Part shown: positions 1-64,000 of the stretch, piece by piece
How the letters are laid out: each line of letters begins with the position of its first letter
Position numbering within the stretch: the stretch's first letter is position 1
DNA from: an uncultured bacterium
GTDB lineage: Bacteria; Bacillota; Clostridia; Lachnospirales; Lachnospiraceae
Direction: 5' to 3'
Length of the DNA: 64,000 nucleotides
NCBI GenBank assembly: GCA_947647735.1
Contig: CANSLJ010000012.1
Span: forward strand, 1 to 64,000
The notes under the pieces: generated by a model
What the model saw: only the letters and a program-made list of their open reading frames with translations
The model's database searches: none
What the model was told of the DNA's origin: nothing
Translations under genes and position numbers: made by a program

Positions 1-32
1 GGAAGGGGTTTCGGCCTCTTCCTTTTATTTTT
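1..32 (+). terminator. Intrinsic terminator of a gene left of the window
   Basis: An 8-bp stem (GGAAGGGG at 1-8 with CCTCTTCC at 15-22, one G-T pair) with a six-base loop is followed by a T-rich run at 23-32. The T-run lies on the + strand, so it ends a rightward transcript that starts outside the window and points toward the convergent lipoprotein gene. Confidence 0.7.
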
Positions 33-50
33 GCCAACTATAATTTTACT

Positions 51-383
51 TTAAGCATCATTAATTACACTGTCATAATAAAGAACATGGAGATCAGAAA
101 TATCTTTATCACTGATACCAATTATTTCGTCACCAGTACGATGTTCTACTTCGGGAATTTCCTCTTCAATAGGTTCAGATTCAGGTTCTTCTTCAGAAGA
201 TTCAGGGATAGCTGTTTCTTCTGGCACTTCTTCAGAAGACTCACTTTCAGAAGAATCTTCCGGAAGGGTTTCTTCAATTTCTGTTGCAATTTCGGATGTG
301 TCTTGATCGTCTGATTTTCCGCAGGCAACTAAAGTTATAATTACGGATAAAACAGATAAAAATAATATCATTTTCTTTTTCAT
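51..383 (-). CDS. Small acidic lipoprotein
   Basis: This 110-residue protein starts with a lysine-rich n-region and a hydrophobic stretch ending in an LVAC lipobox with the acceptor cysteine at residue 21, so it should be lipid-anchored on the outer face of the membrane. Residues 24-82 are a Glu/Ser/Pro-rich linker, probably wall-spanning. The last 28 residues look like the beginning of a folded domain that is then cut by a stop codon, so the protein may be C-terminally shortened; this is inferred from the abrupt end, not from a comparison. The start is supported by a GGAGG motif about 10 bases upstream. It could be prophage cargo or a host gene; its function is not recognised. Confidence 0.75.
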   Translation of the reverse strand: MKKKMILFLSVLSVIITLVACGKSDDQDTSEIATEIEETLPEDSSESESSEEVPEETAIPESSEEEPESEPIEEEIPEVEHRTGDEIIGISDKDISDLHVLYYDSVINDA

Positions 384-564
384 AAAGTATATCCTCCAGA
401 TAATGTGATTTTCTTTTGTAAACTATTCAGTGGCAATCTTTTCGATGCCGTTTGTGGTATTCGGAGCAGTGGAATCCGTTCTTTGTGCAGAATTATGTAA
501 CTATCAACTATCCTCCTTTCATTATAGTTATAACCGCATAGTATCAATGACTGCTAATAAAGTC

Positions 565-604
565 AATAGTATTTTTACTATTATTCTATAGTATATAGTA
601 TAAT
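565..604 (+). promoter_or_regulatory. Operator-like inverted repeat and -10 element
   Basis: AATAGT (565-570) and ACTATT (577-582) form an inverted repeat with a six-base spacer, followed by related TATAGT repeats and a consensus TATAAT at 599-604. No good -35 is visible. The arrangement fits an autoregulated promoter for the small helix-turn-helix gene that starts at 632. Confidence 0.45.
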
Positions 605-631
605 GCCGTTTTGTATAGCAATAATAATATT

Positions 632-829
632 ATGAAAATCTTATTGGATAAAATTATGTATAAAAAAGATGTTTCGGTCCGCCAGCTAGAGATTATGTCA
701 GGCGTACCACGATCAACAATAAACGATATTATGAATGGACGCACATCACCGAGGTTGGACACTCTGGAAAAGCTGGCAAGAGCACTGCATTGCCGAATTA
801 CAGAGCTTTTTGAATCAGATATAAAATAA
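632..829 (+). CDS. Small XRE-family helix-turn-helix regulator
   Basis: This is a 65-residue single-domain DNA-binding protein. The helix-turn-helix core is recognisable (R-Q-L-E then S-G-V-P-R-S-T-I-N-D-I-M-N-G), followed by a conserved LARALHC helix typical of Cro/C1-type regulators. I placed the start at the ATG at 632 because the alternative TTG at 611 adds only a low-complexity stretch and neither has a strong ribosome binding site. It probably controls its own promoter and nearby accessory genes. It stands alone, between the lipoprotein and a repeat element, and could be prophage or cargo. Confidence 0.7.
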   Translation: MKILLDKIMYKKDVSVRQLEIMSGVPRSTINDIMNGRTSPRLDTLEKLARALHCRITELFESDIK

Positions 830-884
830 GTGTCCGAAATACCGGACGATTGCAGCATGTGAGTGACTAAACAAAGTCTCCCAG

Positions 885-957
885 GAATGAATTAATTAGT
901 AGAATATTCCAATGAAGAATAAGTGTTCTAAAAGTGTTTGCAAAGAAAGGAGGGAGA
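885..957 (+). repeat. Leader repeat B, copy 1 (with decayed gene behind it)
   Basis: This stretch is nearly identical to 3202-3278 (shared blocks GAATGAATTAATTAGTAGAA, GAATAAGTGTTCT and a GAAAGGAGGGAG ribosome binding site). In copy 2 the repeat directly precedes a real 116-residue gene. Here the ATG at 961 opens only nine codons before a stop, so this looks like a leader whose gene has been lost. Confidence 0.7.
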
Positions 958-1081
958 GACATGATTAAAACACGAAACCTATGCTCTTAAATAATGGGGA
1001 CGGTACATATATCATTTTTGGCGAATTTATTCAATCGCTTTTAGTAGTTGTTTTACCTTGGAAGTTAGATTCTTTGAAAAA

Positions 1082-1113
1082 ATGCAGGTATGGAAATGTA
1101 CCTGCATCATTTT
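1082..1113. terminator. Bidirectional intrinsic terminator
   Basis: A perfect 9-bp stem (ATGCAGGTA at 1082-1090 with TACCTGCAT at 1099-1107) has an eight-base loop, a T-run on the + side and an A-run on the other. It lies just beyond the stop of the minus-strand repressor gene and can end transcripts from both sides. Confidence 0.8.
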
Positions 1114-1119
1114 TCAGAA

Positions 1120-1482
1120 TTATGTGGGAGGAGATTGGAGCGATTTTTCCAACTCATCCAAAGAGTTAATAAAAGCCAAAACAGCTTTTACTTGTTCATC
1201 ATCCATTTTTTCTAACTGAGAAATAATCCGCCTGTGAATATCGGAAAGATTTGGATTTTTATTTACTTCTTTATATTTTGGTTCTTCACCGGATAAAAGC
1301 CATTGTGCATTATATCCGAGTTTTTCTTCTATTAAATTAGCTACGGAAACTGATATATTCCGATTGCGTCCAGACAGCAAAGTAGATACATAACTTTCAG
1401 TAACACCCATTAAAGCAGCTAATTCCTTTTGCTTTAGGTGATTTTCTTTAATGATTATAGAAATACGTTCTTTTAGTTCCAC
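1120..1482 (-). CDS. CI-like prophage repressor (XRE family)
   Basis: The protein has 120 residues from a GTG start at 1482, which is preceded by an AAGGGGG ribosome binding site; the longer frame lacks one. Residues 1-65 form a helix-turn-helix domain (KQKELAALMGVTESYVSTLLSG). The C-terminal half is a short helical oligomerisation region without a Ser-Lys protease pair, so it is not a LexA-type self-cleaving repressor. It is transcribed leftward from a strong promoter divergent to the early + strand genes, the classical position of a lysogeny repressor. Induction would therefore need an antirepressor or a protease such as the ImmA-like protein at the other end of the prophage (inference). 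Confidence 0.85.
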   Translation of the reverse strand: MELKERISIIIKENHLKQKELAALMGVTESYVSTLLSGRNRNISVSVANLIEEKLGYNAQWLLSGEEPKYKEVNKNPNLSDIHRRIISQLEKMDDEQVKAVLAFINSLDELEKSLQSPPT

Positions 1483-1508
1483 AAGTGAACCCCCTTTCTT
1501 ACAGGGTG

Positions 1509-1589
1509 AGTATAGCAAAAAAACTTTGTTCAGTCAAGAGAAAATGGTTGACAACTTGATTCAGCTATGTTAAACTTTGCTCAACAAAG
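1509..1589. promoter_or_regulatory. Divergent repressor/early promoters with operator-like repeats
   Basis: The minus-strand promoter has -35 TTGACT (1532-1537) and -10 TATACT (1509-1514) with a 17-bp spacer. The plus-strand promoter has -35 TTGACA (1548-1553) and -10 TAAACT (1571-1576), also with 17 bp. AAACTTTG occurs at 1521-1528 and 1572-1579, and CTTTG/CAAAG form an inverted repeat at 1575-1589 over the early start site. These repeats are the best candidates for operators bound by the adjacent repressor. Confidence 0.75.
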
Positions 1590-1606
1590 GAAAAGGAGGT
1601 GATTAC

Positions 1607-1774
1607 GTGAGAAAATCAAAAGCGCAGGAAGCGGCAATTCAGAAGTCTCTCGAATTGACGGAACAGGAAGCGTTTAAGGTATTAATTTTTATTGCAGGCA
1701 TGGAAGCAGAAAAAGCTATTGATAAGCAGGGTGAAGTAGCAAACCAGCGTAACCCAACAAAGCAACTCATATAA
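1607..1774 (+). CDS. Small hypothetical early protein
   Basis: This is a 55-residue mostly helical protein, first in the rightward early operon. The GTG at 1607 is chosen because an AAGGAGG site lies 8 bases upstream. It begins with a basic stretch and ends Lys-Gln-Leu-Ile with no recognised domain. Its position opposite the repressor would fit a Cro-like or antirepressor role, but it has no visible helix-turn-helix, so this is only positional. Confidence 0.65.
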   Translation: MRKSKAQEAAIQKSLELTEQEAFKVLIFIAGMEAEKAIDKQGEVANQRNPTKQLI

Positions 1775-1794
1775 ACATACATAGAAAGAGCGGT

Positions 1795-1826
1795 AAATAT
1801 ACAGTGGGAACACTTTTCCGAAAAGG
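1795..1826 (+). repeat. Leader repeat A, partial copy 1
   Basis: This copy contains only the right half of the repeat family seen complete at 2320-2424, 2895-2998 and 3841-3943 (ATATACAGTGGGAACACTTT and the following purine-rich bases). It immediately precedes the small gene starting at 1865. Confidence 0.75.
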
Positions 1827-1864
1827 GAATTTTTGAAAAGGGAGAGATGGAGGTGAGGGAAGAT

Positions 1865-2122
1865 ATGAATCCCGAGAAGAAAAAAGCAGTATTGAAAAGA
1901 GAAGTACAAAAAGTTTCAAAAGAAATAATTATGGAAAAACCAGAAGTATATGTTTACTCTTCAATCAGTTTGGAAGGTATTCCGGACAGTATAAAGAAAG
2001 AAATCAGCAAAATGCATGACTGTTTTTGGAAAGAGATGCTACAGGTGATAGAAGCCCGCACAGGATTTGCAGTAGTACAGGCTTCTGAAATTATTGATGA
2101 GCCCATTCATAAATGTCAGTAG
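1865..2122 (+). CDS. Hypothetical small cargo protein
   Basis: The protein has 85 residues from the ATG at 1865, which follows GGAGGTGAGGGA; an upstream in-frame ATG at 1847 is possible. It is charged, with a Lys-rich N-terminal helix and a central amphipathic segment. No family was recognised. It lies directly behind a leader repeat and its 3' end overlaps the convergent minus-strand gene by 32 bp, so the two share a tail-to-tail boundary. Confidence 0.6.
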   Translation: MNPEKKKAVLKREVQKVSKEIIMEKPEVYVYSSISLEGIPDSIKKEISKMHDCFWKEMLQVIEARTGFAVVQASEIIDEPIHKCQ

Positions 2123-2309
2123 GCGGGGAAATGGTTCCGCACAAGGAATCCCATTCATGACATCCAGTAGCAAAGCAATAAACATCATCTGCTGCAGCGA
2201 CAGGTGAGTTATAAAAACCGTATACCGTTTCTGCAATTTGTAAGGAATAACGGTTTTTACGATTCTTGTAAATTTTCATGAGTCCAATAGGGCTTTTATA
2301 GTACCACAT
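2091..2309 (-). CDS. Hypothetical small cargo protein (minus partner of repeat copy 2)
   Basis: This 72-residue protein is rich in Tyr and Trp with scattered Cys (three), which suggests a compact globular fold, and no domain was recognised. A GAAAGGAG ribosome binding site lies about 10 bases before the ATG at 2309. It is read from the minus-strand promoter inside repeat copy 2, 50-80 bp upstream, and is divergent from the zinc-ribbon gene at 2464. Confidence 0.55.
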   Translation of the reverse strand: MWYYKSPIGLMKIYKNRKNRYSLQIAETVYGFYNSPVAAADDVYCFATGCHEWDSLCGTISPPTDIYEWAHQ

Positions 2310-2319
2310 TATATTGTTT

Positions 2320-2424
2320 CTCCTTTCATATGTACTCGGTTCTGGTGGGAACCTGTAAGAACAGTATAAGAGGGAAGGAAAGAGAGGTCAATATACAGTG
2401 GGAACACTTTTTCGATAAGGGAGT
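2320..2424. repeat. Leader repeat A, copy 2, with minus-strand promoter
   Basis: The repeat separates two divergent small genes. On the minus strand it carries -35 TTGACC (2386-2391) and -10 TATACT (2363-2368) with a 17-bp spacer. The transcript then meets a hairpin with arms GGTTC (2338-2342) and GAACC (2349-2353), then a GAAAGGAG ribosome binding site. On the plus strand the repeat ends in a leader before the next start. Copies 3 and 4 keep the same promoter spacing. Confidence 0.8.
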
Positions 2425-2463
2425 TACAAATAGAAGATCGGCAGATGAAAGGGGGTGAGGGAG

Positions 2464-2673
2464 ATGCATATAAAGGAGTTTTATTCATGTCCACGTTGCG
2501 GACGAACAATATGCGGAGAAAAAGAAAGATATTTCATATGTCCTGTATGCGGGAGATCTATATGTAAAGAAAAGGACTTACCTAATCTTGAAGACAAATA
2601 TTGTGGAAATTGTGGGAGTGAAATAACCAGTGCCAAAGAAGAGGCAATAGCACTGGTTAAAAAAGAAAACTAA
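2464..2673 (+). CDS. Small zinc-ribbon protein
   Basis: The protein has 69 residues from the ATG at 2464 (an AAAGGGGGTGAGGGAG site precedes it). Three CxxC pairs are visible (CPRC, CPVC, CGNC) plus single cysteines between them, matching one or two zinc-ribbon knuckles. Such proteins bind nucleic acid or protein partners; no specific role can be given. It faces the convergent zinc-ribbon gene at 2670-2882, with a 4-bp overlap of the two stop regions. Confidence 0.7.
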   Translation: MHIKEFYSCPRCGRTICGEKERYFICPVCGRSICKEKDLPNLEDKYCGNCGSEITSAKEEAIALVKKEN

Positions 2674-2882
2674 CATAATTCTTCGATTTTTTTCCAATAA
2701 GTTGTAGCTGATCCGCATTTTCCGCAACGCTTTTGCTCTGGATTAGGAAGAATCACATTGTAAGCTTTGCATTTTGGATTACTGCAGTGGTTGGCTGAAG
2801 GTCGTTTTTGGGGCATACCACATTCAATACAAAAATCATCGTCATCATTGTTTGGGGTAGCACATTTATTACATATCCACAT
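2670..2882 (-). CDS. Small double zinc-ribbon protein
   Basis: The protein has 70 residues with CNKC and CIEC, then CSNPKC and CGKC, which together make two four-cysteine zinc sites. The ATG at 2882 follows GAAAGGAG. It is transcribed from the minus promoter in repeat copy 3. Two neighbouring but unlike zinc-ribbon genes facing each other suggest that cassettes were added independently rather than by simple duplication of the coding part. Confidence 0.7.
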   Translation of the reverse strand: MWICNKCATPNNDDDDFCIECGMPQKRPSANHCSNPKCKAYNVILPNPEQKRCGKCGSATTYWKKIEELC

Positions 2883-2894
2883 AGTATTATTTTC

Positions 2895-2998
2895 TCCTTT
2901 CATATGTACTCGGCTCTGGTGGGAACCTGTAAGAACAGTATAAGAGAGAAGGAAAGAGAGGTCAATATACAGTGGGAACACTTTTCCGAAAAGGGAGA
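2895..2998. repeat. Leader repeat A, copy 3, with minus-strand promoter
   Basis: The minus promoter is TTGACC (2960-2965) and TATACT (2937-2942), 17 bp apart. The hairpin arms read GGCTC and GAACC here, so one pair is lost compared with copies 2 and 4. The right half is the same ATATACAGTGGGAACAC leader as in copies 1, 2 and 4. Confidence 0.8.
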
Positions 2999-3019
2999 AA
3001 GGGAAAGGAGGTAAGGGAG

Positions 3020-3199
3020 ATGGTTTTGGTATTTTTATTTGTAACTACAATAATTTCATCCATTGGTTGGTTATGTTGCTGGGTGGCTTCTGCGACGCTT
3101 GTAAAATACATAAAAGATAGGAGCTATACGCCCCCATCTGATAAAGAGATGAAGGAGTGCTGCTCCTATGTATTAAAGAAATTATTGCATATTAAATAG
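3020..3199 (+). CDS. Small single-pass membrane protein
   Basis: The protein has 59 residues from the ATG at 3020, preceded by GGAGGTAAGGGAG. Residues 1-30 form one long hydrophobic segment with adjacent Cys residues, followed by a charged cytoplasmic-type tail containing two more cysteines. No family is recognised. Its position behind leader repeat copy 3 makes it one of the cargo genes; a role at the membrane such as superinfection exclusion is possible but unsupported. Confidence 0.6.
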   Translation: MVLVFLFVTTIISSIGWLCCWVASATLVKYIKDRSYTPPSDKEMKECCSYVLKKLLHIK

Positions 3200-3201
3200 G
3201 A

Positions 3202-3278
3202 GAATGAATTAATTAGTAGAATATGCCAATAAAGAATAAGTGTTCTGAAAGTGCTTGCGAAGAAAGGGGGGGAGGGAG
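3202..3278 (+). repeat. Leader repeat B, copy 2
   Basis: This near-copy of 885-957 includes GAATGAATTAATTAGTAGAA and GAATAAGTGTTCT, and ends in a GGGGGGGAGGGAG ribosome binding site directly before the ATG at 3279. Confidence 0.75.
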
Positions 3279-3629
3279 ATGAATGTTTTTGTTGAAGAAA
3301 ATGAAGTAGATGAGATAAAGCGAACATTAGCAAGGTGGGCTAAGGAGTTTCCAGATACTTATACCCCAGATAAGATGAATCCAGTTTCATTTACTGAAAG
3401 GGAATTTTATACACTTGCAAAAAGAGTGAAAAATCTTGAAGTACAAAACATTGAGAATGCAAATTTGAAATTGTCTGATTTTCTGATGGGTGATATTATT
3501 CGTTACCTTATGGAAAATGAAGAGGCAAAGGCGTACGTCTATGTTGAAAAAAATCATGAATATGATGTACGAACGAACTTTGCACATATACATGGTTCAG
3601 GCGAAGACAGAATAATAGTAGTCCTTTAG
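3279..3629 (+). CDS. Hypothetical early/cargo protein
   Basis: The protein has 116 residues starting at the ATG 3279, immediately after a strong purine-rich ribosome binding site. It is acidic and mixed alpha/beta, with a C-terminal basic-aromatic stretch and a hydrophobic IIVVL end. No domain was recognised. It is the only gene in this island led by repeat B. Its stop overlaps the convergent minus-strand gene by 4 bp. Confidence 0.65.
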   Translation: MNVFVEENEVDEIKRTLARWAKEFPDTYTPDKMNPVSFTEREFYTLAKRVKNLEVQNIENANLKLSDFLMGDIIRYLMENEEAKAYVYVEKNHEYDVRTNFAHIHGSGEDRIIVVL

Positions 3630-3826
3630 CCAAAGGGATAGTTATGTTCTATTTCCTTATGATAATAGGCATCTGTATTTCCTGTTGTTGCAAATCCTTT
3701 GAAAACCGATTGAGGGACATTCTTATGTTTGATAGTTCCCCCTGTACGTTTTTGGATAATAAGGGTTCCGTTATCATAGGTGCATTGAGAATATTGAACT
3801 TGATATAGAGTGAGCGTTTCAGACAT
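3626..3826 (-). CDS. Hypothetical small cargo protein (minus partner of repeat copy 4)
   Basis: The protein has 66 residues, beta-rich by appearance (alternating hydrophobic and polar residues, many Thr and Gly). It is expressed from the TTGACC/TATACT promoter of repeat copy 4, about 55 bp upstream of its start. No recognised domain. It lies tail-to-tail with the 116-residue gene on the other strand. Confidence 0.55.
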   Translation of the reverse strand: MSETLTLYQVQYSQCTYDNGTLIIQKRTGGTIKHKNVPQSVFKGFATTGNTDAYYHKEIEHNYPFG

Positions 3827-3840
3827 TTAAGTGCTTGTCT

Positions 3841-3943
3841 CTTTCTTACATACTCGGCTCTGGCAGGAGCCTGTAAGAATAGTATAAGAGAGAAGGAAAG
3901 AGAGGTCAATATACAGTGGGAACACTTTTCCGAAAAGGGAGAC
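3841..3943. repeat. Leader repeat A, copy 4, with minus-strand promoter
   Basis: The minus promoter is TTGACC (3904-3909) and TATACT (3881-3886), 17 bp apart. The leader hairpin has arms GGCTC and GAGCC around TGGCAG, fully complementary although both arms differ from copy 2, which is a compensatory change. Confidence 0.8.
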
Positions 3944-3981
3944 TCACAATGCAGGTAGCACAAACATAGAAGGAGTGCGGT

Positions 3982-4239
3982 ATGAAAGAAAAGACAATCA
4001 ATACAACAATGGAAAAACATTCCACATATCATATTGAAACGAGTGGATTTGAAAAAGTCTTAATGGGAGTCTTCCACATGATACAAACAGTTCCGCTGGG
4101 ATCAAAGTGCCGGGTGGTTTTGGACTATGATCCGGCGTTTCCGAAAGTGAAAATAGAAACATTTATTGATAAGTCAGATATGGCTGGAGTTCCGGAAAAA
4201 CATTCTCAATGGGTTCCTTATGATCCCATGCCACAGTGA
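3982..4239 (+). CDS. Hypothetical small cargo protein
   Basis: The protein has 85 residues with a GAAGGAG site before the ATG at 3982. It has a central hydrophobic strand pair and ends in a Pro-rich tail. It was not assigned to a family. It is the plus-strand partner of leader repeat copy 4. Confidence 0.6.
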   Translation: MKEKTINTTMEKHSTYHIETSGFEKVLMGVFHMIQTVPLGSKCRVVLDYDPAFPKVKIETFIDKSDMAGVPEKHSQWVPYDPMPQ

Positions 4240-4284
4240 GAAGGTCAGGATGTCCTGAAGTAATGTAGCCATCCCACGCCAGAG

Positions 4285-4356
4285 CTAGAATTTTTCTTTT
4301 AATTCTGTACGCTTTGTAGATGGAAAAGATTCGAGATCAATTTTAACCATTTTCAT
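4285..4356 (-). CDS. Very short minus-strand open frame, possible remnant
   Basis: This 23-codon frame begins at the ATG 4356 and occupies the position where the other units carry their minus-strand gene, just left of repeat copy 5. The ribosome binding site is weak. It may be a micro-peptide or the eroded start of a lost cassette gene. Confidence 0.3.
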   Translation of the reverse strand: MKMVKIDLESFPSTKRTELKEKF

Positions 4357-4378
4357 AGGCAAAGTTCTTTCTTGTTAT

Positions 4379-4458
4379 ATTTGGCTATGACAATAGCCTG
4401 TATATGGATTATAGAAATGTACTTGGGTATGCCAGTACCCTGTAAATACAGTAATACG
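4379..4458. repeat. Leader repeat A, diverged copy 5 with two hairpins
   Basis: Two short hairpins occur here: GGCTA with TAGCC around TGACAA (from 4383) and GGGTA with TACCC around TGCCAG (from 4425). Both are followed by CTGTA as in the other copies, but the promoter boxes are degenerate. The arms differ from copies 2-4 and yet remain fully complementary. Confidence 0.6.
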
Positions 4459-4510
4459 AAGTTCTTCTTCATAAGAAGAAAAAGAAGCAAAAGCAACAGA
4501 ATATTTTATT

Positions 4511-4783
4511 ATGTGTGATGATTTAAATGTTCCGTTAGAGACATTTGCAGAGGAAGGGGGGAGAAATACGGATTTTGAACGAGCACATGTAGCAGCGAGG
4601 AAAATAGCTGAAATTTTAGAAGAGAATGAAGCTACAGTAAATGATATGGCATTGATTTTTAAAACAGCTAAAAAATACATGGTTGTAAAAGGAAAATATA
4701 CCATGCGGAATAGTTTTGAATCATTTGGAAAAATTATAGTCCCGGACAATACGCACGACGGTGACGGGATAGGGGACAAGTAA
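4511..4783 (+). CDS. Hypothetical small cargo protein
   Basis: The protein has 90 residues, predicted mostly helical (R-A-H-V-A-A-R-K-I-A-E-I-L-E-E segment), with a Gly/Asp-rich C-terminus. The ribosome binding site is poor, so the start is uncertain. It overlaps the convergent 198-residue gene by 63 bp. No family was recognised. Confidence 0.5.
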   Translation: MCDDLNVPLETFAEEGGRNTDFERAHVAARKIAEILEENEATVNDMALIFKTAKKYMVVKGKYTMRNSFESFGKIIVPDNTHDGDGIGDK

Positions 4784-5317
4784 TTCTGGTAAAGGATCTT
4801 TACTTATGTTACCTTGCCAATACTGATATGCTGAATCAAGTGCAAAGATATATGAAAATTCATCATCTGGCATTATATTTAAAAAATTTGCATCGTATAG
4901 TTTGGCATTAGTTTTATATGATATCTCCCATAAACTGTGAGCATTTTGTTCTTTCTGATTTTGAAAGTTTTTATACCAAAGACGTTGCCAGATTTCGGAC
5001 TGCTCAATTGATTCTGAAGCATAGAGAGAAGTTAATCTGGAAGGAGAGTCTGGGAAATGAAGCTGTCGCACCAGTTCAAAAATGATTTCTGTGATTGCTT
5101 CAGTAAATGAATCGTCACAAAGTGGGTGGTTAATTAGCATTGACAATCCATGAGGGTTTAAACCATTTGGAAAATACTTTTTTATAGAAGTTATTTGTGA
5201 AAGGGATGGGAAGCAGTTGCGATATATACTCATGTCAAAAATTGGATTTAAAACTTTTCCAGGGTAAAATTCACCGAAATAAGGGTGGGTTCTATACCAG
5301 TAATAAGCGGTATTCAT
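4721..5317 (-). CDS. Conserved-looking hypothetical protein, possible DUF2441/ADP-ribosyltransferase-like
   Basis: At 198 residues this is the largest product of the small-gene island. It starts with aromatic-rich YYWYRTHPYF and contains the segment FPDSPSRLTSLYASESIEQ, then a Trp-rich region and a C-terminal ELLVPYPVTVVRIV strand. That pattern reminds me of DUF2441-type proteins, with a fold reminiscent of ADP-ribosyltransferases; this is from memory and not verified. It is transcribed from the TTGCCC/TATACT promoter in repeat copy 6. If the fold assignment holds, a role in modifying host proteins during infection would be plausible. Confidence 0.6.
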   Translation of the reverse strand: MNTAYYWYRTHPYFGEFYPGKVLNPIFDMSIYRNCFPSLSQITSIKKYFPNGLNPHGLSMLINHPLCDDSFTEAITEIIFELVRQLHFPDSPSRLTSLYASESIEQSEIWQRLWYKNFQNQKEQNAHSLWEISYKTNAKLYDANFLNIMPDDEFSYIFALDSAYQYWQGNISKDPLPELLVPYPVTVVRIVRDYNFSK

Positions 5318-5329
5318 AATGAAATTCTC

Positions 5330-5400
5330 CTTACGCTATACTCAGTTCTGATAGGAGCCTGTAAAAATAGTATAGAGGAAAAGATGAGTAAGGGCAATAT
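5330..5400. repeat. Leader repeat A, copy 6, with minus-strand promoter
   Basis: The minus-strand promoter is -35 TTGCCC (5392-5397) and -10 TATACT (5369-5374), again 17 bp apart. The hairpin region (CAGTTCTGATAGGAGCCTG) is partly decayed. The repeat separates the divergent genes at 5317 and 5425. Confidence 0.7.
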
Positions 5401-5424
5401 GTATTTGAAAAGCAGAGGTGTGAT

Positions 5425-5688
5425 ATGAAATATGAGATTAGCTATATTGGAGATGAAAGCATTAGCAATGTTCATCATATTGGAATTGATTACAACGGAA
5501 ATTATTATAGCGTGATTTTCGGAAAATATGTAAATGGAGGATTTTTCAGTATTCCGAATCTGGGTGTCGGCGGAGAATTGAGCCATTTTAATGATACCTT
5601 TTGGAATGAAGAATCATTGCGCAGGGTATTAAAGAGTAAACGTGTAGCAAAGGTGATTGCGATGGCTATTGCACAATTTGATGTATGA
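5425..5688 (+). CDS. Hypothetical protein, DUF6618-like
   Basis: This 87-residue beta-rich protein carries a GIDYNGNYYSVIFGKYVNGG core, a Gly-rich loop and a C-terminal helix. It resembles small phage proteins classed as DUF6618, though I cannot confirm this. An AGAGGTGTGAT ribosome binding site precedes the ATG at 5425. It is the last plus-strand gene of the repeat-separated island. Confidence 0.65.
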   Translation: MKYEISYIGDESISNVHHIGIDYNGNYYSVIFGKYVNGGFFSIPNLGVGGELSHFNDTFWNEESLRRVLKSKRVAKVIAMAIAQFDV

Positions 5689-5704
5689 AAAAATAAGGGA
5701 TAAC

Positions 5705-5741
5705 TAAAAATCCCGGCGGTACGGGCATACCAACCGGGACA
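5705..5741. terminator. Hairpin after the small-gene island
   Basis: TCCCGG (5711-5716) pairs with CCGGGA (5734-5739), with inner GGTA and TACC also pairing. A T-run follows only on the minus-strand side (ATTTTTAG), so it would best stop leftward transcripts. On the + strand it may act as a weak terminator behind the gene at 5425. Confidence 0.45.
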
Positions 5742-5854
5742 AATCAAAAATATTGATAATTCACTATAGCAATTTTTATCGGAAATGGCAAGTGGATTTT
5801 AAGGAAAGATGTACATGCAGTAGTGCATAGGATTTACAGAAAGGCGGTGGTTTT

Positions 5855-6001
5855 ATGTCAGATTTCGATATGGAAGTTACCGAAGAACGATTGAATGATA
5901 TGAAAAAACTGCTCCTGATGCTCTATGCTGATCAGATTGGCATGGAGGTTAAAAGTGTTAAGGTCAGACCAGCAGTGGAAAAAACGGAAGAGCCGGCATA
6001 A
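5855..6001 (+). CDS. Small hypothetical protein upstream of helicase-methyltransferase
   Basis: The protein has 48 residues from the ATG at 5855 with an AAAGGCGGTGG site 5 bases upstream. It has an acidic N-terminus and a helix L-N-D-M-K-K-L-L-L-M-L-Y. It is the first gene of the operon that continues with the helicase-methyltransferase 45 bp downstream. Function unknown. Confidence 0.6.
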   Translation: MSDFDMEVTEERLNDMKKLLLMLYADQIGMEVKSVKVRPAVEKTEEPA

Positions 6002-6046
6002 GCCGGTCAGATTGGACAAGCATTTATTTAATGGAAGCAGAGAAAA

Positions 6047-8548
6047 ATGAATTACTTAGAGTTTTTAAAAAGTAAGATAGAGATTGCAAAGGACAGTGGT
6101 TTTGAAGTTTCAAAAGAAGAAATAAACCCGGCGTTAAAACCGCACCAGAGGGATGCTGTCATATGGGCGCTCCGCGGTGGAAGAAGGGCCCTGTTTGAAT
6201 CTTTCGGCTTGGGGAAGACCGTGCAGGAACTGGAATTCTGTCATCAGGCAGTAAGAAAATTTGGCGGGAAGGCACTTATTGTATGCCCGCTGGGCGTAAA
6301 GCAGGAATTTTCCCACGATGCCGCCTGCCTTCTAGGGTACGCAGCGCCGGAGTATGTACGGAACATGGAGGAAGTGGAGGCTTGTGGGACGGATATCATG
6401 ATAACCAATTATGAGCGCGTCCGTGATGGAAATATTGAACCATCTTATTTCGCGGCGACATCCCTTGATGAAGCGAGTGTGTTAAGAAGTTTTGGAAGTA
6501 AAACCTATCAGATATTCCTTGATAAGTTTAAGGGAATTCCGTACAAATTAGTTGCCACGGCAACGCCTTCACCGAATAAATACAAGGAACTGATCCATTA
6601 TGCCGGGTATCTGGAAATCATGGACACCGGGCAGGCGCTGACAAGGTTTTTCCAGAGGGACAGCACAAAAGCAAACAATCTGACGCTGTATCCGAACATG
6701 GAGGATGAGTTCTGGTTATGGATAAGCAGCTGGGCGCTGTTCATCACGAAGCCGTCAGACATAGATCCGGCATATTCTGACGCAGGGTATGTACTGCCGC
6801 CGCTCCGTGTAAGGTGGCATGAGCTGCCGATCGAGTACGGGAATGCAGTGGATAAAGACGGGCAGATGTGCCTGTTCAGCGAAGCAGCGGCGGGACTGAA
6901 AGAAGCGGCACAGGTCAAACGGGAGAGTATTGACAGGCGTGTTGGAAAAATGAAGGAGATCGTTGATGCATCGCCGGAAGATCATTTTATCTTATGGCAT
7001 GACCTGGAAGCGGAAAGGACCGCGGTCAAGAAAGTACTGCCTGAAACAGTTGATATTTACGGTTCTCAGGATTATGAATTGAGGGAACAGAGGGTGATCG
7101 ATTTTTCGGAAGGCAGGACAAGACTGTTTGCGACTAAAAAAGAACTGTCAGGCTCCGGATGCAATTTTCAGAGATACTGCCACCGGGAAATATTTCTTGG
7201 CATTGATTATGAGTTTAATGATTTTATCCAGGCAATACACAGATGCTATCGATTCCTGCAGAAAGAAGAAGTGGCCATAGATATCATCTACATGGAAAAT
7301 GAGCGGGAGATCAAGGAAGCACTGCTTGAAAAGTGGAAAAATCATATTCATATGGTGGAAAAGATGATAGATATCGTTAAGAAATACGGCTTATCCGGAT
7401 CGGGAAGAAAGTATGCATTGCAAAGAAAAATGGGAGTAAAGACAGTGAGGATAGAAGGCAGCAGGTACACAGCGGTAAATGATGACTGCGTAGAAGAGAC
7501 AAGGCGGATGGAAACGGGAAGCGTGGACTTGATCCATACATCCATTCCTTTCGGCAACCATTATGAATATTCTGCAAATTATAACGATTTTGGACATAAC
7601 AGCAACACGGAACGGTTTTTTGAACAGATGGATTATCTCACACCGGAACTGCTGCGGGTACTGGCGCCTGGAAGAGTGGCGGCAATCCATGTGAAAGACC
7701 GGGTGTTGTTTGGGAATGCGACCGGCACAGGCATGCCGACAATAGAGCCGTTCCATGCATTATGCATCAGCCATTACATGAAACATGGATTCCAGTATTT
7801 TGGCATGATCACGATCATAACAGATGTTGTGAGGGAAAATAATCAGACCTACCGTCTTGGTTGGACGGAACAGTGCAAGGACGGATCAAAGATGGGAGTC
7901 GGGTGCCCGGAATATATCCTGTTATTCCGAAAACTCCCTACGGACAGGTCTACGGCATATGCAGATGTACCAGTAGTAAAGGCGAAAGATGCATACACAC
8001 GGGCACAGTGGCAGATCGATGCGCACGCTTATTGGAGGAGCAGCGGAGACAGGTTGATCAAAAAGGAAGAACTGAAAGATTTTCCAGTAGATAATCTGCA
8101 GGCTGTTTACAGGGAGTACAGCAGGGAAAATGTATATGAGTATAAAGAGCATGTGAAGCTGGCGGAAGATCTGGACAAAAACGGAAGGCTTCCGGCGATA
8201 TTCATGGTAGTTGCGCCAGGGAGCTGGAACCAACTGGAGGTATGGGATGATATCAACCGCATGAGGACACTCAATACAAACCAAAGCAGGCGCCGCCAGC
8301 AGATGCATGTGTGCCCGTTGCAGCTTGATATAGCGGAACGTATCATCAATCGTTATAGCAATGAAGGTGAGGTGGTCTATGATCCGTTTGGCGGGCTCAT
8401 GACGGTACCGATGACAGCGGTGAAGATGAAGCGGTACGGGATAGGATGTGAATTGAATGCAGATTACTTCCGGGATGGGATCGGTTATTTAGAGGCAGCA
8501 GAGGCGGAAGTGGAATCGCCTACATTGTTTGATTTTATAAAGGGTTAA
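6047..8548 (+). CDS. SF2/SNF2-type helicase fused to a DNA methyltransferase
   Basis: This is an 833-residue two-part enzyme. Residues 30-430 are a superfamily 2 helicase: Walker A GLGKT (54-58), a variant DEAS box (about 140-143) instead of DEAD/DEAH, the VATATPS motif III, and a motif VI-like QAIHRCYR (about 395). Residues 450-830 are an N4/N6 methyltransferase: catalytic motif IV reads SIPF (about 499-502) instead of S/D-P-P-Y/F, and DPFGG (about 779-783) with the following GIGCELN forms the AdoMet-binding part. It probably translocates on and methylates phage DNA and may counter host restriction, as P1 DarB does by another architecture. The neighbouring PAPS-reductase-like gene starts 10 bp downstream. 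Confidence 0.85.
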   Translation: MNYLEFLKSKIEIAKDSGFEVSKEEINPALKPHQRDAVIWALRGGRRALFESFGLGKTVQELEFCHQAVRKFGGKALIVCPLGVKQEFSHDAACLLGYAAPEYVRNMEEVEACGTDIMITNYERVRDGNIEPSYFAATSLDEASVLRSFGSKTYQIFLDKFKGIPYKLVATATPSPNKYKELIHYAGYLEIMDTGQALTRFFQRDSTKANNLTLYPNMEDEFWLWISSWALFITKPSDIDPAYSDAGYVLPPLRVRWHELPIEYGNAVDKDGQMCLFSEAAAGLKEAAQVKRESIDRRVGKMKEIVDASPEDHFILWHDLEAERTAVKKVLPETVDIYGSQDYELREQRVIDFSEGRTRLFATKKELSGSGCNFQRYCHREIFLGIDYEFNDFIQAIHRCYRFLQKEEVAIDIIYMENEREIKEALLEKWKNHIHMVEKMIDIVKKYGLSGSGRKYALQRKMGVKTVRIEGSRYTAVNDDCVEETRRMETGSVDLIHTSIPFGNHYEYSANYNDFGHNSNTERFFEQMDYLTPELLRVLAPGRVAAIHVKDRVLFGNATGTGMPTIEPFHALCISHYMKHGFQYFGMITIITDVVRENNQTYRLGWTEQCKDGSKMGVGCPEYILLFRKLPTDRSTAYADVPVVKAKDAYTRAQWQIDAHAYWRSSGDRLIKKEELKDFPVDNLQAVYREYSRENVYEYKEHVKLAEDLDKNGRLPAIFMVVAPGSWNQLEVWDDINRMRTLNTNQSRRRQQMHVCPLQLDIAERIINRYSNEGEVVYDPFGGLMTVPMTAVKMKRYGIGCELNADYFRDGIGYLEAAEAEVESPTLFDFIKG

Positions 8549-8558
8549 CAGGAAAAAG

Positions 8559-9824
8559 ATGAGACAGCTGACATTATTCGATGAAGAGGAGATAACGGGC
8601 ATCACAGAGGATGCGCCGGAACTTGTCCGGAATGCCTGGAAGAAAGCCAAGCAGGACATGAAAAAGAATTTCAGTGAATTGCAGGCAATGCCTTACGAGG
8701 AAAAGATAAAGCGCCAGACCAATATCGCAAAAGAATTTTATGAGGAAATGCAGAAAAGAGGATGCAGCACGCATGTATCTGTAGGCGGACTGGACAGTAT
8801 TACGCTGTATATATGGTTAAAGAGCATAGGGATTGATGCTCCGGGAATATCTGTCTCTGGCGTGGAAGATAAGAGCATCCAGAAAGTACATAAAGCGCTT
8901 GGGATAGAGATCGTAAGATCCTACAAGACAAAAGTGGAAGTGATCAATGAAAAAGGCTTCCCCGTCATATCCAAAAGGATCGCCGGAAAGATAGACCTGC
9001 TTCAGCATCCTACAGAGGATAACAAGACTGTGAGGCATGCCATTATTACAGGAGTATGCGGAGAACAGGGACACTTTGCCAAAAACAGCAGGATGAAGCT
9101 TCCGCAGAAGTGGCTAAATATGTTCGGCGGATATGAAAATGAGAATGAGGGTGTGAATTATCAGAAACCGGACTTCCTTGTGTCCAATGACTGCTGTTAC
9201 TGGCTGAAGGAAAAACCCTGTGATGACTGGGCAAAGGAGCATAACAGTTTTCCTTATCTCGGCATGATGGCGAGCGAGGGGGGACAGAGAGAAGAGGCAC
9301 TGGTGGAGCACGGATGCAATTACTACGGAAAAACTGTAACGAGATCCGCGCCGTTTGCGACATTTATGCGTCAGGATATCCTGATACTTGCTCAGGAGAT
9401 GGACAGGTGGTATCAGGAGCATATAGATCTGTTCGAATTCCTCTATTATCAGCAGCCGTACAGCAGGGATAAGAACGGGAAAACAATTCCGTATGAACCG
9501 CTGGAAACAATCGTGCCGGGTATTTATGGAGAAATCCGGAAGCATGAGAATGGAGATTTCTATACTACCAGAGCGCAGAGGACGGGATGTTCTATGTGTG
9601 GTTTTGGAATCCATTTGGAAGAGCGGCCCCATAGGTTTGACCGGCTGAGGGAGGATAACCCCAAAGAATGGGAATTTTGGATGTACCGGTGCTGCACGGA
9701 TAAAAAAACCGGTGAGAAATATGGCTGGGGGCGGGTATTGGATTATATAGGTGTTGTGTGGGAAGATGTCCCGCCGGTGCAGATCAGCTTGTTTGATTTA
9801 CCGGGGGTGGATTATGAAAGATGA
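8559..9824 (+). CDS. PAPS-reductase-like PP-loop protein
   Basis: The protein has 421 residues. A PP-loop variant SVGGLDS (about 74-80) identifies the adenine nucleotide alpha-hydrolase / phosphoadenosine phosphosulfate reductase superfamily, which activates a substrate by adenylation. Cysteines in CCYWLKEKPC and CSMCGFG (about 344-350) could ligate an iron-sulfur cluster, as in DndC-like members. Phage members of this family are common but poorly understood; sulfur chemistry on DNA or RNA is the usual guess. Tight coupling to the methyltransferase-helicase (10-bp gap) suggests a joint role in DNA modification or anti-restriction (inference). Confidence 0.8.
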   Translation: MRQLTLFDEEEITGITEDAPELVRNAWKKAKQDMKKNFSELQAMPYEEKIKRQTNIAKEFYEEMQKRGCSTHVSVGGLDSITLYIWLKSIGIDAPGISVSGVEDKSIQKVHKALGIEIVRSYKTKVEVINEKGFPVISKRIAGKIDLLQHPTEDNKTVRHAIITGVCGEQGHFAKNSRMKLPQKWLNMFGGYENENEGVNYQKPDFLVSNDCCYWLKEKPCDDWAKEHNSFPYLGMMASEGGQREEALVEHGCNYYGKTVTRSAPFATFMRQDILILAQEMDRWYQEHIDLFEFLYYQQPYSRDKNGKTIPYEPLETIVPGIYGEIRKHENGDFYTTRAQRTGCSMCGFGIHLEERPHRFDRLREDNPKEWEFWMYRCCTDKKTGEKYGWGRVLDYIGVVWEDVPPVQISLFDLPGVDYER

Positions 9825-9911
9825 TTTAATATATATGCCTTTACGGTGCTTGTATCTGGCAAAGGACAACTGTATTTTATCAATAAATTTCTTGGCGCTG
9901 CATAGAGAAAA

Positions 9912-9950
9912 GGGAAATTGCCCAGTGTTGGGAGCACTGGGCAATAAGAA
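9912..9950 (-). terminator. Intrinsic terminator of the small basic peptide gene
   Basis: A perfect 10-bp stem (TTGCCCAGTG with CACTGGGCAA at 9918-9944) is followed by a T-rich tract in the minus direction, directly after the stop of the gene at 9951-10082. Confidence 0.8.
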
Positions 9951-10082
9951 CTATTTTGCACGAATAGTTTTTGTTGTTGTACGGGTGGTGTGTCCATTGC
10001 TTACGGATGTGCGAACTTGGATATTACCACTACTTGTACGTCGTACTTGAGAATTAACTTTAATTCTAACTGTTTTAGGCAT
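9951..10082 (-). CDS. Small basic Thr/Arg/Lys-rich peptide
   Basis: The peptide has 43 residues with a strong AAGGAGG site 7 bases before the ATG at 10082 and its own terminator right behind, so it forms a self-contained transcription unit opposite to its neighbours. The composition (Arg/Lys about 25 percent, many Thr and Ser) suggests a nucleic-acid-binding peptide. Similar short basic peptides occur at 48447 and 48634 in this prophage. No family name is offered. Confidence 0.65.
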   Translation of the reverse strand: MPKTVRIKVNSQVRRTSSGNIQVRTSVSNGHTTRTTTKTIRAK

Positions 10083-10122
10083 AACAGTTTACCTCCTTTC
10101 TCATAATTTCCTCCCTATTGTG

Positions 10123-10138
10123 GTGAACACTTGTTCAC
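10123..10138. promoter_or_regulatory. Operator-like palindrome between divergent genes
   Basis: GTGAACA and TGTTCAC form a 16-bp palindrome with a 2-bp centre, midway between the minus-strand peptide gene and the + strand XRE regulator. It is a good candidate binding site for that regulator, which would then control both genes. Confidence 0.6.
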
Positions 10139-10170
10139 TACAATATATAGTAAGTATCACATAGAAAGGT

Positions 10171-10371
10171 ATGAATGTCAACATGAAATTTGGAAAAATT
10201 TTGAAAGAAGAGAGAATAAAAAGAGGAATATCTCAGAAGAAGTTAGCAGAAGAAGCAGGAGTTACAACAAGAGCAATAATATATTGGGAAAATGGAGAAA
10301 GGCAGATGAATATCGAGAATGCAGATAAACTTTTTAAGGCATTGCATACCAGTATAAAAATAGGTGAATAA
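10171..10371 (+). CDS. XRE-family regulator
   Basis: This 66-residue Cro/C1-type helix-turn-helix protein is made of LKEERIKRGISQKKLAEEAG followed by the recognition segment VTTRAIIYWENGERQ. The start is either the ATG at 10171 (AGAAAGG very close) or 10183. The gene lies next to a 16-bp palindrome. It may set the balance of middle gene expression. Confidence 0.8.
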   Translation: MNVNMKFGKILKEERIKRGISQKKLAEEAGVTTRAIIYWENGERQMNIENADKLFKALHTSIKIGE

Positions 10372-10399
10372 GGGTTGAGGAAAGAAAAAGGAGCTAAAA

Positions 10400-10825
10400 A
10401 TGAGAGAAATTTTATTTAGAGGGAAACATATTCATATATTGCCACAGAATGAGCAACTTGACGGTATGTGGGTTTATGGATATTTGAGTGATGAAAATTA
10501 CATTAATACTATTGAAGAAAATGAGTATGGAGGCAAATATACAAGTGAAAGCCTGGTAGATTCAGAAACTATCTGCCAGTACATAGGATTGATCGATAAG
10601 AACGGAAGGAAGATTTTTGAAGGTGATATCATAAAATGCGGAGGAAATCTTGTTGTAACATGGAATGATAAATTTGCTGGGTGGTGTCTAACAAAAGAAG
10701 GGTGGTTGTATAATCATTTCTTTGGGGAGGCATGCGAATCGAAAGATTGTGAGGTTATCGGCAATATTTTTGACAATCCAGAACTGATGGCATGTGGGCA
10801 AGATATTTCAGAGGGCACGGTATAA
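10400..10825 (+). CDS. YopX-family phage protein
   Basis: The protein has 141 residues. Hallmarks of YopX are all present: MREILFRGK at the N-terminus, ETICQYIGLIDKNG, KIFEGDII and the C-terminal VIGNIFDNPEL. YopX proteins are widespread in Gram-positive phages and form hexamers; their function is not established. AAAAAGGAG precedes the start. A second, longer YopX gene follows after a structured intergenic element. Confidence 0.9.
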   Translation: MREILFRGKHIHILPQNEQLDGMWVYGYLSDENYINTIEENEYGGKYTSESLVDSETICQYIGLIDKNGRKIFEGDIIKCGGNLVVTWNDKFAGWCLTKEGWLYNHFFGEACESKDCEVIGNIFDNPELMACGQDISEGTV

Positions 10826-10829
10826 TGCA

Positions 10830-10941
10830 AAAAAGCATTGAGAATTAGGCGCGACATAAGGTAAGACCTGAAACAGTGGCACGGAATGTAAACATAGACA
10901 GGAACAAACGAGAAGCGCCTCCTGCGGTATCAATGCTTTTT
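10830..10941 (+). ncRNA. Candidate structured RNA between two YopX genes
   Basis: A 12-bp closing stem (AAAAAGCATTGA at 10830-10841 with TCAATGCTTTTT at 10930-10941) encloses an inner GGCGC (10848-10852) / GCGCC (10915-10919) stem and a purine-rich interior of about 60 bases. A TATAAT at 10821-10826 is placed correctly to start transcription at the 5' side, and the 3' strand of the closing stem runs into a T-run that could terminate it. No known RNA family was recognised. A matching -35 is not obvious. Confidence 0.55.
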
Positions 10942-10966
10942 ATAAAAGGAAGTCGAGGATAGGAAA

Positions 10967-11563
10967 ATGGAAGAATATTTGTTCAAAGGTAAAGTGAAAG
11001 AAGAAAATGGATTATTAAAGAGAGGGGAATGGCTGCAGGGGAGCCTGATGTATGCTGCTGATGAGCGTGGACAAATCTGCCGAATTGCTTCGTCATATTT
11101 GTCAAATGAGAAGGATGGACCAGCAATGGTAATAGCAAACGAGGTGGATCCTGAGACTATCTGCCAGTATACAGGGTTGCATGATGGTACAGAATGGTGG
11201 GAACTTTCGGAGGAAGAGCAGGAGGATTTTTTAGAAGAATGGAATTGTGAGAACGAATGTAATAACACAGAAAAGGACTGGAAGGGGAGACGGATTTTTG
11301 ATAGAGATATTGTAAGATTAATTCTTCCGGATGGAGAAATAAGATACTTTAAGGTGTCTATCAAGAGTGTTGTAAGAAAAGTGTTGTGTCATCCTGATTT
11401 TGATGATGAGTATTCAAAAGTGGAAATAACAGGGGTTGTTTTTGAATGGAATGGATATGAGTTATTTCCATGTGTTGATACATACGGAGTACCGGATTAT
11501 AAAATGATGAAGGTTGTCGGCAACATTTTCGATAATCCGGAGCTGATAGAAGGAGGAATATAA
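10967..11563 (+). CDS. YopX-family phage protein (long form)
   Basis: This 198-residue YopX homologue has LFKGKVKEENG, then GEWLQGSLMY, ETICQYTGLHDG, RRIFDRDIVR and the end signature VVGNIFDNPELIEGG. Compared with the 141-residue copy it carries an acidic insertion around residues 68-100 (EELSEEEQEDFLEEW-like) and a longer C-terminal half. The two copies are unlike enough to be functionally distinct rather than a recent duplication. It is followed without a gap by the ASCH-like gene. Confidence 0.88.
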   Translation: MEEYLFKGKVKEENGLLKRGEWLQGSLMYAADERGQICRIASSYLSNEKDGPAMVIANEVDPETICQYTGLHDGTEWWELSEEEQEDFLEEWNCENECNNTEKDWKGRRIFDRDIVRLILPDGEIRYFKVSIKSVVRKVLCHPDFDDEYSKVEITGVVFEWNGYELFPCVDTYGVPDYKMMKVVGNIFDNPELIEGGI

Positions 11564-12226
11564 ATGGGTAGGGTATTACCAATATTATTAAACACAGAGA
11601 TGGTTCGGGCGATACTGGACGGGAGAAAGACTGCTACACGCCGAGCAGTAAAGTATAAATACAGTAATACGGAAATGAGGGTGAGGAAAGATAAGTATGG
11701 AACCTCTCTGATTGAAATCCAAAAGGACATTGAAGGAGAAACTTATGGTAAAAAAGCGGATGGGCGTACATGGCACAAACTGCTTCCGTATATAGAAAAG
11801 AATCCGCCATGCCAATCGGGAGACATCTTGTATGTTCGGGAAACATGGAACGAATGGACGGACGGATATGTATATAAAGCATGGACATCACCATTTCCGC
11901 AGCCAGGAAGGTATCCGGATAAAATGATGAAATGGCATCCATCGATACATATGCCAAAAGAAGCTGCCAGAATCTTTCTGAGGGTGACGGACGTGCGGGT
12001 GGAGCACCTTAAAGATATGACACTGGATGACTTCTTAGCGGAAGGAGTGGTGCCTAGACCGGAGGCATTCGATGGCTCAGAGAATGCATATATGCAGGCA
12101 CGGAACGAATTTACAAAAATCTGGGATTCTACGATCAAAAAATCAGATCAGGAGCTATATGGATGGAATGCTGATCCGTGGGTATGGGTTATAGCGTTTG
12201 AGAGATGTGAGAAGCCGGAAAACTAG
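11564..12226 (+). CDS. ASCH-domain-like phage protein
   Basis: The protein has 220 residues. The opening PILLNTEMVRAILDGRKTATRR, then GDILYVRETW and the C-terminal NADPWVWVIAFERC are typical of phage proteins with an ASCH (PUA-like) fold, which is thought to bind RNA or modified bases. A GGAGG lies just before the ATG, and the stop of the preceding YopX gene is immediately upstream, so translation is likely coupled. Confidence 0.82.
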   Translation: MGRVLPILLNTEMVRAILDGRKTATRRAVKYKYSNTEMRVRKDKYGTSLIEIQKDIEGETYGKKADGRTWHKLLPYIEKNPPCQSGDILYVRETWNEWTDGYVYKAWTSPFPQPGRYPDKMMKWHPSIHMPKEAARIFLRVTDVRVEHLKDMTLDDFLAEGVVPRPEAFDGSENAYMQARNEFTKIWDSTIKKSDQELYGWNADPWVWVIAFERCEKPEN

Positions 12227-12304
12227 AAAGCCTTTAATCTTAAGGAATATATATCACAAAATAAAACAGGGCGGCAGTCAGTGCCGTCCGGAAAGGATGA
12301 TGCA

Positions 12305-12718
12305 GTGGAAAAGGATAATATTTTAAAATCTCTGGAAAGAGCAAAATATAAGCTGGACAAGCAGGAGACTGTAGGATTGATAGGGATATCGTGTACGATG
12401 GCGATATTAGAAGCGTTGGCTTATATCATAAAAAGGCTGGATGGCGAGCCTGCCATTGAGGAGCCGGTGGCAGCGGAGGAAAAACCGGAGGAGTCCGAAA
12501 AGTCAATGGAATTTAAAAAAGAGCCTGAAAAAAAGAAAAAGGATGTTGATTATGGAAAGATAGTTGCTCTTTCTAATGCTGGATGGTCTCAGAAAAAAAT
12601 AGGGGAAGAGATGGGAGTGAGCGCGACGGCAATCTCTGTAGCACTGAGAAGATATAAAGACAAGATGGAAAACGGGTATATCTGGGACGCTGAAGGTAAG
12701 AAATTTATCAAAAATTAG
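12305..12718 (+). CDS. Helix-turn-helix protein with acidic linker
   Basis: The protein has 137 residues from a GTG at 12305 preceded by GGAAAGGATGA. Residues 1-45 are a helical domain, residues about 46-82 a Glu/Lys/Pro-rich linker, and residues 84-118 a homeodomain-like helix-turn-helix (IVALSNAGWSQKKIGEEMGV). The last 18 residues include a WDAEGKKF segment. It resembles phage regulators with a C-terminal Trp-type helix-turn-helix. A GC-rich hairpin (GGCGGCA/TGCCGTC) just ahead of the start may modulate translation. Confidence 0.7.
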   Translation: MEKDNILKSLERAKYKLDKQETVGLIGISCTMAILEALAYIIKRLDGEPAIEEPVAAEEKPEESEKSMEFKKEPEKKKKDVDYGKIVALSNAGWSQKKIGEEMGVSATAISVALRRYKDKMENGYIWDAEGKKFIKN

Positions 12719-12777
12719 AGGAGGAGAGAGACTATATAATGAGAAATTTTTTAGAAAGATACATATATAAATAAAAT

Positions 12778-12866
12778 GGCACAACGTATAAAGCTTGGAA
12801 TCCTGACACGTTGCGCCTGATAGGTTATACATAGATAACCTAAAACCTTTAATAATTTTAAAGGTT
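12778..12866 (+). ncRNA. Three consecutive hairpins, candidate leader RNA
   Basis: Hairpin 1 pairs GGC-CAACGT (12778-12787) with ACGTTG-GCC (12808-12817). Hairpin 2 pairs TAGGTTAT (12821-12828) with ATAACCTA (12835-12842). Hairpin 3 pairs AACCTTTAA (12844-12852) with TTAAAGGTT (12858-12866). The block ends 10 bases before the start codon at 12877, and the AAGG part of its ribosome binding site is inside hairpin 3. It could be a structured leader or an independent small RNA. Confidence 0.5.
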
Positions 12867-12876
12867 ATGAAGAAAA

Positions 12877-13110
12877 ATGTCAACATGCGGAGGGTATTGG
12901 AAAAGAGATGATTATTATGGTGATGGAATCACAAAAGTAACGGATCCATTCTGGCAGTCAGTATGCAGAAAGTGTGGATATACATTTCTGGCATGTCTTT
13001 CTACATCTGCCTGTCCAAATTGCGGGAGTTCTGATGCTGATCGATGGCTGGGAGGTATTTCTTATGATCAGATTGTTTCAGAAAGAGGAAATCCTGTAGA
13101 TATGCAATAA
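12877..13110 (+). CDS. Small zinc-ribbon protein upstream of partition locus
   Basis: The protein has 77 residues. CRKC and CPNC pairs separated by 16 residues form a classical zinc ribbon; aromatic residues dominate the N-terminal 25 residues. It is the gene immediately upstream of the 10-bp iteron array. A direct role in partition is not implied. Ribosome binding is weak and possibly controlled by the preceding hairpins. Confidence 0.7.
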   Translation: MSTCGGYWKRDDYYGDGITKVTDPFWQSVCRKCGYTFLACLSTSACPNCGSSDADRWLGGISYDQIVSERGNPVDMQ

Positions 13111-13115
13111 AACAT

Positions 13116-13195
13116 ATCAGAGATTATCAGAATTAATCAGAGATTATCAGGGTTCGTCAGAATTAATCAGAGTTTATCAGAGAAAATCAAAGTTT
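13116..13195 (+). repeat. Eight tandem 10-bp iterons, candidate tubC centromere
   Basis: Eight repeats of consensus ATCAGARWTT follow each other with an exact 10-bp period, starting at 13116, 13126, 13136, 13146, 13156 (GTCAG), 13166, 13176 and 13186 (ATCAA). The array ends just before the ribosome binding site of the winged-helix gene. Short phased iterons upstream of tubR-tubZ are the hallmark of tubulin-type partition centromeres. Binding here would also repress the operon. Confidence 0.75.
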
Positions 13196-13208
13196 GAAGG
13201 GGGAAATT

Positions 13209-13457
13209 GTGAACAGAGTGGGATTTATTATTTTATCAATTCTCCACAAAGAGGGGGCTGTAAACAAACTCTCCTCAATGACGCTTCGGGAAATAGCACA
13301 GACAGAGAAATTTGATGTAAAAGAAAACACTATATTCAAAAAATTAAAAGACTTCGAGCATTCTGGGTATATAGGTCGTGGGCTGAAAGAGGGACATGCG
13401 GACACATTTTATATCACACCGGAAGGCATCGGATGTCTGGAAAGGGAAAAATTATGA
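13209..13457 (+). CDS. tubR: Winged-helix DNA-binding protein, candidate TubR
   Basis: The protein has 82 residues from a GTG at 13209, preceded by GAAGGGGG. It has an ArsR-like winged-helix layout: helices 1-2 (GFIILSILHKEG), a recognition helix (ENTIFKKLKDFEHSG) and a beta-wing (GHADTFYITPEG). TubR proteins are small winged-helix dimers that bind the iterons and recruit TubZ. The assignment rests on fold, size, the adjacent iterons and the overlap with the tubulin-like gene (ATGA junction), not on direct sequence identity. Confidence 0.7.
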   Translation: MNRVGFIILSILHKEGAVNKLSSMTLREIAQTEKFDVKENTIFKKLKDFEHSGYIGRGLKEGHADTFYITPEGIGCLEREKL

Positions 13458-14485
13458 GAGAAAAGATTGCTTTTGTTGCTGTGGGACAGGCAGGGGGGAA
13501 CATTGGGAGGCTTTTTGAGGGAAAAGGATTTGCAGTCCTTTATGTAAATACTTCAAAGGAGGATCTTGATACGCTGGAACATGCAAAATTTAAACATCAC
13601 ATTTCAGGAGGAGAAGGATGCAATAAAGACCGCCACAAAGCAAAACAGCTTGTTGTAGATGATTTTGATAACATAGCGGGCGAGATCGAATCAAAAATAA
13701 AAGCAGACATGATATTTGTGATCTTCGCCAGCGGAGGCGGAACAGGATCAGGAGCCGGTCCTATGCTGATGGATCTCCTGATTGATGAAGGCAGGACGAT
13801 CGGGGCGGTGACGATTCTTCCGGCGCCTGATGAGAGTGTGAAATCACATATCAATTCATACGAATGCTTTATGGAACTGACAGAGATAGAAGGAACCGGC
13901 GCATGTTTTATCATCGATAATATGCGTGGCGAGAAGATAGGATTAAATTCGCATTTTGTGGATTCTTTTACGGATTTTATTGATATTCCGGACAAGCACA
14001 AAAGCATCAGGGGGAATATTGATAAGGCGGAGATTGAAGAGACATTAAAAGCACATGGAATGGCGGTTGTAGTGAGCCTGCAGGCGGAGGAAAGTGCCGA
14101 GGTGATTGAGGCCCTGAGAGAAAATGCTTTTGCGCCAGTGGAAACGGATCGAGCTGTAAAGTATATTACGGCATCTATGTCCGGCAATGTTAAAATGTCT
14201 GATCTGGAAAAAGCAATCGGCACACCAATCGATAATTTCCAGACATTCAATGATCAGGGGACGATCTGCTGCATTTCCGGTCTGACATATCCCCAGGCAC
14301 GTTTTGAGGATATCTACAAAAAGGTGTCAGAAAATAAGGACTTGATCAAAAAGAATCTTGCCGCCACGCATGAGACGGGAATGAAAAAGAACATAAATTT
14401 CCTCGAGGATATCGTCGGATCTGAAAGGAAAACAGAAGTACAGAAGCCAAAATCAAGGCGTGACATTATGAGTAAATATTTATAG
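13454..14485 (+). CDS. tubZ: Tubulin/FtsZ-superfamily GTPase, candidate TubZ
   Basis: The protein has 343 residues. The nucleotide-binding T1 loop is GQAGGNIG (11-18) and the tubulin signature T4 loop is GGGTGSG (94-100). A T7-like loop NIDKAEIEE (from 188) supplies acidic residues that complete the GTPase site of the next subunit. The C-terminus is a flexible basic tail (KSRRDIMSKYL). TubZ polymers move plasmid or phage DNA by treadmilling. The start codon overlaps the stop of the candidate tubR (ATGA), with GGAAAGGG as ribosome binding site. A chromosomal FtsZ is ruled out by context and by lack of the FtsA/ZipA-binding tail. Confidence 0.85.
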   Translation: MREKIAFVAVGQAGGNIGRLFEGKGFAVLYVNTSKEDLDTLEHAKFKHHISGGEGCNKDRHKAKQLVVDDFDNIAGEIESKIKADMIFVIFASGGGTGSGAGPMLMDLLIDEGRTIGAVTILPAPDESVKSHINSYECFMELTEIEGTGACFIIDNMRGEKIGLNSHFVDSFTDFIDIPDKHKSIRGNIDKAEIEETLKAHGMAVVVSLQAEESAEVIEALRENAFAPVETDRAVKYITASMSGNVKMSDLEKAIGTPIDNFQTFNDQGTICCISGLTYPQARFEDIYKKVSENKDLIKKNLAATHETGMKKNINFLEDIVGSERKTEVQKPKSRRDIMSKYL

Positions 14486-14501
14486 TCTGGAGGTGGTTCG
14501 A

Positions 14502-15533
14502 TTGGCAGAAATAAGTTGGATAAAACTCAGGATAGATATGTTTGATGATGAGAAGATAAAGATGATCCAGTCCATGCCGGAAGGAGATACGATCCTTGTG
14601 ATATGGATCAGGCTGATCGCATTAGCAGGTAAATGCAATGCCAATGGCTTTGTATTGGTCGAGGACGAGTTCCCATATAGCGATGAAATGCTTTCTGTTA
14701 TTTTCGGGAAACCGCTGACAACGATCCGGCTTGCTTTGAAGACATTTGAACAGTTTCATATGCTTGAAACTACGCAGAAGGGGATATACATAACCAATTT
14801 TGGCAAGCACCAGAATGCAGAGGGAATGGATCGGATCCGAGAGCAGAACAGGGTACGCAAACAGAGGGAGCGGGATAAACATAAAATGCTCCTGTTGGAA
14901 CAATCTGATCGTGACGCATCACGTGACGTCACGAATGTGTCACGTGACATGTCACGTGATGTCACGCAACAGAGAGAGAATAAAGAGAAAGAAGAAGAAA
15001 AAGAAAATAATAACTTTATATCTTCTGACGAAGATATTGTCGGCGAAGCGCCGACAGATTCGCTGGAATCAGATGTCGGGCGTCTGATTTATGGCCAGAT
15101 CATAGAGGATTATAACCGTACCTGTATTGCAATGCCATCGATCAGGGCTGTTTCGGATGCCAGAAAAAGAAAGATTCGGACACTTTTGAAAGAACTGGAA
15201 AAGCTAAAGCTTCTTTCAGAGCTTACGCCCTATGAAAAACTGCACAGGATTTTCACCATGGCACAGGAAAGTGATTTTCTTTCAGGGCGAAATCAGAAAT
15301 GGCTTGGATGTTCCTTTGACTGGCTGATCAATAAGACTAATGCATTAAAGGTTTTGGAGGGAAATTATAAAAACAAAGGGGGCATGAATGATGGACACAG
15401 TACAGGAGGTAGCAGCAGAGCGGGAGATGGCAGAACTGGTCCGCCGGAGATTGGAAGAACTACGTCAAATGCGCTTGACAGGTTCCGACGGAACAACGGC
15501 GGAACCGATGTACAGGTGCCCAAAGTGCCGTGA
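14502..15533 (+). CDS. Phage replisome organizer (replication initiator)
   Basis: The protein has 343 residues from a TTG at 14502, chosen because GGAGGTGG lies 7 bases upstream; GTG at 14493 lies within that site. The N-terminal 120 residues (SWIKLRIDMFDDEKIKMIQ, LALAGKCNANGFV) match the phage replisome organizer N-terminal domain. The central part is basic and contains a repeated SRDVT/SRDM motif encoded by DNA iterons. The C-terminal part (YNRTCIAMPSIRAVSDARKRKIRTLL) is the helicase-loader interacting type. It should bind the internal origin and recruit the DnaC-like loader, whose gene overlaps its 3' end by 146 bp in another frame. Confidence 0.85.
   Translation: MAEISWIKLRIDMFDDEKIKMIQSMPEGDTILVIWIRLIALAGKCNANGFVLVEDEFPYSDEMLSVIFGKPLTTIRLALKTFEQFHMLETTQKGIYITNFGKHQNAEGMDRIREQNRVRKQRERDKHKMLLLEQSDRDASRDVTNVSRDMSRDVTQQRENKEKEEEKENNNFISSDEDIVGEAPTDSLESDVGRLIYGQIIEDYNRTCIAMPSIRAVSDARKRKIRTLLKELEKLKLLSELTPYEKLHRIFTMAQESDFLSGRNQKWLGCSFDWLINKTNALKVLEGNYKNKGGMNDGHSTGGSSRAGDGRTGPPEIGRTTSNALDRFRRNNGGTDVQVPKVP
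14911..14966 (+). repeat. Iteron cluster in initiator gene, candidate phage origin
   Basis: Three TCACGTGA palindromes (14919-14926, 14940-14947, 14952-14959) and three GTGACG/GTCACG half-sites lie within 56 bp inside the replisome organizer gene. Origins inside the initiator gene are usual in lambdoid and lactococcal phages. The reading frame tolerates the repeats as a low-complexity Ser-Arg-Asp linker. Confidence 0.7.
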
Positions 15534-16281
15534 CACAGGCTGGGAAGAGGTGGAAGGTGAGGATAAAAGATATTCTTTCATGCGCGAATGCTCTTGTGGG
15601 TTATTGGACCGCCATAAACTGAAAATGCAGGGAAAATTAAAGTTTGCGGCGATTCCGAAGGAGTTTGAAAATCTGACGGTTGACAGTTTTAGGACGGACT
15701 GTTATTCCACCCCGTACTACCGGGAACTGGCACAGATGGCGAAGGAGATAGCGAAGCGGTATGTGGCGCAGTTTCAGGAGATCAGGGAAACTGGAAAAGG
15801 ATTATATTTTTACTCTTCTGTGAAGGGCTCCGGGAAAACGCGTCTTGCTGTATCCATCGCCAACGATCTGATCCGAAAAATGGTACAGGTTAAATTTGCT
15901 ACAACACTCCAGATCCTTGACCAGATAAAGGCAACTTATGGAGAGAAAAAGAGGACGGATGATGAAATCGGCGGATCTGAGCAGAAGCTGATACAGGATA
16001 TCATTTCGGTTCCTGTACTGGTGGTGGATGATATAGGCGTTGAAAACGTGAGCAGTTGGGTGAATGAAAGGTTTTATAATATCCTCAACGGACGTATGAT
16101 CGAAAAGCGCATCACGATTTTTACATCAAATTGTAGCGTTGAAGACTTGAAGCTGGATGAGCGGATCGTAAACAGGATTTTGAAAATGGCGCTGCCGATA
16201 GAATTCCCGGCGGAATCTATCAGGATATTGTGCGCAGAAAAGGAGAATGGTGATCTTCTGGATCGTCTGATTGGAAAATGA
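15388..16281 (+). CDS. DnaC/IstB-like helicase loader
   Basis: This is a 297-residue AAA+ ATPase. A zinc-binding N-terminal region carries CPKCRDTGW and CSCG, followed by the Walker A motif VKGSGKTRLA, the Walker B strand VLVVDDIGVE, and a sensor segment ITIFTSNCSVEDL. It loads the replicative helicase at the origin opened by the organizer protein. The start (ATGATG at 15388) lies inside the preceding gene and has an AAAGGGGG site. Its stop overlaps the next small gene (ATGA). Confidence 0.88.
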   Translation: MMDTVQEVAAEREMAELVRRRLEELRQMRLTGSDGTTAEPMYRCPKCRDTGWEEVEGEDKRYSFMRECSCGLLDRHKLKMQGKLKFAAIPKEFENLTVDSFRTDCYSTPYYRELAQMAKEIAKRYVAQFQEIRETGKGLYFYSSVKGSGKTRLAVSIANDLIRKMVQVKFATTLQILDQIKATYGEKKRTDDEIGGSEQKLIQDIISVPVLVVDDIGVENVSSWVNERFYNILNGRMIEKRITIFTSNCSVEDLKLDERIVNRILKMALPIEFPAESIRILCAEKENGDLLDRLIGK

Positions 16282-16442
16282 ATTTTGTTGAGTGCAAAGA
16301 AAAATATTTTATCATCGTGGAAGGGGAAGAACGGGCAATAATTCGGAAATCTTTAAAGGCAGCAGAGAAAAAAAGGAAAAGCATGGAGAGGTACAGTGAT
16401 GGGAAAAAAATATTCATTTTCAGATCTACAGAGAAAAATTAA
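16278..16442 (+). CDS. Small basic hypothetical protein
   Basis: The protein has 54 residues, with its start codon overlapping the stop of the helicase loader gene (ATGA), so translation is coupled. It is Lys/Arg-rich in the second half (RKSLKAAEKKRKSMERY). No family was recognised. It may bind DNA or act with the replication proteins. Confidence 0.6.
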   Translation: MNFVECKEKYFIIVEGEERAIIRKSLKAAEKKRKSMERYSDGKKIFIFRSTEKN

Positions 16443-16469
16443 GCTCCATGCATGAAAGGGATGAGGCTT

Positions 16470-16670
16470 ATGGATAAAAACGATATGAAATATAATGCTT
16501 CCGGTTGTCGCGATGTTGTGGCGGAAAGGGCAATCAAAAACGCAGACAGGACGCCTCGTGAGGTTACAGAACTCATGGATGTGATAAAGAAAATATCCGG
16601 AGCTTACGGTTATGACGTAGAGGGCAGGATTACTTTCAGGAATAAGAGAACCAATATTATTTACAGGTGA
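16470..16670 (+). CDS. Small hypothetical protein
   Basis: The protein has 66 residues from the ATG at 16470, preceded by AAAGGGATGAGG; an ATG at 16452 is also in frame. The sequence shows a helical middle (VTELMDVIKKISGAYGYD) and a beta end. It is part of the run of small genes behind the replication module. Confidence 0.55.
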   Translation: MDKNDMKYNASGCRDVVAERAIKNADRTPREVTELMDVIKKISGAYGYDVEGRITFRNKRTNIIYR

Positions 16671-16683
16671 GAAAGGAGAAAAG

Positions 16684-16899
16684 ATGAACCAGGAAGAACG
16701 GATCAGGGAGTTTATGAAAGGCATGTCAGAAGTGACAGCAAGGACGGGGATTACTTACGCAGTAGAGGCCGGGCAGAAAATGGTTGTATTTGACGTCCGG
16801 AACAGTGAGCCGATAGAACTGGAAATAACAGTAGGAACAGAAGTTGTGAAAAGGAACGGACAGACAACTATCACAACATTCGATCGGTCAAATATTTGA
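16684..16899 (+). CDS. Small hypothetical protein
   Basis: The protein has 71 residues with GAAAGGAG before the ATG at 16684. It has an amphipathic N-terminal helix followed by beta strands (KMVVFDVRN, ELEITVGTEVV). No domain was recognised. Confidence 0.6.
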   Translation: MNQEERIREFMKGMSEVTARTGITYAVEAGQKMVVFDVRNSEPIELEITVGTEVVKRNGQTTITTFDRSNI

Positions 16900-16926
16900 T
16901 GAAAAGATGAGAAAAGGGTGATCCGT

Positions 16927-17214
16927 ATGGGAAAAGTAAAAGGGAAAAAGAAGAATAAGAGGCCGGAATATGTTGTGATATGCCGGGAATTGAATGCCAG
17001 GGGAAATCCTGAAATAACAGTTATAGATTCCGATGTGACTGATCATTTGATCAATAATCTGATCAAAACGCATTTGAGAGATCCGGATAAGAGATATTTT
17101 TTGGCATTGAAAAAAGATTATCAAGTTTATGGTACTTTTTGGAAAGGGCAGATAAATAGGATGCTGATTCATAATAATAAACGGATTGTTGAATTAGGGA
17201 TTGAATTACTATGA
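16927..17214 (+). CDS. Hypothetical basic protein
   Basis: The protein has 95 residues from the ATG at 16927, with AAAAGGGTGA upstream. It has a very basic N-terminal tail (KVKGKKKNKRP) followed by a mixed alpha/beta domain with a central PEITVIDSDVTDHLINNLI. It could bind nucleic acid. It is the last gene before a change to AT-rich sequence. Confidence 0.6.
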   Translation: MGKVKGKKKNKRPEYVVICRELNARGNPEITVIDSDVTDHLINNLIKTHLRDPDKRYFLALKKDYQVYGTFWKGQINRMLIHNNKRIVELGIELL

Positions 17215-17285
17215 AAAATAAAAACTTTTTTGAATAAAAGATATTTTCCAGTTATCTCTCTAATATTTCATTTTTCAGCAGAATG

Positions 17286-17294
17286 TGGTATATT
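17286..17294 (+). promoter_or_regulatory. Extended -10 promoter for the AT-rich accessory gene
   Basis: TGGTATATT at 17286-17294 is an extended -10 element; a convincing -35 is not visible. It lies 27 bases before the start codon at 17321 and gives that gene its own transcription start. Confidence 0.4.
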
Positions 17295-17320
17295 ATGTGA
17301 AAAATGAAAGGGGTATATAT

Positions 17321-18295
17321 ATGAGACTTAGAGAGGTTTATAGTGTATCTAAAAGTATTTATAGGGGGGTATATGAAGATTTTAAAATTGCTCGAACAAA
17401 ATGTGCTAATGTACGCAGTAAAATGGATAATATTATATTAACAGAAGAGATAAAGACAGAAATAAATCTAATTAAGCTCAGAATAGAAAATATAAAAATG
17501 GTTCTTAAATCATATGAAAAGAATGAAGTTTTTGATTCCGTAATTTTAGAAAGAGATACGTTAGAAGAAATATTTAGAAGTTATGAGAGTATTGAACAAA
17601 TTGAACGAGTGATTTCCAAAATCGAGAAATTAGTATTGGAAATTAAAATGGTATTAAGACTATGTGAATCAATAGGAGTGAAAGAAAATGAAATAGGACT
17701 TGATATAAAGATGCCTAAAACTGATAATATTACTGATTTCAAAAAATATATAGATGATTTAGAGTTTGTATTTACAAAATCTCCTTTCTTTTATAGTGAG
17801 AAAGAGAGTTTGAAATTAAACGGCACAGATATTGGTTCGATATGGTTAGTTATTGGTGTGGCTGGTGCATCTATTACAGTGGGGAGGGTGATTTTAAATA
17901 ATATTGCGGCTTTTATTGATAAGTGTTATATAATTAAAAGTCATAAATGGACATGCGAAAAACAAAAAGCAGAGATTGAAAAGGCAAAAGTGGATCAAAA
18001 ACAAAAGGAAGAAATGACTAAAATGATAGAGATGGTGTATCAAGTTTCTGTAGATAATGCAGTAAGAGAATTAGAGGAAACTACCAAGATTGCGATAAAA
18101 GATAATGATGAGCGAGATCGTGTTAATCAGTGTTTTGATAAATTAGAAAAATTATTAGATAAGGGCTTGCAAATATATGCAGCTATAGATTCGTCAGAAG
18201 AGGTTAAAGCAGTTTTCGCACCTATCGAGATGCATTATTTGCCTAAAAAGGATAATATAACGAAAATTGAAGATAAGTCATCAGATGAAGAGTAA
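17321..18295 (+). CDS. AT-rich accessory gene: membrane and coiled-coil protein
   Basis: The protein has 324 residues from the ATG at 17321 (AAAGGGG upstream). Residues 20-145 and about 205-280 are Lys/Glu-rich coiled coils. A single hydrophobic segment (IGSIWLVIGVAGASITVGRV) lies about residues 170-190. The gene is noticeably more AT-rich than its neighbours, has its own promoter and interrupts the operon between small early genes and the late regulator, as 'moron' genes do. A role in lysogen fitness or superinfection exclusion is possible; no family was recognised. Confidence 0.7.
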   Translation: MRLREVYSVSKSIYRGVYEDFKIARTKCANVRSKMDNIILTEEIKTEINLIKLRIENIKMVLKSYEKNEVFDSVILERDTLEEIFRSYESIEQIERVISKIEKLVLEIKMVLRLCESIGVKENEIGLDIKMPKTDNITDFKKYIDDLEFVFTKSPFFYSEKESLKLNGTDIGSIWLVIGVAGASITVGRVILNNIAAFIDKCYIIKSHKWTCEKQKAEIEKAKVDQKQKEEMTKMIEMVYQVSVDNAVRELEETTKIAIKDNDERDRVNQCFDKLEKLLDKGLQIYAAIDSSEEVKAVFAPIEMHYLPKKDNITKIEDKSSDEE

Positions 18296-18415
18296 TTTGT
18301 TAACTGAAAAGAAGAACAGAAATGCTATTTTTAAGGGCTATATTTGATTAGACAAAAGACTCATAATAAAAAGCATGAAGCGCCGTTTCCAGCGCCCCAC
18401 ACACATCCTTTAATA

Positions 18416-18439
18416 ATTATACTTCAAGTAAAGTATAAT
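18416..18439 (+). promoter_or_regulatory. Palindrome containing a -10 element before the late regulator
   Basis: ATTATACTT (18416-18424) and AAGTATAAT (18431-18439) form a perfect 9-bp inverted repeat around CAAGTA. Its right arm contains TATAAT, 18 bases before the start codon at 18458, so the palindrome is a likely operator over the promoter. Confidence 0.55.
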
Positions 18440-18457
18440 ATCAAGGGGAAGCTGGAA

Positions 18458-18910
18458 ATGGCAAAACCGGATAAAATAAGCAGGGAAAGGGATATTTTTA
18501 AAGAGTTTGATTTGAATATCATGCTGATCAATGAGCGGATCAGGAATCACCAGAGATCTATCGAAAAAGCAAAGAAGATGTCTGGATGGAATGGGCCAGC
18601 AGGTGTCAACGGTATTGATTATTCAAAGGAGTCAGGAAGCGGTGTCCATATTTCATTTTCGGAAGGGCTTCGGATGATCCAGCAGGATAAGGAGCGGATA
18701 TTGGAGTTGATAGAAGAGAGGAATGATCTCCGGAAGAGTAAAAAACGGATAAAAAAGATTTATGAAAGTCTGACTGGCTATGAATCACGGGTTTATTACT
18801 TTAGGGTTATCCGAAAAATGACACAGGAAGCAGCGGCAGAAGAGATGTCTGTTTCATGCAGGCAGTTGCAGCGTATTGAGCGGGATATGAGGGAGAAAGG
18901 ACTGTTCTGA
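18458..18910 (+). CDS. Phage late-transcription regulator (ArpU/sigma-like)
   Basis: The protein has 150 residues from the ATG at 18458, with AAGGGGAAG upstream. The N-terminal two thirds are long helices. The C-terminal 45 residues form a sigma-70 region-4-like helix-turn-helix (YYFRVIRKMTQEAAAEEMSVSCRQLQRIERDM). Proteins of this size and layout, just before packaging genes in Firmicute phages, switch on late genes. The downstream array of five TGTCGTG motifs and an extended -10 promoter are plausible targets. Confidence 0.75.
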   Translation: MAKPDKISRERDIFKEFDLNIMLINERIRNHQRSIEKAKKMSGWNGPAGVNGIDYSKESGSGVHISFSEGLRMIQQDKERILELIEERNDLRKSKKRIKKIYESLTGYESRVYYFRVIRKMTQEAAAEEMSVSCRQLQRIERDMREKGLF

Positions 18911-19014
18911 CAAAGGCAAAAAAGAAAATTTTTAAATTCTAAAATTTTTATAAAATTTGAACACGATATTTTTCAAAAAAGCCAGATTATATGCGGGTTT
19001 TAGCCACTTTTGCA

Positions 19015-19084
19015 TGTCGTGTTTCATGTCGTGTTTTTGTCGTGAAATATGTCGTGGAAATGTCGTGTTGATGTATGCTATAAT
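19015..19084 (+). promoter_or_regulatory. Five phased TGTCGTG motifs and a promoter
   Basis: TGTCGTG occurs at 19015, 19027, 19038, 19050 and 19061, with spacings 12, 11, 12 and 11, that is once per helical turn. TGCTATAAT (extended -10) follows at 19076-19084 without a standard -35. This looks like an activator-dependent late promoter; alternatively the repeats are arm or core sites for the recombinase encoded just downstream. Confidence 0.65.
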
Positions 19085-19115
19085 GGGTACAGTGATAGTT
19101 GTATCATGAAACAGG

Positions 19116-19142
19116 GCGCAGCCGGGAGGCGGCGCTTTTTTC
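19116..19142 (+). terminator. Terminator between phased promoter and recombinase gene
   Basis: GCGC-GCC (19116-19123) pairs with GGC-GCGC (19128-19135) across a GGGA loop, and TTTTTTC follows. It sits about 25 bases behind the predicted start site and 24 bases before the next start codon, so late transcription would need read-through or antitermination here. Confidence 0.7.
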
Positions 19143-19166
19143 GGGCCATAAAAGGGGGTGCATTTC

Positions 19167-19730
19167 ATGAATACGGTGGAGCCGATTCGGGATATGGATC
19201 TTGTGTTGGATGTGGCTGATTATCTGAAATCGAAAAATGAGCGTGACTATGTATTGTTTATGTTCGGAATATATACAGGACTCAGGATCTCAGATATATT
19301 GAAATTCCGGGTACGCGATGTGAAGGATAAAGATGCTGTATATATACGGGAGAAAAAGACAGGAAAAGAAAAACGCTTTCCTATAAATGCGGAGCTGAAA
19401 CCAGTGATTGAAAACTATATACGTGGAAAAAGAGATTTTGAATATTTATTTAAATCCCCTAATTTTCCTAATAAGGCAATCAGCAGACAGCAGGCATATA
19501 ATATTCTGGCAGAAGCAGGGGAGGCATTTGGTATCAGTGCCATAGGCACGCATACATTGCGAAAGACTTTCGGTTATCATATGTATCAGCAGACACATGA
19601 TGCCGTGACAATTAAGGAGATACTGAATCATTCTGATATATCTGTGACATTGCGGTATATAGGGATCAATCAGGACAACAAAGACAAGGCTATCAAAGGG
19701 CTGACATTTAGGAAGGGGAGCCACAGATAA
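19167..19730 (+). CDS. Catalytic-domain-only tyrosine recombinase
   Basis: The protein has 187 residues, lacking the N-terminal core-binding domain of normal integrases. The catalytic set is visible: Arg in TGLRISD (about 40), Lys in EKKTGKEKR, HTLRKTFG (His about 128, Arg about 131), His of NHSDIS (about 154) and the Tyr nucleophile in TLRYIG (about 164). The ATG at 19167 follows AAAAGGGGG. Its size and position before terminase suggest a resolvase that converts multimers or circularises DNA rather than the integrase. The phased TGTCGTG repeats upstream may be its sites. Confidence 0.8.
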   Translation: MNTVEPIRDMDLVLDVADYLKSKNERDYVLFMFGIYTGLRISDILKFRVRDVKDKDAVYIREKKTGKEKRFPINAELKPVIENYIRGKRDFEYLFKSPNFPNKAISRQQAYNILAEAGEAFGISAIGTHTLRKTFGYHMYQQTHDAVTIKEILNHSDISVTLRYIGINQDNKDKAIKGLTFRKGSHR

Positions 19731-20074
19731 GCCTTTTTATTATGCCTGTGTACAGATAAATAATAGGCAGTCAGAATATTCTTTGTCCTTTATTTGTCAT
19801 ATCAAGCCTGTGTCAAACGAAGTATACATTTTTTGTCGGCACTTTAATGAAAGAAAACAGTGTATGCGTGAGTTGACAGAATGTAAAGATATGACAAGTA
19901 AGTGAGAGTGATGCAGTCGGCGCAAGGCACTCAAAAAATCGCCGGACAACAGGTAGGTTCTTCCAGAGCCCTAAAATGGGTTGCGGGGTGCTGAGGCCCA
20001 TAATCTTACCAGATTTAAAAAAATAATAATGGAAACTGCCGTTTCCTATTTGAAAGAAAAAGGAGGATCGTTTC
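19731..20074 (+). other. Non-coding region before terminase, candidate cos/packaging site
   Basis: No open frame with a start and ribosome binding site is visible in these 344 bases. The part at about 19950-20005 is unusually GC-rich, with TTCCAGAGCCC, AATGGGTTGCGGGGTGCTGA and short inverted blocks. With a gpNu1-type small terminase directly downstream, a cos site is expected here. The exact nick positions cannot be read. Confidence 0.4.
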
Positions 20075-20650
20075 ATGGCGAAGTCAGATGTGGACTCTGC
20101 AAAAATTACGAATATAGACAGTATTACGGTGTCAGCCTCAGTGTTGGGAGACATGTTTGGCGTGACGGACAGACGCATCAGGCAGATGGCGGAAGAGGGA
20201 ATCATTGCCAGAGCGGCAAAGGGGCGTTATAAGCTGGTGGAATCTGTAAAGAACTATTTGCTGACATTGAAATTGGCAGCAGAGGGAATCGGGGTGGAGC
20301 TTGCGGACGGTGAGATCAATTTTGATGAAGAAAAAGCGCTTCATGAGAGGGTGAAACGTCATATTTCAGAATTGAAGCTGCAGATCATGAAGGGAGAAGT
20401 GCATAAGGCGGGAGATGTGGAAACAGTCATGATGGATATGCTGGCAGCATTTAAGACGAGGGTGATGAGTATTCCGTCCAAAGCAGCACCGATTTTGGAA
20501 AATCGAGATGCGGCATATATCAAAGACAGGCTGACAAGTGAGGTCATGGAGGCGTTGAACGAGCTGAAAGAGTATGATCCGAAAGAGTTCTATAGTGATG
20601 AATACGTTGAAAGCGACGAAGATGATGAACAGAAACAAGATAGAATATAA
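20075..20650 (+). CDS. terS: Terminase small subunit (gpNu1-like)
   Basis: The protein has 191 residues with AAAGGAGGA before the ATG. The N-terminal winged helix (VSASVLGDMFGVTDRRIRQMAEEGI) followed by a long helix and an acidic C-terminal tail matches the lambda Nu1 family. It recognises the packaging site and brings the large subunit to it. Its 3' end overlaps the large-subunit gene by 29 bp. Confidence 0.88.
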   Translation: MAKSDVDSAKITNIDSITVSASVLGDMFGVTDRRIRQMAEEGIIARAAKGRYKLVESVKNYLLTLKLAAEGIGVELADGEINFDEEKALHERVKRHISELKLQIMKGEVHKAGDVETVMMDMLAAFKTRVMSIPSKAAPILENRDAAYIKDRLTSEVMEALNELKEYDPKEFYSDEYVESDEDDEQKQDRI

Positions 20651-22481
20651 GACACTGAAATTGTTCCGGGATATTGCAAAAGTAGTCAGCCCACCACCGC
20701 TTCTGACCGTCAGTCAGTGGGCGGATCGGTACCGCAGGCTGTCACCGGAAAGTGCGGCGGAGCCTGGACAATGGAATACAGCTCGTGCGCCGTACCAGAG
20801 AGAAATAATGGATGCGGTGAATGATCCGATAGTGGAACATATCGTGATCATGAGTTCTGCACAGGTAGGAAAGACGGAGCTGATCCTAAATGTGATTGGT
20901 TACTATATAGATTATGATCCGGCGCCTATGTTGATAGTACAGCCAACGTTAAAACCTATGGCGGAGGATTTTTCAAAGGACAGGCTTGCGCCGATGATCC
21001 GTGATACGCCGACACTGGCAGGAAAAGTCCGCGATGCAAAATCTAAGACGTCCGGCAATACGATCCTGCACAAAACATTTCCGGGAGGGCATGTGACGAT
21101 AGCCGGAGCAAATTCGCCATCCAGCCTTGCCTCAAGACCAGTCAGGATTGTGATGATGGATGAGATCGATCGTTATCCGGTGAGCGCTGGAACAGAAGGC
21201 AGTCCGATCAAGCTGGCGGAAAAGAGGACAACGACCTTCTGGAATAAAAAAAAGATCAAGGTTTCAACACCTACGATCAAAGGAAGGAGCAAGATAGAGG
21301 AAGAATTTCAGTCTGGGACAATGGAAGAGTGGTGTGTGCCGTGTCCATGCTGTGGAAAATACCAGCCCTATGAATGGGGAAGGATTCAATTTTCTGATGT
21401 GACGATGGAATGTAAATTTTGTGGTGAACATATCTCGGAAGCGGATTGGAAACAGGGAGAAGGAAAATTTATAGCAGCACACCCTGAAAGGAATCGGAAA
21501 AGGTCTTTTCATCTGAATGAGCTGGCATCTCCATGGACACATTGGGAGACGATCATACAGGAATGGAAAGAAGCTCATAAGGCGCTCAAGGAAAATGCAG
21601 ATATAAGCAAAATGCAGACATTCATCAATACTGTACTGGGGGAGACGTGGGAGGAACGCGGAAAAGGAGCGGATGATGATTCGCTTTTATCACGTCGGGA
21701 AAAATATGAAGCTGAAATTCCGGAAGGAGTCCTTCTGCTGACAGCAGCAGTTGATGTGCAGGATGATCGTTTTGAGATAGAAGTTGTAGGCTGGGGAAAA
21801 GGATATGAGTCATGGGGCATCAAATATGAAAAGATTTATGGGAATCTGGATCTGGAAGAGACATGGGATATGCTGGAAGCATGGCTTGACCAGGAATTTC
21901 GTTTCGCGTCAGGCTCTTCGCTTCTGATCGCCAGAACGTGTATTGATACTGGCGGCCATAAGACAACGGAGTGTTATAAATTTTTGAAACGCATGGAAAG
22001 AAAAGGGAAGCGGATCAGCGGGATAAAAGGTTTTGGCAGGGAAGGACAAGGAATCCCGCTTGTCTATAAACTTTCGACAAATAATGAATATAAAGTAAAG
22101 GTATTCATTTTGGGAGTAGACAGTGGAAAGGAAATGGTGGTCACAAGGCTGGCCATGACAGAAGCGGGACCGGGATATTGCCATTTCCCGCTCAATGCGG
22201 ACAGAGGATATGACGAGATTGTCATAAAGGGGTTTAACAGTGAGCAGAGAGTGGATGAAATAAAAGAGGGCAGAGTATTCACAAAATGGAAGAAGAAAAG
22301 TGGTATACGAAATGAACCTCTGGATCTCAGGGTATATAATACTGCGGCGATTGAGATACTGCAGCCAAATTTCGATGTACTGGAAAAGAAGATTAAAGCT
22401 GGTATAAATTATATGAAAAAAACACCGGGGACAAAGAAAAAGAGGAAGACCGGCGTTGTAAGCAGGGGAATAGAACTGTAG
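20622..22481 (+). CDS. terL: Terminase large subunit (lambda gpA family)
   Basis: The protein has 619 residues from ATG 20622. Walker A SAQVGKTE (about 79-86) and Walker B MMDEID (about 178-183) make up the packaging ATPase. A zinc finger (CPCCGK and CKFCGE) lies near residue 245-270. The nuclease part contains AAVDVQDD and DTGGHKT, with conserved acidic residues for metal binding. It cuts concatemers at cos and drives DNA into the prohead. No strong ribosome binding site is seen, so translational coupling to the small subunit is likely. Confidence 0.92.
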   Translation: MMNRNKIEYKTLKLFRDIAKVVSPPPLLTVSQWADRYRRLSPESAAEPGQWNTARAPYQREIMDAVNDPIVEHIVIMSSAQVGKTELILNVIGYYIDYDPAPMLIVQPTLKPMAEDFSKDRLAPMIRDTPTLAGKVRDAKSKTSGNTILHKTFPGGHVTIAGANSPSSLASRPVRIVMMDEIDRYPVSAGTEGSPIKLAEKRTTTFWNKKKIKVSTPTIKGRSKIEEEFQSGTMEEWCVPCPCCGKYQPYEWGRIQFSDVTMECKFCGEHISEADWKQGEGKFIAAHPERNRKRSFHLNELASPWTHWETIIQEWKEAHKALKENADISKMQTFINTVLGETWEERGKGADDDSLLSRREKYEAEIPEGVLLLTAAVDVQDDRFEIEVVGWGKGYESWGIKYEKIYGNLDLEETWDMLEAWLDQEFRFASGSSLLIARTCIDTGGHKTTECYKFLKRMERKGKRISGIKGFGREGQGIPLVYKLSTNNEYKVKVFILGVDSGKEMVVTRLAMTEAGPGYCHFPLNADRGYDEIVIKGFNSEQRVDEIKEGRVFTKWKKKSGIRNEPLDLRVYNTAAIEILQPNFDVLEKKIKAGINYMKKTPGTKKKRKTGVVSRGIEL

Positions 22482-22495
22482 AAAGGCGGAATCAT

Positions 22496-22732
22496 ATGAC
22501 AAATTTACAGAAAGAGCGCCTGGATCGTTATAAAAAACGGCTGAAAATGTACTATGAAGCAGAGGAGGCGGTTTTGCTAAATCAGGAGTACACGATCGGG
22601 ACGAAAAGCTTAAAAAGGGCGGATCTATCCACCATTCGGGCAGCGATCAGGGATCTGGAAGGGCAGATAGAATCGTTAGAAGCAAGCGGCGGTAAGAATA
22701 AGGCTTTTCGTTTTATTCCGCGTGATGTATGA
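22496..22732 (+). CDS. Head completion/connector protein (gpW/DUF6148-like)
   Basis: This 78-residue helical protein contains MYYEAEEAVLLNQEYTIG followed by LSTIRAAIRDLEGQIESLE. It sits between terminase and portal, the position of lambda gpW, and looks like the DUF6148 group. It probably plugs the portal after packaging. GAAAGG lies upstream of the ATG. Confidence 0.75.
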   Translation: MTNLQKERLDRYKKRLKMYYEAEEAVLLNQEYTIGTKSLKRADLSTIRAAIRDLEGQIESLEASGGKNKAFRFIPRDV

Positions 22733-22743
22733 GGTGGAGTAAT

Positions 22744-24414
22744 ATGAATGTTATAGACAGATTTGTTGAGATGGTCAGTCCGGAAAAGGCTCTTCAGCGA
22801 GAAACGGCACGTTGGAAATTGGAAACTGTAAGGAACTTTCAGAATTCCGGATATGATGAATCGGGAGCCGCACGGAATAAAAGTTCAACAAGAGGGTGGA
22901 TCGCATCGAGTAAGACGCCGCAGGAGGATATTGATAAAAATATTCCGGTCCTGCGGCAGAGATCAAGGAGCCTGTTTATGTCGGCGCCTTTGGCAGTATC
23001 GGCGATCAAGACAAACCGTACAAATATCATAGGGGAAGGATTGCAGCTAAAAAGCCGGATCGATGCCGAGTTCCTTCGTATGACACCGGATCAGGCGGCG
23101 AGATGGCAGCGCAGTGCAGAGAGGGAATTTGAGCTCTGGGCACACTCTAAATTCTGCGATGCGACAAGGGTGAATAATTTTTATGAGATCCAGCAGGTGG
23201 CATGCATGTCATGGCTGATGAACGGGGATGCCTGTATTCTTTTAGAGTATGACAAACCCACGAGAGAATTCCCGTATGGATTCCGTATTCACCTGATAGA
23301 ATCTGACCGTGTCTCTACACCACAGAGCACTGGGAATAATGTCTATCTGTATGCAACGGATCCGGAAACAAAAAACAGGATATTTAACGGCGTGGAGGTA
23401 GATAAAAATAACCGGGTTGTGGCTTACCATATATGTTCCACATACCCGAACAGCAATCTTTACGCACAGAAAAAGTGGAAAAGGGTAAAGGCATTTGGAG
23501 ATAAGACCGGAATACCTAATATCCTTATGATCTACGAGACAGAAAGGGCTGAACAGTACAGGGGTGTTCCATATCTTGCACCGGTCATAGAATCTCTGAA
23601 ACAGTTGACACGCTACAGCGATGCGGAAATGATGGCAGCAGTAATCAACGGATTTTTTACTGTATTTGTTACATCGGAAAAGGGAACTTCAGAAATAGGG
23701 TTCACCGGAGTTATTGATGAGGAGGATAGTGTTTCGGATGATGAAAGACATTATGAGATAGGATCCGGCATGGTCAACATGTTAGCACCGGGAGAGAAAA
23801 TTGAAATTGCTGATGCAAAACGTCCCTCAAGTAATTTTGATGCGTTTACCACTTCTCTTGCAAAATATGTGGGTGCGGCATTGGAGATTCCGGTTGAAAT
23901 ACTGATCAAAAATTTTAATTCAAGTTATTCGGCAGCCAGAGCCTCTCTGCTGGAGGCATGGAAAGCTTTCCGGATGAAAAGGGCATGGCTGGCAGCAGAT
24001 TTCTGCCAGCCGGTCTATGAGATATTTTTGACGGAGGCAATTGCAAAAGGCAGGCTGAGAGCACCCGGATTTTTCCTTGATCCATTGATCCGCATGGCAT
24101 ACTGCAGGGCACAGTGGAACGGACCGGCACAGGGGATGATAGATCCCCTCAAAGAGGTAAATGCAGCAGAAAGGCGCATTGAAATAGGAATTTCTACAAG
24201 ACAGCGTGAAACTGTGGAGATGACAGGGGGTGATTTTGAGAGCAATGTGGCACAGCTTGCAAGGGAAAATCAGTTGATGAAGGATGCCGGGCTTTTGGCA
24301 GGCGGAATAAATAGTAATGAAGAAGAAAAAGGAGAGGGAAAGACCGATGGAACAGAAGACGAGGGTGATGAACCACCCGGTAGCAGTGACGAATCAGAAG
24401 ACGGTGGGGAGTAA
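22744..24414 (+). CDS. Portal protein (lambda gpB family)
   Basis: The protein has 556 residues from the ATG 22744 (GAGGTGGAG upstream; an earlier in-frame ATG at 22729 lacks spacing). Typical gpB features are present: LRQRSRSLFMSAPLAVSAIKT, the MNGDACILLEYD strand, EIPVEILIKNFNSSYSAARAS, and an acidic low-complexity tail (EGKTDGTEDEGDE). It forms the dodecameric DNA gate of the head. The last 68 bp overlap the protease gene. Confidence 0.92.
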   Translation: MNVIDRFVEMVSPEKALQRETARWKLETVRNFQNSGYDESGAARNKSSTRGWIASSKTPQEDIDKNIPVLRQRSRSLFMSAPLAVSAIKTNRTNIIGEGLQLKSRIDAEFLRMTPDQAARWQRSAEREFELWAHSKFCDATRVNNFYEIQQVACMSWLMNGDACILLEYDKPTREFPYGFRIHLIESDRVSTPQSTGNNVYLYATDPETKNRIFNGVEVDKNNRVVAYHICSTYPNSNLYAQKKWKRVKAFGDKTGIPNILMIYETERAEQYRGVPYLAPVIESLKQLTRYSDAEMMAAVINGFFTVFVTSEKGTSEIGFTGVIDEEDSVSDDERHYEIGSGMVNMLAPGEKIEIADAKRPSSNFDAFTTSLAKYVGAALEIPVEILIKNFNSSYSAARASLLEAWKAFRMKRAWLAADFCQPVYEIFLTEAIAKGRLRAPGFFLDPLIRMAYCRAQWNGPAQGMIDPLKEVNAAERRIEIGISTRQRETVEMTGGDFESNVAQLARENQLMKDAGLLAGGINSNEEEKGEGKTDGTEDEGDEPPGSSDESEDGGE

Positions 24415-25552
24415 GTTCTGGAATTTTCTGGATAATGGAGATACGGCAGAATTGCAGCTTTTCGGAGAAATACAGTCTGAGGAAGACTGGTGGACGGAGG
24501 ACAGTGTTACATACCGTAATTTTATCAACGAATTGAACGCTCTGGGGGATAAGAAATCCATAAATGTGCTGATACATTCCATAGGAGGGGATGTATTTGC
24601 AGCAAATGCCATATACAGTGCGCTCGTAATGAACAAGGCAACAATAACCGGAACAGTCATAGGGATATGCGCCAGTGCGGCAACGATCGTTCTGATGGCA
24701 TGTGATGAGCGAAGGATAACAAAAAACGGTATCCTGATGGCACATAATCCTTCTATCTCATTATGGGGCTCTTACCAGGCAGAAGATCTCTTAAAACTGG
24801 CAGATGTTACGAATCAGGTGAAAAAGAGTATTGTAACCGCTTATATGGAACGATTGGATAAAACAGAGGATGAGATCAATCAGTTGATGGATGAAGAGAG
24901 CTGGTATGTGGGGCAGGAAGCTGTAGATGCTGGATTCTGTAACAGTGTGATAGAAGGAGATTTTCGGAACAGTGCTTTATCTGTTATGGTGAACGGACTT
25001 CCGTACAGTTTTAAAAGCTATATGGACAAGTTTGTTCCGAATGATATACGGAAAAAGGTCCAGGATCTTTCGACAGTGCCTTCGAAAGATGCGAGGGCTT
25101 TTTTTAATACAAAAAATACTACAAAGAAAGGAAATGGAGAGATGAATGAAAACGAGAATGTGACACCGGTTATTTCTGATGTGGCAGGTCTGAGAGACGC
25201 TTATCCGCAGTTGTGCGCACAGATTGCGGCAGATGCCGTGTCCAAAGAGAGGGAACGGCTGAAAGCAATTGATGAAATTTCAAATGGAATTCCGGAAGAT
25301 GTGCTGATGAAGGCAAGATATGAAGAACCGGTTTCAGCTGCTGATCTGGCGCTGGCACAGATGAAGGCAAATAATGTGGCAGGACAGCAGTTCCTGGACA
25401 GCATGGTCAATGAGATGCAGAATTCCGGGGCGGCAGCGGTCGGATCGGAACCGAACACAGGGTATGATACGGCAAGCCAGAAAAATGCTGAAAATGCACA
25501 GAAAGTTGCCGGATTTGCATCGAAACTCAAAAATGATAAGAGAAGGGGGTAA
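24347..25552 (+). CDS. ClpP-like prohead protease with scaffold domain
   Basis: The protein has 401 residues from the ATG 24347 (GGAGAGGGAAAG upstream; ATG 24317 is also in frame). Residues 35-215 form a ClpP/S49-like serine protease: HSIGGDVFAANAIYSAL, nucleophile Ser in CASAAT (about 110) and His in MAHNPS (about 132). Residues 260-401 are a charged helical scaffold. It directs and then cleaves the inner core during head assembly, as lambda gpC does. An internal start encodes the scaffold alone. Confidence 0.9.
   Translation: MEQKTRVMNHPVAVTNQKTVGSKFWNFLDNGDTAELQLFGEIQSEEDWWTEDSVTYRNFINELNALGDKKSINVLIHSIGGDVFAANAIYSALVMNKATITGTVIGICASAATIVLMACDERRITKNGILMAHNPSISLWGSYQAEDLLKLADVTNQVKKSIVTAYMERLDKTEDEINQLMDEESWYVGQEAVDAGFCNSVIEGDFRNSALSVMVNGLPYSFKSYMDKFVPNDIRKKVQDLSTVPSKDARAFFNTKNTTKKGNGEMNENENVTPVISDVAGLRDAYPQLCAQIAADAVSKERERLKAIDEISNGIPEDVLMKARYEEPVSAADLALAQMKANNVAGQQFLDSMVNEMQNSGAAAVGSEPNTGYDTASQKNAENAQKVAGFASKLKNDKRRG
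25142..25552 (+). CDS. Nested scaffold protein from internal start (Nu3-like)
   Basis: An in-frame ATG at 25142 inside the protease gene is preceded by AAAGAAAGGAAATGGAGAG, a strong internal ribosome binding site. The 136-residue product corresponds to the scaffold part only, as lambda Nu3 is nested in gene C. Confidence 0.6.
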   Translation: MNENENVTPVISDVAGLRDAYPQLCAQIAADAVSKERERLKAIDEISNGIPEDVLMKARYEEPVSAADLALAQMKANNVAGQQFLDSMVNEMQNSGAAAVGSEPNTGYDTASQKNAENAQKVAGFASKLKNDKRRG

Positions 25553-25557
25553 AACGG

Positions 25558-25974
25558 ATGAAAATGTTTGAGAAGATTGGAGAATTTATACCGGATTCTC
25601 TGATCGCGTCAGCAGATTTTCCGATTTTGAAAGAAGGAATCGGACTGAAAGCAGGTCAGGGAATATTAAAGCGTGGCTCGCTGATCATGAGAGGGACGGA
25701 TAAAGCCGGATATATTGCCGGAAAAGGCATGGCAACGCAGGAAGAGGAAAGCGCTGCTGATTCCGGTACAGAAATGAAAATATTCGGTATCCTTACCGAT
25801 GATACGGATACGGGAAACGATGGCACTGCTGATAATATTCCGGCAGTATGTTATCAGACGGGTATTTTTGCCCGTGATGCAATTCTTGTGTCCGGAGAAA
25901 ATGGAACTATTGACACCTATGAAGATGAGATGAGGGGAAAATCCCTGTTTCTTCGCAATGTACAGAATTATTAA
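25558..25974 (+). CDS. Head decoration protein (gpD-like)
   Basis: The protein has 138 residues. A beta-rich fold with ILKRGSLIMRG, KIFGILTDDTD and CYQTGIFARDAI is typical of the lambda D/HDPD family, which trimerises on the capsid to stabilise it after expansion. It lies between scaffold and major capsid genes as in lambda (C-Nu3-D-E). AGAAGGGGGT precedes the start. Confidence 0.85.
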   Translation: MKMFEKIGEFIPDSLIASADFPILKEGIGLKAGQGILKRGSLIMRGTDKAGYIAGKGMATQEEESAADSGTEMKIFGILTDDTDTGNDGTADNIPAVCYQTGIFARDAILVSGENGTIDTYEDEMRGKSLFLRNVQNY

Positions 25975-25992
25975 AAGTAAAGGAGGTAAAAC

Positions 25993-27042
25993 ATGCCTGA
26001 TTATACAACACGTGAAATGATTGAGGCGATTGACCAGACGCCGCCCGTCAGGACTTTTTTACAGAAAACCTTTTTCCCGATTGACGAAACGCATGTCACT
26101 GAAAAAGTGGAGTTTGATGTGAGAAAGGGAAAGAGGATTATGGCGCCTTTTGTAAGCCCGAGAAAGGGCGGAAAGGTTATCAAACGTCAGGGATTCCATA
26201 CAAATCAGTTTGATACACCGAAACTCGCGCCGGAAAGGGCTCTGTCAATTGACGATATTTCCAAACGGCTGATCGGTGAGAATATCTATTCCACTAAAAC
26301 GCCGGAAGAGCGGGAGGATGAACTTTTGGCAAAGGATATGACAGATCTGGAAGATTCTATTGCAAGAAGAAAAGAGTGGATGTGCCGGCAGATCCTTTTT
26401 GAAGGGAAGATTGATGTCGTGGACGAAGAGGAAGGCGTTGATGTTCAGATCGATTTTGGATTTGACAATATCGTTGTGCTGGGAGCTGATGAGCAGTGGT
26501 CTCTTGCGACGGTAAATCCGATGAAACTTCTCAAGAAACTTCGGAAGGGGATCATCAAGGATACCGGAATAGCTCCGGATATCATGCTGTTTTCTTCGGA
26601 TGTGATTGATGATTTTATTACAAACCCGTATATCACAAAAGCGATGGATTTGCTGCGGTATAAAAATATCGAAATTGCGCCCCGCGTTGTGGACACAGCA
26701 TTGACATTCTATGGCAGGATATCGGAACTGGATATGGATATCTATAGTTACGATGAATGGTTCCTGAACGATGAAAATGAACTGGAATCTATGATTCCTG
26801 CAGGTACTGTCCTTATGGGACATTCTTCCGGAGAGGGACAGATTGAGTACGGCCTTGTAACACAGATGGAAGATAAAAAGTTCCGCAGCTATGAGGGAAC
26901 GCTTGTACCGAAACGCTGGGCCGATGAAACAAACGAGGTGGAAATGCTCCGCCTGACTTCAAGGCCGCTTCCCCGTCCGTATGATGTGGCATCGTGGGCA
27001 GTGATCTATGCAAATAAGGAGGCAATGAAAAATGCAGTATAA
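25993..27042 (+). CDS. Major capsid protein (lambda gpE family)
   Basis: The protein has 349 residues. Sequence blocks PPVRTFLQKTFFP, EFDVRKGKRIMAPFVSPRKGG and IAPRVVDTALTFYGRI are those of the gpE-type HK97-fold capsid. AAAGGAGG lies before the ATG at 25993. The stop overlaps the next gene by 11 bp. Confidence 0.92.
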   Translation: MPDYTTREMIEAIDQTPPVRTFLQKTFFPIDETHVTEKVEFDVRKGKRIMAPFVSPRKGGKVIKRQGFHTNQFDTPKLAPERALSIDDISKRLIGENIYSTKTPEEREDELLAKDMTDLEDSIARRKEWMCRQILFEGKIDVVDEEEGVDVQIDFGFDNIVVLGADEQWSLATVNPMKLLKKLRKGIIKDTGIAPDIMLFSSDVIDDFITNPYITKAMDLLRYKNIEIAPRVVDTALTFYGRISELDMDIYSYDEWFLNDENELESMIPAGTVLMGHSSGEGQIEYGLVTQMEDKKFRSYEGTLVPKRWADETNEVEMLRLTSRPLPRPYDVASWAVIYANKEAMKNAV

Positions 27043-27430
27043 GACAAAGGTAACAGTTGTGACAAAAGGAAAGGAATACAGGCCGGGGACGATTCTTCCC
27101 GGCGATATTTCAGCAGGTGACCTGGCATTTCTGAGAGAAAGGAAGTTTGTAGAGCCTGTTGATATTCCGATGGAATATGATGAGCAGGGTATGGACGGTG
27201 AGGAGGGAGATTTTTCCGCTTTCAATGAAAGAGAGCCGGAAGCGCTTAAAACAGTGGAAGAAATCGAAAAAATCCGGTCGAAAAAAGAGGTTATCCGCTA
27301 TGCGGAATCTATTGGACTGGAACTGGAAGATTCAAAAGAAAAAAGCCTGAAAGAACTGCAGGATGAAGTGATCAATTTTCAGGAAGAGAAGATGGGAGAA
27401 GAGCACTGGGATGACACAGGGGAGGAGTGA
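27032..27430 (+). CDS. Head-associated protein with HeH/SAP-like C-terminus
   Basis: The protein has 132 residues. The first 55 residues are beta-rich with KEYRPGTILPGDISAGD. The C-terminal part (TVEEIEKIRSKKEVIRYAESIGLEL) resembles the short helix-extended-helix fold found at the end of small phage head proteins. It lies between capsid and head-tail joining genes and overlaps the capsid gene. Its exact role is unknown. Confidence 0.65.
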   Translation: MQYKTKVTVVTKGKEYRPGTILPGDISAGDLAFLRERKFVEPVDIPMEYDEQGMDGEEGDFSAFNEREPEALKTVEEIEKIRSKKEVIRYAESIGLELEDSKEKSLKELQDEVINFQEEKMGEEHWDDTGEE

Positions 27431-27436
27431 TTATCT

Positions 27437-27763
27437 GTGAGATCTTTCAAGGAACAGTTGGAAAAAGATTTTGACAATACTTTTTTTAATCTGAATGAAT
27501 TTGCGGAATTCCATGATGTCGATGGAAAAAAGGTTCCAATTGTGGTGGATAATGATACTCTTTTGCAGATCAATCTGGGAAAAAACGCTGATACGGATGG
27601 AATATTTCAGGATAACAGGATGTTTTTTATATTGAAGAAATATCTAGACTATGAGCCTGCCATCGGACAGATCATGGAATTTGACAGGGAAACATTTCAG
27701 GTCGGGAATGTATTGGAAGATTTCGGGGGTTATACCATTATTTTAAGGGGGATTGAAAGTTGA
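27437..27763 (+). CDS. Head-tail joining protein
   Basis: The protein has 108 residues from a GTG at 27437. The sequence FAEFHDVDGKKVPIVVDNDTL and ending GYTIILRGIES fits gpFII-like/ATP-binding-sugar-transporter-like head-tail joining proteins in Firmicute phages. The stop overlaps the TTG start of the next gene (TTGA). Confidence 0.7.
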   Translation: MRSFKEQLEKDFDNTFFNLNEFAEFHDVDGKKVPIVVDNDTLLQINLGKNADTDGIFQDNRMFFILKKYLDYEPAIGQIMEFDRETFQVGNVLEDFGGYTIILRGIES

Positions 27764-28380
27764 TCATATCAGATATTGAAATGGAAGGCGCCGATGAAAT
27801 AATTAAGAGGCTGAAGGAGCTGAGGGAAAAGGCGCCACAGGCATTGTGCAGAGCAATCAATGATGCTGTCGGAAAAACTTTCACGGAAGAAAAGAGAGCT
27901 GTCAGCAAAAGATATAATATTGCTCAAAAAAATGTTGCACCAACTTTAGAAAAAGTGAAAGCTTCCAGGTCAAGGCTGAAAGGGGCAGTGATATCAAAAG
28001 GTGAAAGGATATCTCTGTATGACTTTAAGCATAAAGAAGGCGAAACCATTTCTGTTTCTGTAAAAAAAGGCGGCTCTCAAAAACAGCTTGACGGAAATCC
28101 CAGAGCGTTTATTGCCAAGATGGACAATGGGCATATGGGTATTATGGAGAGAAAAGGGGTTTATAAAAATAAGATAAAACGAAGAAAGATGGGAAAAGTA
28201 AAAAAAGGGCATCCAGCGATTAACGATCATAATGAGCGCATAAAACAGTTAAACAGCTTATCAGTCCCCCAGATGCTGAAGGATGAGAAACTGTTGGGAG
28301 AGATAGAAGAGGTTGCAAGGGAAAAATTATACGAGAGGCTTGACCATCATATTGATTATATTTTAGGAAAGGGGAGATGA
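27760..28380 (+). CDS. Minor tail protein Z-like
   Basis: The protein has 206 residues from a TTG at 27760 that overlaps the preceding stop, with AAGGGGG upstream. The start EGADEIIKRLKELREKAPQAL followed by AINDAVGKTFTEEKRAV is characteristic of the phage tail Z family. The middle is very basic. It takes part in tail completion and head-tail connection. Confidence 0.8.
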   Translation: MIISDIEMEGADEIIKRLKELREKAPQALCRAINDAVGKTFTEEKRAVSKRYNIAQKNVAPTLEKVKASRSRLKGAVISKGERISLYDFKHKEGETISVSVKKGGSQKQLDGNPRAFIAKMDNGHMGIMERKGVYKNKIKRRKMGKVKKGHPAINDHNERIKQLNSLSVPQMLKDEKLLGEIEEVAREKLYERLDHHIDYILGKGR

Positions 28381-28384
28381 AGTT

Positions 28385-28855
28385 TTGCAAACAGATATTT
28401 TTCTTCAGAAAGCGCTTGTGGAAGAGGTGAAAGAAGAATTAAAAGGCTATACATCTGTTAATAACAACGGTGAATACCTGAAATTTAATGTATATCCACA
28501 GAACCTGCCAGCAAAGAGGGGAAAGAATGATGATGAGCATTTCCCTTATGTGCTGGTATGTCTGGATGAAGAGCAGATTGCTGAGGAAGATGCAGATCTG
28601 AATTGTTCGGTTTATTTTCTGGTGGGAATAAATGATAGAAATCCGAATAAGCAGGGACATTTTGATGTGGCTAATGTTTTGAACAAACTTTCCATGAGGT
28701 TTTTGAAAAAGCGTCTTATTGATGGGAGGTACAGGCTTAGTTTTCCTTTGAGTAAAAAATTTCAGGAGGAAGATACTTTCCCTAAATTTTTCGGAGGTAT
28801 GTACACGGAATGGACATTGGAAAAAATGGAAATAGAGGAGACAGAATATGATTAA
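28385..28855 (+). CDS. Tail terminator/completion protein (gpU-of-lambda type)
   Basis: The protein has 156 residues from a TTG at 28385, with GGGGAGATGAA upstream. A beta-alpha fold with FPYVLVCLDEEQ, SVYFLVGINDRNP and FFGGMYTEWTLE fits tail terminator proteins that cap the tube before head attachment. The stop overlaps the next start by 8 bp. Confidence 0.65.
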   Translation: MQTDIFLQKALVEEVKEELKGYTSVNNNGEYLKFNVYPQNLPAKRGKNDDEHFPYVLVCLDEEQIAEEDADLNCSVYFLVGINDRNPNKQGHFDVANVLNKLSMRFLKKRLIDGRYRLSFPLSKKFQEEDTFPKFFGGMYTEWTLEKMEIEETEYD

Positions 28856-29117
28856 GAAAAATGAGAAGGTCATGTACATGGGACCGACAATTCGAGGCGT
28901 CGCTAAAAGCGGCGCCGTTTTTAGCGGCGGAATTCCCCAAAAGCTGAAAAAGCTGGCGGAGAAAAAGCCTATCATGAAGAGTCTGATCGTACCTATCTCT
29001 GAGATCGTGCAGGCTAAAAAGGATATGGATACGGAAGGAACAGTGGCAGCAGTTGTCTACAGTCGGATTGCCGCACTTTCTGAGGAGGAGATCAGAGAAA
29101 TAACGGAAGGAGAATAA
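28848..29117 (+). CDS. Hypothetical tail protein before sheath
   Basis: This 89-residue basic protein is often found in this position in contractile-tailed Firmicute phages. GPTIRGVAKSGAVFSGGIP is Gly-rich, followed by two helices. An unusual 32-base near-perfect palindrome lies inside its reading frame (28898-28929). Function not recognised. Confidence 0.65.
   Translation: MIKKNEKVMYMGPTIRGVAKSGAVFSGGIPQKLKKLAEKKPIMKSLIVPISEIVQAKKDMDTEGTVAAVVYSRIAALSEEEIREITEGE
28898..28929. repeat. 16-bp palindrome inside coding sequence
   Basis: Sixteen consecutive pairs (two of them G-T) flank the centre between 28913 and 28914, with no loop: the arms run GGCGCC-centred, then A/T, then GC. Such a cruciform or hairpin is unexpected in a coding sequence and may pause transcription between the head and tail gene blocks. 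Confidence 0.7.
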
Positions 29118-29120
29118 AAT

Positions 29121-30596
29121 ATGTCAGTTTATAAACATGGTATCAGTACCAGCAGGCGGGCTACCAACCTGGCAATCCCGGTGACATCGGATGGATGCCT
29201 GCAGTGTGTGATAGGGACAGCGCCGGTAAATTTGGCGGAAGATCCTTATGATACAGTAAATAAGCCTTTTGTTTTTCATAACAAACAGGCAGCGATTGCC
29301 GGACTGGGGTACAGCACCGATTTTAAGAGCTATACATTGTGCCAGTCGATGTACGCAACATTTGACGTGTTTGGTGTAGCACCGCTGATCATGATCAACG
29401 TTCTTGATCCGAAGAGGCATGTGAAAGCAGAGCTTTCCAAAGAACTGGACGTTGAGGGAGGGAAGGTATTAATTCCCGAAACGGGAATTCTTTTGGATAA
29501 GCTTAGCATCGCATCGACAGGGGATTCGGAAAAGGAGTACAAGCCGGATGAGGATTATGTTGCATCTTTTAATGCGGATGGCAGCGTGACGGTTGCAATT
29601 GTAAATACAGGAGCGGCAGCGGCAGAGAAAAAGTTGAAAGCAACGTTTGCCCAGATTGATCCTTCTATGGTCACATATGAGGATATCATCGGTTCCTATG
29701 ATGTCAAAACGAAGAAAAAAACGGGAATGGAGCTGATCGGGCGTGTATATCCGAAATTCGGTATTGTTCCTTCGCTTCTTCTGGCACCCGGATGGTCCCA
29801 TATTCCGGCTGTAAATCTGGCCCTGAATGCAAAAGCTCAGCTTATATCCAGTCTTTTTACTGCAAAAGTTATATCAGATCTTGATACAACAGCGGGAAAA
29901 GCAGACGGAATGGAAGGGGTAAAGGAATACAAAGATAAAAATGCTTATTCTGACCGGAATACCATCCTTGTATGGCCTCTTGTGGGGGTAGATGAACATA
30001 AATATTATTATTCGGCGCAGATGGCAGCGCATATGGAATATCTGGCGGCGAATAACGGAAGCGTTCCGTCGCAGTCCCCGTCCAATAAAGATATTAAGAT
30101 TACCGGATTGTATACGGCGGATGGTGAAGAGATCGATCTTGAGATGGATGAGGCAAATGATTACCTGAATGCATGCGGGGTTGTGACAGCGATCAATGTG
30201 AGCGGGTGGAAGTGCTGGGGAAATAATACGGCAGCATATCCCTCTTCTAATGATCCGATTGACAGATGGATCAATATTGTGACGATCTTTGATTATATCG
30301 AAAACAATTTTAAATTATCGTTTTTCAGTAAAGTGGATGATCTGACCAATTATCGCCTGGTAGATGAAGTAGTTTCGGGATACAACATGCAGTTGAACGG
30401 ACTGCAGGGATCAGATGATATTGCTGGCGGGGAAATCGTATTTGACCATGATGAAAATCCGATCAGTCAGATACTGGATGGCCACATCGTATTTCATACA
30501 CGGATTGGCGGATATGCACCGGCAGAATATATTGAAAATGTTTTTGAATTTGATCCTACTATCACAGAGGCGGCGCTTAAAGGAGGGGATGAATAA
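29121..30596 (+). CDS. Tail sheath protein
   Basis: The protein has 491 residues. N-terminal RATNLAIPVTSDGCLQCVIGTAPVNLAE, the central PKFGIVPSLLLAPGWSHIPAV and C-terminal TRIGGYAPAEYIENVFEFDPTI are the pattern of contractile tail sheath proteins. It surrounds the tube and contracts on infection, which marks this as a myovirus-type phage. It overlaps the tube gene by one base. Confidence 0.92.
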   Translation: MSVYKHGISTSRRATNLAIPVTSDGCLQCVIGTAPVNLAEDPYDTVNKPFVFHNKQAAIAGLGYSTDFKSYTLCQSMYATFDVFGVAPLIMINVLDPKRHVKAELSKELDVEGGKVLIPETGILLDKLSIASTGDSEKEYKPDEDYVASFNADGSVTVAIVNTGAAAAEKKLKATFAQIDPSMVTYEDIIGSYDVKTKKKTGMELIGRVYPKFGIVPSLLLAPGWSHIPAVNLALNAKAQLISSLFTAKVISDLDTTAGKADGMEGVKEYKDKNAYSDRNTILVWPLVGVDEHKYYYSAQMAAHMEYLAANNGSVPSQSPSNKDIKITGLYTADGEEIDLEMDEANDYLNACGVVTAINVSGWKCWGNNTAAYPSSNDPIDRWINIVTIFDYIENNFKLSFFSKVDDLTNYRLVDEVVSGYNMQLNGLQGSDDIAGGEIVFDHDENPISQILDGHIVFHTRIGGYAPAEYIENVFEFDPTITEAALKGGDE

Positions 30597-31111
30597 TGGG
30601 ATATAAGATACCTACTGTATTAAATAATTTTAATACGTATGGAGCTGGACATAAATATATAGGCGTTTCGTCGGAAACAACGCTTCCCAGTTTCGAGTAT
30701 ATGACGGAGACAATTGAAGGAGCAGGTATCAGCGGGGAGATAGAGGAAGCGGTTGAAGGTTCTTTTGGCTCAATGGAAACAGAAACTTCATTCCAGAATA
30801 TCGGACGGGAACTTTTCGATTTTATAACACAGACAGGGATGGTCACATACAGAGGATCAATGCAGGTGTTGAATACAGCGACACAGACGAATGATTACGA
30901 ATCGATTGTCGTTACGACAAAAGGAAAAGTGAAGTCTTTTGAACTGGGATCCCTGAAAAAAGGCGGCAAAGGAGAACCGAAGGTTGTCCGTGAGATCACT
31001 TATTGCAAGGTTACGATCGGAGGCGTGTCGGTCCTTGAACTGGATAAGTTCAACATGATCTGGAAACTCAACGGTGTTGACCGTTTACAGAAGGTTCGGA
31101 GCCAGATCTGA
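30596..31111 (+). CDS. Major tail tube protein
   Basis: The protein has 171 residues. The order after the sheath gene and the sequence PTVLNNFNTYGAGHKYIGVSSETTLPS, together with VTYRGSMQVLNTATQT, identify the FII-like tail tube family of P2-type phages. It polymerises to form the inner tube through which DNA passes. Confidence 0.9.
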   Translation: MGYKIPTVLNNFNTYGAGHKYIGVSSETTLPSFEYMTETIEGAGISGEIEEAVEGSFGSMETETSFQNIGRELFDFITQTGMVTYRGSMQVLNTATQTNDYESIVVTTKGKVKSFELGSLKKGGKGEPKVVREITYCKVTIGGVSVLELDKFNMIWKLNGVDRLQKVRSQI

Positions 31112-31191
31112 TGATATGCAGCAGGAAGCAGGCGGTGAAGTGCTGAAAAGCATGGAGCCGTCTTTATTGTGCAGAAAGAAAGGAAAAAGAA

Positions 31192-31617
31192 ATGGACAAA
31201 TATACAGAAACAGCAAGAGAAGAAGTTATGAGTGAAGAGATGCATGAGATCACAAATCCGGAGATCCCGGTTGCCCAGCCTGCAGTTAATGCAGATTCCC
31301 TCCTTCCTGAGAAAAACAAGGAAGAGGATGAACTGATCATAAAGTTCAAAAAACCGTATGTGTTTGAGGGAGAGACATATACGGAGCTCAATCTTCATGG
31401 TCTGGAAGACCTGAGGGGACGCGATCTGACGGCGATTGAAAAAGCATTCAATAAGACCGGAATTTCTTCGTTTGTGCCGGAAACAACCACAACTTATGCA
31501 AAGATCGTTGCTACAAGGGTGACAGGTTATCCGGCTGAGTATTTTGAAGATCTTCCGGTAACAGAAGTGGAAAAGATTAAGAATGCGGTGACAGGTTTTT
31601 TCTACAAAGACGAATAA
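31192..31617 (+). CDS. Tail assembly chaperone (short form)
   Basis: The protein has 141 residues with GAAAGGAAAAAG before the ATG. The C-terminal 95 residues (IIKFKKPYVFEGETYTELNLHGLEDLRGRDL) match the phage tail assembly chaperone group (gpE / 41 / 14 type). It keeps the tape measure soluble during tail assembly. A -1 slippery heptamer near the end makes a longer form. Confidence 0.85.
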   Translation: MDKYTETAREEVMSEEMHEITNPEIPVAQPAVNADSLLPEKNKEEDELIIKFKKPYVFEGETYTELNLHGLEDLRGRDLTAIEKAFNKTGISSFVPETTTTYAKIVATRVTGYPAEYFEDLPVTEVEKIKNAVTGFFYKDE

Positions 31618-31793
31618 GGCATGATTCCGGCAGCGATATCCAGAAGATTTCGGTTTATCTGGCTATGGCAACAAATACCGGAATTGATTTTTTTACGGAT
31701 CTTCCAATTGATGAATTTATTGACATAGCAGAGGAAGTGGGGGAAATTGGCAAAAAAAACAACTTACGAAATGGCGCTGGAAATCGGCGGTAA
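31192..31793 (+). CDS. Tail assembly chaperone, -1 frameshift product (long form)
   Basis: At T-TTT-TTC (31596-31602) a -1 slip leaves the zero frame 13 bases before its stop and continues in an open frame to a TAA at 31791. That would make a product of about 200 residues. The extension contains YLAMATNTGIDFFTDLPID and EFIDIAEEVGE, a typical second-part chaperone sequence with no start codon of its own. Its 3' end overlaps the tape measure gene by 47 bp. Confidence 0.8.
31596..31602 (+). promoter_or_regulatory. -1 ribosomal frameshift heptamer TTTTTTC
   Basis: The seven bases are in the X-XXY-YYZ register relative to the chaperone start at 31192 (codon GGT begins at 31594). The position, about 15 bases before the zero-frame stop and just upstream of the tape measure gene, is the conserved place of programmed frameshifting in tailed phages. 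Confidence 0.8.
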
Positions 31794-34700
31794 AATTCAG
31801 GGCTCACTTGGGAAGGCGGTCGGAGACGTCAATAAAAAACTGAGTTCTATCGGAAAAGCGGCAAAGGCTGCAGCCGGTATAGCAGCGGCGGCTTTTGCGA
31901 CGGTGAAGATAGGAAACATCGTGAAGGATGCTGTTTCTACTTACGCAGACTTTGATCAGGCTATGGCAAATACGGCGGCGACAGCAGGGGCAACGGGTGA
32001 AGAATATGCCAAGCTGGAAGCTGCTGCATTGGAAATGGGAAAAAAGACCACCAAAACAGCAACGGAAGCGAGTGAGGCTTTAGGCTATATGGCACTTGCC
32101 GGTTGGGATGTCGATACATCCATCTCGGCATTGGAGCCTGTGCTTAGGCTGTCAGAAGCGACCAGTATGGATCTGGCGACATGTTCAGATCTTGTGACAG
32201 ACTCAATGAGTGCATTAGGCCTTACCGTCGATGAACTATCAGGATATCTTGATGTGGCGTGTAAGGCGAATAATAAATCAAACCAGACAGCGCAACAGTT
32301 GATGGAGGCGTATATAGGCTGTGGCGGCGTCCTGAACAATCTGAATGTTTCTGTGGAAGACAGTGCCACGGCGCTTGGCGTACTGGCAAACCGCGGGATC
32401 AAAGGATCTGAGGCAGGGAATAAATTAAATACTGTCTTGATCAATCTGACATCGGGAACAGGACAAGCCGGTGAGATGATGAGCAAGCTGGGAATATCCG
32501 CATTTGATTCTGAAGGGAAATTTATAGGGCTTCAGGAGACGCTCCAGCGTGTCAATGAAGCAACAAAAGGGTTGACTGAGGAAGAAAGAAATGCCGCACT
32601 GGCAGCGATTGGCGGAAAAACTCAGATTGATACATTGAATGATCTGCTTGCCGGTCTAAATACGACAACGGAAGATGGCAGGACGGAATGGCAGGCATTG
32701 AATGATGAACTGTATAATGCACAGGGCGCTATGATGGATATGGCAGGAAAAGTAACTGACACCCTGCCGGGAGCTATGGCAGTGTTCGGATCTGCTATAG
32801 ATGATGCTAAAATTCAAATGTGTAAGATATTTGCGCCGATGGCAAAAGACGCGATACTTGAGATTGCTGATCGTATACCCAATATTACAGAGAAAGCGGC
32901 TGGATTTACAGAAGAATTATCTAAAAAGGCAGTTCCGGCTATCGCATCTTTTAAAAATAAAGCGATCAGTTTTTTCAGCAAAGTAGGACCGACACTGGAA
33001 GATATTAAAAACAAAGGAGTAGCAGCATTCAGGTATCTGGCAAGCACCGGAAAAACTGCTTTTGAAAATATAAAGGCAAAAATAGAAGAAAATAAGCCGG
33101 CTATCGATAAAGTCATTGCGGTTGCGCTGGATTTGAAGGATAAATTTTTTGAAGCTTTTGAGAGATCGAAACCTGCTATTTCCTATATAGCGACGGTTGC
33201 GCTTCCGGCGGTGGTAAGCGCCACCATGAAAGTAATAGGCGCGGCGGCAACGGTCTATCAGAAGATGAATGAGTGGGGCATATTAAAGCCGGTTATTATG
33301 GGCATTGCCGCGGCAATCGCAGCTATGAAGATGGTGGGATTTGCAAAATATACATTGAATACGGCTAAGTCTGTGAAGGCACTTGTGACCGTATTGGCAG
33401 TACAAAAGAAGGCAATGCTGGCTAATATTGCATTAAAAGTAAAGGATAAGGCAGAAACATTGTACTTATATGCTTTGTATGCCAAAGATGCAGTTGTGAA
33501 GGGAATCAGTACAGCGGCAACATGGGCGCAGACCGCGGCGATGACCGCCTGGAATGCGATATGTACAGCAGGAACAGCACTGACTACAGCTTTAGGAGCT
33601 GCATTTACATTTTTGACAAGCCCGATCGGGCTTGTGGTGCTGGCGATTGCAGCAGTGGTGGCAATCGGTGTTATCCTGTACAAAAACTGGGATACGATAA
33701 AGGAAAAGGCAAAACAGTTTGGCGAGCGGGTGGTCGGGATATTCAACAACCTGAAAGAGCGGGCTTCCGCCGCAATTCAGGCTTTTGCTGATAAATTTCC
33801 GGCAGCATTTGCTTTTATATCTTCTGTGTTTTCAAGCTGGAAGCAGAATATAAGTAACGCATTCAGCGGAGTAAAGCAGGCGTTTCAGGGTATTACTCAG
33901 TTTGTGAGCGGGATTTTTTCAGGAGATTGGTCAAAAGCACTCGACGGGTTGAAAAATATTTTTTCCGGAGCATTTAAAACCATAGCGTCTCTGGCTCTTG
34001 CACCTCTTAATAATCTGAAAGGTGTGGTGGTTGGTGCATTTAATGCAATAGATGTTGCGACAGGCGGAAAATTGACAGAAATTAAAGAAAAAGTGACGGC
34101 AGGATGGGCTTCTGTGAAGGAAACAGCAGGATCAGTCCTTTCGGCAGCGCGAGATACCATAGTGGAAAAACTGCAGAATATCAAAGCTGCTTACGATGAG
34201 CATGGAGGAGGCATAAAGGGAGCAGCTGCAGCAGTGATGGAGGGAGTAAAAAGTTATTACACAGCAGGATATTCTTTTATTAATAACCTGACCGGCGGGA
34301 AATTAGAGGAGATGCGGTCAAAATTCAGTGAAAAGTTATCTGGCATAAAACAGACTGTTCAGAACGGACTGAATGTAATAAAAGGATTCTTTTCCAATTG
34401 TAAGCTGGAACTTCCCAAAATAAAAACACCACATTTTTCAGTAAGTGGTGATTTTTCGATCGTACCGCCTAAAGTTCCGAAGGTGAAAGTGGATTGGTAC
34501 AAAGAGGGTGGCATCCTGACGGGACCGACGATATTCGGGGCAAATGGGGGCTCTCTTTTGGGAGGCGGTGAAGCGGGAAAAGAAGCTGTACTTCCATTAT
34601 CTGAACTGTGGTCGAATATGAAGTCAGTGGTCGGAGGGGTTGTTGGAAATCTGCCGGGGATAAATGGCGTAGCAGACATGCTGGGGAAAGTAAAGCAGCT

Positions 34701-34974
34701 TGTATCAGGCAATCCGGTGACAGAGCAGGAGGGTGGTTCCGTAACAAAGGAATTATATAACACCGTTAATAATAACAGTACCATAAATAAAACGAGTGAA
34801 AGTAGTTCTTCAAATGATTCACAAAAGTTTGTTTATTCGCCTCAGGTGATCATTCAGGGTAATGCCAGTAAAGAAGATGTTCAGTCTGCGCTGGATATGG
34901 ATCAGGAAAAGTTTAACCGGATGATGGCGGAATATATGCGGCAGAATCAAAGGACTTCATTTAAACCAGCGTAG
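31747..34974 (+). CDS. Tape measure protein
   Basis: The protein has 1,075 residues from a TTG at 31747, preceded by GTGGGGG. Residues 40-330 are the TP901-type core (FDQAMANTAATAGATGEEYAKL, ALGYMALAGWDVD, VLANRGIKGSEAGNKL). Several transmembrane-like hydrophobic stretches lie around 475-660 (GLVVLAIAAVVAIGVILYK). The remainder is helical, with a C-terminal GGEAGKEAVLPLSELW. It sets tail length and is ejected with DNA. The start overlaps the frameshifted chaperone frame. Confidence 0.93.
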   Translation: MAKKTTYEMALEIGGKIQGSLGKAVGDVNKKLSSIGKAAKAAAGIAAAAFATVKIGNIVKDAVSTYADFDQAMANTAATAGATGEEYAKLEAAALEMGKKTTKTATEASEALGYMALAGWDVDTSISALEPVLRLSEATSMDLATCSDLVTDSMSALGLTVDELSGYLDVACKANNKSNQTAQQLMEAYIGCGGVLNNLNVSVEDSATALGVLANRGIKGSEAGNKLNTVLINLTSGTGQAGEMMSKLGISAFDSEGKFIGLQETLQRVNEATKGLTEEERNAALAAIGGKTQIDTLNDLLAGLNTTTEDGRTEWQALNDELYNAQGAMMDMAGKVTDTLPGAMAVFGSAIDDAKIQMCKIFAPMAKDAILEIADRIPNITEKAAGFTEELSKKAVPAIASFKNKAISFFSKVGPTLEDIKNKGVAAFRYLASTGKTAFENIKAKIEENKPAIDKVIAVALDLKDKFFEAFERSKPAISYIATVALPAVVSATMKVIGAAATVYQKMNEWGILKPVIMGIAAAIAAMKMVGFAKYTLNTAKSVKALVTVLAVQKKAMLANIALKVKDKAETLYLYALYAKDAVVKGISTAATWAQTAAMTAWNAICTAGTALTTALGAAFTFLTSPIGLVVLAIAAVVAIGVILYKNWDTIKEKAKQFGERVVGIFNNLKERASAAIQAFADKFPAAFAFISSVFSSWKQNISNAFSGVKQAFQGITQFVSGIFSGDWSKALDGLKNIFSGAFKTIASLALAPLNNLKGVVVGAFNAIDVATGGKLTEIKEKVTAGWASVKETAGSVLSAARDTIVEKLQNIKAAYDEHGGGIKGAAAAVMEGVKSYYTAGYSFINNLTGGKLEEMRSKFSEKLSGIKQTVQNGLNVIKGFFSNCKLELPKIKTPHFSVSGDFSIVPPKVPKVKVDWYKEGGILTGPTIFGANGGSLLGGGEAGKEAVLPLSELWSNMKSVVGGVVGNLPGINGVADMLGKVKQLVSGNPVTEQEGGSVTKELYNTVNNNSTINKTSESSSSNDSQKFVYSPQVIIQGNASKEDVQSALDMDQEKFNRMMAEYMRQNQRTSFKPA

Positions 34975-34988
34975 AGGAGGGCTGATAT

Positions 34989-35198
34989 ATGGATGAAAAC
35001 CGGATTTACACGACAGTGCAGGGAGATATGTGGGATTCCATAGCATATCGTTTTTACGGAGATGTGAAATATATCAGCCTTCTTTTTCAGAATAATACAG
35101 ATCTGTTGGATATATTTGTTTTTTCGGCAGGAACGAAAATTTTTATTCCGGAATTGCCGGAAGAAGACGAAATGGAACTTCCAGAATGGAGAAGATAG
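34989..35198 (+). CDS. Tail protein X (gpX)
   Basis: This 69-residue LysM-like domain protein reads QGDMWDSIAYRFYGD followed by LFQNNTDLLDIFVFSAGTKIFIPELP. This is the P2 gpX type that binds the tail hub. GAGGAGGG lies before the ATG at 34989. Confidence 0.85.
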   Translation: MDENRIYTTVQGDMWDSIAYRFYGDVKYISLLFQNNTDLLDIFVFSAGTKIFIPELPEEDEMELPEWRR

Positions 35199-35201
35199 GA
35201 T

Positions 35202-36467
35202 ATGAGGGCAAGACAGTCTTCGGTTACTGTTATATATAATGGGATAGATATAACAGAGAACATTACTGATGATATAGAAGGGTTTCAGTATGTAGACCAT
35301 GCCAGCGGGACAGCAGATACGGCCACATTGAAACTAAACAATAAAAGCGGGAAGTGGTCGGGAAACTGGATGCCGGAGGAAGGGGATTATATAGAAGCAG
35401 TCATACGGCTGACAGACTGGGAACAGGATGGTGATAATCGAAAATATAACTGCGGGCATTTTCTGGTAGATGATCTGGGATATTCCGGACCGCCTTCCAT
35501 AGCTTCTATCGGCGGCATAGCAACCCCTATTGACACAGATTTCAATGTCACAGAGAAATCAAAAACATGGAAAAAAACATCAGTCAAAGGAATCCTATCT
35601 GAAATTGCGAAGAATGCCGGAGTCGGTCTTTTCTTTTCCGGGCAGGATTATCCGATTGATGAACTGGAACAATCAAATCAGGCGGATGTAACTTTTGCGT
35701 ATAGCCTGTGTTCTTCCTATAATCTGGCGATGAAATTATACAATCGAAAGATTGTTGTATTTGACAGTGTGGAATATGAAAAAAAGCCGGCCATGCTCTC
35801 GATCGACCGCACGCAGACAAATACATGGTCAGCGAAAAAGGAAATGACACGGGCTTATGACGGTGTTTCCATTTCCTATACGGATGCGAAAAAGAATCAG
35901 ACTTTGACATATAAATTTATGCTGAAGGACGGAAGCCGCATTTTAAAACTGAATGAAACAGCAGAAAGCCTTCAGGATGCCGAGATTAAGGCGAAATCCA
36001 AGTTATTAGAGCATAACAGGCAATGTCAGACGATGATGGCCAAGGTACGGGGGGACACAAAATATATATCCAGCAAGTGCGTGAATATGATTGGATTCGG
36101 GAAACTGGATGGAAAATATTATATCGATTCTGTTACCCATGAAAGAAATCCGGGAAGCGGTTATACCTGTTCTCTCGAAATGCATTTATGTATTATTGTG
36201 CAGGGAGTAACGGTTGCGACGGTGGCATCCGGAGATACTACAAAAAAGGCATCAGATCCTTCGACGGCAGCGAAAACGTATACGATTGTATCAGGTGATA
36301 CGTTATGGAAAATAAGTACAAAGCATTTGGGATCTGGCGCGAAATATATGCAGATATATAACGCTAATACGGGAATTATTGAATCGGAAGCGAAATCGCG
36401 CGGAAAATCTTCTTCCAGTAATGGGCATTGGATCTATCCGGGAACTACGCTGACGATACCGGGATAG
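35202..36467 (+). CDS. Baseplate hub protein (gpD/late control D type) with C-terminal LysM
   Basis: The protein has 421 residues. The first 340 residues are the P2 gpD-like hub (VTVIYNGIDITENITDDIEGF, AYSLCSSYNLAMKLYNRKIVVFDS). After a Thr/Ser linker, residues about 363-421 are a LysM domain (YTIVSGDTLWKISTKHLG ... GTTLTIPG) that would bind peptidoglycan. The fusion puts wall-binding on the tail tip, useful for penetrating a thick Gram-positive wall. Confidence 0.88.
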   Translation: MRARQSSVTVIYNGIDITENITDDIEGFQYVDHASGTADTATLKLNNKSGKWSGNWMPEEGDYIEAVIRLTDWEQDGDNRKYNCGHFLVDDLGYSGPPSIASIGGIATPIDTDFNVTEKSKTWKKTSVKGILSEIAKNAGVGLFFSGQDYPIDELEQSNQADVTFAYSLCSSYNLAMKLYNRKIVVFDSVEYEKKPAMLSIDRTQTNTWSAKKEMTRAYDGVSISYTDAKKNQTLTYKFMLKDGSRILKLNETAESLQDAEIKAKSKLLEHNRQCQTMMAKVRGDTKYISSKCVNMIGFGKLDGKYYIDSVTHERNPGSGYTCSLEMHLCIIVQGVTVATVASGDTTKKASDPSTAAKTYTIVSGDTLWKISTKHLGSGAKYMQIYNANTGIIESEAKSRGKSSSSNGHWIYPGTTLTIPG

Positions 36468-36480
36468 AGAGGATTTGAAA

Positions 36481-36939
36481 ATGTCTGATATTGTGAGAGT
36501 TGGATATATTGCGGCGGTAAACTATGCTGATGGAACTGCACAAGTTGTATATAAGGATCGTGATAATTCCACATCACCATTTATGCCGTTATGGGCAAAT
36601 GAGTGGAATCCTCCGGAAATAGATACTATGGTCTATGTTGTGCATCTGCAGAATGGCGGAACACGGGGAATGATCCTTGTTCCGCCATATACGGATGGAA
36701 ATCGTCCTGTGGAAGGCATAGCTGATATCTGGCGAAAAGACTTTGGGGATGGAAGCTACATCCGGTATGACAGGAAAGAAAGAAGGCTTGATATTGTCAG
36801 TGATTCTGTTCATGTCGAATCATTAGATATAGCCGGAGACTTGTCTGTTGACGGCAGTATTACAGCGAATACAATAAAAACAAGTGGGAATGTCCATGTG
36901 GGCGGCAACTTGACTGTTGATGGCAGTTATCCGGGATAA
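36481..36939 (+). CDS. Baseplate assembly protein V (spike)
   Basis: The protein has 152 residues from the ATG 36481 (AGAGGATT upstream; TTG 36475 also in frame). The OB-fold part contains VRVGYIAAVNYADGTAQVVYKDRD and FMPLWANEW. The C-terminal repeats (SLDIAGDLSVDGSITANTI, GNVHVGGNLTVDGSYPG) are a triple beta-helix spike. It pierces the envelope at contraction. Confidence 0.85.
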   Translation: MSDIVRVGYIAAVNYADGTAQVVYKDRDNSTSPFMPLWANEWNPPEIDTMVYVVHLQNGGTRGMILVPPYTDGNRPVEGIADIWRKDFGDGSYIRYDRKERRLDIVSDSVHVESLDIAGDLSVDGSITANTIKTSGNVHVGGNLTVDGSYPG

Positions 36940-36954
36940 GAAGAGGTGGTTCTG

Positions 36955-37344
36955 GTGATTGGTTATTTTGGCGAGATTATATTTGAGACAAATGATAAAA
37001 GGATCTGCACCTTCAATAATTTGAAGAGATCAATTTCGGCATCCTATTCTGAACATAAACGATACAGGAAGAAATCAGAACTTGAATTTGAGGGACCGGG
37101 AAACCAAAGCGTTACTTTTGATATGAAGTTCATGGCGGGTAACGGCGTTTCGCCGTGGAAAATGGTTCATGAAATAATTCAATTATGTGAAAACGGTATC
37201 GTAAATTCTTTTGTTATCGGGGGACATCGTGTCGGGAATGGAAAATGGGTGATAAAAAGTATTGATGAAGACTATAAAGAGGTATGGAACCACGGGGAGC
37301 TTGTTTCTGTTTCTATTACAGTAACAGCAGAAGAATATATGTAA
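36955..37344 (+). CDS. Phage tail protein GpU-like
   Basis: The protein has 129 residues from a GTG at 36955 (AAGAGGTGG upstream; GTG 36946 also in frame). GYFGEIIFETNDKRICTF and the Arg/Lys-rich strand followed by SVTFDMKFMAG fit the P2 GpU family, a tail component linked to tape and hub proteins. Confidence 0.75.
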   Translation: MIGYFGEIIFETNDKRICTFNNLKRSISASYSEHKRYRKKSELEFEGPGNQSVTFDMKFMAGNGVSPWKMVHEIIQLCENGIVNSFVIGGHRVGNGKWVIKSIDEDYKEVWNHGELVSVSITVTAEEYM

Positions 37345-37356
37345 GGCGGTGGAAGT

Positions 37357-37668
37357 GTGTTAGTGATAGATGGCGTACAGATTATTATAAATAATGTATA
37401 CGAGAGGAAATTGAGAGAAGAAATCCTCGATAAAGTTATTTTTCTGTTAACGTGTATAAAAGGTACGATTCCGATGAATAGGGAGATTGGACTTGATCCT
37501 GATATTATTTCAAGCCCGCCATATATCGCCCGGAATCTTTATACAATCAGTGCAATCGAATTGTTTGATAAATTTGAGCCACGTGCCAGCGTGGAAGAGA
37601 TATCATTTGAGTCAAATGGTATTGAAAATATAATCCCAAAGGTGGTGTTAACATATAATGGCGAATGA
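37357..37668 (+). CDS. Baseplate wedge protein (GpW/gp25)
   Basis: The protein has 103 residues from a GTG at 37357 with AAGGCGGTGG upstream. GTIPMNREIGLDPDI is the gp25/lysozyme-like wedge signature (IPMNRDFG type). It overlaps gpJ by 11 bp. Confidence 0.82.
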   Translation: MLVIDGVQIIINNVYERKLREEILDKVIFLLTCIKGTIPMNREIGLDPDIISSPPYIARNLYTISAIELFDKFEPRASVEEISFESNGIENIIPKVVLTYNGE

Positions 37669-38815
37669 AATACAAAAACTGTACAGCCTCCCAGATATTT
37701 CCTTTATAAATGGCATTTCATATGAACAGATATTAAATGAAATGATTGCTGATTATGAAGCGAAATATCGGGAAATAACAGGAAAAAAAGTTACATTGCG
37801 GCCGGGTGATAAAGAATATATTCATCTGCGGATAGAAGCAGGACAATATTTCCAGATGTATCAGATGCTGGATAATGCAGCTAAAATGAACCTTTTGAAG
37901 TATGCGAAAGGTGATTATTTGAAGCATTTGGGAGCGCTTAAAAGAACTTTTATCCAGGAGCCAAAAGCATCTGTAGTCAGGGCAAGGTTTACACTTTCGA
38001 AATCAAGAAAAGATGTTGTTTATATTCCACAGGGAACCAGAATCACAGCAGGGGATGGAATATATTTTGCAACGAATAATTATGCTGAAATAAAGGCAGG
38101 TGAAACCTATATTGATATTGACTGCACATGCGAAGTTCCCGGAACGGTTGGTGAAAAATATATGGTCGGACAAATTGATACCATTGTAGATCCGGTGCCT
38201 TATGTTGCATCAGTTACCAATATTACGGAGTCACAAGGGGGAACGAATGAAGAATCGGAAGAAAGTTTTCGTGAAAGGATTTTTCTGGCGCCTTCTGGGT
38301 ATTCGGTGGCTGGTCCCTCGGATGCATATGAATATTGGGTGAAACAGTATAATAGTGCAGCAATAGAAGATGTGAAAATATATGAGCCATCAGATGCTGT
38401 TGTAGATATCAGAATTCTTCTTTTGGGAGGTGTGATCCCAAGCCAGAGCTTCTGTTCGGACTGTTTGGAATATTTAAAAGAAAATCCGATCATTCCTTTG
38501 ACTGATAAGGTTCTGGTAGCGCCACCTGATGTGGTGAATTATGAGGTGAGAGCGACTTATTATATTGGAAAGAGCGATATTAATAATATGGCATCCATTC
38601 AGCAATCTATTGAAGCAGCAAAAGAAACATATCTAAATTGGCAGAGGACGAAAATAGGGCGGGACATTAATCCGGATGCTCTTACAGAATTTGTCAGGGC
38701 GGCTGGAGGAAAGCGTATTGAAATAACTTCTCCGATATTTACGCCGATTCCGGAAACATCGATTGCGATGGAAACATCGGTTGAATTTGCTTATGGGGGT
38801 ATAGAAGATGATTAA
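37658..38815 (+). CDS. Baseplate protein J
   Basis: The protein has 385 residues. VRARFTLSKSRKDVVYIPQGTRITAGDGIYFAT and GGTNEESEESFRERIFLAP are the gpJ (Mu gp47) signatures. It forms the ring of the baseplate wedges. The downstream gene overlaps by 8 bp. Confidence 0.92.
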   Translation: MANEIQKLYSLPDISFINGISYEQILNEMIADYEAKYREITGKKVTLRPGDKEYIHLRIEAGQYFQMYQMLDNAAKMNLLKYAKGDYLKHLGALKRTFIQEPKASVVRARFTLSKSRKDVVYIPQGTRITAGDGIYFATNNYAEIKAGETYIDIDCTCEVPGTVGEKYMVGQIDTIVDPVPYVASVTNITESQGGTNEESEESFRERIFLAPSGYSVAGPSDAYEYWVKQYNSAAIEDVKIYEPSDAVVDIRILLLGGVIPSQSFCSDCLEYLKENPIIPLTDKVLVAPPDVVNYEVRATYYIGKSDINNMASIQQSIEAAKETYLNWQRTKIGRDINPDALTEFVRAAGGKRIEITSPIFTPIPETSIAMETSVEFAYGGIEDD

Positions 38816-39449
38816 GATTAGTGACTATCAAACGGAAAATGCACTCCCATCGGAAATGAAAACAACGGAAAGAAGAGCTTTATCATATGCGTTTGACCGT
38901 CAGAAAAGGAAATATTGCGAATATATAAATCGTGCATGCATATGGGGAAATATCGAGAATGTTGATGAGGATAAGCTTGACTTTCTTGCGGTTGAAAACC
39001 GAGTAATGTTTTATGATTCTCAGATGGAAACGGAAGTAAAAAGAAATTTCCTTTCAAATTATCTCAGCTGGTATCTAAAATTAGGAACGGGGATGGCGGC
39101 AGAAGAGGTTATTGATACATATTATTCGGGCAGCGGAACAAAGCTTGTTAAATGGTTCGAGTATGATGGAGAACCGTATCATTTCAGGATTGAGACAACA
39201 GCAACACTGGGAGAAGATTGTTATGCAGATCTCAAACAATTGATTTTTAAGGTTAAAAATGCACGGTCACGATTGGATCAAATTCGTACAATGCGTTACT
39301 TGTCTTCAGCATATTCTGCAGCAACCGGGACGATATCAAGATGTAAGAATCCTCCTATAAAGGAGGGAATGTCGATAGCGAGAAATATAGAAGATGATTT
39401 TAATGCAGTTGTTAGTATTGATACAATGCAAAAGCAGTCGATTTATTAG
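38808..39449 (+). CDS. Tail protein I
   Basis: The protein has 213 residues. AFDRQKRKYCEYINRACIWGNIENVDEDKLDFLAVE is typical of P2/Mu gpI, which links wedges to tail fibres. GGGGGTATAGAAG precedes the ATG. The tail fibre gene follows after 27 bp. Confidence 0.85.
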   Translation: MIKISDYQTENALPSEMKTTERRALSYAFDRQKRKYCEYINRACIWGNIENVDEDKLDFLAVENRVMFYDSQMETEVKRNFLSNYLSWYLKLGTGMAAEEVIDTYYSGSGTKLVKWFEYDGEPYHFRIETTATLGEDCYADLKQLIFKVKNARSRLDQIRTMRYLSSAYSAATGTISRCKNPPIKEGMSIARNIEDDFNAVVSIDTMQKQSIY

Positions 39450-39476
39450 ATATGAATGAGACAGAAGGGAGAAAAA

Positions 39477-40808
39477 ATGCCAAGAGAGTTTAACAAATCG
39501 ATTATGACAGATAATGGAGCAATGCTCCTGAATCGTGCTCAGGCGGGGGAAGTTCTTCTTGAATTCACGAGAATGGTGATAGGAGATGGAACTTATACTT
39601 TGGAAGAAGCAAGTACAGAAGTTATGCAGAAAATGGAGAATTTGAAATCTCCCAGAAAAAGTTATCCTATCATTGAAAAAAGTCTGGAAAAAAAGAGATG
39701 CCTGAAATTGACATCTGTTTTTTATAATTATACGCCGGGAAACGAGGAGGCATATGTTGAAGAGGGCTTTTTTGTTAATGAGATAGGATTATTCTGCAGG
39801 GAAAAAAATAATGAAGAGAGTGAGATCTTATATAGCATAGTGACAGTAAAGGATGGTCCAGGAGATTATATGCCTGCATATAATGGGGAAAATCGTGCCG
39901 AAATTCTCCAAACTTGGTATACGACAATTACAAATGATGGCATTGCTTATATCAAACACGAGGATGGGACATTTGCATTAGCAGAAAATGTTGAGAAACT
40001 GGCTGAAAGAATAGAAAGTATTATTGAATCGATTTTCGATGAGGAAAATGAACTGAATATATCGGAATCTATCATAGATTTCGATGATTCTGGAGAAGTC
40101 GAAGGCATAGAATCCTTCACGGATTTTATGGAAAAACTTGTGAAAGGGACAAGTATATATCAGATTTTCACGAACCTAAAAGCCGGGTTGAAATATGTCC
40201 TGCACACAGGAAAGCTTGTAAACTCTGGCATGTGCGAAACGCCCGGGGAGTTTGCGTTGGATGCGGCATACGGGAAGTATCTCACGGATCAAATATCCCA
40301 AGTATATAGTGAAATGTCGGTGCGCTATAATGCTCAGACAGACTATATTCAGGTGTACAGCGGCCAGCAATGGCATAATTGGATGACTGCTGGTCTATTA
40401 TGGGACGGTTACTTATATAATTACGGAAAATTCTCGGAATACTTTTCCGGTTTTTCTGGTAACGGCAATGTATACCACAAAGCAGATCACATCAGTGTAA
40501 TCGCAGGACCAGTAACAGGCACCAATCTTGTCACCGTAAAAAGTAATCAGATCGATTTTTCAAAATATAAAAAAATCAAGATTAATGCTAAATCTTCTGT
40601 ATATACTGCCGGTGCCTATTATACAAATATCTATATAGAAAGTAAGAGCGGAAATATAGTGACCGGCAAAAAAACACTCTCAACCGCTGCAACTACATAT
40701 GAATTAGATGTAACCGGTGTCGATGTGGGGTACATTGTTTTACAATCATATTTGTATAATATCACGCTTAACTTTGAGAACTTTATTTATTTTATCCAGA
40801 TTAATTAG
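39477..40808 (+). CDS. Tail fibre protein, expressed variant of the shufflon
   Basis: The protein has 443 residues from the ATG 39477 (AGAAGGGAG upstream). Residues 1-160 are the collar-fibre N-terminal domain (KSIMTDNGAMLLNRAQAGEVLLEFTRMVIGDG) that attaches to gpI. Residues 160-275 form the shaft. The variable receptor-binding tip begins after a crossover site that encodes VYSE (about residue 276-279) and runs to the end. Three other tip-coding segments lie downstream and can replace this one by inversion. Confidence 0.88.
   Translation: MPREFNKSIMTDNGAMLLNRAQAGEVLLEFTRMVIGDGTYTLEEASTEVMQKMENLKSPRKSYPIIEKSLEKKRCLKLTSVFYNYTPGNEEAYVEEGFFVNEIGLFCREKNNEESEILYSIVTVKDGPGDYMPAYNGENRAEILQTWYTTITNDGIAYIKHEDGTFALAENVEKLAERIESIIESIFDEENELNISESIIDFDDSGEVEGIESFTDFMEKLVKGTSIYQIFTNLKAGLKYVLHTGKLVNSGMCETPGEFALDAAYGKYLTDQISQVYSEMSVRYNAQTDYIQVYSGQQWHNWMTAGLLWDGYLYNYGKFSEYFSGFSGNGNVYHKADHISVIAGPVTGTNLVTVKSNQIDFSKYKKIKINAKSSVYTAGAYYTNIYIESKSGNIVTGKKTLSTAATTYELDVTGVDVGYIVLQSYLYNITLNFENFIYFIQIN
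40290..40316 (+). repeat. Shufflon crossover site 1 (forward)
   Basis: The site carries the core ATATAGTGA at 40304-40312, preceded by TATCCCA. The same nine bases occur at the three other segment boundaries, always in the same codon phase, so exchange at this core keeps the fibre reading frame. Confidence 0.75.
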
Positions 40809-40823
40809 TATGATAAATAACTT

Positions 40824-41367
40824 TTACTGATTTGAAATCAAAAGTTGTGCTATTGTAAATCCCCTCGGCCTCCAAGGATATCCACCACTTATCATACTGA
40901 TTCTCAATTTAATGCTCTGGCCTTTGAGAGATGCTAATGATAATTTGACAGTAGTATTAGTTGTACTGTTGATCGAAGCAGTTTCCATCAGCTTTGCCCC
41001 AGCGCTGTTTAGGACTTCAACTTTTAAGTCATGATCAATGTGTCCTTGATATCCAGATCTCGTTATACATGCGCCAGCAAACGTTAAAGTACATTTCGCA
41101 TCAGATATTTTAATAGGAACAGTATAAGTCCTCGTTATCAATGCATCATAATCATCAAAGTCTGGATGGTATTCAGCATATGATGTATATTGTAATTTTG
41201 TGGAAGTATTTACATCTAGTTTCGTGGCTGATGTTCCATAATTATAAGCATTTTGAAATGGCGCAGTCATAAAATCGAATGTAAAGGGCGCTGACAGATC
41301 TCCGCCTGTAATCGCATTAGTAACTCTGGTGTCCAAAGCAGAAAGATCATTCCTTAAAATCTGAATA
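40824..41367 (-). CDS. Silent tail-fibre tip segment B (inverted)
   Basis: This 181-codon open segment on the minus strand lacks a ribosome binding site and begins inside crossover site 2. It continues in the correct phase: YSDIQILRNDLSALDTR, then Thr/Ser-rich beta-structure to the stop at 40824. It lies tail-to-tail with the expressed tip, 15 bp apart. Inversion between sites 1 and 2 would attach it to the fibre shaft and silence the current tip. Confidence 0.75.
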
Positions 41368-41390
41368 TCACTATATTCTGGGAAATTAGT
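41364..41390 (-). repeat. Shufflon crossover site 2 (reverse)
   Basis: The core ATATAGTGA on the minus strand (41376 to 41368) is preceded by TTTCCCAGA. It lies in reverse orientation to site 1. Confidence 0.75.
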
Positions 41391-41541
41391 AAAAAAGTGT
41401 GTTACATTTTGTATGTAATTTAAAATATACTATATATACATAATATTTTTTCTTAAACTCTTGGGATTGATCTGCATGTTATGAAAGGAGATGTTATAGA
41501 AAATACAAAATTTCCATAGTTAGACCCATGGTTATAAAAAG

Positions 41542-41665
41542 ATGGTGACCGCGGTTGATAAGTTGCAATACTTAAGTTTTTATCATTGGTGCATTATTCG
41601 TTGTGGCAGCAACGTTTTGTCTAAAGTATTTTATCTACCGATGGGCAGTTTTATCACGCATGTAA
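41542..41665 (+). pseudogene. Type I toxin-like hydrophobic peptide, frame broken in a T-run
   Basis: The frame opens MVTAVDKLQYLS and is followed, one base out of frame after a five-T run (41577-41581), by FIIGALFVVAATFCLKYF and a short basic end (RWAVLSRM, stop at 41663). With four T's the product would be a 40-residue hydrophobic peptide typical of type I (TxpA/BsrG-like) toxins. As sequenced, the zero frame gives a polar 43-residue peptide. It is a loss-of-function change, or a sequencing error, or a phase switch in the homopolymer. Confidence 0.5.
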
Positions 41666-41772
41666 TCGTATAAGGCAAGCGTGATAGTGGTGAAGGTGTA
41701 TAATGTGCAAAAGTCCATGCCATAGCACGCATACCCGATAATGCTAACGATTAATCCTATGATAGTGCTCAT
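41635..41772 (-). CDS. Small hydrophobic peptide opposite the toxin-like gene
   Basis: The peptide has 45 residues with an excellent AAAGGAGTAAGG site before the ATG at 41772. MSTIIGLIVSIIGYACYGMD is membrane-spanning, and the end is basic (YDYMRDKTAHR). Its 3' end overlaps the toxin-like frame on the other strand. Both transcripts start with almost the same sequence (AAAGATGGTGAC versus AAAGGATGGTGAC) in inverted orientation. Whether it is itself a toxin or part of the antitoxin RNA is open. Confidence 0.5.
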   Translation of the reverse strand: MSTIIGLIVSIIGYACYGMDFCTLYTFTTITLALYDYMRDKTAHR

Positions 41773-41825
41773 ACCTTACTCCTTTCGGTGCAAGTCAGTC
41801 ACCATCCTTTTTATAATACTAAAAG

Positions 41826-41862
41826 AAATTCCAACTATCAATGAGATAGTTGGAATTTTTTG
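41826..41862. terminator. Strong bidirectional terminator
   Basis: A perfect 14-bp stem (41826-41839 with 41845-41858, loop AATGA) has a T-run on the right and an A-rich flank on the left. It isolates the small peptide locus from the recombinase gene. Confidence 0.85.
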
Positions 41863-42029
41863 TCAATTAGAAGAAAATATGAGCGAAGAATGTTAAAAAA
41901 CATTTGTTACAAAGAACAATAGTCACTTAGTTGTAAAACAGTGATATGTCGGTAGAACAGAAGAAAGAGTTTTATGGGCGTGCATAGCTGATGTATTAAT
42001 ATAGTTACCTTCTTTCTGTATGAGGGGTA

Positions 42030-42094
42030 CAAAAGGAGCGTGTGATATATACGAAAAAGGAAAGTAGAGATACTGCTCTTTTTCGTTCCTTTTG
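42030..42094 (+). promoter_or_regulatory. Nested inverted repeats in the recombinase leader
   Basis: CAAAAGGA (42030-42037) pairs with TCCTTTTG (42087-42094), and ACGAAAAAG (42051-42059) pairs with CTTTTTCGT (42078-42086). The structure lies just upstream of the ribosome binding site CAAAAGGAGG (about 42114-42123) of the recombinase gene and could limit its expression, or be an operator. Confidence 0.5.
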
Positions 42095-42131
42095 ATACAA
42101 TTTTTATATAAATCAAAAGGAGGGTATCATT

Positions 42132-43151
42132 ATGTTGCAACAAATCTTGGAAAAGGTGATAGATACGATGACGCCGCATCTGGATCCAGAACAGCTGGAA
42201 AAGCTGGAGAACGTACTCTATATCAACTTCCACGATATAGAGGTGAAGCAGGAGTGTTATGAATTGAAACCAACGGGCCTCAACGGGAATGCTGCAAAGC
42301 TGGATCTATTTGTGAAAAGCAAGTTGGCGGTGAATCGGCAGGCGGAGACAATGAAACAGTATGCCCGTGAGATATGGAACGCATTGAGCTTCATCGGCAA
42401 AGATGTGACAGATATCAAAGCTATGGATTTGCGGTATTATTACGGATACCTACGGGAGACACGGCATCTGAAAATGTCTACGATTGAAACCAGAATGCAT
42501 TACCTGAGTAGCTTTTGGGATTTTCTTCTGGCAGAAGAAATGGTGAGCGGGAATCCGATGAAGAAAGTGGGCGCAATTAAGGTGGACAAATTAATAAAAA
42601 AGCCGTACAGCGCCAGAGATATGGAGGCTATGAGGAGCAGCTGTAAGCGGATCAGGGATAGGGCGTTGATAGAATTTTTATACTCAACAGGCGTCCGGAT
42701 ATCAGAGGCCCATGCGCTGAACGTGGGTGATATTAATCTGGAAAAGATGGAACTTATCGTGTACGGAAAAGGGAGCAAAGAACGGAAAACCTATCTGACG
42801 GAAAGCGCAAAATTTTATTTGGAAAAATATCTGAAAGAGCGCTGTTTTTCTGAAAGAATAACATATGAGGAATTGAAGGAAAGGCCTCTATTCGTGACGT
42901 CCGACAAGAATCATCGAAGGTTCTCGAAAGATGGTATAAGAGACATGCTAAAAGCATTGGAGAAGAGGGCAACAGTAAAAGACGTGCATCCTCATCGGTT
43001 CCGGCATACTATAGCTACGGAATTGTTAAGTAGAGGGATGCCGTTGGAACAGGTGGGAGATTTCTTAGGGCACGAAAAACTGGACACAACCCTAAGATAC
43101 TGTACGGTGCGAGATGAGGAGGTCAAGGCATCGCATCGTAAATGCGCTTAA
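42132..43151 (+). CDS. Tyrosine recombinase of the tail-fibre shufflon
   Basis: This is a 339-residue XerC/D-like recombinase with both domains. The N-terminal SAM-like region (residues 50-160) is followed by a catalytic domain with Arg in TGVRISEAHAL (about 189), Lys in GKGSKERK, HPHRFRHTIA (about 286-295), His of GHEKLDTT (about 314) and Tyr of TLRYCT (about 323). It lies between two pairs of inverted tail-tip segments, so inversion of those segments is its likely job, as Rci does in the R64 shufflon. AAAGGAGGG precedes the ATG. Confidence 0.88.
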   Translation: MLQQILEKVIDTMTPHLDPEQLEKLENVLYINFHDIEVKQECYELKPTGLNGNAAKLDLFVKSKLAVNRQAETMKQYAREIWNALSFIGKDVTDIKAMDLRYYYGYLRETRHLKMSTIETRMHYLSSFWDFLLAEEMVSGNPMKKVGAIKVDKLIKKPYSARDMEAMRSSCKRIRDRALIEFLYSTGVRISEAHALNVGDINLEKMELIVYGKGSKERKTYLTESAKFYLEKYLKERCFSERITYEELKERPLFVTSDKNHRRFSKDGIRDMLKALEKRATVKDVHPHRFRHTIATELLSRGMPLEQVGDFLGHEKLDTTLRYCTVRDEEVKASHRKCA

Positions 43152-43346
43152 AATAAGTTTGACTTTAGATGAATAAAAAGTGTAACTCATTTGTAAAAGG
43201 ATAATTGTACTCTTAAAAAATAGAATGAGTTTGATTTGTCAATGACTATAGTATAGAGTGTATGCTTTGGCGGGCGGAAACGGCTGCTTTATTAAGTTTA
43301 AGCATTTTTGGCACTGATAATGGAGAAAGTGATAGGAAAAGCAGAT

Positions 43347-43373
43347 AAAAAATTCCCATAATATAGTGATTTA
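43347..43373 (+). repeat. Shufflon crossover site 3 (forward)
   Basis: The core ATATAGTGA lies at 43361-43369, preceded by ATTCCCATA. An in-frame TAA lies directly before the core, so this segment can only be read after recombination. Confidence 0.75.
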
Positions 43374-43817
43374 CAGGATCTTATCGTGTCCGCCAATGTA
43401 CGAGCAAATCTATCTATAGGTTATGTTCAGTACAGATCCCTCAATAATACATGGGTAAATCTGTTCCAAATTGGCAAAAATCCTATGATCGCAGAAGACA
43501 TTACTATTCCAAATAAAACGATAACATCGGCCAAATCAAGAACTACTATCAATACAGGAGTTGTCGTTAGTGCTGGGAGTTATAATTACATTACTGGCAC
43601 AGTAAGTTATCCGCATGCTGCTGGCAACAAGCTTGGTGTAATGATAGGCGCAACAGATCTCGGCACTGTTGCATCAAGCTCTAGTACAGGAAACAAAGCT
43701 TACAATAAGTCTATTCCTGCGGCCGCGGCAGGACAAGTAATATTCTATCAAGAGGGTGTTAGTCAGAGTATCGGTACAACAGGAAGTTTCAGTAATTTTA
43801 AATTAACAAATATCTGA
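43370..43817 (+). CDS. Silent tail-fibre tip segment C
   Basis: About 148 codons open from crossover site 3 (YSDLQDLIVSANVRANLSIGYVQ), with no start codon and ribosome binding site of its own. It is rich in Ser, Thr, Gly and Asn as fibre tips are, and contains the segment SAGSYNYITGTVSYPHAAGNK. It would become the tip after two successive inversions. Confidence 0.72.
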
Positions 43818-43841
43818 TTCAAGGAGATAGTATGCTGTATA

Positions 43842-44145
43842 CTATGTTTGATCTATCAGTAAGCCTTCTTTTATAAATATGAAAAATACCCTTACAGGCC
43901 ATGTCCCTACCTGTTGGCTAATATAATATATGGGGAAACTGGTACCATGTCCACCGAACTTTCCGGCCACAAATGCTTGTGTATTCCCAACCAACATATT
44001 AGGTGTTCCAGACGCTAGGACAAAATCAAATATTTTATATCCATTTGGAGTTTCGGGATATGGAATATATGCAGTGCCATGCTGGCCGACAGCCGTAACA
44101 GTAACATTTACGCTATTGTGCTTTATCAGAAACATTCCATTTATA
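43842..44145 (-). CDS. Silent tail-fibre tip segment D (inverted)
   Basis: This is an open segment of about 101 codons on the minus strand that begins in crossover site 4 (YSDINGMFLIKHNSVNVTVTA) and ends at 43842. It contains GHGTSFPIYYISQQVGTW. It has no own translation start. Inversion between sites 1 and 4 would join it directly to the fibre shaft. Confidence 0.72.
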
Positions 44146-44166
44146 TCACTATATTCAGGGAAGTTT
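44142..44166 (-). repeat. Shufflon crossover site 4 (reverse)
   Basis: The core ATATAGTGA on the minus strand (44154 to 44146) is preceded by CTTCCCTGA, closely matching site 2. Confidence 0.75.
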
Positions 44167-44186
44167 AATATGAAATCGAAAAAAAT

Positions 44187-44208
44187 AAGACCTCATGGTC
44201 TTTTTTTA
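44187..44208 (+). terminator. Terminator closing the shufflon
   Basis: AGACC (44188-44192) pairs with GGTCT (44197-44201) around TCAT, with a T-run of seven. It lies between the last crossover site and the next gene. Confidence 0.75.
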
Positions 44209-44239
44209 ATACATAAATATATAAAAAGGAGGATTTCTT

Positions 44240-44980
44240 ATGGAAAAAATCAAAATTGGTAAAAAGAAAAAGCTGTATGAAGTCGAAAGCATTATGCATC
44301 ATCCGCCTAATCTGCTGAAGATTGTCTTTCCGGAAAACGAAGAGCTTCCGGAATCATGGACGGGGGATATTCAGATCTGTACAGTTGGAAGCATCCCCTA
44401 TACTGTCAAGGACGGATATGAGACGGTATACCTGCAAGAAGGCAGGACAGTATACTTATCCAACGATGGCAGCGTATATGTCCCGCCGGCGCCGCCCGAA
44501 TCGGAGCCTGAACCGGAACCGCCCACATTGACAGAAGTTAAGGCTATGAAGAGAAGGGAAATCTCTACGATATGCGAGCAGGTGATCTATTCAGGGATCA
44601 ATGTAGAACTGTCGGACGGAGAGCAATATCATTTTTCCCTTACGATTAAGGATCAGATCAACCTTTTCGGCAAAAAGGATCAGCTGAAGGCAGGGAAAGA
44701 TCGGATTGAATATCATTCGGATGGAGGGCCGTGCCGGTATTATGGCGCTGAAGATATGCAGAATATTGTAGAATCATCCATGTGGCATGTGTCCTATCAC
44801 AGAACTTACTGTAATGCCCTCAATATGTGGATTGCCGGATGCGAGAACGTGGAGGAGGTGCAGGAGATATTCTACGGCGCTGACGTTCCGGAAAAATACA
44901 GGAACGAAGTGCTTAACGATTATCTTACGCAGATTGCTGAGATGGCGGCGGAAAGGAGGAGCGATGAAGAAACTGTATAA
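44240..44980 (+). CDS. Tail-fibre-associated protein, DUF4376-like
   Basis: The protein has 246 residues. The first 85 residues are beta-rich, followed by a Pro/Glu linker (PPESEPEPEPP) and a helical domain with VKAMKRREISTICEQVI, ELSDGEQYHFSLTIKDQINL and WHVSYHRTYCNALNMWI. That domain resembles phage tail-fibre assembly/DUF4376 proteins. AAAGGAGG precedes the start. It lies outside the shuffled region, so it would serve all fibre variants. It overlaps the next gene by 17 bp. Confidence 0.7.
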   Translation: MEKIKIGKKKKLYEVESIMHHPPNLLKIVFPENEELPESWTGDIQICTVGSIPYTVKDGYETVYLQEGRTVYLSNDGSVYVPPAPPESEPEPEPPTLTEVKAMKRREISTICEQVIYSGINVELSDGEQYHFSLTIKDQINLFGKKDQLKAGKDRIEYHSDGGPCRYYGAEDMQNIVESSMWHVSYHRTYCNALNMWIAGCENVEEVQEIFYGADVPEKYRNEVLNDYLTQIAEMAAERRSDEETV

Positions 44981-45380
44981 GTATGTAGTGCTATTGCTTG
45001 TAGGCGGCGGATTGTACGTATTGTTGGAACTGATCTGGAGAGGACGGAGCCACTGGACTATGTTCCTGCTGAGCGGGATATGTTTTGTGAGTCTGGGATT
45101 GATCAATGAGATCCTTCCGTGGGAGATGCCGGTCTGGCAGCAGATTATTATCGGCGCCTGCATCGTCACTGCGCTAGAATTTTTAACGGGGTGCATTGTC
45201 AATTTGTGGCTTGGATTGGGCGTGTGGGATTACAGCGCTCTTCCGGGAAACGTAATGGGGCAGATATGCCCACAGTTTTTCTTACTATGGATTCCGGTGG
45301 CGCTGGCAGCCATCATATTGGATGATTGGTTACGGTACTGGTGGTGGGATGAAGAGAAGCCGCATTACAATTTGATTTGA
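44964..45380 (+). CDS. Membrane protein, putative ABC-transporter-permease family (PF06541-like)
   Basis: The protein has 138 residues from the ATG 44964 with GAAAGGAGGAG upstream. Four hydrophobic segments are visible, ending in WLRYWWWDEEKPHY, typical of small phage-borne 'putative ABC transporter permease' proteins of unknown function. It lies in the lysis region, so a holin-like or accessory membrane role is possible. Confidence 0.72.
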   Translation: MKKLYKYVVLLLVGGGLYVLLELIWRGRSHWTMFLLSGICFVSLGLINEILPWEMPVWQQIIIGACIVTALEFLTGCIVNLWLGLGVWDYSALPGNVMGQICPQFFLLWIPVALAAIILDDWLRYWWWDEEKPHYNLI

Positions 45381-45402
45381 AAAAACTATGAAACGATTAT
45401 TT

Positions 45403-45428
45403 GAGACCGTCTGAATAAGACGGTTTTT
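45403..45428 (+). terminator. Intrinsic terminator
   Basis: ACCGTC and GACGGT form a stem around TGAATAA, followed by a T-run of seven, just after the membrane protein gene. Confidence 0.75.
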
Positions 45429-45454
45429 TTATGTGGAAGGAGGTGAGAAAAATA

Positions 45455-45784
45455 ATGGATAACCCGGTAACACATAGGGAGCTGGAAGAGTTCCGGCGGC
45501 TGATGGAGTCAGAAAACGCACAGCTGAGGCAGGAGAACGACCGGCAGAACCACCGTATCGAGAACCTTGAGAAAAATCTCGAAAAGATAACAGAAATATC
45601 GGAATCTGTACATGAGCTGGCTATTGTTATGAAATCCATGAAGGACGAGCAGACACGACAGGGAGAGCAGCTGAAGCAGATTGAGGGCAGGGACGGCGAG
45701 AAGTGGCGGAAAGCGATGGCATATATTGGAACGGCCATATTGGGAGCTGTCCTAGCTATCGTTTTTGCGAAGATTGGGCTGTAG
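45455..45784 (+). CDS. XhlA-like coiled-coil membrane protein
   Basis: The protein has 109 residues from the ATG 45455 (GAAGGAGGTG upstream). Residues 5-85 are a coiled coil (ENAQLRQENDRQNHRIENLEKNLEKI), followed by one transmembrane segment (YIGTAILGAVLAIVFAKIGL). This matches XhlA/hemolysin-type proteins that accompany holins in Firmicute phages. Confidence 0.78.
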   Translation: MDNPVTHRELEEFRRLMESENAQLRQENDRQNHRIENLEKNLEKITEISESVHELAIVMKSMKDEQTRQGEQLKQIEGRDGEKWRKAMAYIGTAILGAVLAIVFAKIGL

Positions 45785-45797
45785 GAGGCGGGTGTGC

Positions 45798-46118
45798 ATG
45801 AGAAGCAGAAAAAAGAAAGGAGTCCGCCCATATAGGAAACTGAAAGAGGTTATAGACAAGATAGGCACACTGAATTTGATACTGATTCTGGTCGGTGCCT
45901 TTTTTGTTTGGTTCAATTGTCAGATGCTTGAGATTTTCCGGGAATATGCGAGCATTCCTGAAACTTATGCCTGCGCAGTCGTGGCGGCGACTATTGGTGA
46001 GTGTGGCATCTGTGGCTGGATCAGGACTAATAAGGATCGAAAGCAGGAACACATATGGGAGAAAGAGGCAGAGAAAACAGCAAAATCAGAAGAAAGTGAG
46101 GAAAAGAGAAATGAATGA
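45798..46118 (+). CDS. Small membrane protein of the lysis module
   Basis: The protein has 106 residues from the ATG 45798 with GGAGGCGGG upstream. It has a basic N-terminus, one or two hydrophobic segments (LNLILILVGAFFVWF and YACAVVAATIGECGICGWI) and a charged tail. It overlaps the holin gene by 8 bp and may be a second holin or anti-holin. Confidence 0.65.
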   Translation: MRSRKKKGVRPYRKLKEVIDKIGTLNLILILVGAFFVWFNCQMLEIFREYASIPETYACAVVAATIGECGICGWIRTNKDRKQEHIWEKEAEKTAKSEESEEKRNE

Positions 46119-46428
46119 AATTGTTTTTGAGATCATTAAGATCATAGTTATGATTGCAGCTCTGGTTGTTACAAGGTATCTGGTTCCGTGGCTGAAGGAG
46201 AGGATTGGTGCCGAAAAGCTGGGGCAGGTTGAGAAGTGGGTAAAGTATGCGGTGGAAATGGCACAGCAGGTGCATAGGTACAAGCTCGGAGAGGACAGGA
46301 AAGCAATCGTTACGGAATTTCTGAGGGAAATCCTGATTGCAAAAAATATATCCATATCTGATGAGCAGCTGAATGTGCTGATTGAGGCAGCTGTCAAGGA
46401 AATGAAAATGCAGGAAAATACGAATTAA
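46111..46428 (+). CDS. Holin, LLH family
   Basis: The protein has 105 residues. One N-terminal transmembrane segment (IIKIIVMIAALVVTRYLVPWLKE) is followed by an amphipathic region (VEKWVKYAVEMAQQVHRYKLGEDRKAIVTEFL), the layout of phage_holin_LLH. It permeabilises the membrane so the endolysin reaches the wall. GAGGAAAAGAGAA lies upstream of the start. Confidence 0.8.
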   Translation: MNEIVFEIIKIIVMIAALVVTRYLVPWLKERIGAEKLGQVEKWVKYAVEMAQQVHRYKLGEDRKAIVTEFLREILIAKNISISDEQLNVLIEAAVKEMKMQENTN

Positions 46429-46449
46429 GAAAAGAACGGAGGTTATGTT

Positions 46450-47181
46450 ATGGCTATAATGATTGGAAGTGCAAGGATTGATGAACACGGACGATTAAGC
46501 GGGGGAGCTGCCGGAGACCAGAAACAGGCATCAGCTGTGAATGATACAACCGGTGAGGTGAGCATGCAGAAGATGTATACTCATTCAAAAGGATGGTATA
46601 TATTGCGCCCGAAGAATCCTGATCATGCGGAACTGATTGCAGGCAAGATGGTTCAGGCTTGCAATAATGCCAATATTGGGTACGATCAGGGAAATCGTCT
46701 TGGTGTTATTACATACGGTATAGGCACAACGGTCAAGACAGAATGCGACTGCAGTTCTTTAGTGCGGGCATGTGTCAAAGAAGTAACAGGAAAGGATCCC
46801 GGCAATTTTACAACGGCAAATGAGGCGGCCATGCTGGAAACGACGGGCCTATTCGAGAAACGACAGGCGTATGTTTCCCAGAGCAAAACGCCGGTATACA
46901 ATGGAGATGTGCTTGTCACAAAGAAGAAAGGACATACGGTTATCGTGACGAGCGGAAATCCTCGTGCTGTTCTGAAACCCGTAGAAGGCTATTATCCCAA
47001 ATATACTGGAACGAGTTCCAGTATTGTGAGTGCCTTGGCAGCAGCAGGTGAAAAAGATACATCTATTGCGCACCGAAAAAAGATTGCGGTGGCAAATGAT
47101 ATAGCCGGTTATACTGGTACTGCTTTGCAGAATATCAGCATGGTAAATCTGTTGAAGGCAGGAAAGTTAAAAAGGGCGTGA
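46450..47181 (+). CDS. Endolysin, NlpC/P60-like cysteine peptidase
   Basis: The protein has 243 residues. ECDCSSLVRACVKE carries the probable nucleophile Cys, and KKKGHTVIVTSG the catalytic His. The N-terminal part (ARIDEHGRLSGGAAGDQ) is typical of phage amidase/peptidase lysins of gut Clostridia. The C-terminal 60 residues (AVANDIAGYTGTALQNISMVNLLKAGKLKRA) look like a short wall-binding repeat. AACGGAGG precedes the start. Confidence 0.85.
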   Translation: MAIMIGSARIDEHGRLSGGAAGDQKQASAVNDTTGEVSMQKMYTHSKGWYILRPKNPDHAELIAGKMVQACNNANIGYDQGNRLGVITYGIGTTVKTECDCSSLVRACVKEVTGKDPGNFTTANEAAMLETTGLFEKRQAYVSQSKTPVYNGDVLVTKKKGHTVIVTSGNPRAVLKPVEGYYPKYTGTSSSIVSALAAAGEKDTSIAHRKKIAVANDIAGYTGTALQNISMVNLLKAGKLKRA

Positions 47182-47203
47182 ATCTGCATTCTATAATTAA
47201 TGA

Positions 47204-47236
47204 AAAGGCGGTAGGTTACCCTGCCGCCTGCTCCTC
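47204..47236 (+). terminator. Terminator after endolysin
   Basis: AGGCGG (47206-47211) pairs with CCGCCT (47224-47229), with an inner GG/CC pair. The sequence is nearly the same as the terminator at 48777-48814. Confidence 0.7.
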
Positions 47237-47410
47237 TAATAATTCTATTTCAATTCTGTTATAAGTAGATTTTTATAAGCATCTTTTGATACATTCGATA
47301 AATTAATCAAAAAAAGATTAATAAAATAATCAAAAATCTGTTTACAAATAAATCAATATATGGTAAAGTTTAGAAAATAAGGAAGGCGACTGTGAATGGA
47401 GGAGAAGACT

Positions 47411-47758
47411 ATGGTAACAAAATTCGGGAAATTTTGTCGTAACATAAGAATGGATCATGGCGATTTGTTATATGATATGGCAAGGAAATTAGGGGTGTCA
47501 TCTGCTTTTTTGTCTAGGGTTGAAAATGGTAAGGCGAAGCCGCCTATGGAGTGGAAGAAAACCATTATATCAGAATATCAATTAAATAAGGAGCAAGAAC
47601 TGGAACTGGAAAAGTGTATGAGTGAAGCCAGGGAAAATGTGATAAGAATAGATTCTTTATCACAGGAGGATAAGGATATGATGTTTGCATTCGCAAGACA
47701 ATTAGATGGACTTGGTGAAGGTGAAAAAGATAAATGGCGAAAGCTGTTGAAAATGTGA
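47411..47758 (+). CDS. XRE-family regulator paired with ImmA-like protease
   Basis: The protein has 115 residues from the ATG 47411 (GGAGGAG upstream; ATG 47396 also in frame). The helix-turn-helix segment (YDMARKLGVSSAFLSRVENGKAKPP) is followed by a helical C-terminus. It lies 17 bp ahead of the ImmA-like gene, the usual ImmR-ImmA pairing, in which the protease relieves repression or the pair acts as a stress-responsive module. Confidence 0.82.
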   Translation: MVTKFGKFCRNIRMDHGDLLYDMARKLGVSSAFLSRVENGKAKPPMEWKKTIISEYQLNKEQELELEKCMSEARENVIRIDSLSQEDKDMMFAFARQLDGLGEGEKDKWRKLLKM

Positions 47759-47775
47759 GATGGAGGGAGAATATT

Positions 47776-48285
47776 ATGGAAAAAATATCTGTGGCGCCGA
47801 TGTCGAGAAGGAATTTGAGAGAATTTGCTTGTAAGTTTAGGCACATATTTGGACTGGAAAATGAATTAAATTTTCCAATCGTTAGATTTATCGAATGGAT
47901 ATTGCCAATGTTAGGATTTGATTATGAAATTGTTCCAGTGAATGAAATGGGAAATGCTTATGGCGTTACTCACACAGGGATGAGAGTTATGAAAATCAGA
48001 GAGGATGTATATGACAAGGCCGTAGAAGGTAATCCACGGCATAGATTTACATTGGCGCATGAATTAGGACATTTTCTTCTTCATACACCAGATAGGGTTA
48101 GTTTTGCCAGGGGAGAAGTACCGGCATATATGAATCCTGAATGGCAAGCAAATGTTTTTGCGGGCGAATTACTGGCTCCATGCGAATTGGTTCGGGGAAT
48201 GACAGTGCAAGACATAGCAGAGAAATGCGGAATGTCATTTACAGCAGCCCAGATACAATATAATGAATACCACAAAGCGATGTAA
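47776..48285 (+). CDS. ImmA/IrrE-type zinc metallopeptidase
   Basis: The protein has 169 residues from the ATG 47776 (GATGGAGGGAG upstream). HELGHFLLH (about 95-103) supplies the zinc ligands and catalytic Glu, and NVFAGELLAP is the second conserved segment of this family. In ICEBs1 and related prophages, ImmA cleaves the repressor. The substrate here is probably the adjacent XRE protein, possibly also the CI-like repressor at the left end. Confidence 0.88.
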   Translation: MEKISVAPMSRRNLREFACKFRHIFGLENELNFPIVRFIEWILPMLGFDYEIVPVNEMGNAYGVTHTGMRVMKIREDVYDKAVEGNPRHRFTLAHELGHFLLHTPDRVSFARGEVPAYMNPEWQANVFAGELLAPCELVRGMTVQDIAEKCGMSFTAAQIQYNEYHKAM

Positions 48286-48304
48286 TGAGGCGACTCTTTA
48301 CATA

Positions 48305-48384
48305 GAAAAAACCAAGCACACGAGATGCTTGGCTCTTGCTGAAAAGTATTGCTACAGTTCAGCTGGTTATACTTCTGTCTGAAC
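48305..48384 (-). ncRNA. Candidate small RNA with own promoter and terminator
   Basis: On the minus strand, TTGCGA (48414-48419) and TATACT (48391-48396) are 17 bp apart and would start transcription near 48384. The RNA would fold into a stem GTTCAG/CTGAAC and end in a terminator hairpin (GCCAAGCA with TGCTTGG at 48312-48332) followed by six T's. No coding frame with a ribosome binding site lies inside. Confidence 0.55.
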
Positions 48385-48408
48385 AACTTTAGTATAGCAC
48401 TGTGGTAA

Positions 48409-48438
48409 CCTTTTCGCAAGAGAAATTTGCGAAAGGAG
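48409..48438. promoter_or_regulatory. Inverted repeat over divergent starts
   Basis: CCTTTTCGCAA and TTTGCGAAAGG form an imperfect inverted repeat around GAGAAA. It covers the -35 of the candidate small RNA on one side and the ribosome binding site of the small gene at 48447 on the other, so it may act as an operator or as an RNA hairpin hiding that site. Confidence 0.5.
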
Positions 48439-48446
48439 GGAGCATT

Positions 48447-48569
48447 ATGTATATTTTCCGTGCTAGTATTACCACAAAGGATGGAACAAAAATTTATGCT
48501 AAAGATTATGGCAAGCGCGCGTTCCGCATTTGGGTAGGATCCAAACCGGAACCGGTTAAAGGGAACTAA
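48447..48569 (+). CDS. Small basic peptide
   Basis: The peptide has 40 residues with GAAAGGAGGGAG before the ATG. Two beta-strand-like halves (MYIFRASITTKDGTKIYAKD and GKRAFRIWVGS) are visible. No family is known to me. It lies in the accessory region at the right end of the prophage. Confidence 0.6.
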   Translation: MYIFRASITTKDGTKIYAKDYGKRAFRIWVGSKPEPVKGN

Positions 48570-48633
48570 TTAACTGAGGCAGCATTTTGCCAGCTGGGAT
48601 GCTGCTATTTCTCAATGATGTGGAGGAATAGAT

Positions 48634-48753
48634 ATGGCAAAAACAAAGTCCAGCATTAGAGGTAAACGTAATAAAAAGATTGTACCAGTAAAATCTTATG
48701 TGAAAAGAGATGGTACTAGAGTAAATGGATATAGGCGGTCAACGCCTAATTGA
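48634..48753 (+). CDS. Small very basic peptide
   Basis: The peptide has 39 residues with TGGAGGAATAG before the ATG. Lys and Arg make up about one third of residues (KTKSSIRGKRNKKIVPVKS). It resembles in style the basic peptide at 9951-10082 and is followed by a terminator. It is probably nucleic-acid-binding. Confidence 0.6.
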   Translation: MAKTKSSIRGKRNKKIVPVKSYVKRDGTRVNGYRRSTPN

Positions 48754-48776
48754 GGAAAAAGTAGAATATTTTATAG

Positions 48777-48814
48777 AACAGGTGGTAGGATTACCCTGCC
48801 GCCTGTTCTTTAAG
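48777..48814 (+). terminator. Terminator of the right-end accessory genes
   Basis: AACAGG-GG pairs with CC-CCTGTT across TAGGATTACCCTG, followed by CTTTAA. Sixteen of its bases (TTACCCTGCCGCCTG and flanks) repeat the terminator at 47204-47236. Confidence 0.7.
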
Positions 48815-48888
48815 GAGAATGCCAAGTAACTATTTAGGGTGGATTAAGCAGAACCATTTAGAGCAGTGGGAAAAGATTGGGGGCAAGG

Positions 48889-49083
48889 CTAACGATAGTC
48901 GAGCATAAGAAGGTCTCTGGTGATAGTGTAAAAAACTTCACCAGAGGCATTTTCGATTTGACACCCTGAAAATGCTGCGGCATCAATATACTGGTATGCG
49001 TAGTCCATAGCATCTTCCAGGCTAGAAAACGGCTTGCTTTTTTCTTTATGGCAATGATAGGAGTATTTTATAAGATAGAACAT
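48889..49083 (-). CDS. Small hypothetical protein
   Basis: The protein has 64 residues. KPFSSLEDAMDYAYQYIDAAAFSGCQIENASGEVFY looks like a compact alpha/beta domain of the kind found in small phage and host hypothetical proteins. The ribosome binding site is weak. It lies between the prophage's last terminator and the truncated host gene, so it could be a prophage-borne lysogenic gene. Confidence 0.5.
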   Translation of the reverse strand: MFYLIKYSYHCHKEKSKPFSSLEDAMDYAYQYIDAAAFSGCQIENASGEVFYTITRDLLMLDYR

Positions 49084-49186
49084 TTTTATAATTTCGTTGT
49101 GAAATCTGTTTTATTTGTACTTACATATGCTATTCTTTCATAGGTGTTTTTTGTAACTGTACATTGAAAAGAAATAGTAAATTACG

Positions 49187-49828
49187 TTATATAATTTGAT
49201 TGCAATGAATGATATCTTGGAGTAGTAAAATATATTTTACTACCGTAAATTCTCCCTGTCCTCCTGAAAAAGCGGCAGCGGTGGAGCCAAAGTCGATGGA
49301 CTGATCGATATTCACTTCGGATTTGTCAATATTGTTTTTGGAGAGTATGTACTCAAAGACCATCTCCGGCATACCGCCTGCCCTGCCGCCCAGCACATCT
49401 TTTCCTTTCAGCATATCCCAGGTGAAATTGTCGATGGGCTCTCTTGCCACAAGGAAGTTTCCGGCGCGCTGGGTGAGCTGCGCGAAGTTCACGGCGCTGT
49501 CCTCCACGCCCTCCGCGTAGCTGTAGATCGTCGCTTCCGCCCCCATAAAGCCGATGTCGGCTTCCCCGGACAGCAGGGCGGTCATGGTCTTGTCGGCGCC
49601 GTATCCTGTGACAAGTTCCACATCGAGCCCTTCTTCCGCAAAGTAGCCTTCTTCGATCGCCACATACATGGGTGCATAAAAGATGGAATGCGCCACCTCG
49701 TTCAACACCACATGCGTTTTATCTCCCGCAGGTTGTTCTTCTGAGCCGCATCCTGTGAGCAGTGCGGTCATACTAAAGAGCATTACCGTGCTCAACAGCA
49801 ATGCGATCACTTTTTTTGCCTTTTTCAT
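49187..49828 (-). pseudogene. ABC transporter substrate-binding protein, 3' truncated
   Basis: A lipoprotein signal (LLTGCGSEEQ) is followed by 190 residues of a NMT1/ThiY/SsuA-type periplasmic-binding fold (EVAHSIFYAPMYVAIEEGYFAEEGLDVEL, GEADIGFMGAEATIYSYA). The family normally has about 320-340 residues. Here the match stops after GGQGEFTV and 16 unrelated codons follow to a stop at 49187. The break falls on a 22-bp palindrome, so integration of the prophage probably separated the 3' part, which should lie beyond the left end of the window. Confidence 0.75.
49222..49243. other. Perfect 22-bp palindrome at gene break, candidate attR
   Basis: The sequence GTAGTAAAATA followed by its exact reverse complement lies where the substrate-binding protein similarity ends. 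It is the best candidate for the core of the prophage attachment site. Confidence 0.5.
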
Positions 49829-50090
49829 AGGTTCTCCCATTGTTGGTTTTATACATTATATGCGGGAAAGAAAAAAAGTGATTGCCGGAGTAAAGTTTTT
49901 GAAGAATGATAGTTCGATCATTTATGTGGCAGGGCATAAAGTTACGATAATTGATATCCCACGGATCATTTGGAACAGCATATCCGCGTTCGCGCTTCAA
50001 CAGATTGCGTTCATTTGATCTTCCTCCTGCCGATTCTATCATGTGTCGGGATCAGTAGTATCATAAGATTTCGATATCCAGGTTTTCCTT
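49829..50090. other. Intergenic region without a convincing gene
   Basis: This is leader and promoter space of the substrate-binding protein gene (minus strand) behind the aldolase gene. Open frames here lack ribosome binding sites. No riboswitch was recognised. Confidence 0.4.
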
Positions 50091-50768
50091 TTATAATTCA
50101 GCGATCGTACAGTCTCCGAAAATGGATATCCAGTCAGAGCTGAAATCCGCAACCGCCTTTGTGATATACGGCTGCTCCAGTGCCTGGAAGAGTATTGACG
50201 GATCGAGTGTAGCGGTCTGGGCGCCGGCAAGATGCGCTTTGTTCACCTGGCCTGCGTTCTTGAAACTTGCGGCAAGAATGATGGTGCCGTAATTATATTG
50301 CGCTATCATCTCCGCAAACGATGCAATAATGTCTTCCGGATCCAAACCCATATTCTCCATGCGGTTGTAATATGGCGCTATGTAATCGGCGCCTGCCTCC
50401 ATTGCCAGAAATCCCTGCATTTTACTGTAGATTGCAGTAGCGGTGACATTGATCCCCCGGGCTTTCAGCAGTTTGATCGTTTTGATTCCGTCCGTGGTTA
50501 CCGGAATTTTAATATATACGTCTTTGTCGACATTTGTCAGGATCTTGTCAGCATCCTTCAACATACCTTCTGTATCTAAAGCGGTTACCTGGATATGCAG
50601 TGATTTTTCGCTGCCGATAATGGAACGGATTTCTTTCATATGGGTAAAAAAGTCAATTTTACCTTCATTCTTGACGATCGAAGGATTGGATGTCACCCCG
50701 TCGATCGGGAATATGTCGCAGCAGCGGCGGATGCTGTTAAGATTTGCTGTGTCTAATAAGTATTTCAT
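50091..50768 (-). CDS. fsa: Fructose-6-phosphate aldolase / transaldolase-like (TalC/FSA)
   Basis: The protein has 225 residues. MKYLLDTANL, GVTSNPSIVKNEG, the Schiff-base lysine in YIKIPVTT (Lys87) and NVTATAIYSKMQGFLAMEAGADYIAPYYNRMEN are the full set of TalC/FSA motifs. It cleaves fructose-6-phosphate or acts as a transaldolase. GGAGGTAACCT lies before the ATG. It stands alone between the transporter remnant and a divergent membrane gene. Confidence 0.9.
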   Translation of the reverse strand: MKYLLDTANLNSIRRCCDIFPIDGVTSNPSIVKNEGKIDFFTHMKEIRSIIGSEKSLHIQVTALDTEGMLKDADKILTNVDKDVYIKIPVTTDGIKTIKLLKARGINVTATAIYSKMQGFLAMEAGADYIAPYYNRMENMGLDPEDIIASFAEMIAQYNYGTIILAASFKNAGQVNKAHLAGAQTATLDPSILFQALEQPYITKAVADFSSDWISIFGDCTIAEL

Positions 50769-50946
50769 AGGTTACCTCCGGTTAAATTTGATGGGCGATC
50801 GTACCTGCATTTAGTTGGTTGTCGATCTGGCTGTCAGACGAATGTTGCCTTTTGATAAAATAGTATGTTAGCAGAGATGGTGGCGTAAGTCAATAAATAT
50901 ACTTTCGTACGAAAGGAAAAGTGCTTATTAAATTTACCGTCAATAA

Positions 50947-50992
50947 AAAAGTGATAAAAACTATTGCTTTTATACATAAAAAGTGATACCAT
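50947..50992 (+). promoter_or_regulatory. Promoter of the PAP2-related gene
   Basis: -35 TTGCTT (50964-50969) and -10 TACCAT (50987-50992) are 17 bp apart. AAAAAGTGATA occurs twice (50947-50957 and 50978-50988), which may be a regulator site. Confidence 0.5.
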
Positions 50993-51049
50993 TACACATA
51001 GTATTAAAAACTAGATTATAAAGATAAAGAAACGATAGGAGGTAGAGAT

Positions 51050-51655
51050 ATGAGTGAAAATATAAAAGCAGACAACAGGACAATGGGAAATATGCTGGCG
51101 AAGGGGATCCGGGTACTGACAGTGCCGCCGATCCTGATCACTGGTATGCTGATCACATTGACGGTTTCACTGGATAATTTCTGCAGCAGTACGGCGCAGA
51201 TGACGCTGGCGATCATACTTTTGGGGCTCGTGCCGATCCTGGCGTATCCGCTTCAGAAGCTTCTGCCGTCCAAAGGGGAAGTGCGGGAGGAGCAGCGCAA
51301 TATGGCATTTATCCTTACCTTTACGGGATATCTGACCGCACTGATCTTTTCCATAGCCGGGAATTGCGGCAGACAGCTTCAATATATCATTGTTTCCTAT
51401 TTTATTTCCATGTCGCTGCTGGTGTTTTTCAATAAGGTGCTGCATGTGCGGGCAAGCGGGCATGCCTGCAGCGTGACAGGGACGTTGTATTTTCTGTCAT
51501 TCTTTCTGGGCGCGGATGCGATCATTCCCTGTATCTGTATTGCGATAGCGGTCGTGTGGTCTTCCCTGCACCTGAAACGGCATACGATACAGGAGATATT
51601 CTGGGGCTCGGCGGTGTGCCTTCCGTGTATACTGGCATCGATATTTATCCTATAG
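51050..51655 (+). CDS. PAP2-superfamily-related membrane protein
   Basis: The protein has 201 residues with about six hydrophobic segments. HVRASGHACSVTG contains the SGH of PAP2 motif 2 and SSLHLKRHTIQE is like motif 3 with a conserved His. Motif 1 (KX6RP) is not evident, and the acidic residue of motif 3 is Glu. It may be a divergent phosphatidate/undecaprenyl-PP phosphatase or an inactive relative. GATAGGAGGTAGAG precedes the ATG. Confidence 0.72.
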   Translation: MSENIKADNRTMGNMLAKGIRVLTVPPILITGMLITLTVSLDNFCSSTAQMTLAIILLGLVPILAYPLQKLLPSKGEVREEQRNMAFILTFTGYLTALIFSIAGNCGRQLQYIIVSYFISMSLLVFFNKVLHVRASGHACSVTGTLYFLSFFLGADAIIPCICIAIAVVWSSLHLKRHTIQEIFWGSAVCLPCILASIFIL

Positions 51656-51659
51656 AATA

Positions 51660-51690
51660 AAAGAAACCGCCCCGGGGGCGGCTTCTTTGT
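51660..51690. terminator. Terminator between convergent genes
   Basis: CCGCC and GGCGG form a GC-rich stem near 51668-51682, followed by CTTCTTTGTTCC; on the other side an A-rich stretch allows use in both directions. Confidence 0.75.
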
Positions 51691-51692
51691 TC

Positions 51693-52076
51693 CTATTTCT
51701 GGTGAGATATCGAATTCACATAATTCTTAATGGCTTCAAAACTTTCCTTACTGATCACATGCTCGATCCGGCAGGCATCCTGCACGGCGGTCTCCTCCGG
51801 GACGCCGAGCTTTCCAAGCCAGGAGGAGATCAGCAGATGCCGTTCGTAGATCATTTCTGCAATTTCCCTGCCGCTTTCCGTCAGATAGATAAAGCCCTGC
51901 TCGGAAACTGTGATATGATCTTTTTCCCTTAAGTTTTTCATGGCAATGCTGACGCTGGACTTCTTAAAATCCAGTTCGTTGGCGATATCCACAGAGCGGA
52001 CTACAGGCAGTTTTTTACTTAATAAGAGAATGGTTTCCAGATAATTTTCTGAAGATTCATTTACAAAAGTTCTCAT
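51693..52076 (-). CDS. DtxR/MntR-family metal-dependent repressor
   Basis: The protein has 127 residues. SENYLETILLLSKKLPVVRSVDIANELDFKKSSVSIAMKNL is the winged-helix domain, and IYERHLLISSWLGKLGVPEETAVQDACRIEH the metal-binding dimerisation domain with the conserved His/Glu/Cys ligands. It lacks the SH3-like third domain. It lies divergent from the feo operon, whose promoter carries a matching inverted repeat, so it probably represses iron uptake. Confidence 0.88.
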   Translation of the reverse strand: MRTFVNESSENYLETILLLSKKLPVVRSVDIANELDFKKSSVSIAMKNLREKDHITVSEQGFIYLTESGREIAEMIYERHLLISSWLGKLGVPEETAVQDACRIEHVISKESFEAIKNYVNSISHQK

Positions 52077-52287
52077 AACATCATTCCAATCCTGCTGTAT
52101 TTCTCATATCGTATCCATACAGCGTTTTTGCAGGCTGTGCCCTTTATGACGCCCTGCCGTATTGCCAATAAGTATAGCATAATTTTTCCCATGTGACAAA
52201 TAGAACAAGTGTTGTTTTTGAAGCTGTTTCAGTGGCTTTTGTGAAAATCTGATAAAATTTCCATGAATTTTTTTATCTATTTTGGTA

Positions 52288-52320
52288 TTGACAACTAATT
52301 ATAGTTAGCGTATACTAACT
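52288..52320 (+). promoter_or_regulatory. feo promoter with DtxR-type operator
   Basis: -35 TTGACA (52288-52293) and -10 TATACT (52311-52316) are 17 bp apart. AGTTAG (52303-52308) and CTAACT (52315-52320) form an inverted repeat that covers the -10, a repressor-type operator. The regulator encoded just upstream on the other strand is the natural candidate. Confidence 0.75.
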
Positions 52321-52397
52321 AAAGAAAGTTAAAACAAATTAAAGATAGATAATAAAAATATGAGGTGTGGCAAACTAACACACAGGAAAGGAGATCC

Positions 52398-52610
52398 ATG
52401 ATGCCGCTTACAATGGTAGATCCGGAAGAAAAACAGGTTATCAGAAAAGTCGGAGGAAAGGAAGAAACCCGAAAATTTCTGGAAGGAATGGGCTTTGTGA
52501 CAGGCGGTGAAGTGACTGTTTTGTCAAAGGCTATGGGAAATGTGATCGTTTCCGTGAAGGGTTCCCGGATAGCGATCGGGAAGGATATGGCAAATAAAAT
52601 AATGGTTTGA
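52398..52610 (+). CDS. feoA: FeoA domain protein 1
   Basis: The protein has 70 residues from the ATG 52398 (GAAAGGAGATCC upstream). It has an SH3-like FeoA fold with KEETRKFLEGMGFVTGGEVTVLSKAMGNVIVSVKGSRIAIGKDMA. It assists FeoB. It is the first gene of the four-gene ferrous iron operon. Confidence 0.88.
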   Translation: MMPLTMVDPEEKQVIRKVGGKEETRKFLEGMGFVTGGEVTVLSKAMGNVIVSVKGSRIAIGKDMANKIMV

Positions 52611-52651
52611 TCAGCTTGTGCAAAACCAGAATAAAAAGGAGAGTAAAGCTT

Positions 52652-52873
52652 ATGAAAACATTACGGGAGATTGCCTGTGACCAGACAGTAAAGGTGGTAA
52701 AGCTGCATGGTGACGGCGCGATCAAAAGAAGGATCATGGATATGGGCATCACAAAAGGGGTGCAGGTATATGTCCGCAAGGTGGCGCCGCTGGGCGATCC
52801 GGTGGAAGTGACGGTGAGAGGGTATGAACTTTCGCTGAGGAAAGCGGATGCGGAGATGATAGAGGTAGAGTAA
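52652..52873 (+). CDS. feoA: FeoA domain protein 2
   Basis: The protein has 73 residues with AAAAGGAGAG before the ATG. AIKRRIMDMGITKGVQVYVRKVAPLGDPVEVTVRGYELSLRKADA is a standard FeoA. It differs clearly from the first copy, so the two are old paralogues that may form a heteromer on FeoB. Confidence 0.92.
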   Translation: MKTLREIACDQTVKVVKLHGDGAIKRRIMDMGITKGVQVYVRKVAPLGDPVEVTVRGYELSLRKADAEMIEVE

Positions 52874-52922
52874 AACAGTAATCGTCCGAACGATTACGGA
52901 ACTATAATAAAGAGGTGTAAAA

Positions 52923-55079
52923 ATGGCGATTAAAATTGCACTCGCAGGAAATCCCAACTGCGGTAAAACAACATTATTTAATGCGTTGACCGGTGCAAAT
53001 CAATATGTGGGAAACTGGCCCGGCGTGACGGTGGAGAAAAAGGAAGGAAAACTGAAAGGCAATAGGGATGTGACGATCACTGATCTGCCCGGTATCTACT
53101 CCCTCTCTCCCTATACTTTAGAGGAAGTAGTGGCGAGAAATTATCTGATCAAAGAGCGCCCGGATGCGATCATCAATATCATTGACGGCACAAACATTGA
53201 GAGAAATCTGTATCTGAGCACTCAGATCCTGGAACTTGGCATCCCCGTGGTGATGGCAGTCAATATGATGGATGTTGTACAGAAGTCCGGCGATCAGATC
53301 AGCAGTGATAAGCTGGCGGCAAAGCTTGGATGCAGCGTGGTGGAGATTTCCGCGTTAAAGGGAACAGGCATCGATGAGGCGGCAAAAAAGGCGGTGGAGC
53401 TGGCAAAACAGAAGAACGCATCGAAACCGGTTCACAGGTTCGCGCCGGAAGTGGAGAGTGTGATCGGCGAGGTGGAAACACAGCTCACGGGCAGGGTTCC
53501 GGCAAAACAGGAACGGTTCTTCGCGATCAAGCTGCTGGAGGGTGATGACAAGATCGGCGAGATGATGAGCGGTCCTCTGGATGTATCGGCTGAGATCAAA
53601 GGGCTGGAGGAGGCTATGGATGACGATGTGGAGAGCATTGTTGCCAATGAGCGTTATACATACATTTCCTCGATCATCGGAGATTGCGTTGTGAAGGCAA
53701 GGCAGGGCGGGTTGACAAGATCCGATAAAATTGATAAATTTGTGACAAACAGGATTCTGGCGCTGCCGTTCTTTGCGCTGGTAATGTTTGGCGTATACTA
53801 TATCGCTATGGTGACGGTGGGGGCTTTCTGTACGGACTGGACAAATGATGTGCTGTTTGGCGAGATCGTTCCGCCGGCTGTGGAGAGCGTGCTTTCCTCC
53901 ATCGGCTGTGCAGACTGGCTTTCCGGCCTGATCCTGGACGGTATCATCGGCGGCGTGGGCGCGGTGCTTGGCTTTGTGCCGCAGATGCTGGTGTTGTTTA
54001 TCCTGCTCGCCATTCTGGAGGGGTGCGGCTATATGGCGCGTATCGCGTTTATCATGGACAGGATATTCCGCAAGTTCGGACTTTCCGGGAAATCCTTTAT
54101 CCCCATGCTGGTGGGCGTGGGCTGCGGCGTGCCGGGGGTTATGGCGTCCCGCACCATTGAAAACGACAGAGACCGCAAGATGACGATCATGACGACCACC
54201 TTTATCCCCTGCGGCGCGAAAATGCCTATCGTGGGGCTGATCGCGGGCGCGCTCTTCGGCGGTGCGGCGTGGGTGGCGACCAGCGCTTATTTCATCGGTG
54301 TGGCGGCGATCATCGTATCCGGTATTATCTTAAAGAAGACAAAGATGTTTGCGGGTGATCCGGCTCCTTTCGTGATGGAGCTTCCGGCATATCATGTGCC
54401 CACGGTGTCCTTTGTGCTCCACAGCATGTGGGAGAGGGGCTGGTCCTTCATCAAGAAGGCAGGTACGATCATCCTGTTATCCACGATCGTTCTGTGGTTT
54501 TTGATGAACTTCGGCTGGGTGGACGGCGGTTTTGGCATGCTGGAGGCGGAACAGCTTGACGTCAGCATTCTGGCAGGCCTTGGCAATCTGATCGCATGGA
54601 TCTTTACACCGCTGGGCTTTGGCGACTGGAGAATGGCGGTGGCGACAGTGACGGGACTGATCGCAAAAGAAAACGTGGTTATGACTTTCGGACAGTTATT
54701 CCTGCATGTGGCGGAAGTCAGCGAGGAGGGCGAGGAAGTCTGGGGCAGTCTGGCAGCGGCGCTCACACCGGTCGCAGGTTATGCGTTCCTCGTATTCAAT
54801 CTGCTCTGTGCTCCCTGTTTCGCAGCGATGGGCGCTATCAAGAGAGAGATGAACAATGCGAAATGGTTCTGGTTTGCCTTCAGCTATCAGTGTCTGTTCG
54901 CCTATGTGATCGCAATGATCGTATACAGGATCGGCGGGTTGTTTTTCGGTGTGCCCTTCGGCATCTGGACGGTTGTAGCATTCATCCTGCTGGCAGGGCT
55001 TTTATATCTGCTGTTCAGGCCTTATCAGGTGAGCAACACGTTGAAGGTGGATATGAAAAAGACTGTGGCTGTAAAGTGA
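52923..55079 (+). CDS. feoB: Ferrous iron transporter FeoB
   Basis: The protein has 718 residues, the full length of Gram-positive FeoB. The G domain has GNPNCGKTT (9-17), DLPG (about 54-57) and NMMD (about 114-117). The membrane part has two Gate motifs: GCGYMARIAFIMDRIFRKFGLSGKSFIPMLVGVGCGVPG and the later PAAHLK-like segment of the second gate, with about ten transmembrane helices. GTP hydrolysis in the cytoplasmic domain controls Fe(II) import. AAAGAGGTG precedes the start. Confidence 0.96.
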   Translation: MAIKIALAGNPNCGKTTLFNALTGANQYVGNWPGVTVEKKEGKLKGNRDVTITDLPGIYSLSPYTLEEVVARNYLIKERPDAIINIIDGTNIERNLYLSTQILELGIPVVMAVNMMDVVQKSGDQISSDKLAAKLGCSVVEISALKGTGIDEAAKKAVELAKQKNASKPVHRFAPEVESVIGEVETQLTGRVPAKQERFFAIKLLEGDDKIGEMMSGPLDVSAEIKGLEEAMDDDVESIVANERYTYISSIIGDCVVKARQGGLTRSDKIDKFVTNRILALPFFALVMFGVYYIAMVTVGAFCTDWTNDVLFGEIVPPAVESVLSSIGCADWLSGLILDGIIGGVGAVLGFVPQMLVLFILLAILEGCGYMARIAFIMDRIFRKFGLSGKSFIPMLVGVGCGVPGVMASRTIENDRDRKMTIMTTTFIPCGAKMPIVGLIAGALFGGAAWVATSAYFIGVAAIIVSGIILKKTKMFAGDPAPFVMELPAYHVPTVSFVLHSMWERGWSFIKKAGTIILLSTIVLWFLMNFGWVDGGFGMLEAEQLDVSILAGLGNLIAWIFTPLGFGDWRMAVATVTGLIAKENVVMTFGQLFLHVAEVSEEGEEVWGSLAAALTPVAGYAFLVFNLLCAPCFAAMGAIKREMNNAKWFWFAFSYQCLFAYVIAMIVYRIGGLFFGVPFGIWTVVAFILLAGLLYLLFRPYQVSNTLKVDMKKTVAVK

Positions 55080-55115
55080 TATAAGATATTATAAGAACAG
55101 AAAGGTTGTGAAAAA

Positions 55116-55253
55116 ATGGGCACAGCAATAGTAGGACTGCTCCTTGCGGGCGCAGTGGCGCTGATCATCAGGAGTATGGTCCGGGATAAGAAAAAGGGCA
55201 AATCCCTGCAATGCGGCGCGGACTGCTCACATTGCGGCGGGCACTGCCATTAA
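55116..55253 (+). CDS. FeoB-associated Cys-rich membrane protein
   Basis: The protein has 45 residues: one transmembrane segment (AIVGLLLAGAVALIIRSMV), then a basic stretch and CGADCSHCGGHCH with four Cys and two His. This is the FeoB-associated Cys-rich type, thought to handle or sense iron at the transporter. GAAAGGTTGTG lies upstream of the ATG. Confidence 0.85.
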   Translation: MGTAIVGLLLAGAVALIIRSMVRDKKKGKSLQCGADCSHCGGHCH

Positions 55254-55287
55254 AGATGTCAACATGTTTTTTCTCTTTATGTATAAA

Positions 55288-55337
55288 TGCACAGGAAAGC
55301 CAGGCTTTTTATAAAGTCTGGTTTCCTGTTTTTCTGT
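55288..55337 (+). terminator. Terminator of the feo operon
   Basis: ACAGGAAA-CCAG pairs with CTGG-TTTCCTGT across about 15 bases, followed by TTTTTC. It lies 35 bases behind the Cys-rich gene. Confidence 0.8.
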
Positions 55338-55343
55338 ATTGGC

Positions 55344-55538
55344 TTACAGATTTTCATTTTTGATTTGTTTTTGCAGCTTTTCCAAGGCCCGTTTCCGGTC
55401 ATTTTCGGTGATTTCGAAATCTGGTTTATAATTTTTCATCTCGTTTTCTACTTTTTCCACATATTTGTCATATAACTCCGGAAATTCTTCACTTAACTTC
55501 ATAAAAATCGTCCATGCTTCCATGACATCTATTTTCAT
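55344..55538 (-). CDS. Small helical hypothetical protein
   Basis: The protein has 64 residues, predicted almost entirely helical and charged (EEFPELYDKYVEKVENEMKNY, then NDRKRALEKLQKQI). A GAAAGGAGGGG site precedes the ATG at 55538. It is convergent with the feo operon. No family was recognised. Confidence 0.65.
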   Translation of the reverse strand: MKIDVMEAWTIFMKLSEEFPELYDKYVEKVENEMKNYKPDFEITENDRKRALEKLQKQIKNENL

Positions 55539-55745
55539 ACTGCGCCCCTCCTTTCATATTTGTCATATATTCACTATAAACAATGCGTTCACTTTTCGCA
55601 ATATGTTCATTTTGGGGATGAAAAGTCATAATGAAGGAAAGGTATTTACCTTTTGGCCAATATCTTTCTGCTGTTTCTCAAATTGTGTTACAGATTGAGA
55701 AGGTTCTCGTATATATGCAAAAAACAAAAGAAAAAGGAGGATGTT

Positions 55746-56012
55746 ATGTATAATTACGATTCATTATGGCGAACCATGAAAGAACGGAGGATAACAACGT
55801 ATAGTTTAATTAATCATTATAATATCAGCAGTCACACAATGAGTAATATCAGACATAATGAAAATATTACAGTAGAAACGTTGCATAAGCTGTGCCAGAT
55901 TCTGCACTGTCAGGCGAGTGATGTGGTGGAGATTATATTTGATGAGGAAGAAGATGTTGTTTACAGGGAGGTGAAGGATAAAAATCAAAATAGGGCAGAT
56001 GAAAATAATTGA
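55746..56012 (+). CDS. Small XRE-family regulator
   Basis: The protein has 88 residues from the ATG 55746, with AAAAAGGAGGATG upstream. LWRTMKERRITTYSLINHYNISSHTMSNIRHNENITVETLHKLCQILHCQASDVVEII is a compact Cro/C1-type helix-turn-helix, the style of small host regulators in Lachnospiraceae. The tail is acidic and Asn-rich. Confidence 0.82.
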   Translation: MYNYDSLWRTMKERRITTYSLINHYNISSHTMSNIRHNENITVETLHKLCQILHCQASDVVEIIFDEEEDVVYREVKDKNQNRADENN

Positions 56013-56022
56013 TAAATAGAAA

Positions 56023-56060
56023 AGCGGTCAGGCTGTTGTATCTGACTGCTCTTCTAAAAT
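56023..56060 (+). terminator. Terminator after the small regulator
   Basis: AGCGGTCAG (56023-56031) pairs with CTGACTGCT (56042-56050), one G-T pair, followed by CTTCTAAAATATATTTT. Confidence 0.65.
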
Positions 56061-56147
56061 ATATTTTATGGGAAGCAATATGAAACAATGTATGAGCTGA
56101 CACTTTGAGTTGACATTTGCGTTCAAATATTTTCAGGGTGGAGCAGC

Positions 56148-56187
56148 GGATAAAATAAAGGAATCCCGCATAAATACTGGATTCCTT
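56148..56187 (-). terminator. Terminator behind tRNA-Gly
   Basis: GGAATCC and GGATTCC form a 7-bp stem (56160-56185) that is followed in the minus direction by TTTATTTTAT. It lies downstream of the minus-strand tRNA gene; a T-run directly at the tRNA 3' end gives a second possible stop. Confidence 0.7.
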
Positions 56188-56200
56188 TACATTAAAAAAG

Positions 56201-56274
56201 AGCGCGAGACGGGACTCGAACCCGCGACCCCGACCTTGGCAAGGTCGTGCTCCACCAACTGAGCCACTCGCGCT
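56201..56274 (-). tRNA. tRNA-Gly (GCC anticodon)
   Basis: This is a 74-base gene on the minus strand. The acceptor stem AGCGCGA pairs with TCGCGCT. The D-arm has GGCTCAGTTGG, and the anticodon stem-loop has GACCTTGCCAAGGTC with anticodon GCC. The T-arm is GCGGGTTCGAGTCCCGT. CCA is not encoded. Confidence 0.95.
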
Positions 56275-56491
56275 TGTGCGTTTTATTTTTTGTATTTCCT
56301 CAACGCAAGAATTATATTACCAAAGACTAAAACTTTTGTCAACACTTTTTTTGAAAAAAGTTCATTTGATTATTTGACAGGCTTTTTTTGTTTTGCTACA
56401 TTGGAGATGGATCTAATATTGAAAGGCTGAAGTGGAGGAAGGGGAATAAAAAGAACAGGCAGATTGACTCCTGCAAAACCCCATATAGTAT

Positions 56492-57304
56492 ATGATAAAT
56501 AATCGAAAACAGTTTCTTGACAGTGATACGTTAAAACTGATAGCGGTGGTAACAATGCTGATCGATCATGTTGCGCTGGCGCTTTTATGGCCAGCTATCA
56601 CCTTGAACGCGGCAGAAGGCTATGATAGCTGGCACAGTGTTTATCGTATGCTCCGCAATGTTGGTAGGACAGCATTTCCAATTTTTGCGTTTTTATTGGT
56701 GGAGGGTTTTTTTCATACCCACAACAGAAAAAAATATTTGGGACGTCTTATTTTTGGGGCGCTGATTTCTGAAATTCCTTTTAATATGGCATTTTATACG
56801 GTATTGTTTCATAATAGGCATCAGAATGTTTTTTGGACGCTATCCGTAGGCTTTTTTGTGATCTGGGGAATGGAAGAACTGTATAAACGATATGAAACTG
56901 GCTGGAAACTTATGAAAAAAGATAAAAAATTGGCGTATGCTGCAGCGGGTGGTAGGACATATAGTGCATATCATGCTATGATGTGCCTTTTGGCAGCTAT
57001 ACTTATTTTGACAGGGTGGCTGGCAGCAACGATTTTGCGGACTGACTATAGAGGGTATGGGGTTTTGCTGATTGTACTGTTTTATTTTAGCAGACATGCC
57101 GGAGTTTCACGGATGCTTACCTGCATTGGAGGATATCTTTTATTCTCTTGGGAACCATATTGTTTTGGTGGATTCTTGCTTATCCTATTTTATAATGGAA
57201 CAAGAAAGCCCAGAGGAAAAGTGTTTCAGTACTTTTTTTATCTGTTTTATCCGATACATTTGTTGATTCTGGGATTGACCAGAATGATATTTTGGGCAGG
57301 GTGA
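56492..57304 (+). CDS. TraX-family membrane acyltransferase-like protein
   Basis: The protein has 270 residues. LDSDTLKLIAVVTMLIDHVALAL, RMLRNVGRTAFPIFAFLLVEGFFHTHNRKKYLGRL and the C-terminal YFFYLFYPIHLLIL are the TraX signature, with about seven to eight membrane helices. TraX acetylates pilin in F plasmids; chromosomal homologues in Clostridia have unknown substrates. There is no strong ribosome binding site before ATG 56492. Confidence 0.85.
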   Translation: MINNRKQFLDSDTLKLIAVVTMLIDHVALALLWPAITLNAAEGYDSWHSVYRMLRNVGRTAFPIFAFLLVEGFFHTHNRKKYLGRLIFGALISEIPFNMAFYTVLFHNRHQNVFWTLSVGFFVIWGMEELYKRYETGWKLMKKDKKLAYAAAGGRTYSAYHAMMCLLAAILILTGWLAATILRTDYRGYGVLLIVLFYFSRHAGVSRMLTCIGGYLLFSWEPYCFGGFLLILFYNGTRKPRGKVFQYFFYLFYPIHLLILGLTRMIFWAG

Positions 57305-57422
57305 TGGTATATGATAAAGTCGGCTTTAGAGTGATTAAGTTGGCTATATATGAAAGAAGATTCTTGTATTCATTGATTGGTTGGAGTATATTAAATAAAA
57401 AGGGATTTTTGGGGGAAATAGC

Positions 57423-60400
57423 ATGTATCATTGCCATATACAATTTTATTTTGTCGGAAACTGGAACACTGTATTTGAAACTGTAAAGGGAATGATGCCG
57501 CTAGGACATTTTACACATACATTCCTGGAAAGCGAAAAGCCGGAAGCGGAAATGGCTGTGCAGGCTGATGTGCTGTTTGTCAATGTGCAGGGAACAGATG
57601 TGGAAAAAATGCTGAAACCGCTTATTACATATAAGAAGAAAGAGGCAGAACTAATTCTTCTTGCAGGCAGAGAAGAGATGCAATCTCTGACGGATGACAT
57701 ACTGAAAATAGAAGATGTATGGATTATGCCTGCACCAGAACAGGAAATAGTATTTCGTTTCCGAAAATGGCAGAGAGATTATAAGCGGAAGACAGATCTC
57801 TGGGAATCCCGGCAATTCATGAATATCTGTATAAACAGTTCTCCTAATCTGATCTGGTTTAAAGACAAGGAGGGGATTCACGAAATTGTAAATGAGAGTT
57901 TTTGTAAAGTGGTCAATAAAACGAGAGAACAAGTGGAGGGGCGTAGACATGCCTACATTTGGGATGTAGAACAGGATGATCCGGCATGTATTGAGTCGGA
58001 ACTGGAAGTGATGCGCAAGAAAGAGACCTGTGTGGCACAGGAGTTTATCCAAACTGGTGATGGTGACAGAACGCTAACTACTTATAAATCGCCACTGTAC
58101 GATTGGGATGGAAGTGTTATGGGAACTGTGGGCGTTGCCATCGATGTGACGAAAGAGCAGGCTTACGAGAGGGAGATTACTGAGAAAAATAGAACTTTAG
58201 AGATGCTTTTTTCCACGATGGACTGTGGCGTGATGTGCCATAGCGTCGATGGAACGCGGATACTCAGTGTGAATCAGGCGGCTCTCAGTCTTTTGGGCTA
58301 CGAGTCACGGGAAGAAATGGCGACGGATGGCTTTGATCTGATTGCCCAGACAGTTGCAGATGAAGATAAGGGAAAGTTAAGGGAAAGTATCAATTCTCTG
58401 AAAAAGGCAGGGGATAGCATCAGTGTGCAGTATGGCGTACGACATAAAGATGGGAAAGAACTGCATATTTTAGGAAATGTAAAGTTGATTGAAGAAGGTG
58501 GGGAACTGTATTACCAGCGTTTCCTGTTGGATTTTACTGCTCAGAAACTGAAGGATGAGCAAAAGTTGGCAAAGAAAAATCGGCAGATTCAGTACCAGGA
58601 ACGGATATTTGAGATATTTTTCAATTTCCTGTCGGATAATATAGATGATGTTTATATGATGTTGGATGAGAGCAAGGGAGAGGCTGAGTTTGTCAGCCCC
58701 AATATTGAGCGTGTGCTGGGCATACCCTGGAAGGCCGTGATGGATGATGTGAAAATGCTGGGCCGTGCTGGGTACTTTACAGGAAAAGAAATCAACCTGG
58801 AGGATCTGACCGGACTGGAACCTGGTATGATGCTGGAGCCTATGGAGACGGAGCGTATCCATAGGAAAACTGGAGAGCGGAAATGGTTCCGTGAAAGCGT
58901 ACATTGTGTATCGGCACAGGGGACCAAAAAGTTTTTTATTTATATTTCTGATCGGACGAAAGAGAAACAGATTCAGAACACTCTTTCCGAGGCGTTGAGT
59001 ATGGCTCAGGCGGCAAACAAGGCGAAGAGTACATTTTTAAGCAGTGTAAGCCATGATATCCGTACACCCATGAATGCGATCATGGGATTTATTCCGCTGC
59101 TTCAGGAGGAGGCGGATAATCCGAAGCATGTGCAAGAATATACGCAGAAGATATCTGCGGCAAGCCAACATCTGTTGGGGCTGATCAATGATGTGTTGGA
59201 TATGAACAAGATTGAAAGCGGCGATGCAGTACTGAAGATTTCCGAGTTGAATTTGGCGGAGATCATTGATGAGATCAATACGATCATTCGTCCTCAGGCG
59301 AATGCAAAGAAACAAAGATTTGAAATAGCAACAAAATCGCTGACCAATGAGCATTTGCTGGGAGACCGATTGCGAATCAATCAGATTTTAATCAATATTT
59401 TGTCGAATTCGGTGAAATATACGCAGAGTGGCGGTAATATTAGGATGGTAGTGGATGAGGTACAGCAAGTGGATAAAAGCTATAGCCGCATCCGGTTTAC
59501 CATCAGTGATGATGGGATGGGAATGAGTGAGGAATATCAGAAAGTGATATTTGAGCCTTTCAGCCGTGAGCAGAGCGCAGTATCTAGCAATATACAGGGT
59601 ACTGGTCTGGGCATGGCAATCACAAAGAGCCTGGTGGATATGATGCATGGTTCTATTAAATTGGAGAGTAGACTTGGCGAAGGAAGTACTTTTATTGTGG
59701 AATTGGAATTGCTGAAGCAGAAGAAGGAAGATGATTCCAAGTTCTGGAGTAAGCATGGGGTGACACGAATGATTATTGCGGATGATGAGGAGGATGTCTG
59801 CCGTGATATTGTAAGAAAGATGACAGGAACAGGTGTGGAAGTACACTATGCGACAAGAGGTATTCAGGTTATTAAAATGATCCAAAACGCACAGAAAGAA
59901 GGGAATCCTTATGATTTGATTTTGCTCGATTGGAAGATGCCAGGGATGGATGGGATGGCTACAGCACAGTTGATCCGGGAGAATTATTCAGAAAAGATAC
60001 CAATTCTTTTGTTTACTGCATATGATTGGAGGGAGATTGAGCAGGAGGCTTTAGAGATCGGTGTGGAGCAGTTTTTGCAGAAACCGTTTTTTATGAGCAG
60101 CTTTAAAGAGGCGATTCAACGGATGAAGGGGACGGAGCAGAAGGACACTTTAAATGATCATAAAAGGGATTTTATGGCAGGAAAGCGTGTTCTTGTGGCA
60201 GAGGACATTGCTGTGAATCAGTTGGTGATCAGAAAGCTTTTAAGTACGTTGAAAGCTGAGTGCGAGATTGCAGAAGATGGACAGAAGGCGGTGGAGAAAT
60301 TTGTAAATGCGCCTGCGGACAGGTATGATCTGATCCTAATGGATATACAGATGCCTGTTATGAATGGGTATGATGCGACTAGGGCGATTCGGACGAGCGG

Positions 60401-60560
60401 GCACCCTTCGGCAAAGGGGATTCCAATCGTTGCTATGTCTGCCAATGCATTTGTGGAGGATGTAAGGAATGCGCTGGATGCAGGGATGAATGCGCATATT
60501 TCCAAGCCGGTTGTGTTTGAGAAGTTGATAGAGACTCTGCAGGAGATGCTGGGGGAATAA
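57423..60560 (+). CDS. Hybrid sensor histidine kinase with PAS domains and two receiver domains
   Basis: The protein has 1,045 residues from the ATG 57423 (GGGGGAAATAG upstream). An N-terminal receiver-like or unknown domain (1-125) is followed by three PAS domains (about 130-245, 255-375, 390-520). The kinase core has SHDIRTPMNAIMG (phosphorylated His about 544), an ATPase N-box ILINILSNSVKY and G-boxes DDGMGMSEE and GTGLGMAI. The receivers are RMIIADDEEDVC with Asp about 837 and RVLVAEDIAVNQ with Asp about 974. It has no transmembrane segment, so it senses cytoplasmic cues. Confidence 0.92.
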   Translation: MYHCHIQFYFVGNWNTVFETVKGMMPLGHFTHTFLESEKPEAEMAVQADVLFVNVQGTDVEKMLKPLITYKKKEAELILLAGREEMQSLTDDILKIEDVWIMPAPEQEIVFRFRKWQRDYKRKTDLWESRQFMNICINSSPNLIWFKDKEGIHEIVNESFCKVVNKTREQVEGRRHAYIWDVEQDDPACIESELEVMRKKETCVAQEFIQTGDGDRTLTTYKSPLYDWDGSVMGTVGVAIDVTKEQAYEREITEKNRTLEMLFSTMDCGVMCHSVDGTRILSVNQAALSLLGYESREEMATDGFDLIAQTVADEDKGKLRESINSLKKAGDSISVQYGVRHKDGKELHILGNVKLIEEGGELYYQRFLLDFTAQKLKDEQKLAKKNRQIQYQERIFEIFFNFLSDNIDDVYMMLDESKGEAEFVSPNIERVLGIPWKAVMDDVKMLGRAGYFTGKEINLEDLTGLEPGMMLEPMETERIHRKTGERKWFRESVHCVSAQGTKKFFIYISDRTKEKQIQNTLSEALSMAQAANKAKSTFLSSVSHDIRTPMNAIMGFIPLLQEEADNPKHVQEYTQKISAASQHLLGLINDVLDMNKIESGDAVLKISELNLAEIIDEINTIIRPQANAKKQRFEIATKSLTNEHLLGDRLRINQILINILSNSVKYTQSGGNIRMVVDEVQQVDKSYSRIRFTISDDGMGMSEEYQKVIFEPFSREQSAVSSNIQGTGLGMAITKSLVDMMHGSIKLESRLGEGSTFIVELELLKQKKEDDSKFWSKHGVTRMIIADDEEDVCRDIVRKMTGTGVEVHYATRGIQVIKMIQNAQKEGNPYDLILLDWKMPGMDGMATAQLIRENYSEKIPILLFTAYDWREIEQEALEIGVEQFLQKPFFMSSFKEAIQRMKGTEQKDTLNDHKRDFMAGKRVLVAEDIAVNQLVIRKLLSTLKAECEIAEDGQKAVEKFVNAPADRYDLILMDIQMPVMNGYDATRAIRTSGHPSAKGIPIVAMSANAFVEDVRNALDAGMNAHISKPVVFEKLIETLQEMLGE

Positions 60561-60587
60561 AAGCGCAGTTTTGTTGGTAGAGGGTTG

Positions 60588-60621
60588 AAAGGGAGTCCAA
60601 AATGAAGAATGGGCTCCCTAT
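60588..60621. terminator. Terminator between convergent genes
   Basis: AGGGAG (60590-60595) pairs with CTCCCT (60614-60619), with inner CC/GG pairing, and is followed by ATTGCTCTATTT. It ends the kinase gene and faces the exporter gene. Confidence 0.7.
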
Positions 60622-60625
60622 TGCT

Positions 60626-61393
60626 CTATTTCAGATAATTTACGATAAGGATCGCCGTTCCGAGAACCGCGAGCACAACGCCGGTGGCACGGTTTAAGGT
60701 AATGGCGCTGGCTTTGTTGGCGAATTTTGCGGCGATCCTTGCCCAGAGCAGAGTGGAAGCCACACAGAAGATCAGGCAGAGCATATCCGGCATACCGCCG
60801 ATGGCGAAATGGCTGAGAGCTCCTGTGAGGGCCGTGAAAGTCATGATGAAGACGCTTGTTCCGACAGCGGTCTTCAGTTCATATCCTAAGAGACTGGTGA
60901 GAAGCAGGAGCATCATCATGCCGCCGCCTGCCCCGATAAAGCCGCATATAAAGCCGATGATCGTGCCGCTGATGACGGACTGGATGATACGCTTTTTGGC
61001 GCTGACGGACTGCATGGATTCCTTGGTCGTCATGACCGGCTTCACGATAAATTTGATGCCGAGCAGCAGTGTCATAAAGACGGAGAAACTGCCCATCGTG
61101 GTGTTCGGGACAAGGCTTGCAACAAAGCTCCCGACCAGTGTAAAGAGCAGTACGAAAGCCATCATGACGACACCGTTTTTGATATCAAGGTTTTTGTTTT
61201 TTCCGTAGGTATAGGCGCTGACGGCGCTTGCCAGCACATCGCTGGCGAGGGCGATGCCCACGGCTTCATAGGCGGGAAGCCCTAAAAAGGTGATCAGCAT
61301 GGGGCTGATGACAGCGGCGGCGCTCATGCCCGCAAATCCTGTGCCGAGTCCGGCTCCCATACCTGCGATAAAGCATATGATAAACTGAAACAT
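60626..61393 (-). CDS. TauE/SafE-family sulfite exporter-like permease
   Basis: The protein has 255 residues and about eight transmembrane helices. GMGAGLGTGFAGMSAAAVISPML and its repeat GFICGFIGAGGGMMMLLLLTSLLGYELKTAVGTSVFIM are the duplicated TauE/SafE half-motifs. The family moves sulfur-containing or organic anions across the membrane; the substrate here is unknown. The start overlaps the stop of the MarR regulator gene by one base (TAATG), so the two form an operon. Confidence 0.9.
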   Translation of the reverse strand: MFQFIICFIAGMGAGLGTGFAGMSAAAVISPMLITFLGLPAYEAVGIALASDVLASAVSAYTYGKNKNLDIKNGVVMMAFVLLFTLVGSFVASLVPNTTMGSFSVFMTLLLGIKFIVKPVMTTKESMQSVSAKKRIIQSVISGTIIGFICGFIGAGGGMMMLLLLTSLLGYELKTAVGTSVFIMTFTALTGALSHFAIGGMPDMLCLIFCVASTLLWARIAAKFANKASAITLNRATGVVLAVLGTAILIVNYLK

Positions 61394-61833
61394 TATTCTG
61401 CCTCCTTTAAATGTGAATTGATATTGCGGCGCATGCGGTCTGTGTATGTGCGCATATTTTCTATTTCTTCCGCGGAAAATCCATCCAGCATGACAGAGAG
61501 AAATTTCTCCTGTGCGTATTGTCCGTCATGGATGATGTCCATTGCCGCATCACAGATCTTCAGATGGGCCGTTTTCCGGTTATTTTCTGTATATTCTTTT
61601 CTGAGAAGCCCCTTTTTTTCCAAAAGCTTGATGGAAGCAGATACCTGTGATTTTGCCAGAAAGCGGATCTCAATGATATCGGTCGCGGTGTCGTAGAGAG
61701 GGTTGTTGGCTAAAAAAAGCAGGATATCAAGCTCCATGCGGGTGATCCGGTATGTGGTGCAGACGGTTTCGATGCATTTGGCGTATAAAGTTTTTAATGC
61801 GTTCTGGTGTTCCCAGGGGTTTAATGGGATCAT
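61393..61833 (-). CDS. MarR-family regulator
   Basis: The protein has 146 residues. ITRMELDILLFLANNPLYDTATDIIEIRFLAKSQVSASIKLLEKKGLLRKEYTENNRKTAHLKI is a MarR-type winged helix with conserved wing. It probably regulates the exporter gene that overlaps its stop codon. A GTTCT/AGAAC inverted repeat lies about 25 bases before its start and may be its operator. Confidence 0.88.
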   Translation of the reverse strand: MIPLNPWEHQNALKTLYAKCIETVCTTYRITRMELDILLFLANNPLYDTATDIIEIRFLAKSQVSASIKLLEKKGLLRKEYTENNRKTAHLKICDAAMDIIHDGQYAQEKFLSVMLDGFSAEEIENMRTYTDRMRRNINSHLKEAE

Positions 61834-61858
61834 AGGGATGTCCTCACTGCGTATTTTG

Positions 61859-61873
61859 TTCTTTTTAGAACTA
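61859..61873. promoter_or_regulatory. Operator-like inverted repeat upstream of MarR gene
   Basis: GTTCT and AGAAC flank TTTTT. The site is in the promoter region of the MarR-exporter operon. Confidence 0.4.
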
Positions 61874-61923
61874 TTTTACTCAGGGAGGATGATTTGTCAA
61901 GGGGGGAAATAGTAAAATTTATA

Positions 61924-61952
61924 TTGCAAGGATCGTTTCTGCCTGTTATACT
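61924..61952 (+). promoter_or_regulatory. Sigma-A promoter
   Basis: -35 TTGCAA (61924-61929) and -10 TATACT (61947-61952) are 17 bp apart. The promoter points to the PDDEXK-family gene 188 bp downstream; an ACGGG/CCCGT hairpin lies in the leader. Confidence 0.55.
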
Positions 61953-62140
61953 TATGTTGTGAAAACAATTCGGACGGGTGTTCTGCCCGTTTCATCTATC
62001 AGGCGTTTCGCCATAGCTGTTCGCTGTATTTTCACAAAAGGAAATTGTTTTATAAAAGAAACTGCTTTGCATTTCGGGCAAAAGAGGAAGGAACCTGAAA
62101 TGGGGCAAAATCACTGATTTTAACCAAAGAAAGGATGATT

Positions 62141-63055
62141 ATGACAGAACAAATGATCACGGGCGGGAAGCTGTGGGATGAAATCCTGAAAGCGATCGTC
62201 TACGTTATGCCAAGGCAATTATTGCCATTTATCAGGGAGGTATACGGAAAAGAATATCCACCGGACACGCCGGTCAGGTTTCTGGGGACGGAGCATTCCA
62301 CTTTTCTGGATAAATCGGAGGATTCACTGTCGTCGAACTTGATGGATATTTCACTGCTGGTTGGGGAAACGGATTATTATCATATCGAATGTCAGATGGA
62401 AAATGATAAACTGATGGTGATACGCATGATCTCTTATGACCTGCATTATGCGATAGAGCATTGTATTACGGAGGACGGAGATGAGATAACGATACGATTT
62501 CCGCATTCTGTTGTGCTGTATCCTGATAAAAACGGGAATCTTCCGGACGAACTGCGGTGTCGTGTTATATTTCAGGATGAAAGCCAGCATATCTATCGGA
62601 TTCCGACGGTTAAGATTCAATCGTACTCCCTTGAGGAAGTGCATAAAAAGCATCTGACTCTGTTTATCCCATATCTTTTACTCAGATTAAAACCCCGGAT
62701 CAAATCAAAAACACACCCTTTAACCCAAAAAGAATTGACAGGATTTTTGCGTGAGATTATACTGATACTACAAGACGAATTAACTGATGGATATTTGACG
62801 AGGCAGGAATGCAATGATTATCTAAGACTGCTTGTATTGGCGTCAGAACGTGTATTTTTTCATTATCCGAAGTATCATGAGGAGGTAAAACGTATGACGA
62901 AACCCTTGATTTATTTGCCGAGTATGAAGATTATGGAGTTGGAAGAAAAGATAGCTGAAATGGATCTGAAATTAACAGAAAAGGAAAAAGAAATGAAAAA
63001 ATTATCTTTAGAAAATGAAAAGCTCAGAAAAGAACTTCAAAAAGCCGCCAGATAA
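62141..63055 (+). CDS. PD-(D/E)XK nuclease-family transposase-like (Rpn-like) protein
   Basis: The protein has 304 residues from the ATG 62141 (AAAGGATGATT upstream). Residues 40-115 contain LMDISLLVGETDYYHIECQMEND, the D...E-x-Q pattern of the Rpn/PDDEXK group. LLRLKPRIKS and a C-terminal coiled coil (MELEEKIAEMDLKLTEKEKEMKKL) follow. These genes are abundant in Lachnospiraceae genomes, often in many copies. It stands alone with its own promoter and terminator. Confidence 0.82.
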   Translation: MTEQMITGGKLWDEILKAIVYVMPRQLLPFIREVYGKEYPPDTPVRFLGTEHSTFLDKSEDSLSSNLMDISLLVGETDYYHIECQMENDKLMVIRMISYDLHYAIEHCITEDGDEITIRFPHSVVLYPDKNGNLPDELRCRVIFQDESQHIYRIPTVKIQSYSLEEVHKKHLTLFIPYLLLRLKPRIKSKTHPLTQKELTGFLREIILILQDELTDGYLTRQECNDYLRLLVLASERVFFHYPKYHEEVKRMTKPLIYLPSMKIMELEEKIAEMDLKLTEKEKEMKKLSLENEKLRKELQKAAR

Positions 63056-63059
63056 CAAT

Positions 63060-63108
63060 ATCCCTGAATGACTCATGAGATGCGGTGAGGCATTCAGGGG
63101 ATTTTTTT
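63060..63108 (+). terminator. Intrinsic terminator
   Basis: CCCTGAATG (63062-63070) pairs with CATTCAGGG (63091-63099), followed by GATTTTTTTG. Confidence 0.88.
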
Positions 63109-63144
63109 GTGCAAAACAGATATGCGGAATATATCGGTCATTGT

Positions 63145-63786
63145 TTAAAGATCAAAATATTTCGCCAGATAAAACTTTCTTAATGTACGGATATGTTCCT
63201 GTACGGCGAGCACAGCCCCCTCTTTATCCTTCGCCATGATGCATGTCATCAGTTTTTCATGTGCTTTTATAGCGATTTCCGGAATCTGGGGATCGTCTAC
63301 ATTGATAAAGGCAAGGCGGCTGATCTGATCATAAATATTGTTCAGCGCTGCACTCAGGCGTTTATTGCCGGCAACGGTATCTATCATTCGATGAAATTCC
63401 ATATCTAATGTCATAAAGGCATCAATATCGCCGGAGGCTGCCGCTTCCTCCTGCCTTTCCATCAGTTCGGAGAGTTTTTGCAGGATGGGCGGGGTGGCTC
63501 TTCCCATAAAAAGCCGCACGGCAAGCATTTCCAGCGCCTCGCGCATATCATATATCTCAATGAAGTCCTCCAGTCCGATACTGGGAACGGAGAGTCCAAT
63601 GCCGGGTGTGACAACAAGCATACCCTCGCTTGTAAGGCGGCGGATCGCTTCTCTGACGGGAGTTCTGCTCACATTTAATGTATTACAGATACTGTCCTCG
63701 GTGAGAATGGCGCCCGGCGTCAGTTCGTTGCTGTTAATACGGTCACGAATATATTCGTAAACATATTGTTGTTTTGTCTGTCTCAT
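63145..63786 (-). CDS. GntR-family regulator with FCD domain
   Basis: The protein has 213 residues from the ATG 63786, with GAGGAG about 10 bases upstream; longer frames lack this. The GntR winged helix (YVYEYIRDRINSNELTPGAILTEDSICNTLNVSRTPVREAIRRLTSEGML) is followed by an FCD ligand domain with metal ligands (EFHRMIDTVAGN, AHEKLMTCIMAKDKEGAVLAVQEHI). FadR/FCD regulators sense organic acids and usually control the neighbouring catabolic genes, here to the right of the window. Confidence 0.92.
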   Translation of the reverse strand: MRQTKQQYVYEYIRDRINSNELTPGAILTEDSICNTLNVSRTPVREAIRRLTSEGMLVVTPGIGLSVPSIGLEDFIEIYDMREALEMLAVRLFMGRATPPILQKLSELMERQEEAAASGDIDAFMTLDMEFHRMIDTVAGNKRLSAALNNIYDQISRLAFINVDDPQIPEIAIKAHEKLMTCIMAKDKEGAVLAVQEHIRTLRKFYLAKYFDL

Positions 63787-63940
63787 AATCAGGTTGCTCC
63801 TCATCTTAATAGTAGTGCACTTTATTGAAATGAATGTATACATTATGGATACTATCATTTTATTTCCGTATATAACTTATCATATCTATTAAAAAAAAGC
63901 AAATGAACTTTTCAATTAGCCAGTGGAAAAAATAGACAAA

Positions 63941-64000
63941 AAGGAGAAACTAAAATTGTTGATTATAACGAAAATGTTGAAATCATGGAAATTGCCGTTG
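63941..64000 (+). CDS. Possible start of a gene running out of the window
   Basis: An AAGGAG motif at 63941-63946 lies 9 bases before a TTG at 63956 and one base less before an ATT in another frame. Both frames stay open to the window end (14-15 codons), so the frame cannot be decided. As it is divergent from the GntR gene it may be that regulator's target. Confidence 0.3.

Follow-up and report, generated by a model that had tools for sequence, protein, structure and literature searches.

A probable receptor-binding-protein shufflon with an embedded tyrosine recombinase in a prophage with a baseplate-J type tail

The fibre gene, its alternative tips and the recombinase

The window analysed here is a stretch of 64,000 nt, in which genes for a baseplate J-like protein and a tail protein I-like product lie 5′ of an array of tail-fibre ends (Table 1). 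The array begins with a complete fibre gene, whose product matches the PHROGs tail fiber protein family phrog_7037 over residues 4-179 (E 4.8e-28). Along the DNA, the order is tip A (+), tip B (−), a tyrosine recombinase gene, tip C (+) and tip D (−), where tips B, C and D are start-less ends that follow the constant fibre base in both orientations. The array is followed by a tail-fibre-associated gene, the DNA of which is conserved in relatives and the product of which matches Pfam DUF4376 with an E of 1.3e-4, below the family cut-off. An Rfam search gave matches below the gathering scores only.

Table 1. Positions of the array features and neighbouring genes in the window
Feature	Position	Strand	Remarks
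Baseplate J-like protein gene	37658..38815	+	Pfam PF04865, E 9.5e-42
Tail protein I-like gene (Tail_P2_I)	38808..39449	+	Pfam PF09684, E 7e-14
Complete tail-fibre gene, present state	39477..40808	+	ORF; 276-codon constant N-terminal part plus tip A
Crossover site S1 (proposed)	40304..40312	+	exact ATATAGTGA; inside fibre gene
Tip A, joined to the fibre base now (expressed tip)	40305..40808	+	167 codons
Tip B, silent	40824..41375	−	183 codons
Crossover site S2 (proposed)	41368..41376	−	exact ATATAGTGA
Small hydrophobic ORF, candidate type I toxin-like gene	41635..41772	−	45 aa; between S2 and recombinase
Tyrosine recombinase, XerC/XerD-like, proposed invertase	42132..43151	+	339 aa; Pfam PF00589, E 3.1e-34
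Crossover site S3 (proposed)	43361..43369	+	exact ATATAGTGA
Tip C, silent	43362..43817	+	151 codons; stop TAA abuts core on its 5′ side
Tip D, silent	43842..44153	−	103 codons
Crossover site S4 (proposed)	44146..44154	−	exact ATATAGTGA
DUF4376-like, tail-fibre-associated gene after the array	44240..44980	+	PHROG phrog_1348, E 2.2e-10

The initial annotation had proposed that each tip begins with the same nine bases, and the four sites are indeed identical over this core. In total, we found five copies of ATATAGTGA in the window, where 0.73 were expected, and none of 100 shuffles reached five. The fifth copy, at 40654, lies within tip A, is out of phase and opens 15 codons. Upstream of the core, TTCCC is present at S2, S3 and S4, as had been noted, and ATCCC at S1, while downstream AAT follows at S1 and TAT or TTT at S2-S4. 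An equivalent of S1 was found at the same place in the related loci L006, L057 and L153.

All four tips are read from TAT-AGT-GA, so that the single codon phase claimed before holds for every site. The tip frame is the longest frame at each site, a comparison of two frames, because the TAG of the core itself closes one of the three. Among the four 9-mers that occur at least four times between 38800 and 45000, only ATATAGTGA opens at least four frames of at least 90 codons in one phase. The pairs 1/2 and 3/4 had been described correctly as inverted; 1/4 and 2/3 are inverted as well, and 1/3 and 2/4 are direct.

The recombinase, encoded between S2 and S3, is intact with a full-length catalytic domain. 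It was placed in an alignment of nine sequences, matches XerC-like, XerD and XerA chains, and consists of a core-binding and a catalytic domain only, with about 50 residues before the XerD-like part. The phage collection, searched at the nucleotide level, contained no match. In the protein search, 637 phage records matched, all below 60% identity, and the best among the matches listed reached about 34%.

For tip B, the predicted structure combines an N-terminal helix with a beta-sandwich at modest confidence (pLDDT 67). Its likeness to carbohydrate-binding modules is weak (tip-normalised TM-scores 0.28-0.42, a comparison in which unrelated proteins also matched). A homologue of tip B, 66% identical, occupies S2 of L006, and no relatives of this tip were found among the viral contigs. 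The fibre base has one relative among those contigs, L056 (42%), in which the core stands directly after the base.

Arrays and rearranged states in relatives

We searched recombinase loci for the same layout (+, −, recombinase, +, −) with a compact test, which was positive in 16 of the 68 loci scanned, the array of the window included. Only the results of this test were counted, because looser detectors gave false positives: all 18 control stretches showed at least a partial layout and one of them a full four-site layout. In the controls of the compact test, 4 of 191 overlapping window positions were hit (one 8-mer, fill 0.73) and none of 23 locus positions. A fill of at least 0.9 was seen in 13 of the 16 positives and in no control; L057 (0.51), L112 (0.73) and L044 (0.79) are not clear of the control hit by fill alone. 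The test left out the duplicates L002, L058, L066 and L067, L065 as a short near-copy of L064, and the distant loci L003-L005, L007-L009, L069 and L070, of which L003, L007, L008 and L009 were inspected and contained no clear array. L153 has the layout and stands outside the 68-locus count, and L046, L051, L061 and L064, apparently partial or diverged arrays, fail the test and were not counted.

The 16 positive loci belong to three clades of the recombinase, and the cores (TATAGTGAT, TTAAATGGTAA, TTAAATCACAA and TAAATAGAAAATTA) differ between clades. This difference, together with the position of the gene, suggests that the recombinase acts on these cores. An array of this kind is also present in a cultured strain, Bacterium 1XD8-76. 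Among the relatives of the recombinase with 31-36% identity, most lack an array by the compact test, and therefore the wider family is not devoted to tip shuffling. In 3 of 15 decidable arrays (L059, L053 and L105, one per clade), the recombinase opposes the direction of the fibre gene, which fits the earlier proposal that the gene lies inside the array and inverts with its segment.

Furthermore, relatives were found in different arrangements. In genome G046, two copies of the array differ by an inverted segment between two core copies (563-bp alignment, 98.8%, ending in the core); this genome is listed with 8% contamination, but it has a single contig, which bears both copies. Among the three copies in genome G013, one tip is shared by S1 of one copy and S2 of another (93.5% over 802 bp), and a different tip is shared by S2 of one copy and S3 of another (96.9% over 160 bp). 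Within the clade of the window, L057 expresses a tip that matches the one lying silent at S2 of L153 (71% of 92 residues; DNA 78.5% over 279 bp from the site). The viral contigs L064 and L065 carry different tips, yet their flanks are 99.4% and 99.2% identical, and L063 bears the tip of L065 on another fibre base (98.6% over 360 bp from the site). In addition, contig C46 of the congener G721 harbours an exact tandem duplicate of a unit of tips plus recombinase, bounded by the core. If it is a true tandem and no assembly loop, it is a hint that excision or amplification of such units may occur.

Proposed mechanism and alternative explanations

Taken with this anatomy, the relatives' arrangements support the four-tip shufflon with its own tyrosine recombinase that the initial annotation had put forward. 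We consider it highly probable (about 0.9) that the array is a shufflon of receptor-binding proteins, carried by a prophage whose tail is of the baseplate-J type. Judging from the relatives caught in different arrangements, arrays of this kind do shuffle; switching in this prophage itself, at present, is putative, as are the mixture of receptor-binding types predicted in the initial annotation and the binding of the tips to different receptors, probably glycans. The recombinase would exchange strands inside a short core around TATAGTGAT, and site pairs of opposite orientation would invert the DNA between them, including in some cases the recombinase gene, which itself sits in an invertible segment. 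Any of the four tips could thus be joined in frame to the fibre base, and an unjoined tip would be silent. As computed, 16 arrangements can be reached by repeated inversion, and each tip is joined to the base in four of them.

It is unlikely that the array is a decayed shufflon, which once worked and is now fixed in one state with the other tips as remnants. S1 has drifted from the other three sites, and the only known example of the prophage, in one draft genome, shows a single state, as such decay would allow. Against it, the four tip frames are open with their phase kept, the catalytic domain is of full length and the core is exact at every site. Even less probable is an integrase role for the recombinase, in which the repeats would be only remnants of its attachment sites and the tips would have been gathered by homologous or horizontal exchange. 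PHROGs does name the protein 'integrase', and the tip shared by L063 and L065 on different fibre bases would fit such exchange; however, the window contains a second tyrosine recombinase ORF (19158-19730, 190 aa), and an integrase leaves both the four alternating in-phase sites and the inverted states of the relatives unexplained.

Diversity-generating retroelements and gene duplication are both common in gut phages. We found no evidence supporting either as the source of the tips here, and such an origin is hardly credible: in blastp, tips A-D do not match one another at 1e-3, and the repeats listed (20 of 22 direct families) include no long pair.

The shufflon reading would mean that phage tyrosine-recombinase shufflons have a distinct and recurrent form in another bacterial family, in which the geometry is fixed and the recombinase-core pairs have drifted apart. 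The host range of such prophages should then be treated as that of a population of states and not of one genome sequence.

Known shufflons, deletion and small toxin-like genes

In the Rci shufflon of IncI plasmids, which are conjugative, a tyrosine recombinase inverts several segments that encode alternative C-terminal ends for a single protein, the pilus tip protein, and the recombinase gene lies at the end of the array. The nearest known systems are the Rin shufflons of Bifidobacterium and Eggerthella prophages, from which the present array differs in its embedded recombinase and alternating sites. As described for Bifidobacterium breve and longum prophages (Mavrich et al. 2018, PMC6109161), Rin likewise joins exchangeable C-terminal parts to the constant N-terminus of a receptor-binding protein, has a short asymmetric site ahead of every variable part, and uses a XerD-like tyrosine recombinase that lacks an arm-binding domain, in addition to a separate integrase. 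By the same description, the Rin enzyme flanks its array, whereas here the gene lies between two convergent tip pairs. The Rin variable genes are described as tandemly oriented (PMC6109161), in contrast to the alternating orientation here. The Rin site is TTCCCTAACCC (PMC6109161); it differs from the core ATATAGTGA, and S2-S4 share only TTCCC with it. Rin inversion was observed in virion and lysogen reads (PMC6109161). The Rin-type shufflon reported for Eggerthella lenta clade 1 prophages similarly has a tyrosine recombinase distinct from the integrase, variable receptor-binding ends and short repeats of 8 bp at which crossover is expected, but differs in its repeat (ttccgtat) and host phylum (PMC8778435). 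In Min, Cin and Gin of the coliphages p15B, P1 and Mu, inversion also swaps tail-fibre ends on a constant base, in Min with several segments, but these systems are described as using a serine recombinase (PMC6109161).

Mavrich et al. ask how such shufflons escape deletion between direct sites (PMC6109161). By our computation, whichever of the 16 reachable states the array is in, every deletion between direct sites takes the recombinase with it. The geometry here thus offers part of an answer, and one open to test, because the enzyme is lost with any deletion and the process then stops. Recombination between direct sites would release a circle that contains the recombinase, two tips and a single site, and leave behind a two-tip fibre lacking the enzyme; re-insertion of such circles could take place at a core of another phage or of the chromosome. 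We tentatively raise the rather doubtful idea that, through its embedded recombinase, the array limits itself and its halves become mobile, as recombinase-bearing cassettes that spread tips between phages. If so, the tandem units of G721 and the tip shared by L063 and L065 would be its traces.

A guard by a toxin-antitoxin gene next to the recombinase, which would shield the array from deletion, was rejected as a mechanism. The gap between S2 and the recombinase is below 90 bp in L057, L040 and L043, too small for such an element, and a recombinase relative lay near 1 of the 30 Hol_Tox loci examined (61 listed; at most about 1.5 kb a side). The small hydrophobic ORF of the window gave no Pfam family above cut-off. 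The element around it is 72% conserved in the congener G184, and the 7 kb examined there contained no recombinase. A Hol_Tox-type element (PF16935 above cut-off for two of four peptides tested) is located upstream of the recombinase in L006, L059, L060, L062 and L068, in L153 and L155 by DNA similarity to L006, and close by in two of the three G013 copies. The small ORF of the window differs from this element.

The fibre array and its recombinase

The fibre gene follows a prophage tail operon in which profile matches identify tape measure, baseplate J and tail protein I. The initial annotation had claimed that the four tip segments start with the same nine bases, ATATAGTGA, in a common codon phase. 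Exact copies were found at all four crossover sites (S1-S4), and reading from TAT-AGT-GA leaves 167, 183, 151 and 103 codons open, so that both claims stand. In the window ATATAGTGA occurs five times against 0.73 expected, a number reached in none of 100 shuffles, and the fifth copy opens only 15 codons. In 38800-45000 four nine-mers reach four or more copies, and of these ATATAGTGA alone opens four frames of at least 90 codons in one phase. Joining the constant 276 codons to tips A, B, C and D would give fibre proteins of 443, 459, 427 and 379 residues, and no blastp match was obtained between the tips at 1e-3.

Features of the array, its surroundings and related loci (L-numbers, recombinase loci compared; Hol_Tox coordinates refer to loci oriented with the recombinase on the + strand)
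Feature	Location	Strand	Remarks
Fibre gene	39477-40808		after tail operon
S1	40304	+	ATATAGTGA
S2	41368-41376	-	ATATAGTGA
S3	43361	+	ATATAGTGA
S4	44146-44154	-	ATATAGTGA
Fifth ATATAGTGA copy	40654	+	within tip A, different frame
Tyrosine recombinase	42132-43151		339 residues; Phage_integrase domain
Further tyrosine recombinase ORF	19158-19730		190 aa; immediately before terminase
Small hydrophobic ORF	41635-41772	-	45 aa; element ~41380-41900, inverted GGTGAC motifs either side
Leader-like short ORF (GTG ATA TAT ACG AAA ...)	42020-42090; L006 ~5530-5590		overlaps terminator-like hairpin
Hol_Tox-type (PF16935) element, ~280 bp	L006:5617-5902; L059:5731-6016; L060:6637-6897; L062:6611-6895; L068:6648-6897
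TubZ-like tubulin gene	13433-14485		PF22340, PF00091; in prophage
SNF2-like and N6/N4 DNA methylase protein	6047-8548		833 aa; near contig start
Glycine-rich ORF	L057:2520-3440	-	306 aa; S2 segment, after 35-codon tip end
Tandem tips-plus-recombinase units	L156:1-5385 (G721 contig C46)		exact duplicate

The Phage_integrase match of the array recombinase (E 3.1e-34) covers almost the full model, and its PDB matches are XerC-like, XerD and XerA chains; it falls below the cut-off in all 11 NCBIfam families listed. Nine aligned sequences all agree at R189, K213, H286, R289, H314 and Y323, which we take to be the catalytic residues. Since the window holds a second tyrosine recombinase ORF, the array enzyme need not be the integrase.

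Starting from the arrangement in the window, inversions between oppositely oriented sites were enumerated. Sixteen states are reachable; each tip would be expressed in four of them and the recombinase would point each way in eight. The site order +, -, +, - is preserved in all 16, and deletion between direct sites would always remove the recombinase.

The model of tip B (mean pLDDT 67.4, from an alignment of three) has a helix running from the crossover into a beta-sandwich. Among the PDB entries that it matches are lectins, carbohydrate-binding modules and chains of phage tailspikes or tail fibres. Because enteropeptidase complexes and an ephrin-receptor domain, which have no such role, appear as well, and TM-scores normalised to the tip are 0.28-0.42 among the 50 matches listed, binding of a surface glycan by the modelled tip is only plausible.

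The four-site layout in relatives

Three loci, in Bacterium 1XD8-76 (L006), an IMG/VR contig (L057) and a congener (L153), encode recombinases 76-78% identical to that of the window and carry the same four sites, with two convergent tip pairs flanking the recombinase. L002, identical in DNA to L006, was left uncounted; contig C22 of G715, of the same genus as the window's genome, yields the same array as L006. With up to five candidates scored per genome, 51 of 397 genomes of the host's family had a recombinase match at 1e-40. This family is Lachnospiraceae; the taxonomy entry of Bacterium 1XD8-76 names no family. In an order-level draw of 392 genomes, only the window's own matched at 1e-80.

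We scanned 68 recombinase loci (the window, L006, L057, L040-L055, seven viral loci and L103-L144), including all 58 other places from the 1e-40 family search, for a single 8-mer opening four tips in the order +, -, recombinase, +, -. Sixteen loci were positive, 13 of them with a fill (a measure reported with this test) of at least 0.9; 11 of the 397 family genomes are represented among the positives. As controls, 4 of 191 overlapping window positions were positive (one 8-mer, fill 0.73), and elsewhere within the loci 0 of 23. Contig ends cut some of the 52 negatives; loci at 31-36% recombinase identity were mostly negative, many with 3 kb on each side. In a recombinase tree of 64 of the 68 loci (four were dropped for a short match), the positives fall in three clades, each with support 100/100.

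The core is TATAGTGA or AATAGTGA in the window's clade, TTAAATGGTAA in L050, TTAAATCACAA in L053, TAAATAGAAAATTA in L054, CAAAATTCTAAGAT in L105 and CTAAGTGCGAA or a variant in L112. The geometry is thus preserved, and the core varies together with the recombinase. The TAT-AGT-GA phase gave the longest frame at 33 of 33 hand-picked sites, a choice between two frames because the core's own TAG closes one. These were four window sites, with the failing fifth copy left out as a decoy, and 29 of 48 core-like hits; of the other 19 hits, six lie in duplicate loci and 13 mostly fall within other genes or at a distance from the recombinase. The 16 arrays have 48 silent sites, and by manual count a stop codon immediately precedes the core at 16 of them. 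If these stops are kept out of the fibre, the exchange point would have to lie downstream of them.

Rearranged states in relatives

We judge the array to be a real receptor-binding-protein shufflon, which may be active in this prophage. Strong indirect evidence that this kind of shufflon is active comes from relatives. Genome G046 is a single contig, for which 8% contamination is listed. Its two array copies have recombinase DNA 97.5% identical, and the third-to-fourth-site segment lies inverted between them (563 bp aligned, 98.8% identical); the flanks locate the exchange within AATGATATAGTGATTTAGCT. Among the three copies in G013 (L111, L112, L113), one tip occupies S1 in L111 and, in opposite orientation, S2 in L113 (93.5% over 802 bp), and a second occupies S2 in L111 and S3 in L112 (96.9% over 160 bp). 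Within the clade of the window, L057 expresses a tip that matches one silent at S2 in L153 (71% of 92 residues; DNA 78.5% across 279 bp counted from the site). The viral contigs L064 and L065 agree up to the first site (99.4% over 1815 bp) and again from the second site onward (99.2% over 2003 bp), with no match for the interval between these sites among the matches listed. On L063, the L065 tip (98.6% across the 360 bp that begin at the site) stands behind a different fibre base.

It had also been proposed that the recombinase would invert with the large segment. When its direction is read from the outer site at which the longer upstream frame ends, it points the same way as the fibre in 12 arrays and, in agreement with the proposal, against it in three (L059, L053 and, weakest with 112 codons, L105); L129 was undecided. 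These three belong to different clades, and the three changes on the tree equal the chance expectation with three rows, so they indicate scatter of recombinase direction and give no rate.

In the congener G721, a 2592-bp unit occurs twice in exact tandem (exact run 2602 bp). The unit contains one tip and a second opposing it, together with a 162-aa ORF and a recombinase that shares 65% identity with that of the window. The core bounds each unit, and the contig ends just past the third core. The tandem is possibly the product of an excised circle. It could reflect either a genuine insertion in tandem or a loop that such a circle produced in the assembly, and both would require direct-site recombination; plain misassembly is also possible. 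The other flank holds no tail operon, and ~190 bp lead to further genes, read as fatty-acid synthesis genes, which are 97% identical to G715 over the compared stretch. Within these ~190 bp, 48 bp recur elsewhere in G721 and in G719, in sequence read as an IS200-type transposase fragment. A Baseplate_J gene was not found in the G721 assembly, which is 87% complete.

Described shufflons and neighbouring elements

Among described systems, the Rin shufflons found in prophages of Bifidobacterium (PMC6109161) and Eggerthella lenta (PMC8778435) come closest. The window array probably works alike. It departs from the Rin subtype in two features, the flanking placement of the recombinase and the site sequence. 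A literature search, outside which most subscription papers lay, returned no shufflon paper for Lachnospiraceae and none for tails and phages of Roseburia, and by title and abstract start no paper was recognised as describing this array family. The consulted parts of PMC10197239 and PMC11892184 held nothing bearing on it.

The small-ORF element looks like a type I toxin-antitoxin locus. Of eight other congeners searched, one (G184) conserves about 500 bp surrounding the ORF at 72%, and no recombinase was found in the 7 kb fetched there. Hol_Tox-type elements lie directly upstream of the shufflon recombinase in five loci, in opposite orientation in L062, and have relatives in 40 of 200 family genomes. 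The leader-like ORF and hairpin upstream of the recombinase, common to the window and L006, are possibly an attenuator. The TubZ-like gene hints at plasmid-like maintenance, and the glycine-rich ORF of L057 recalls adhesins encoded apart from the fibre.
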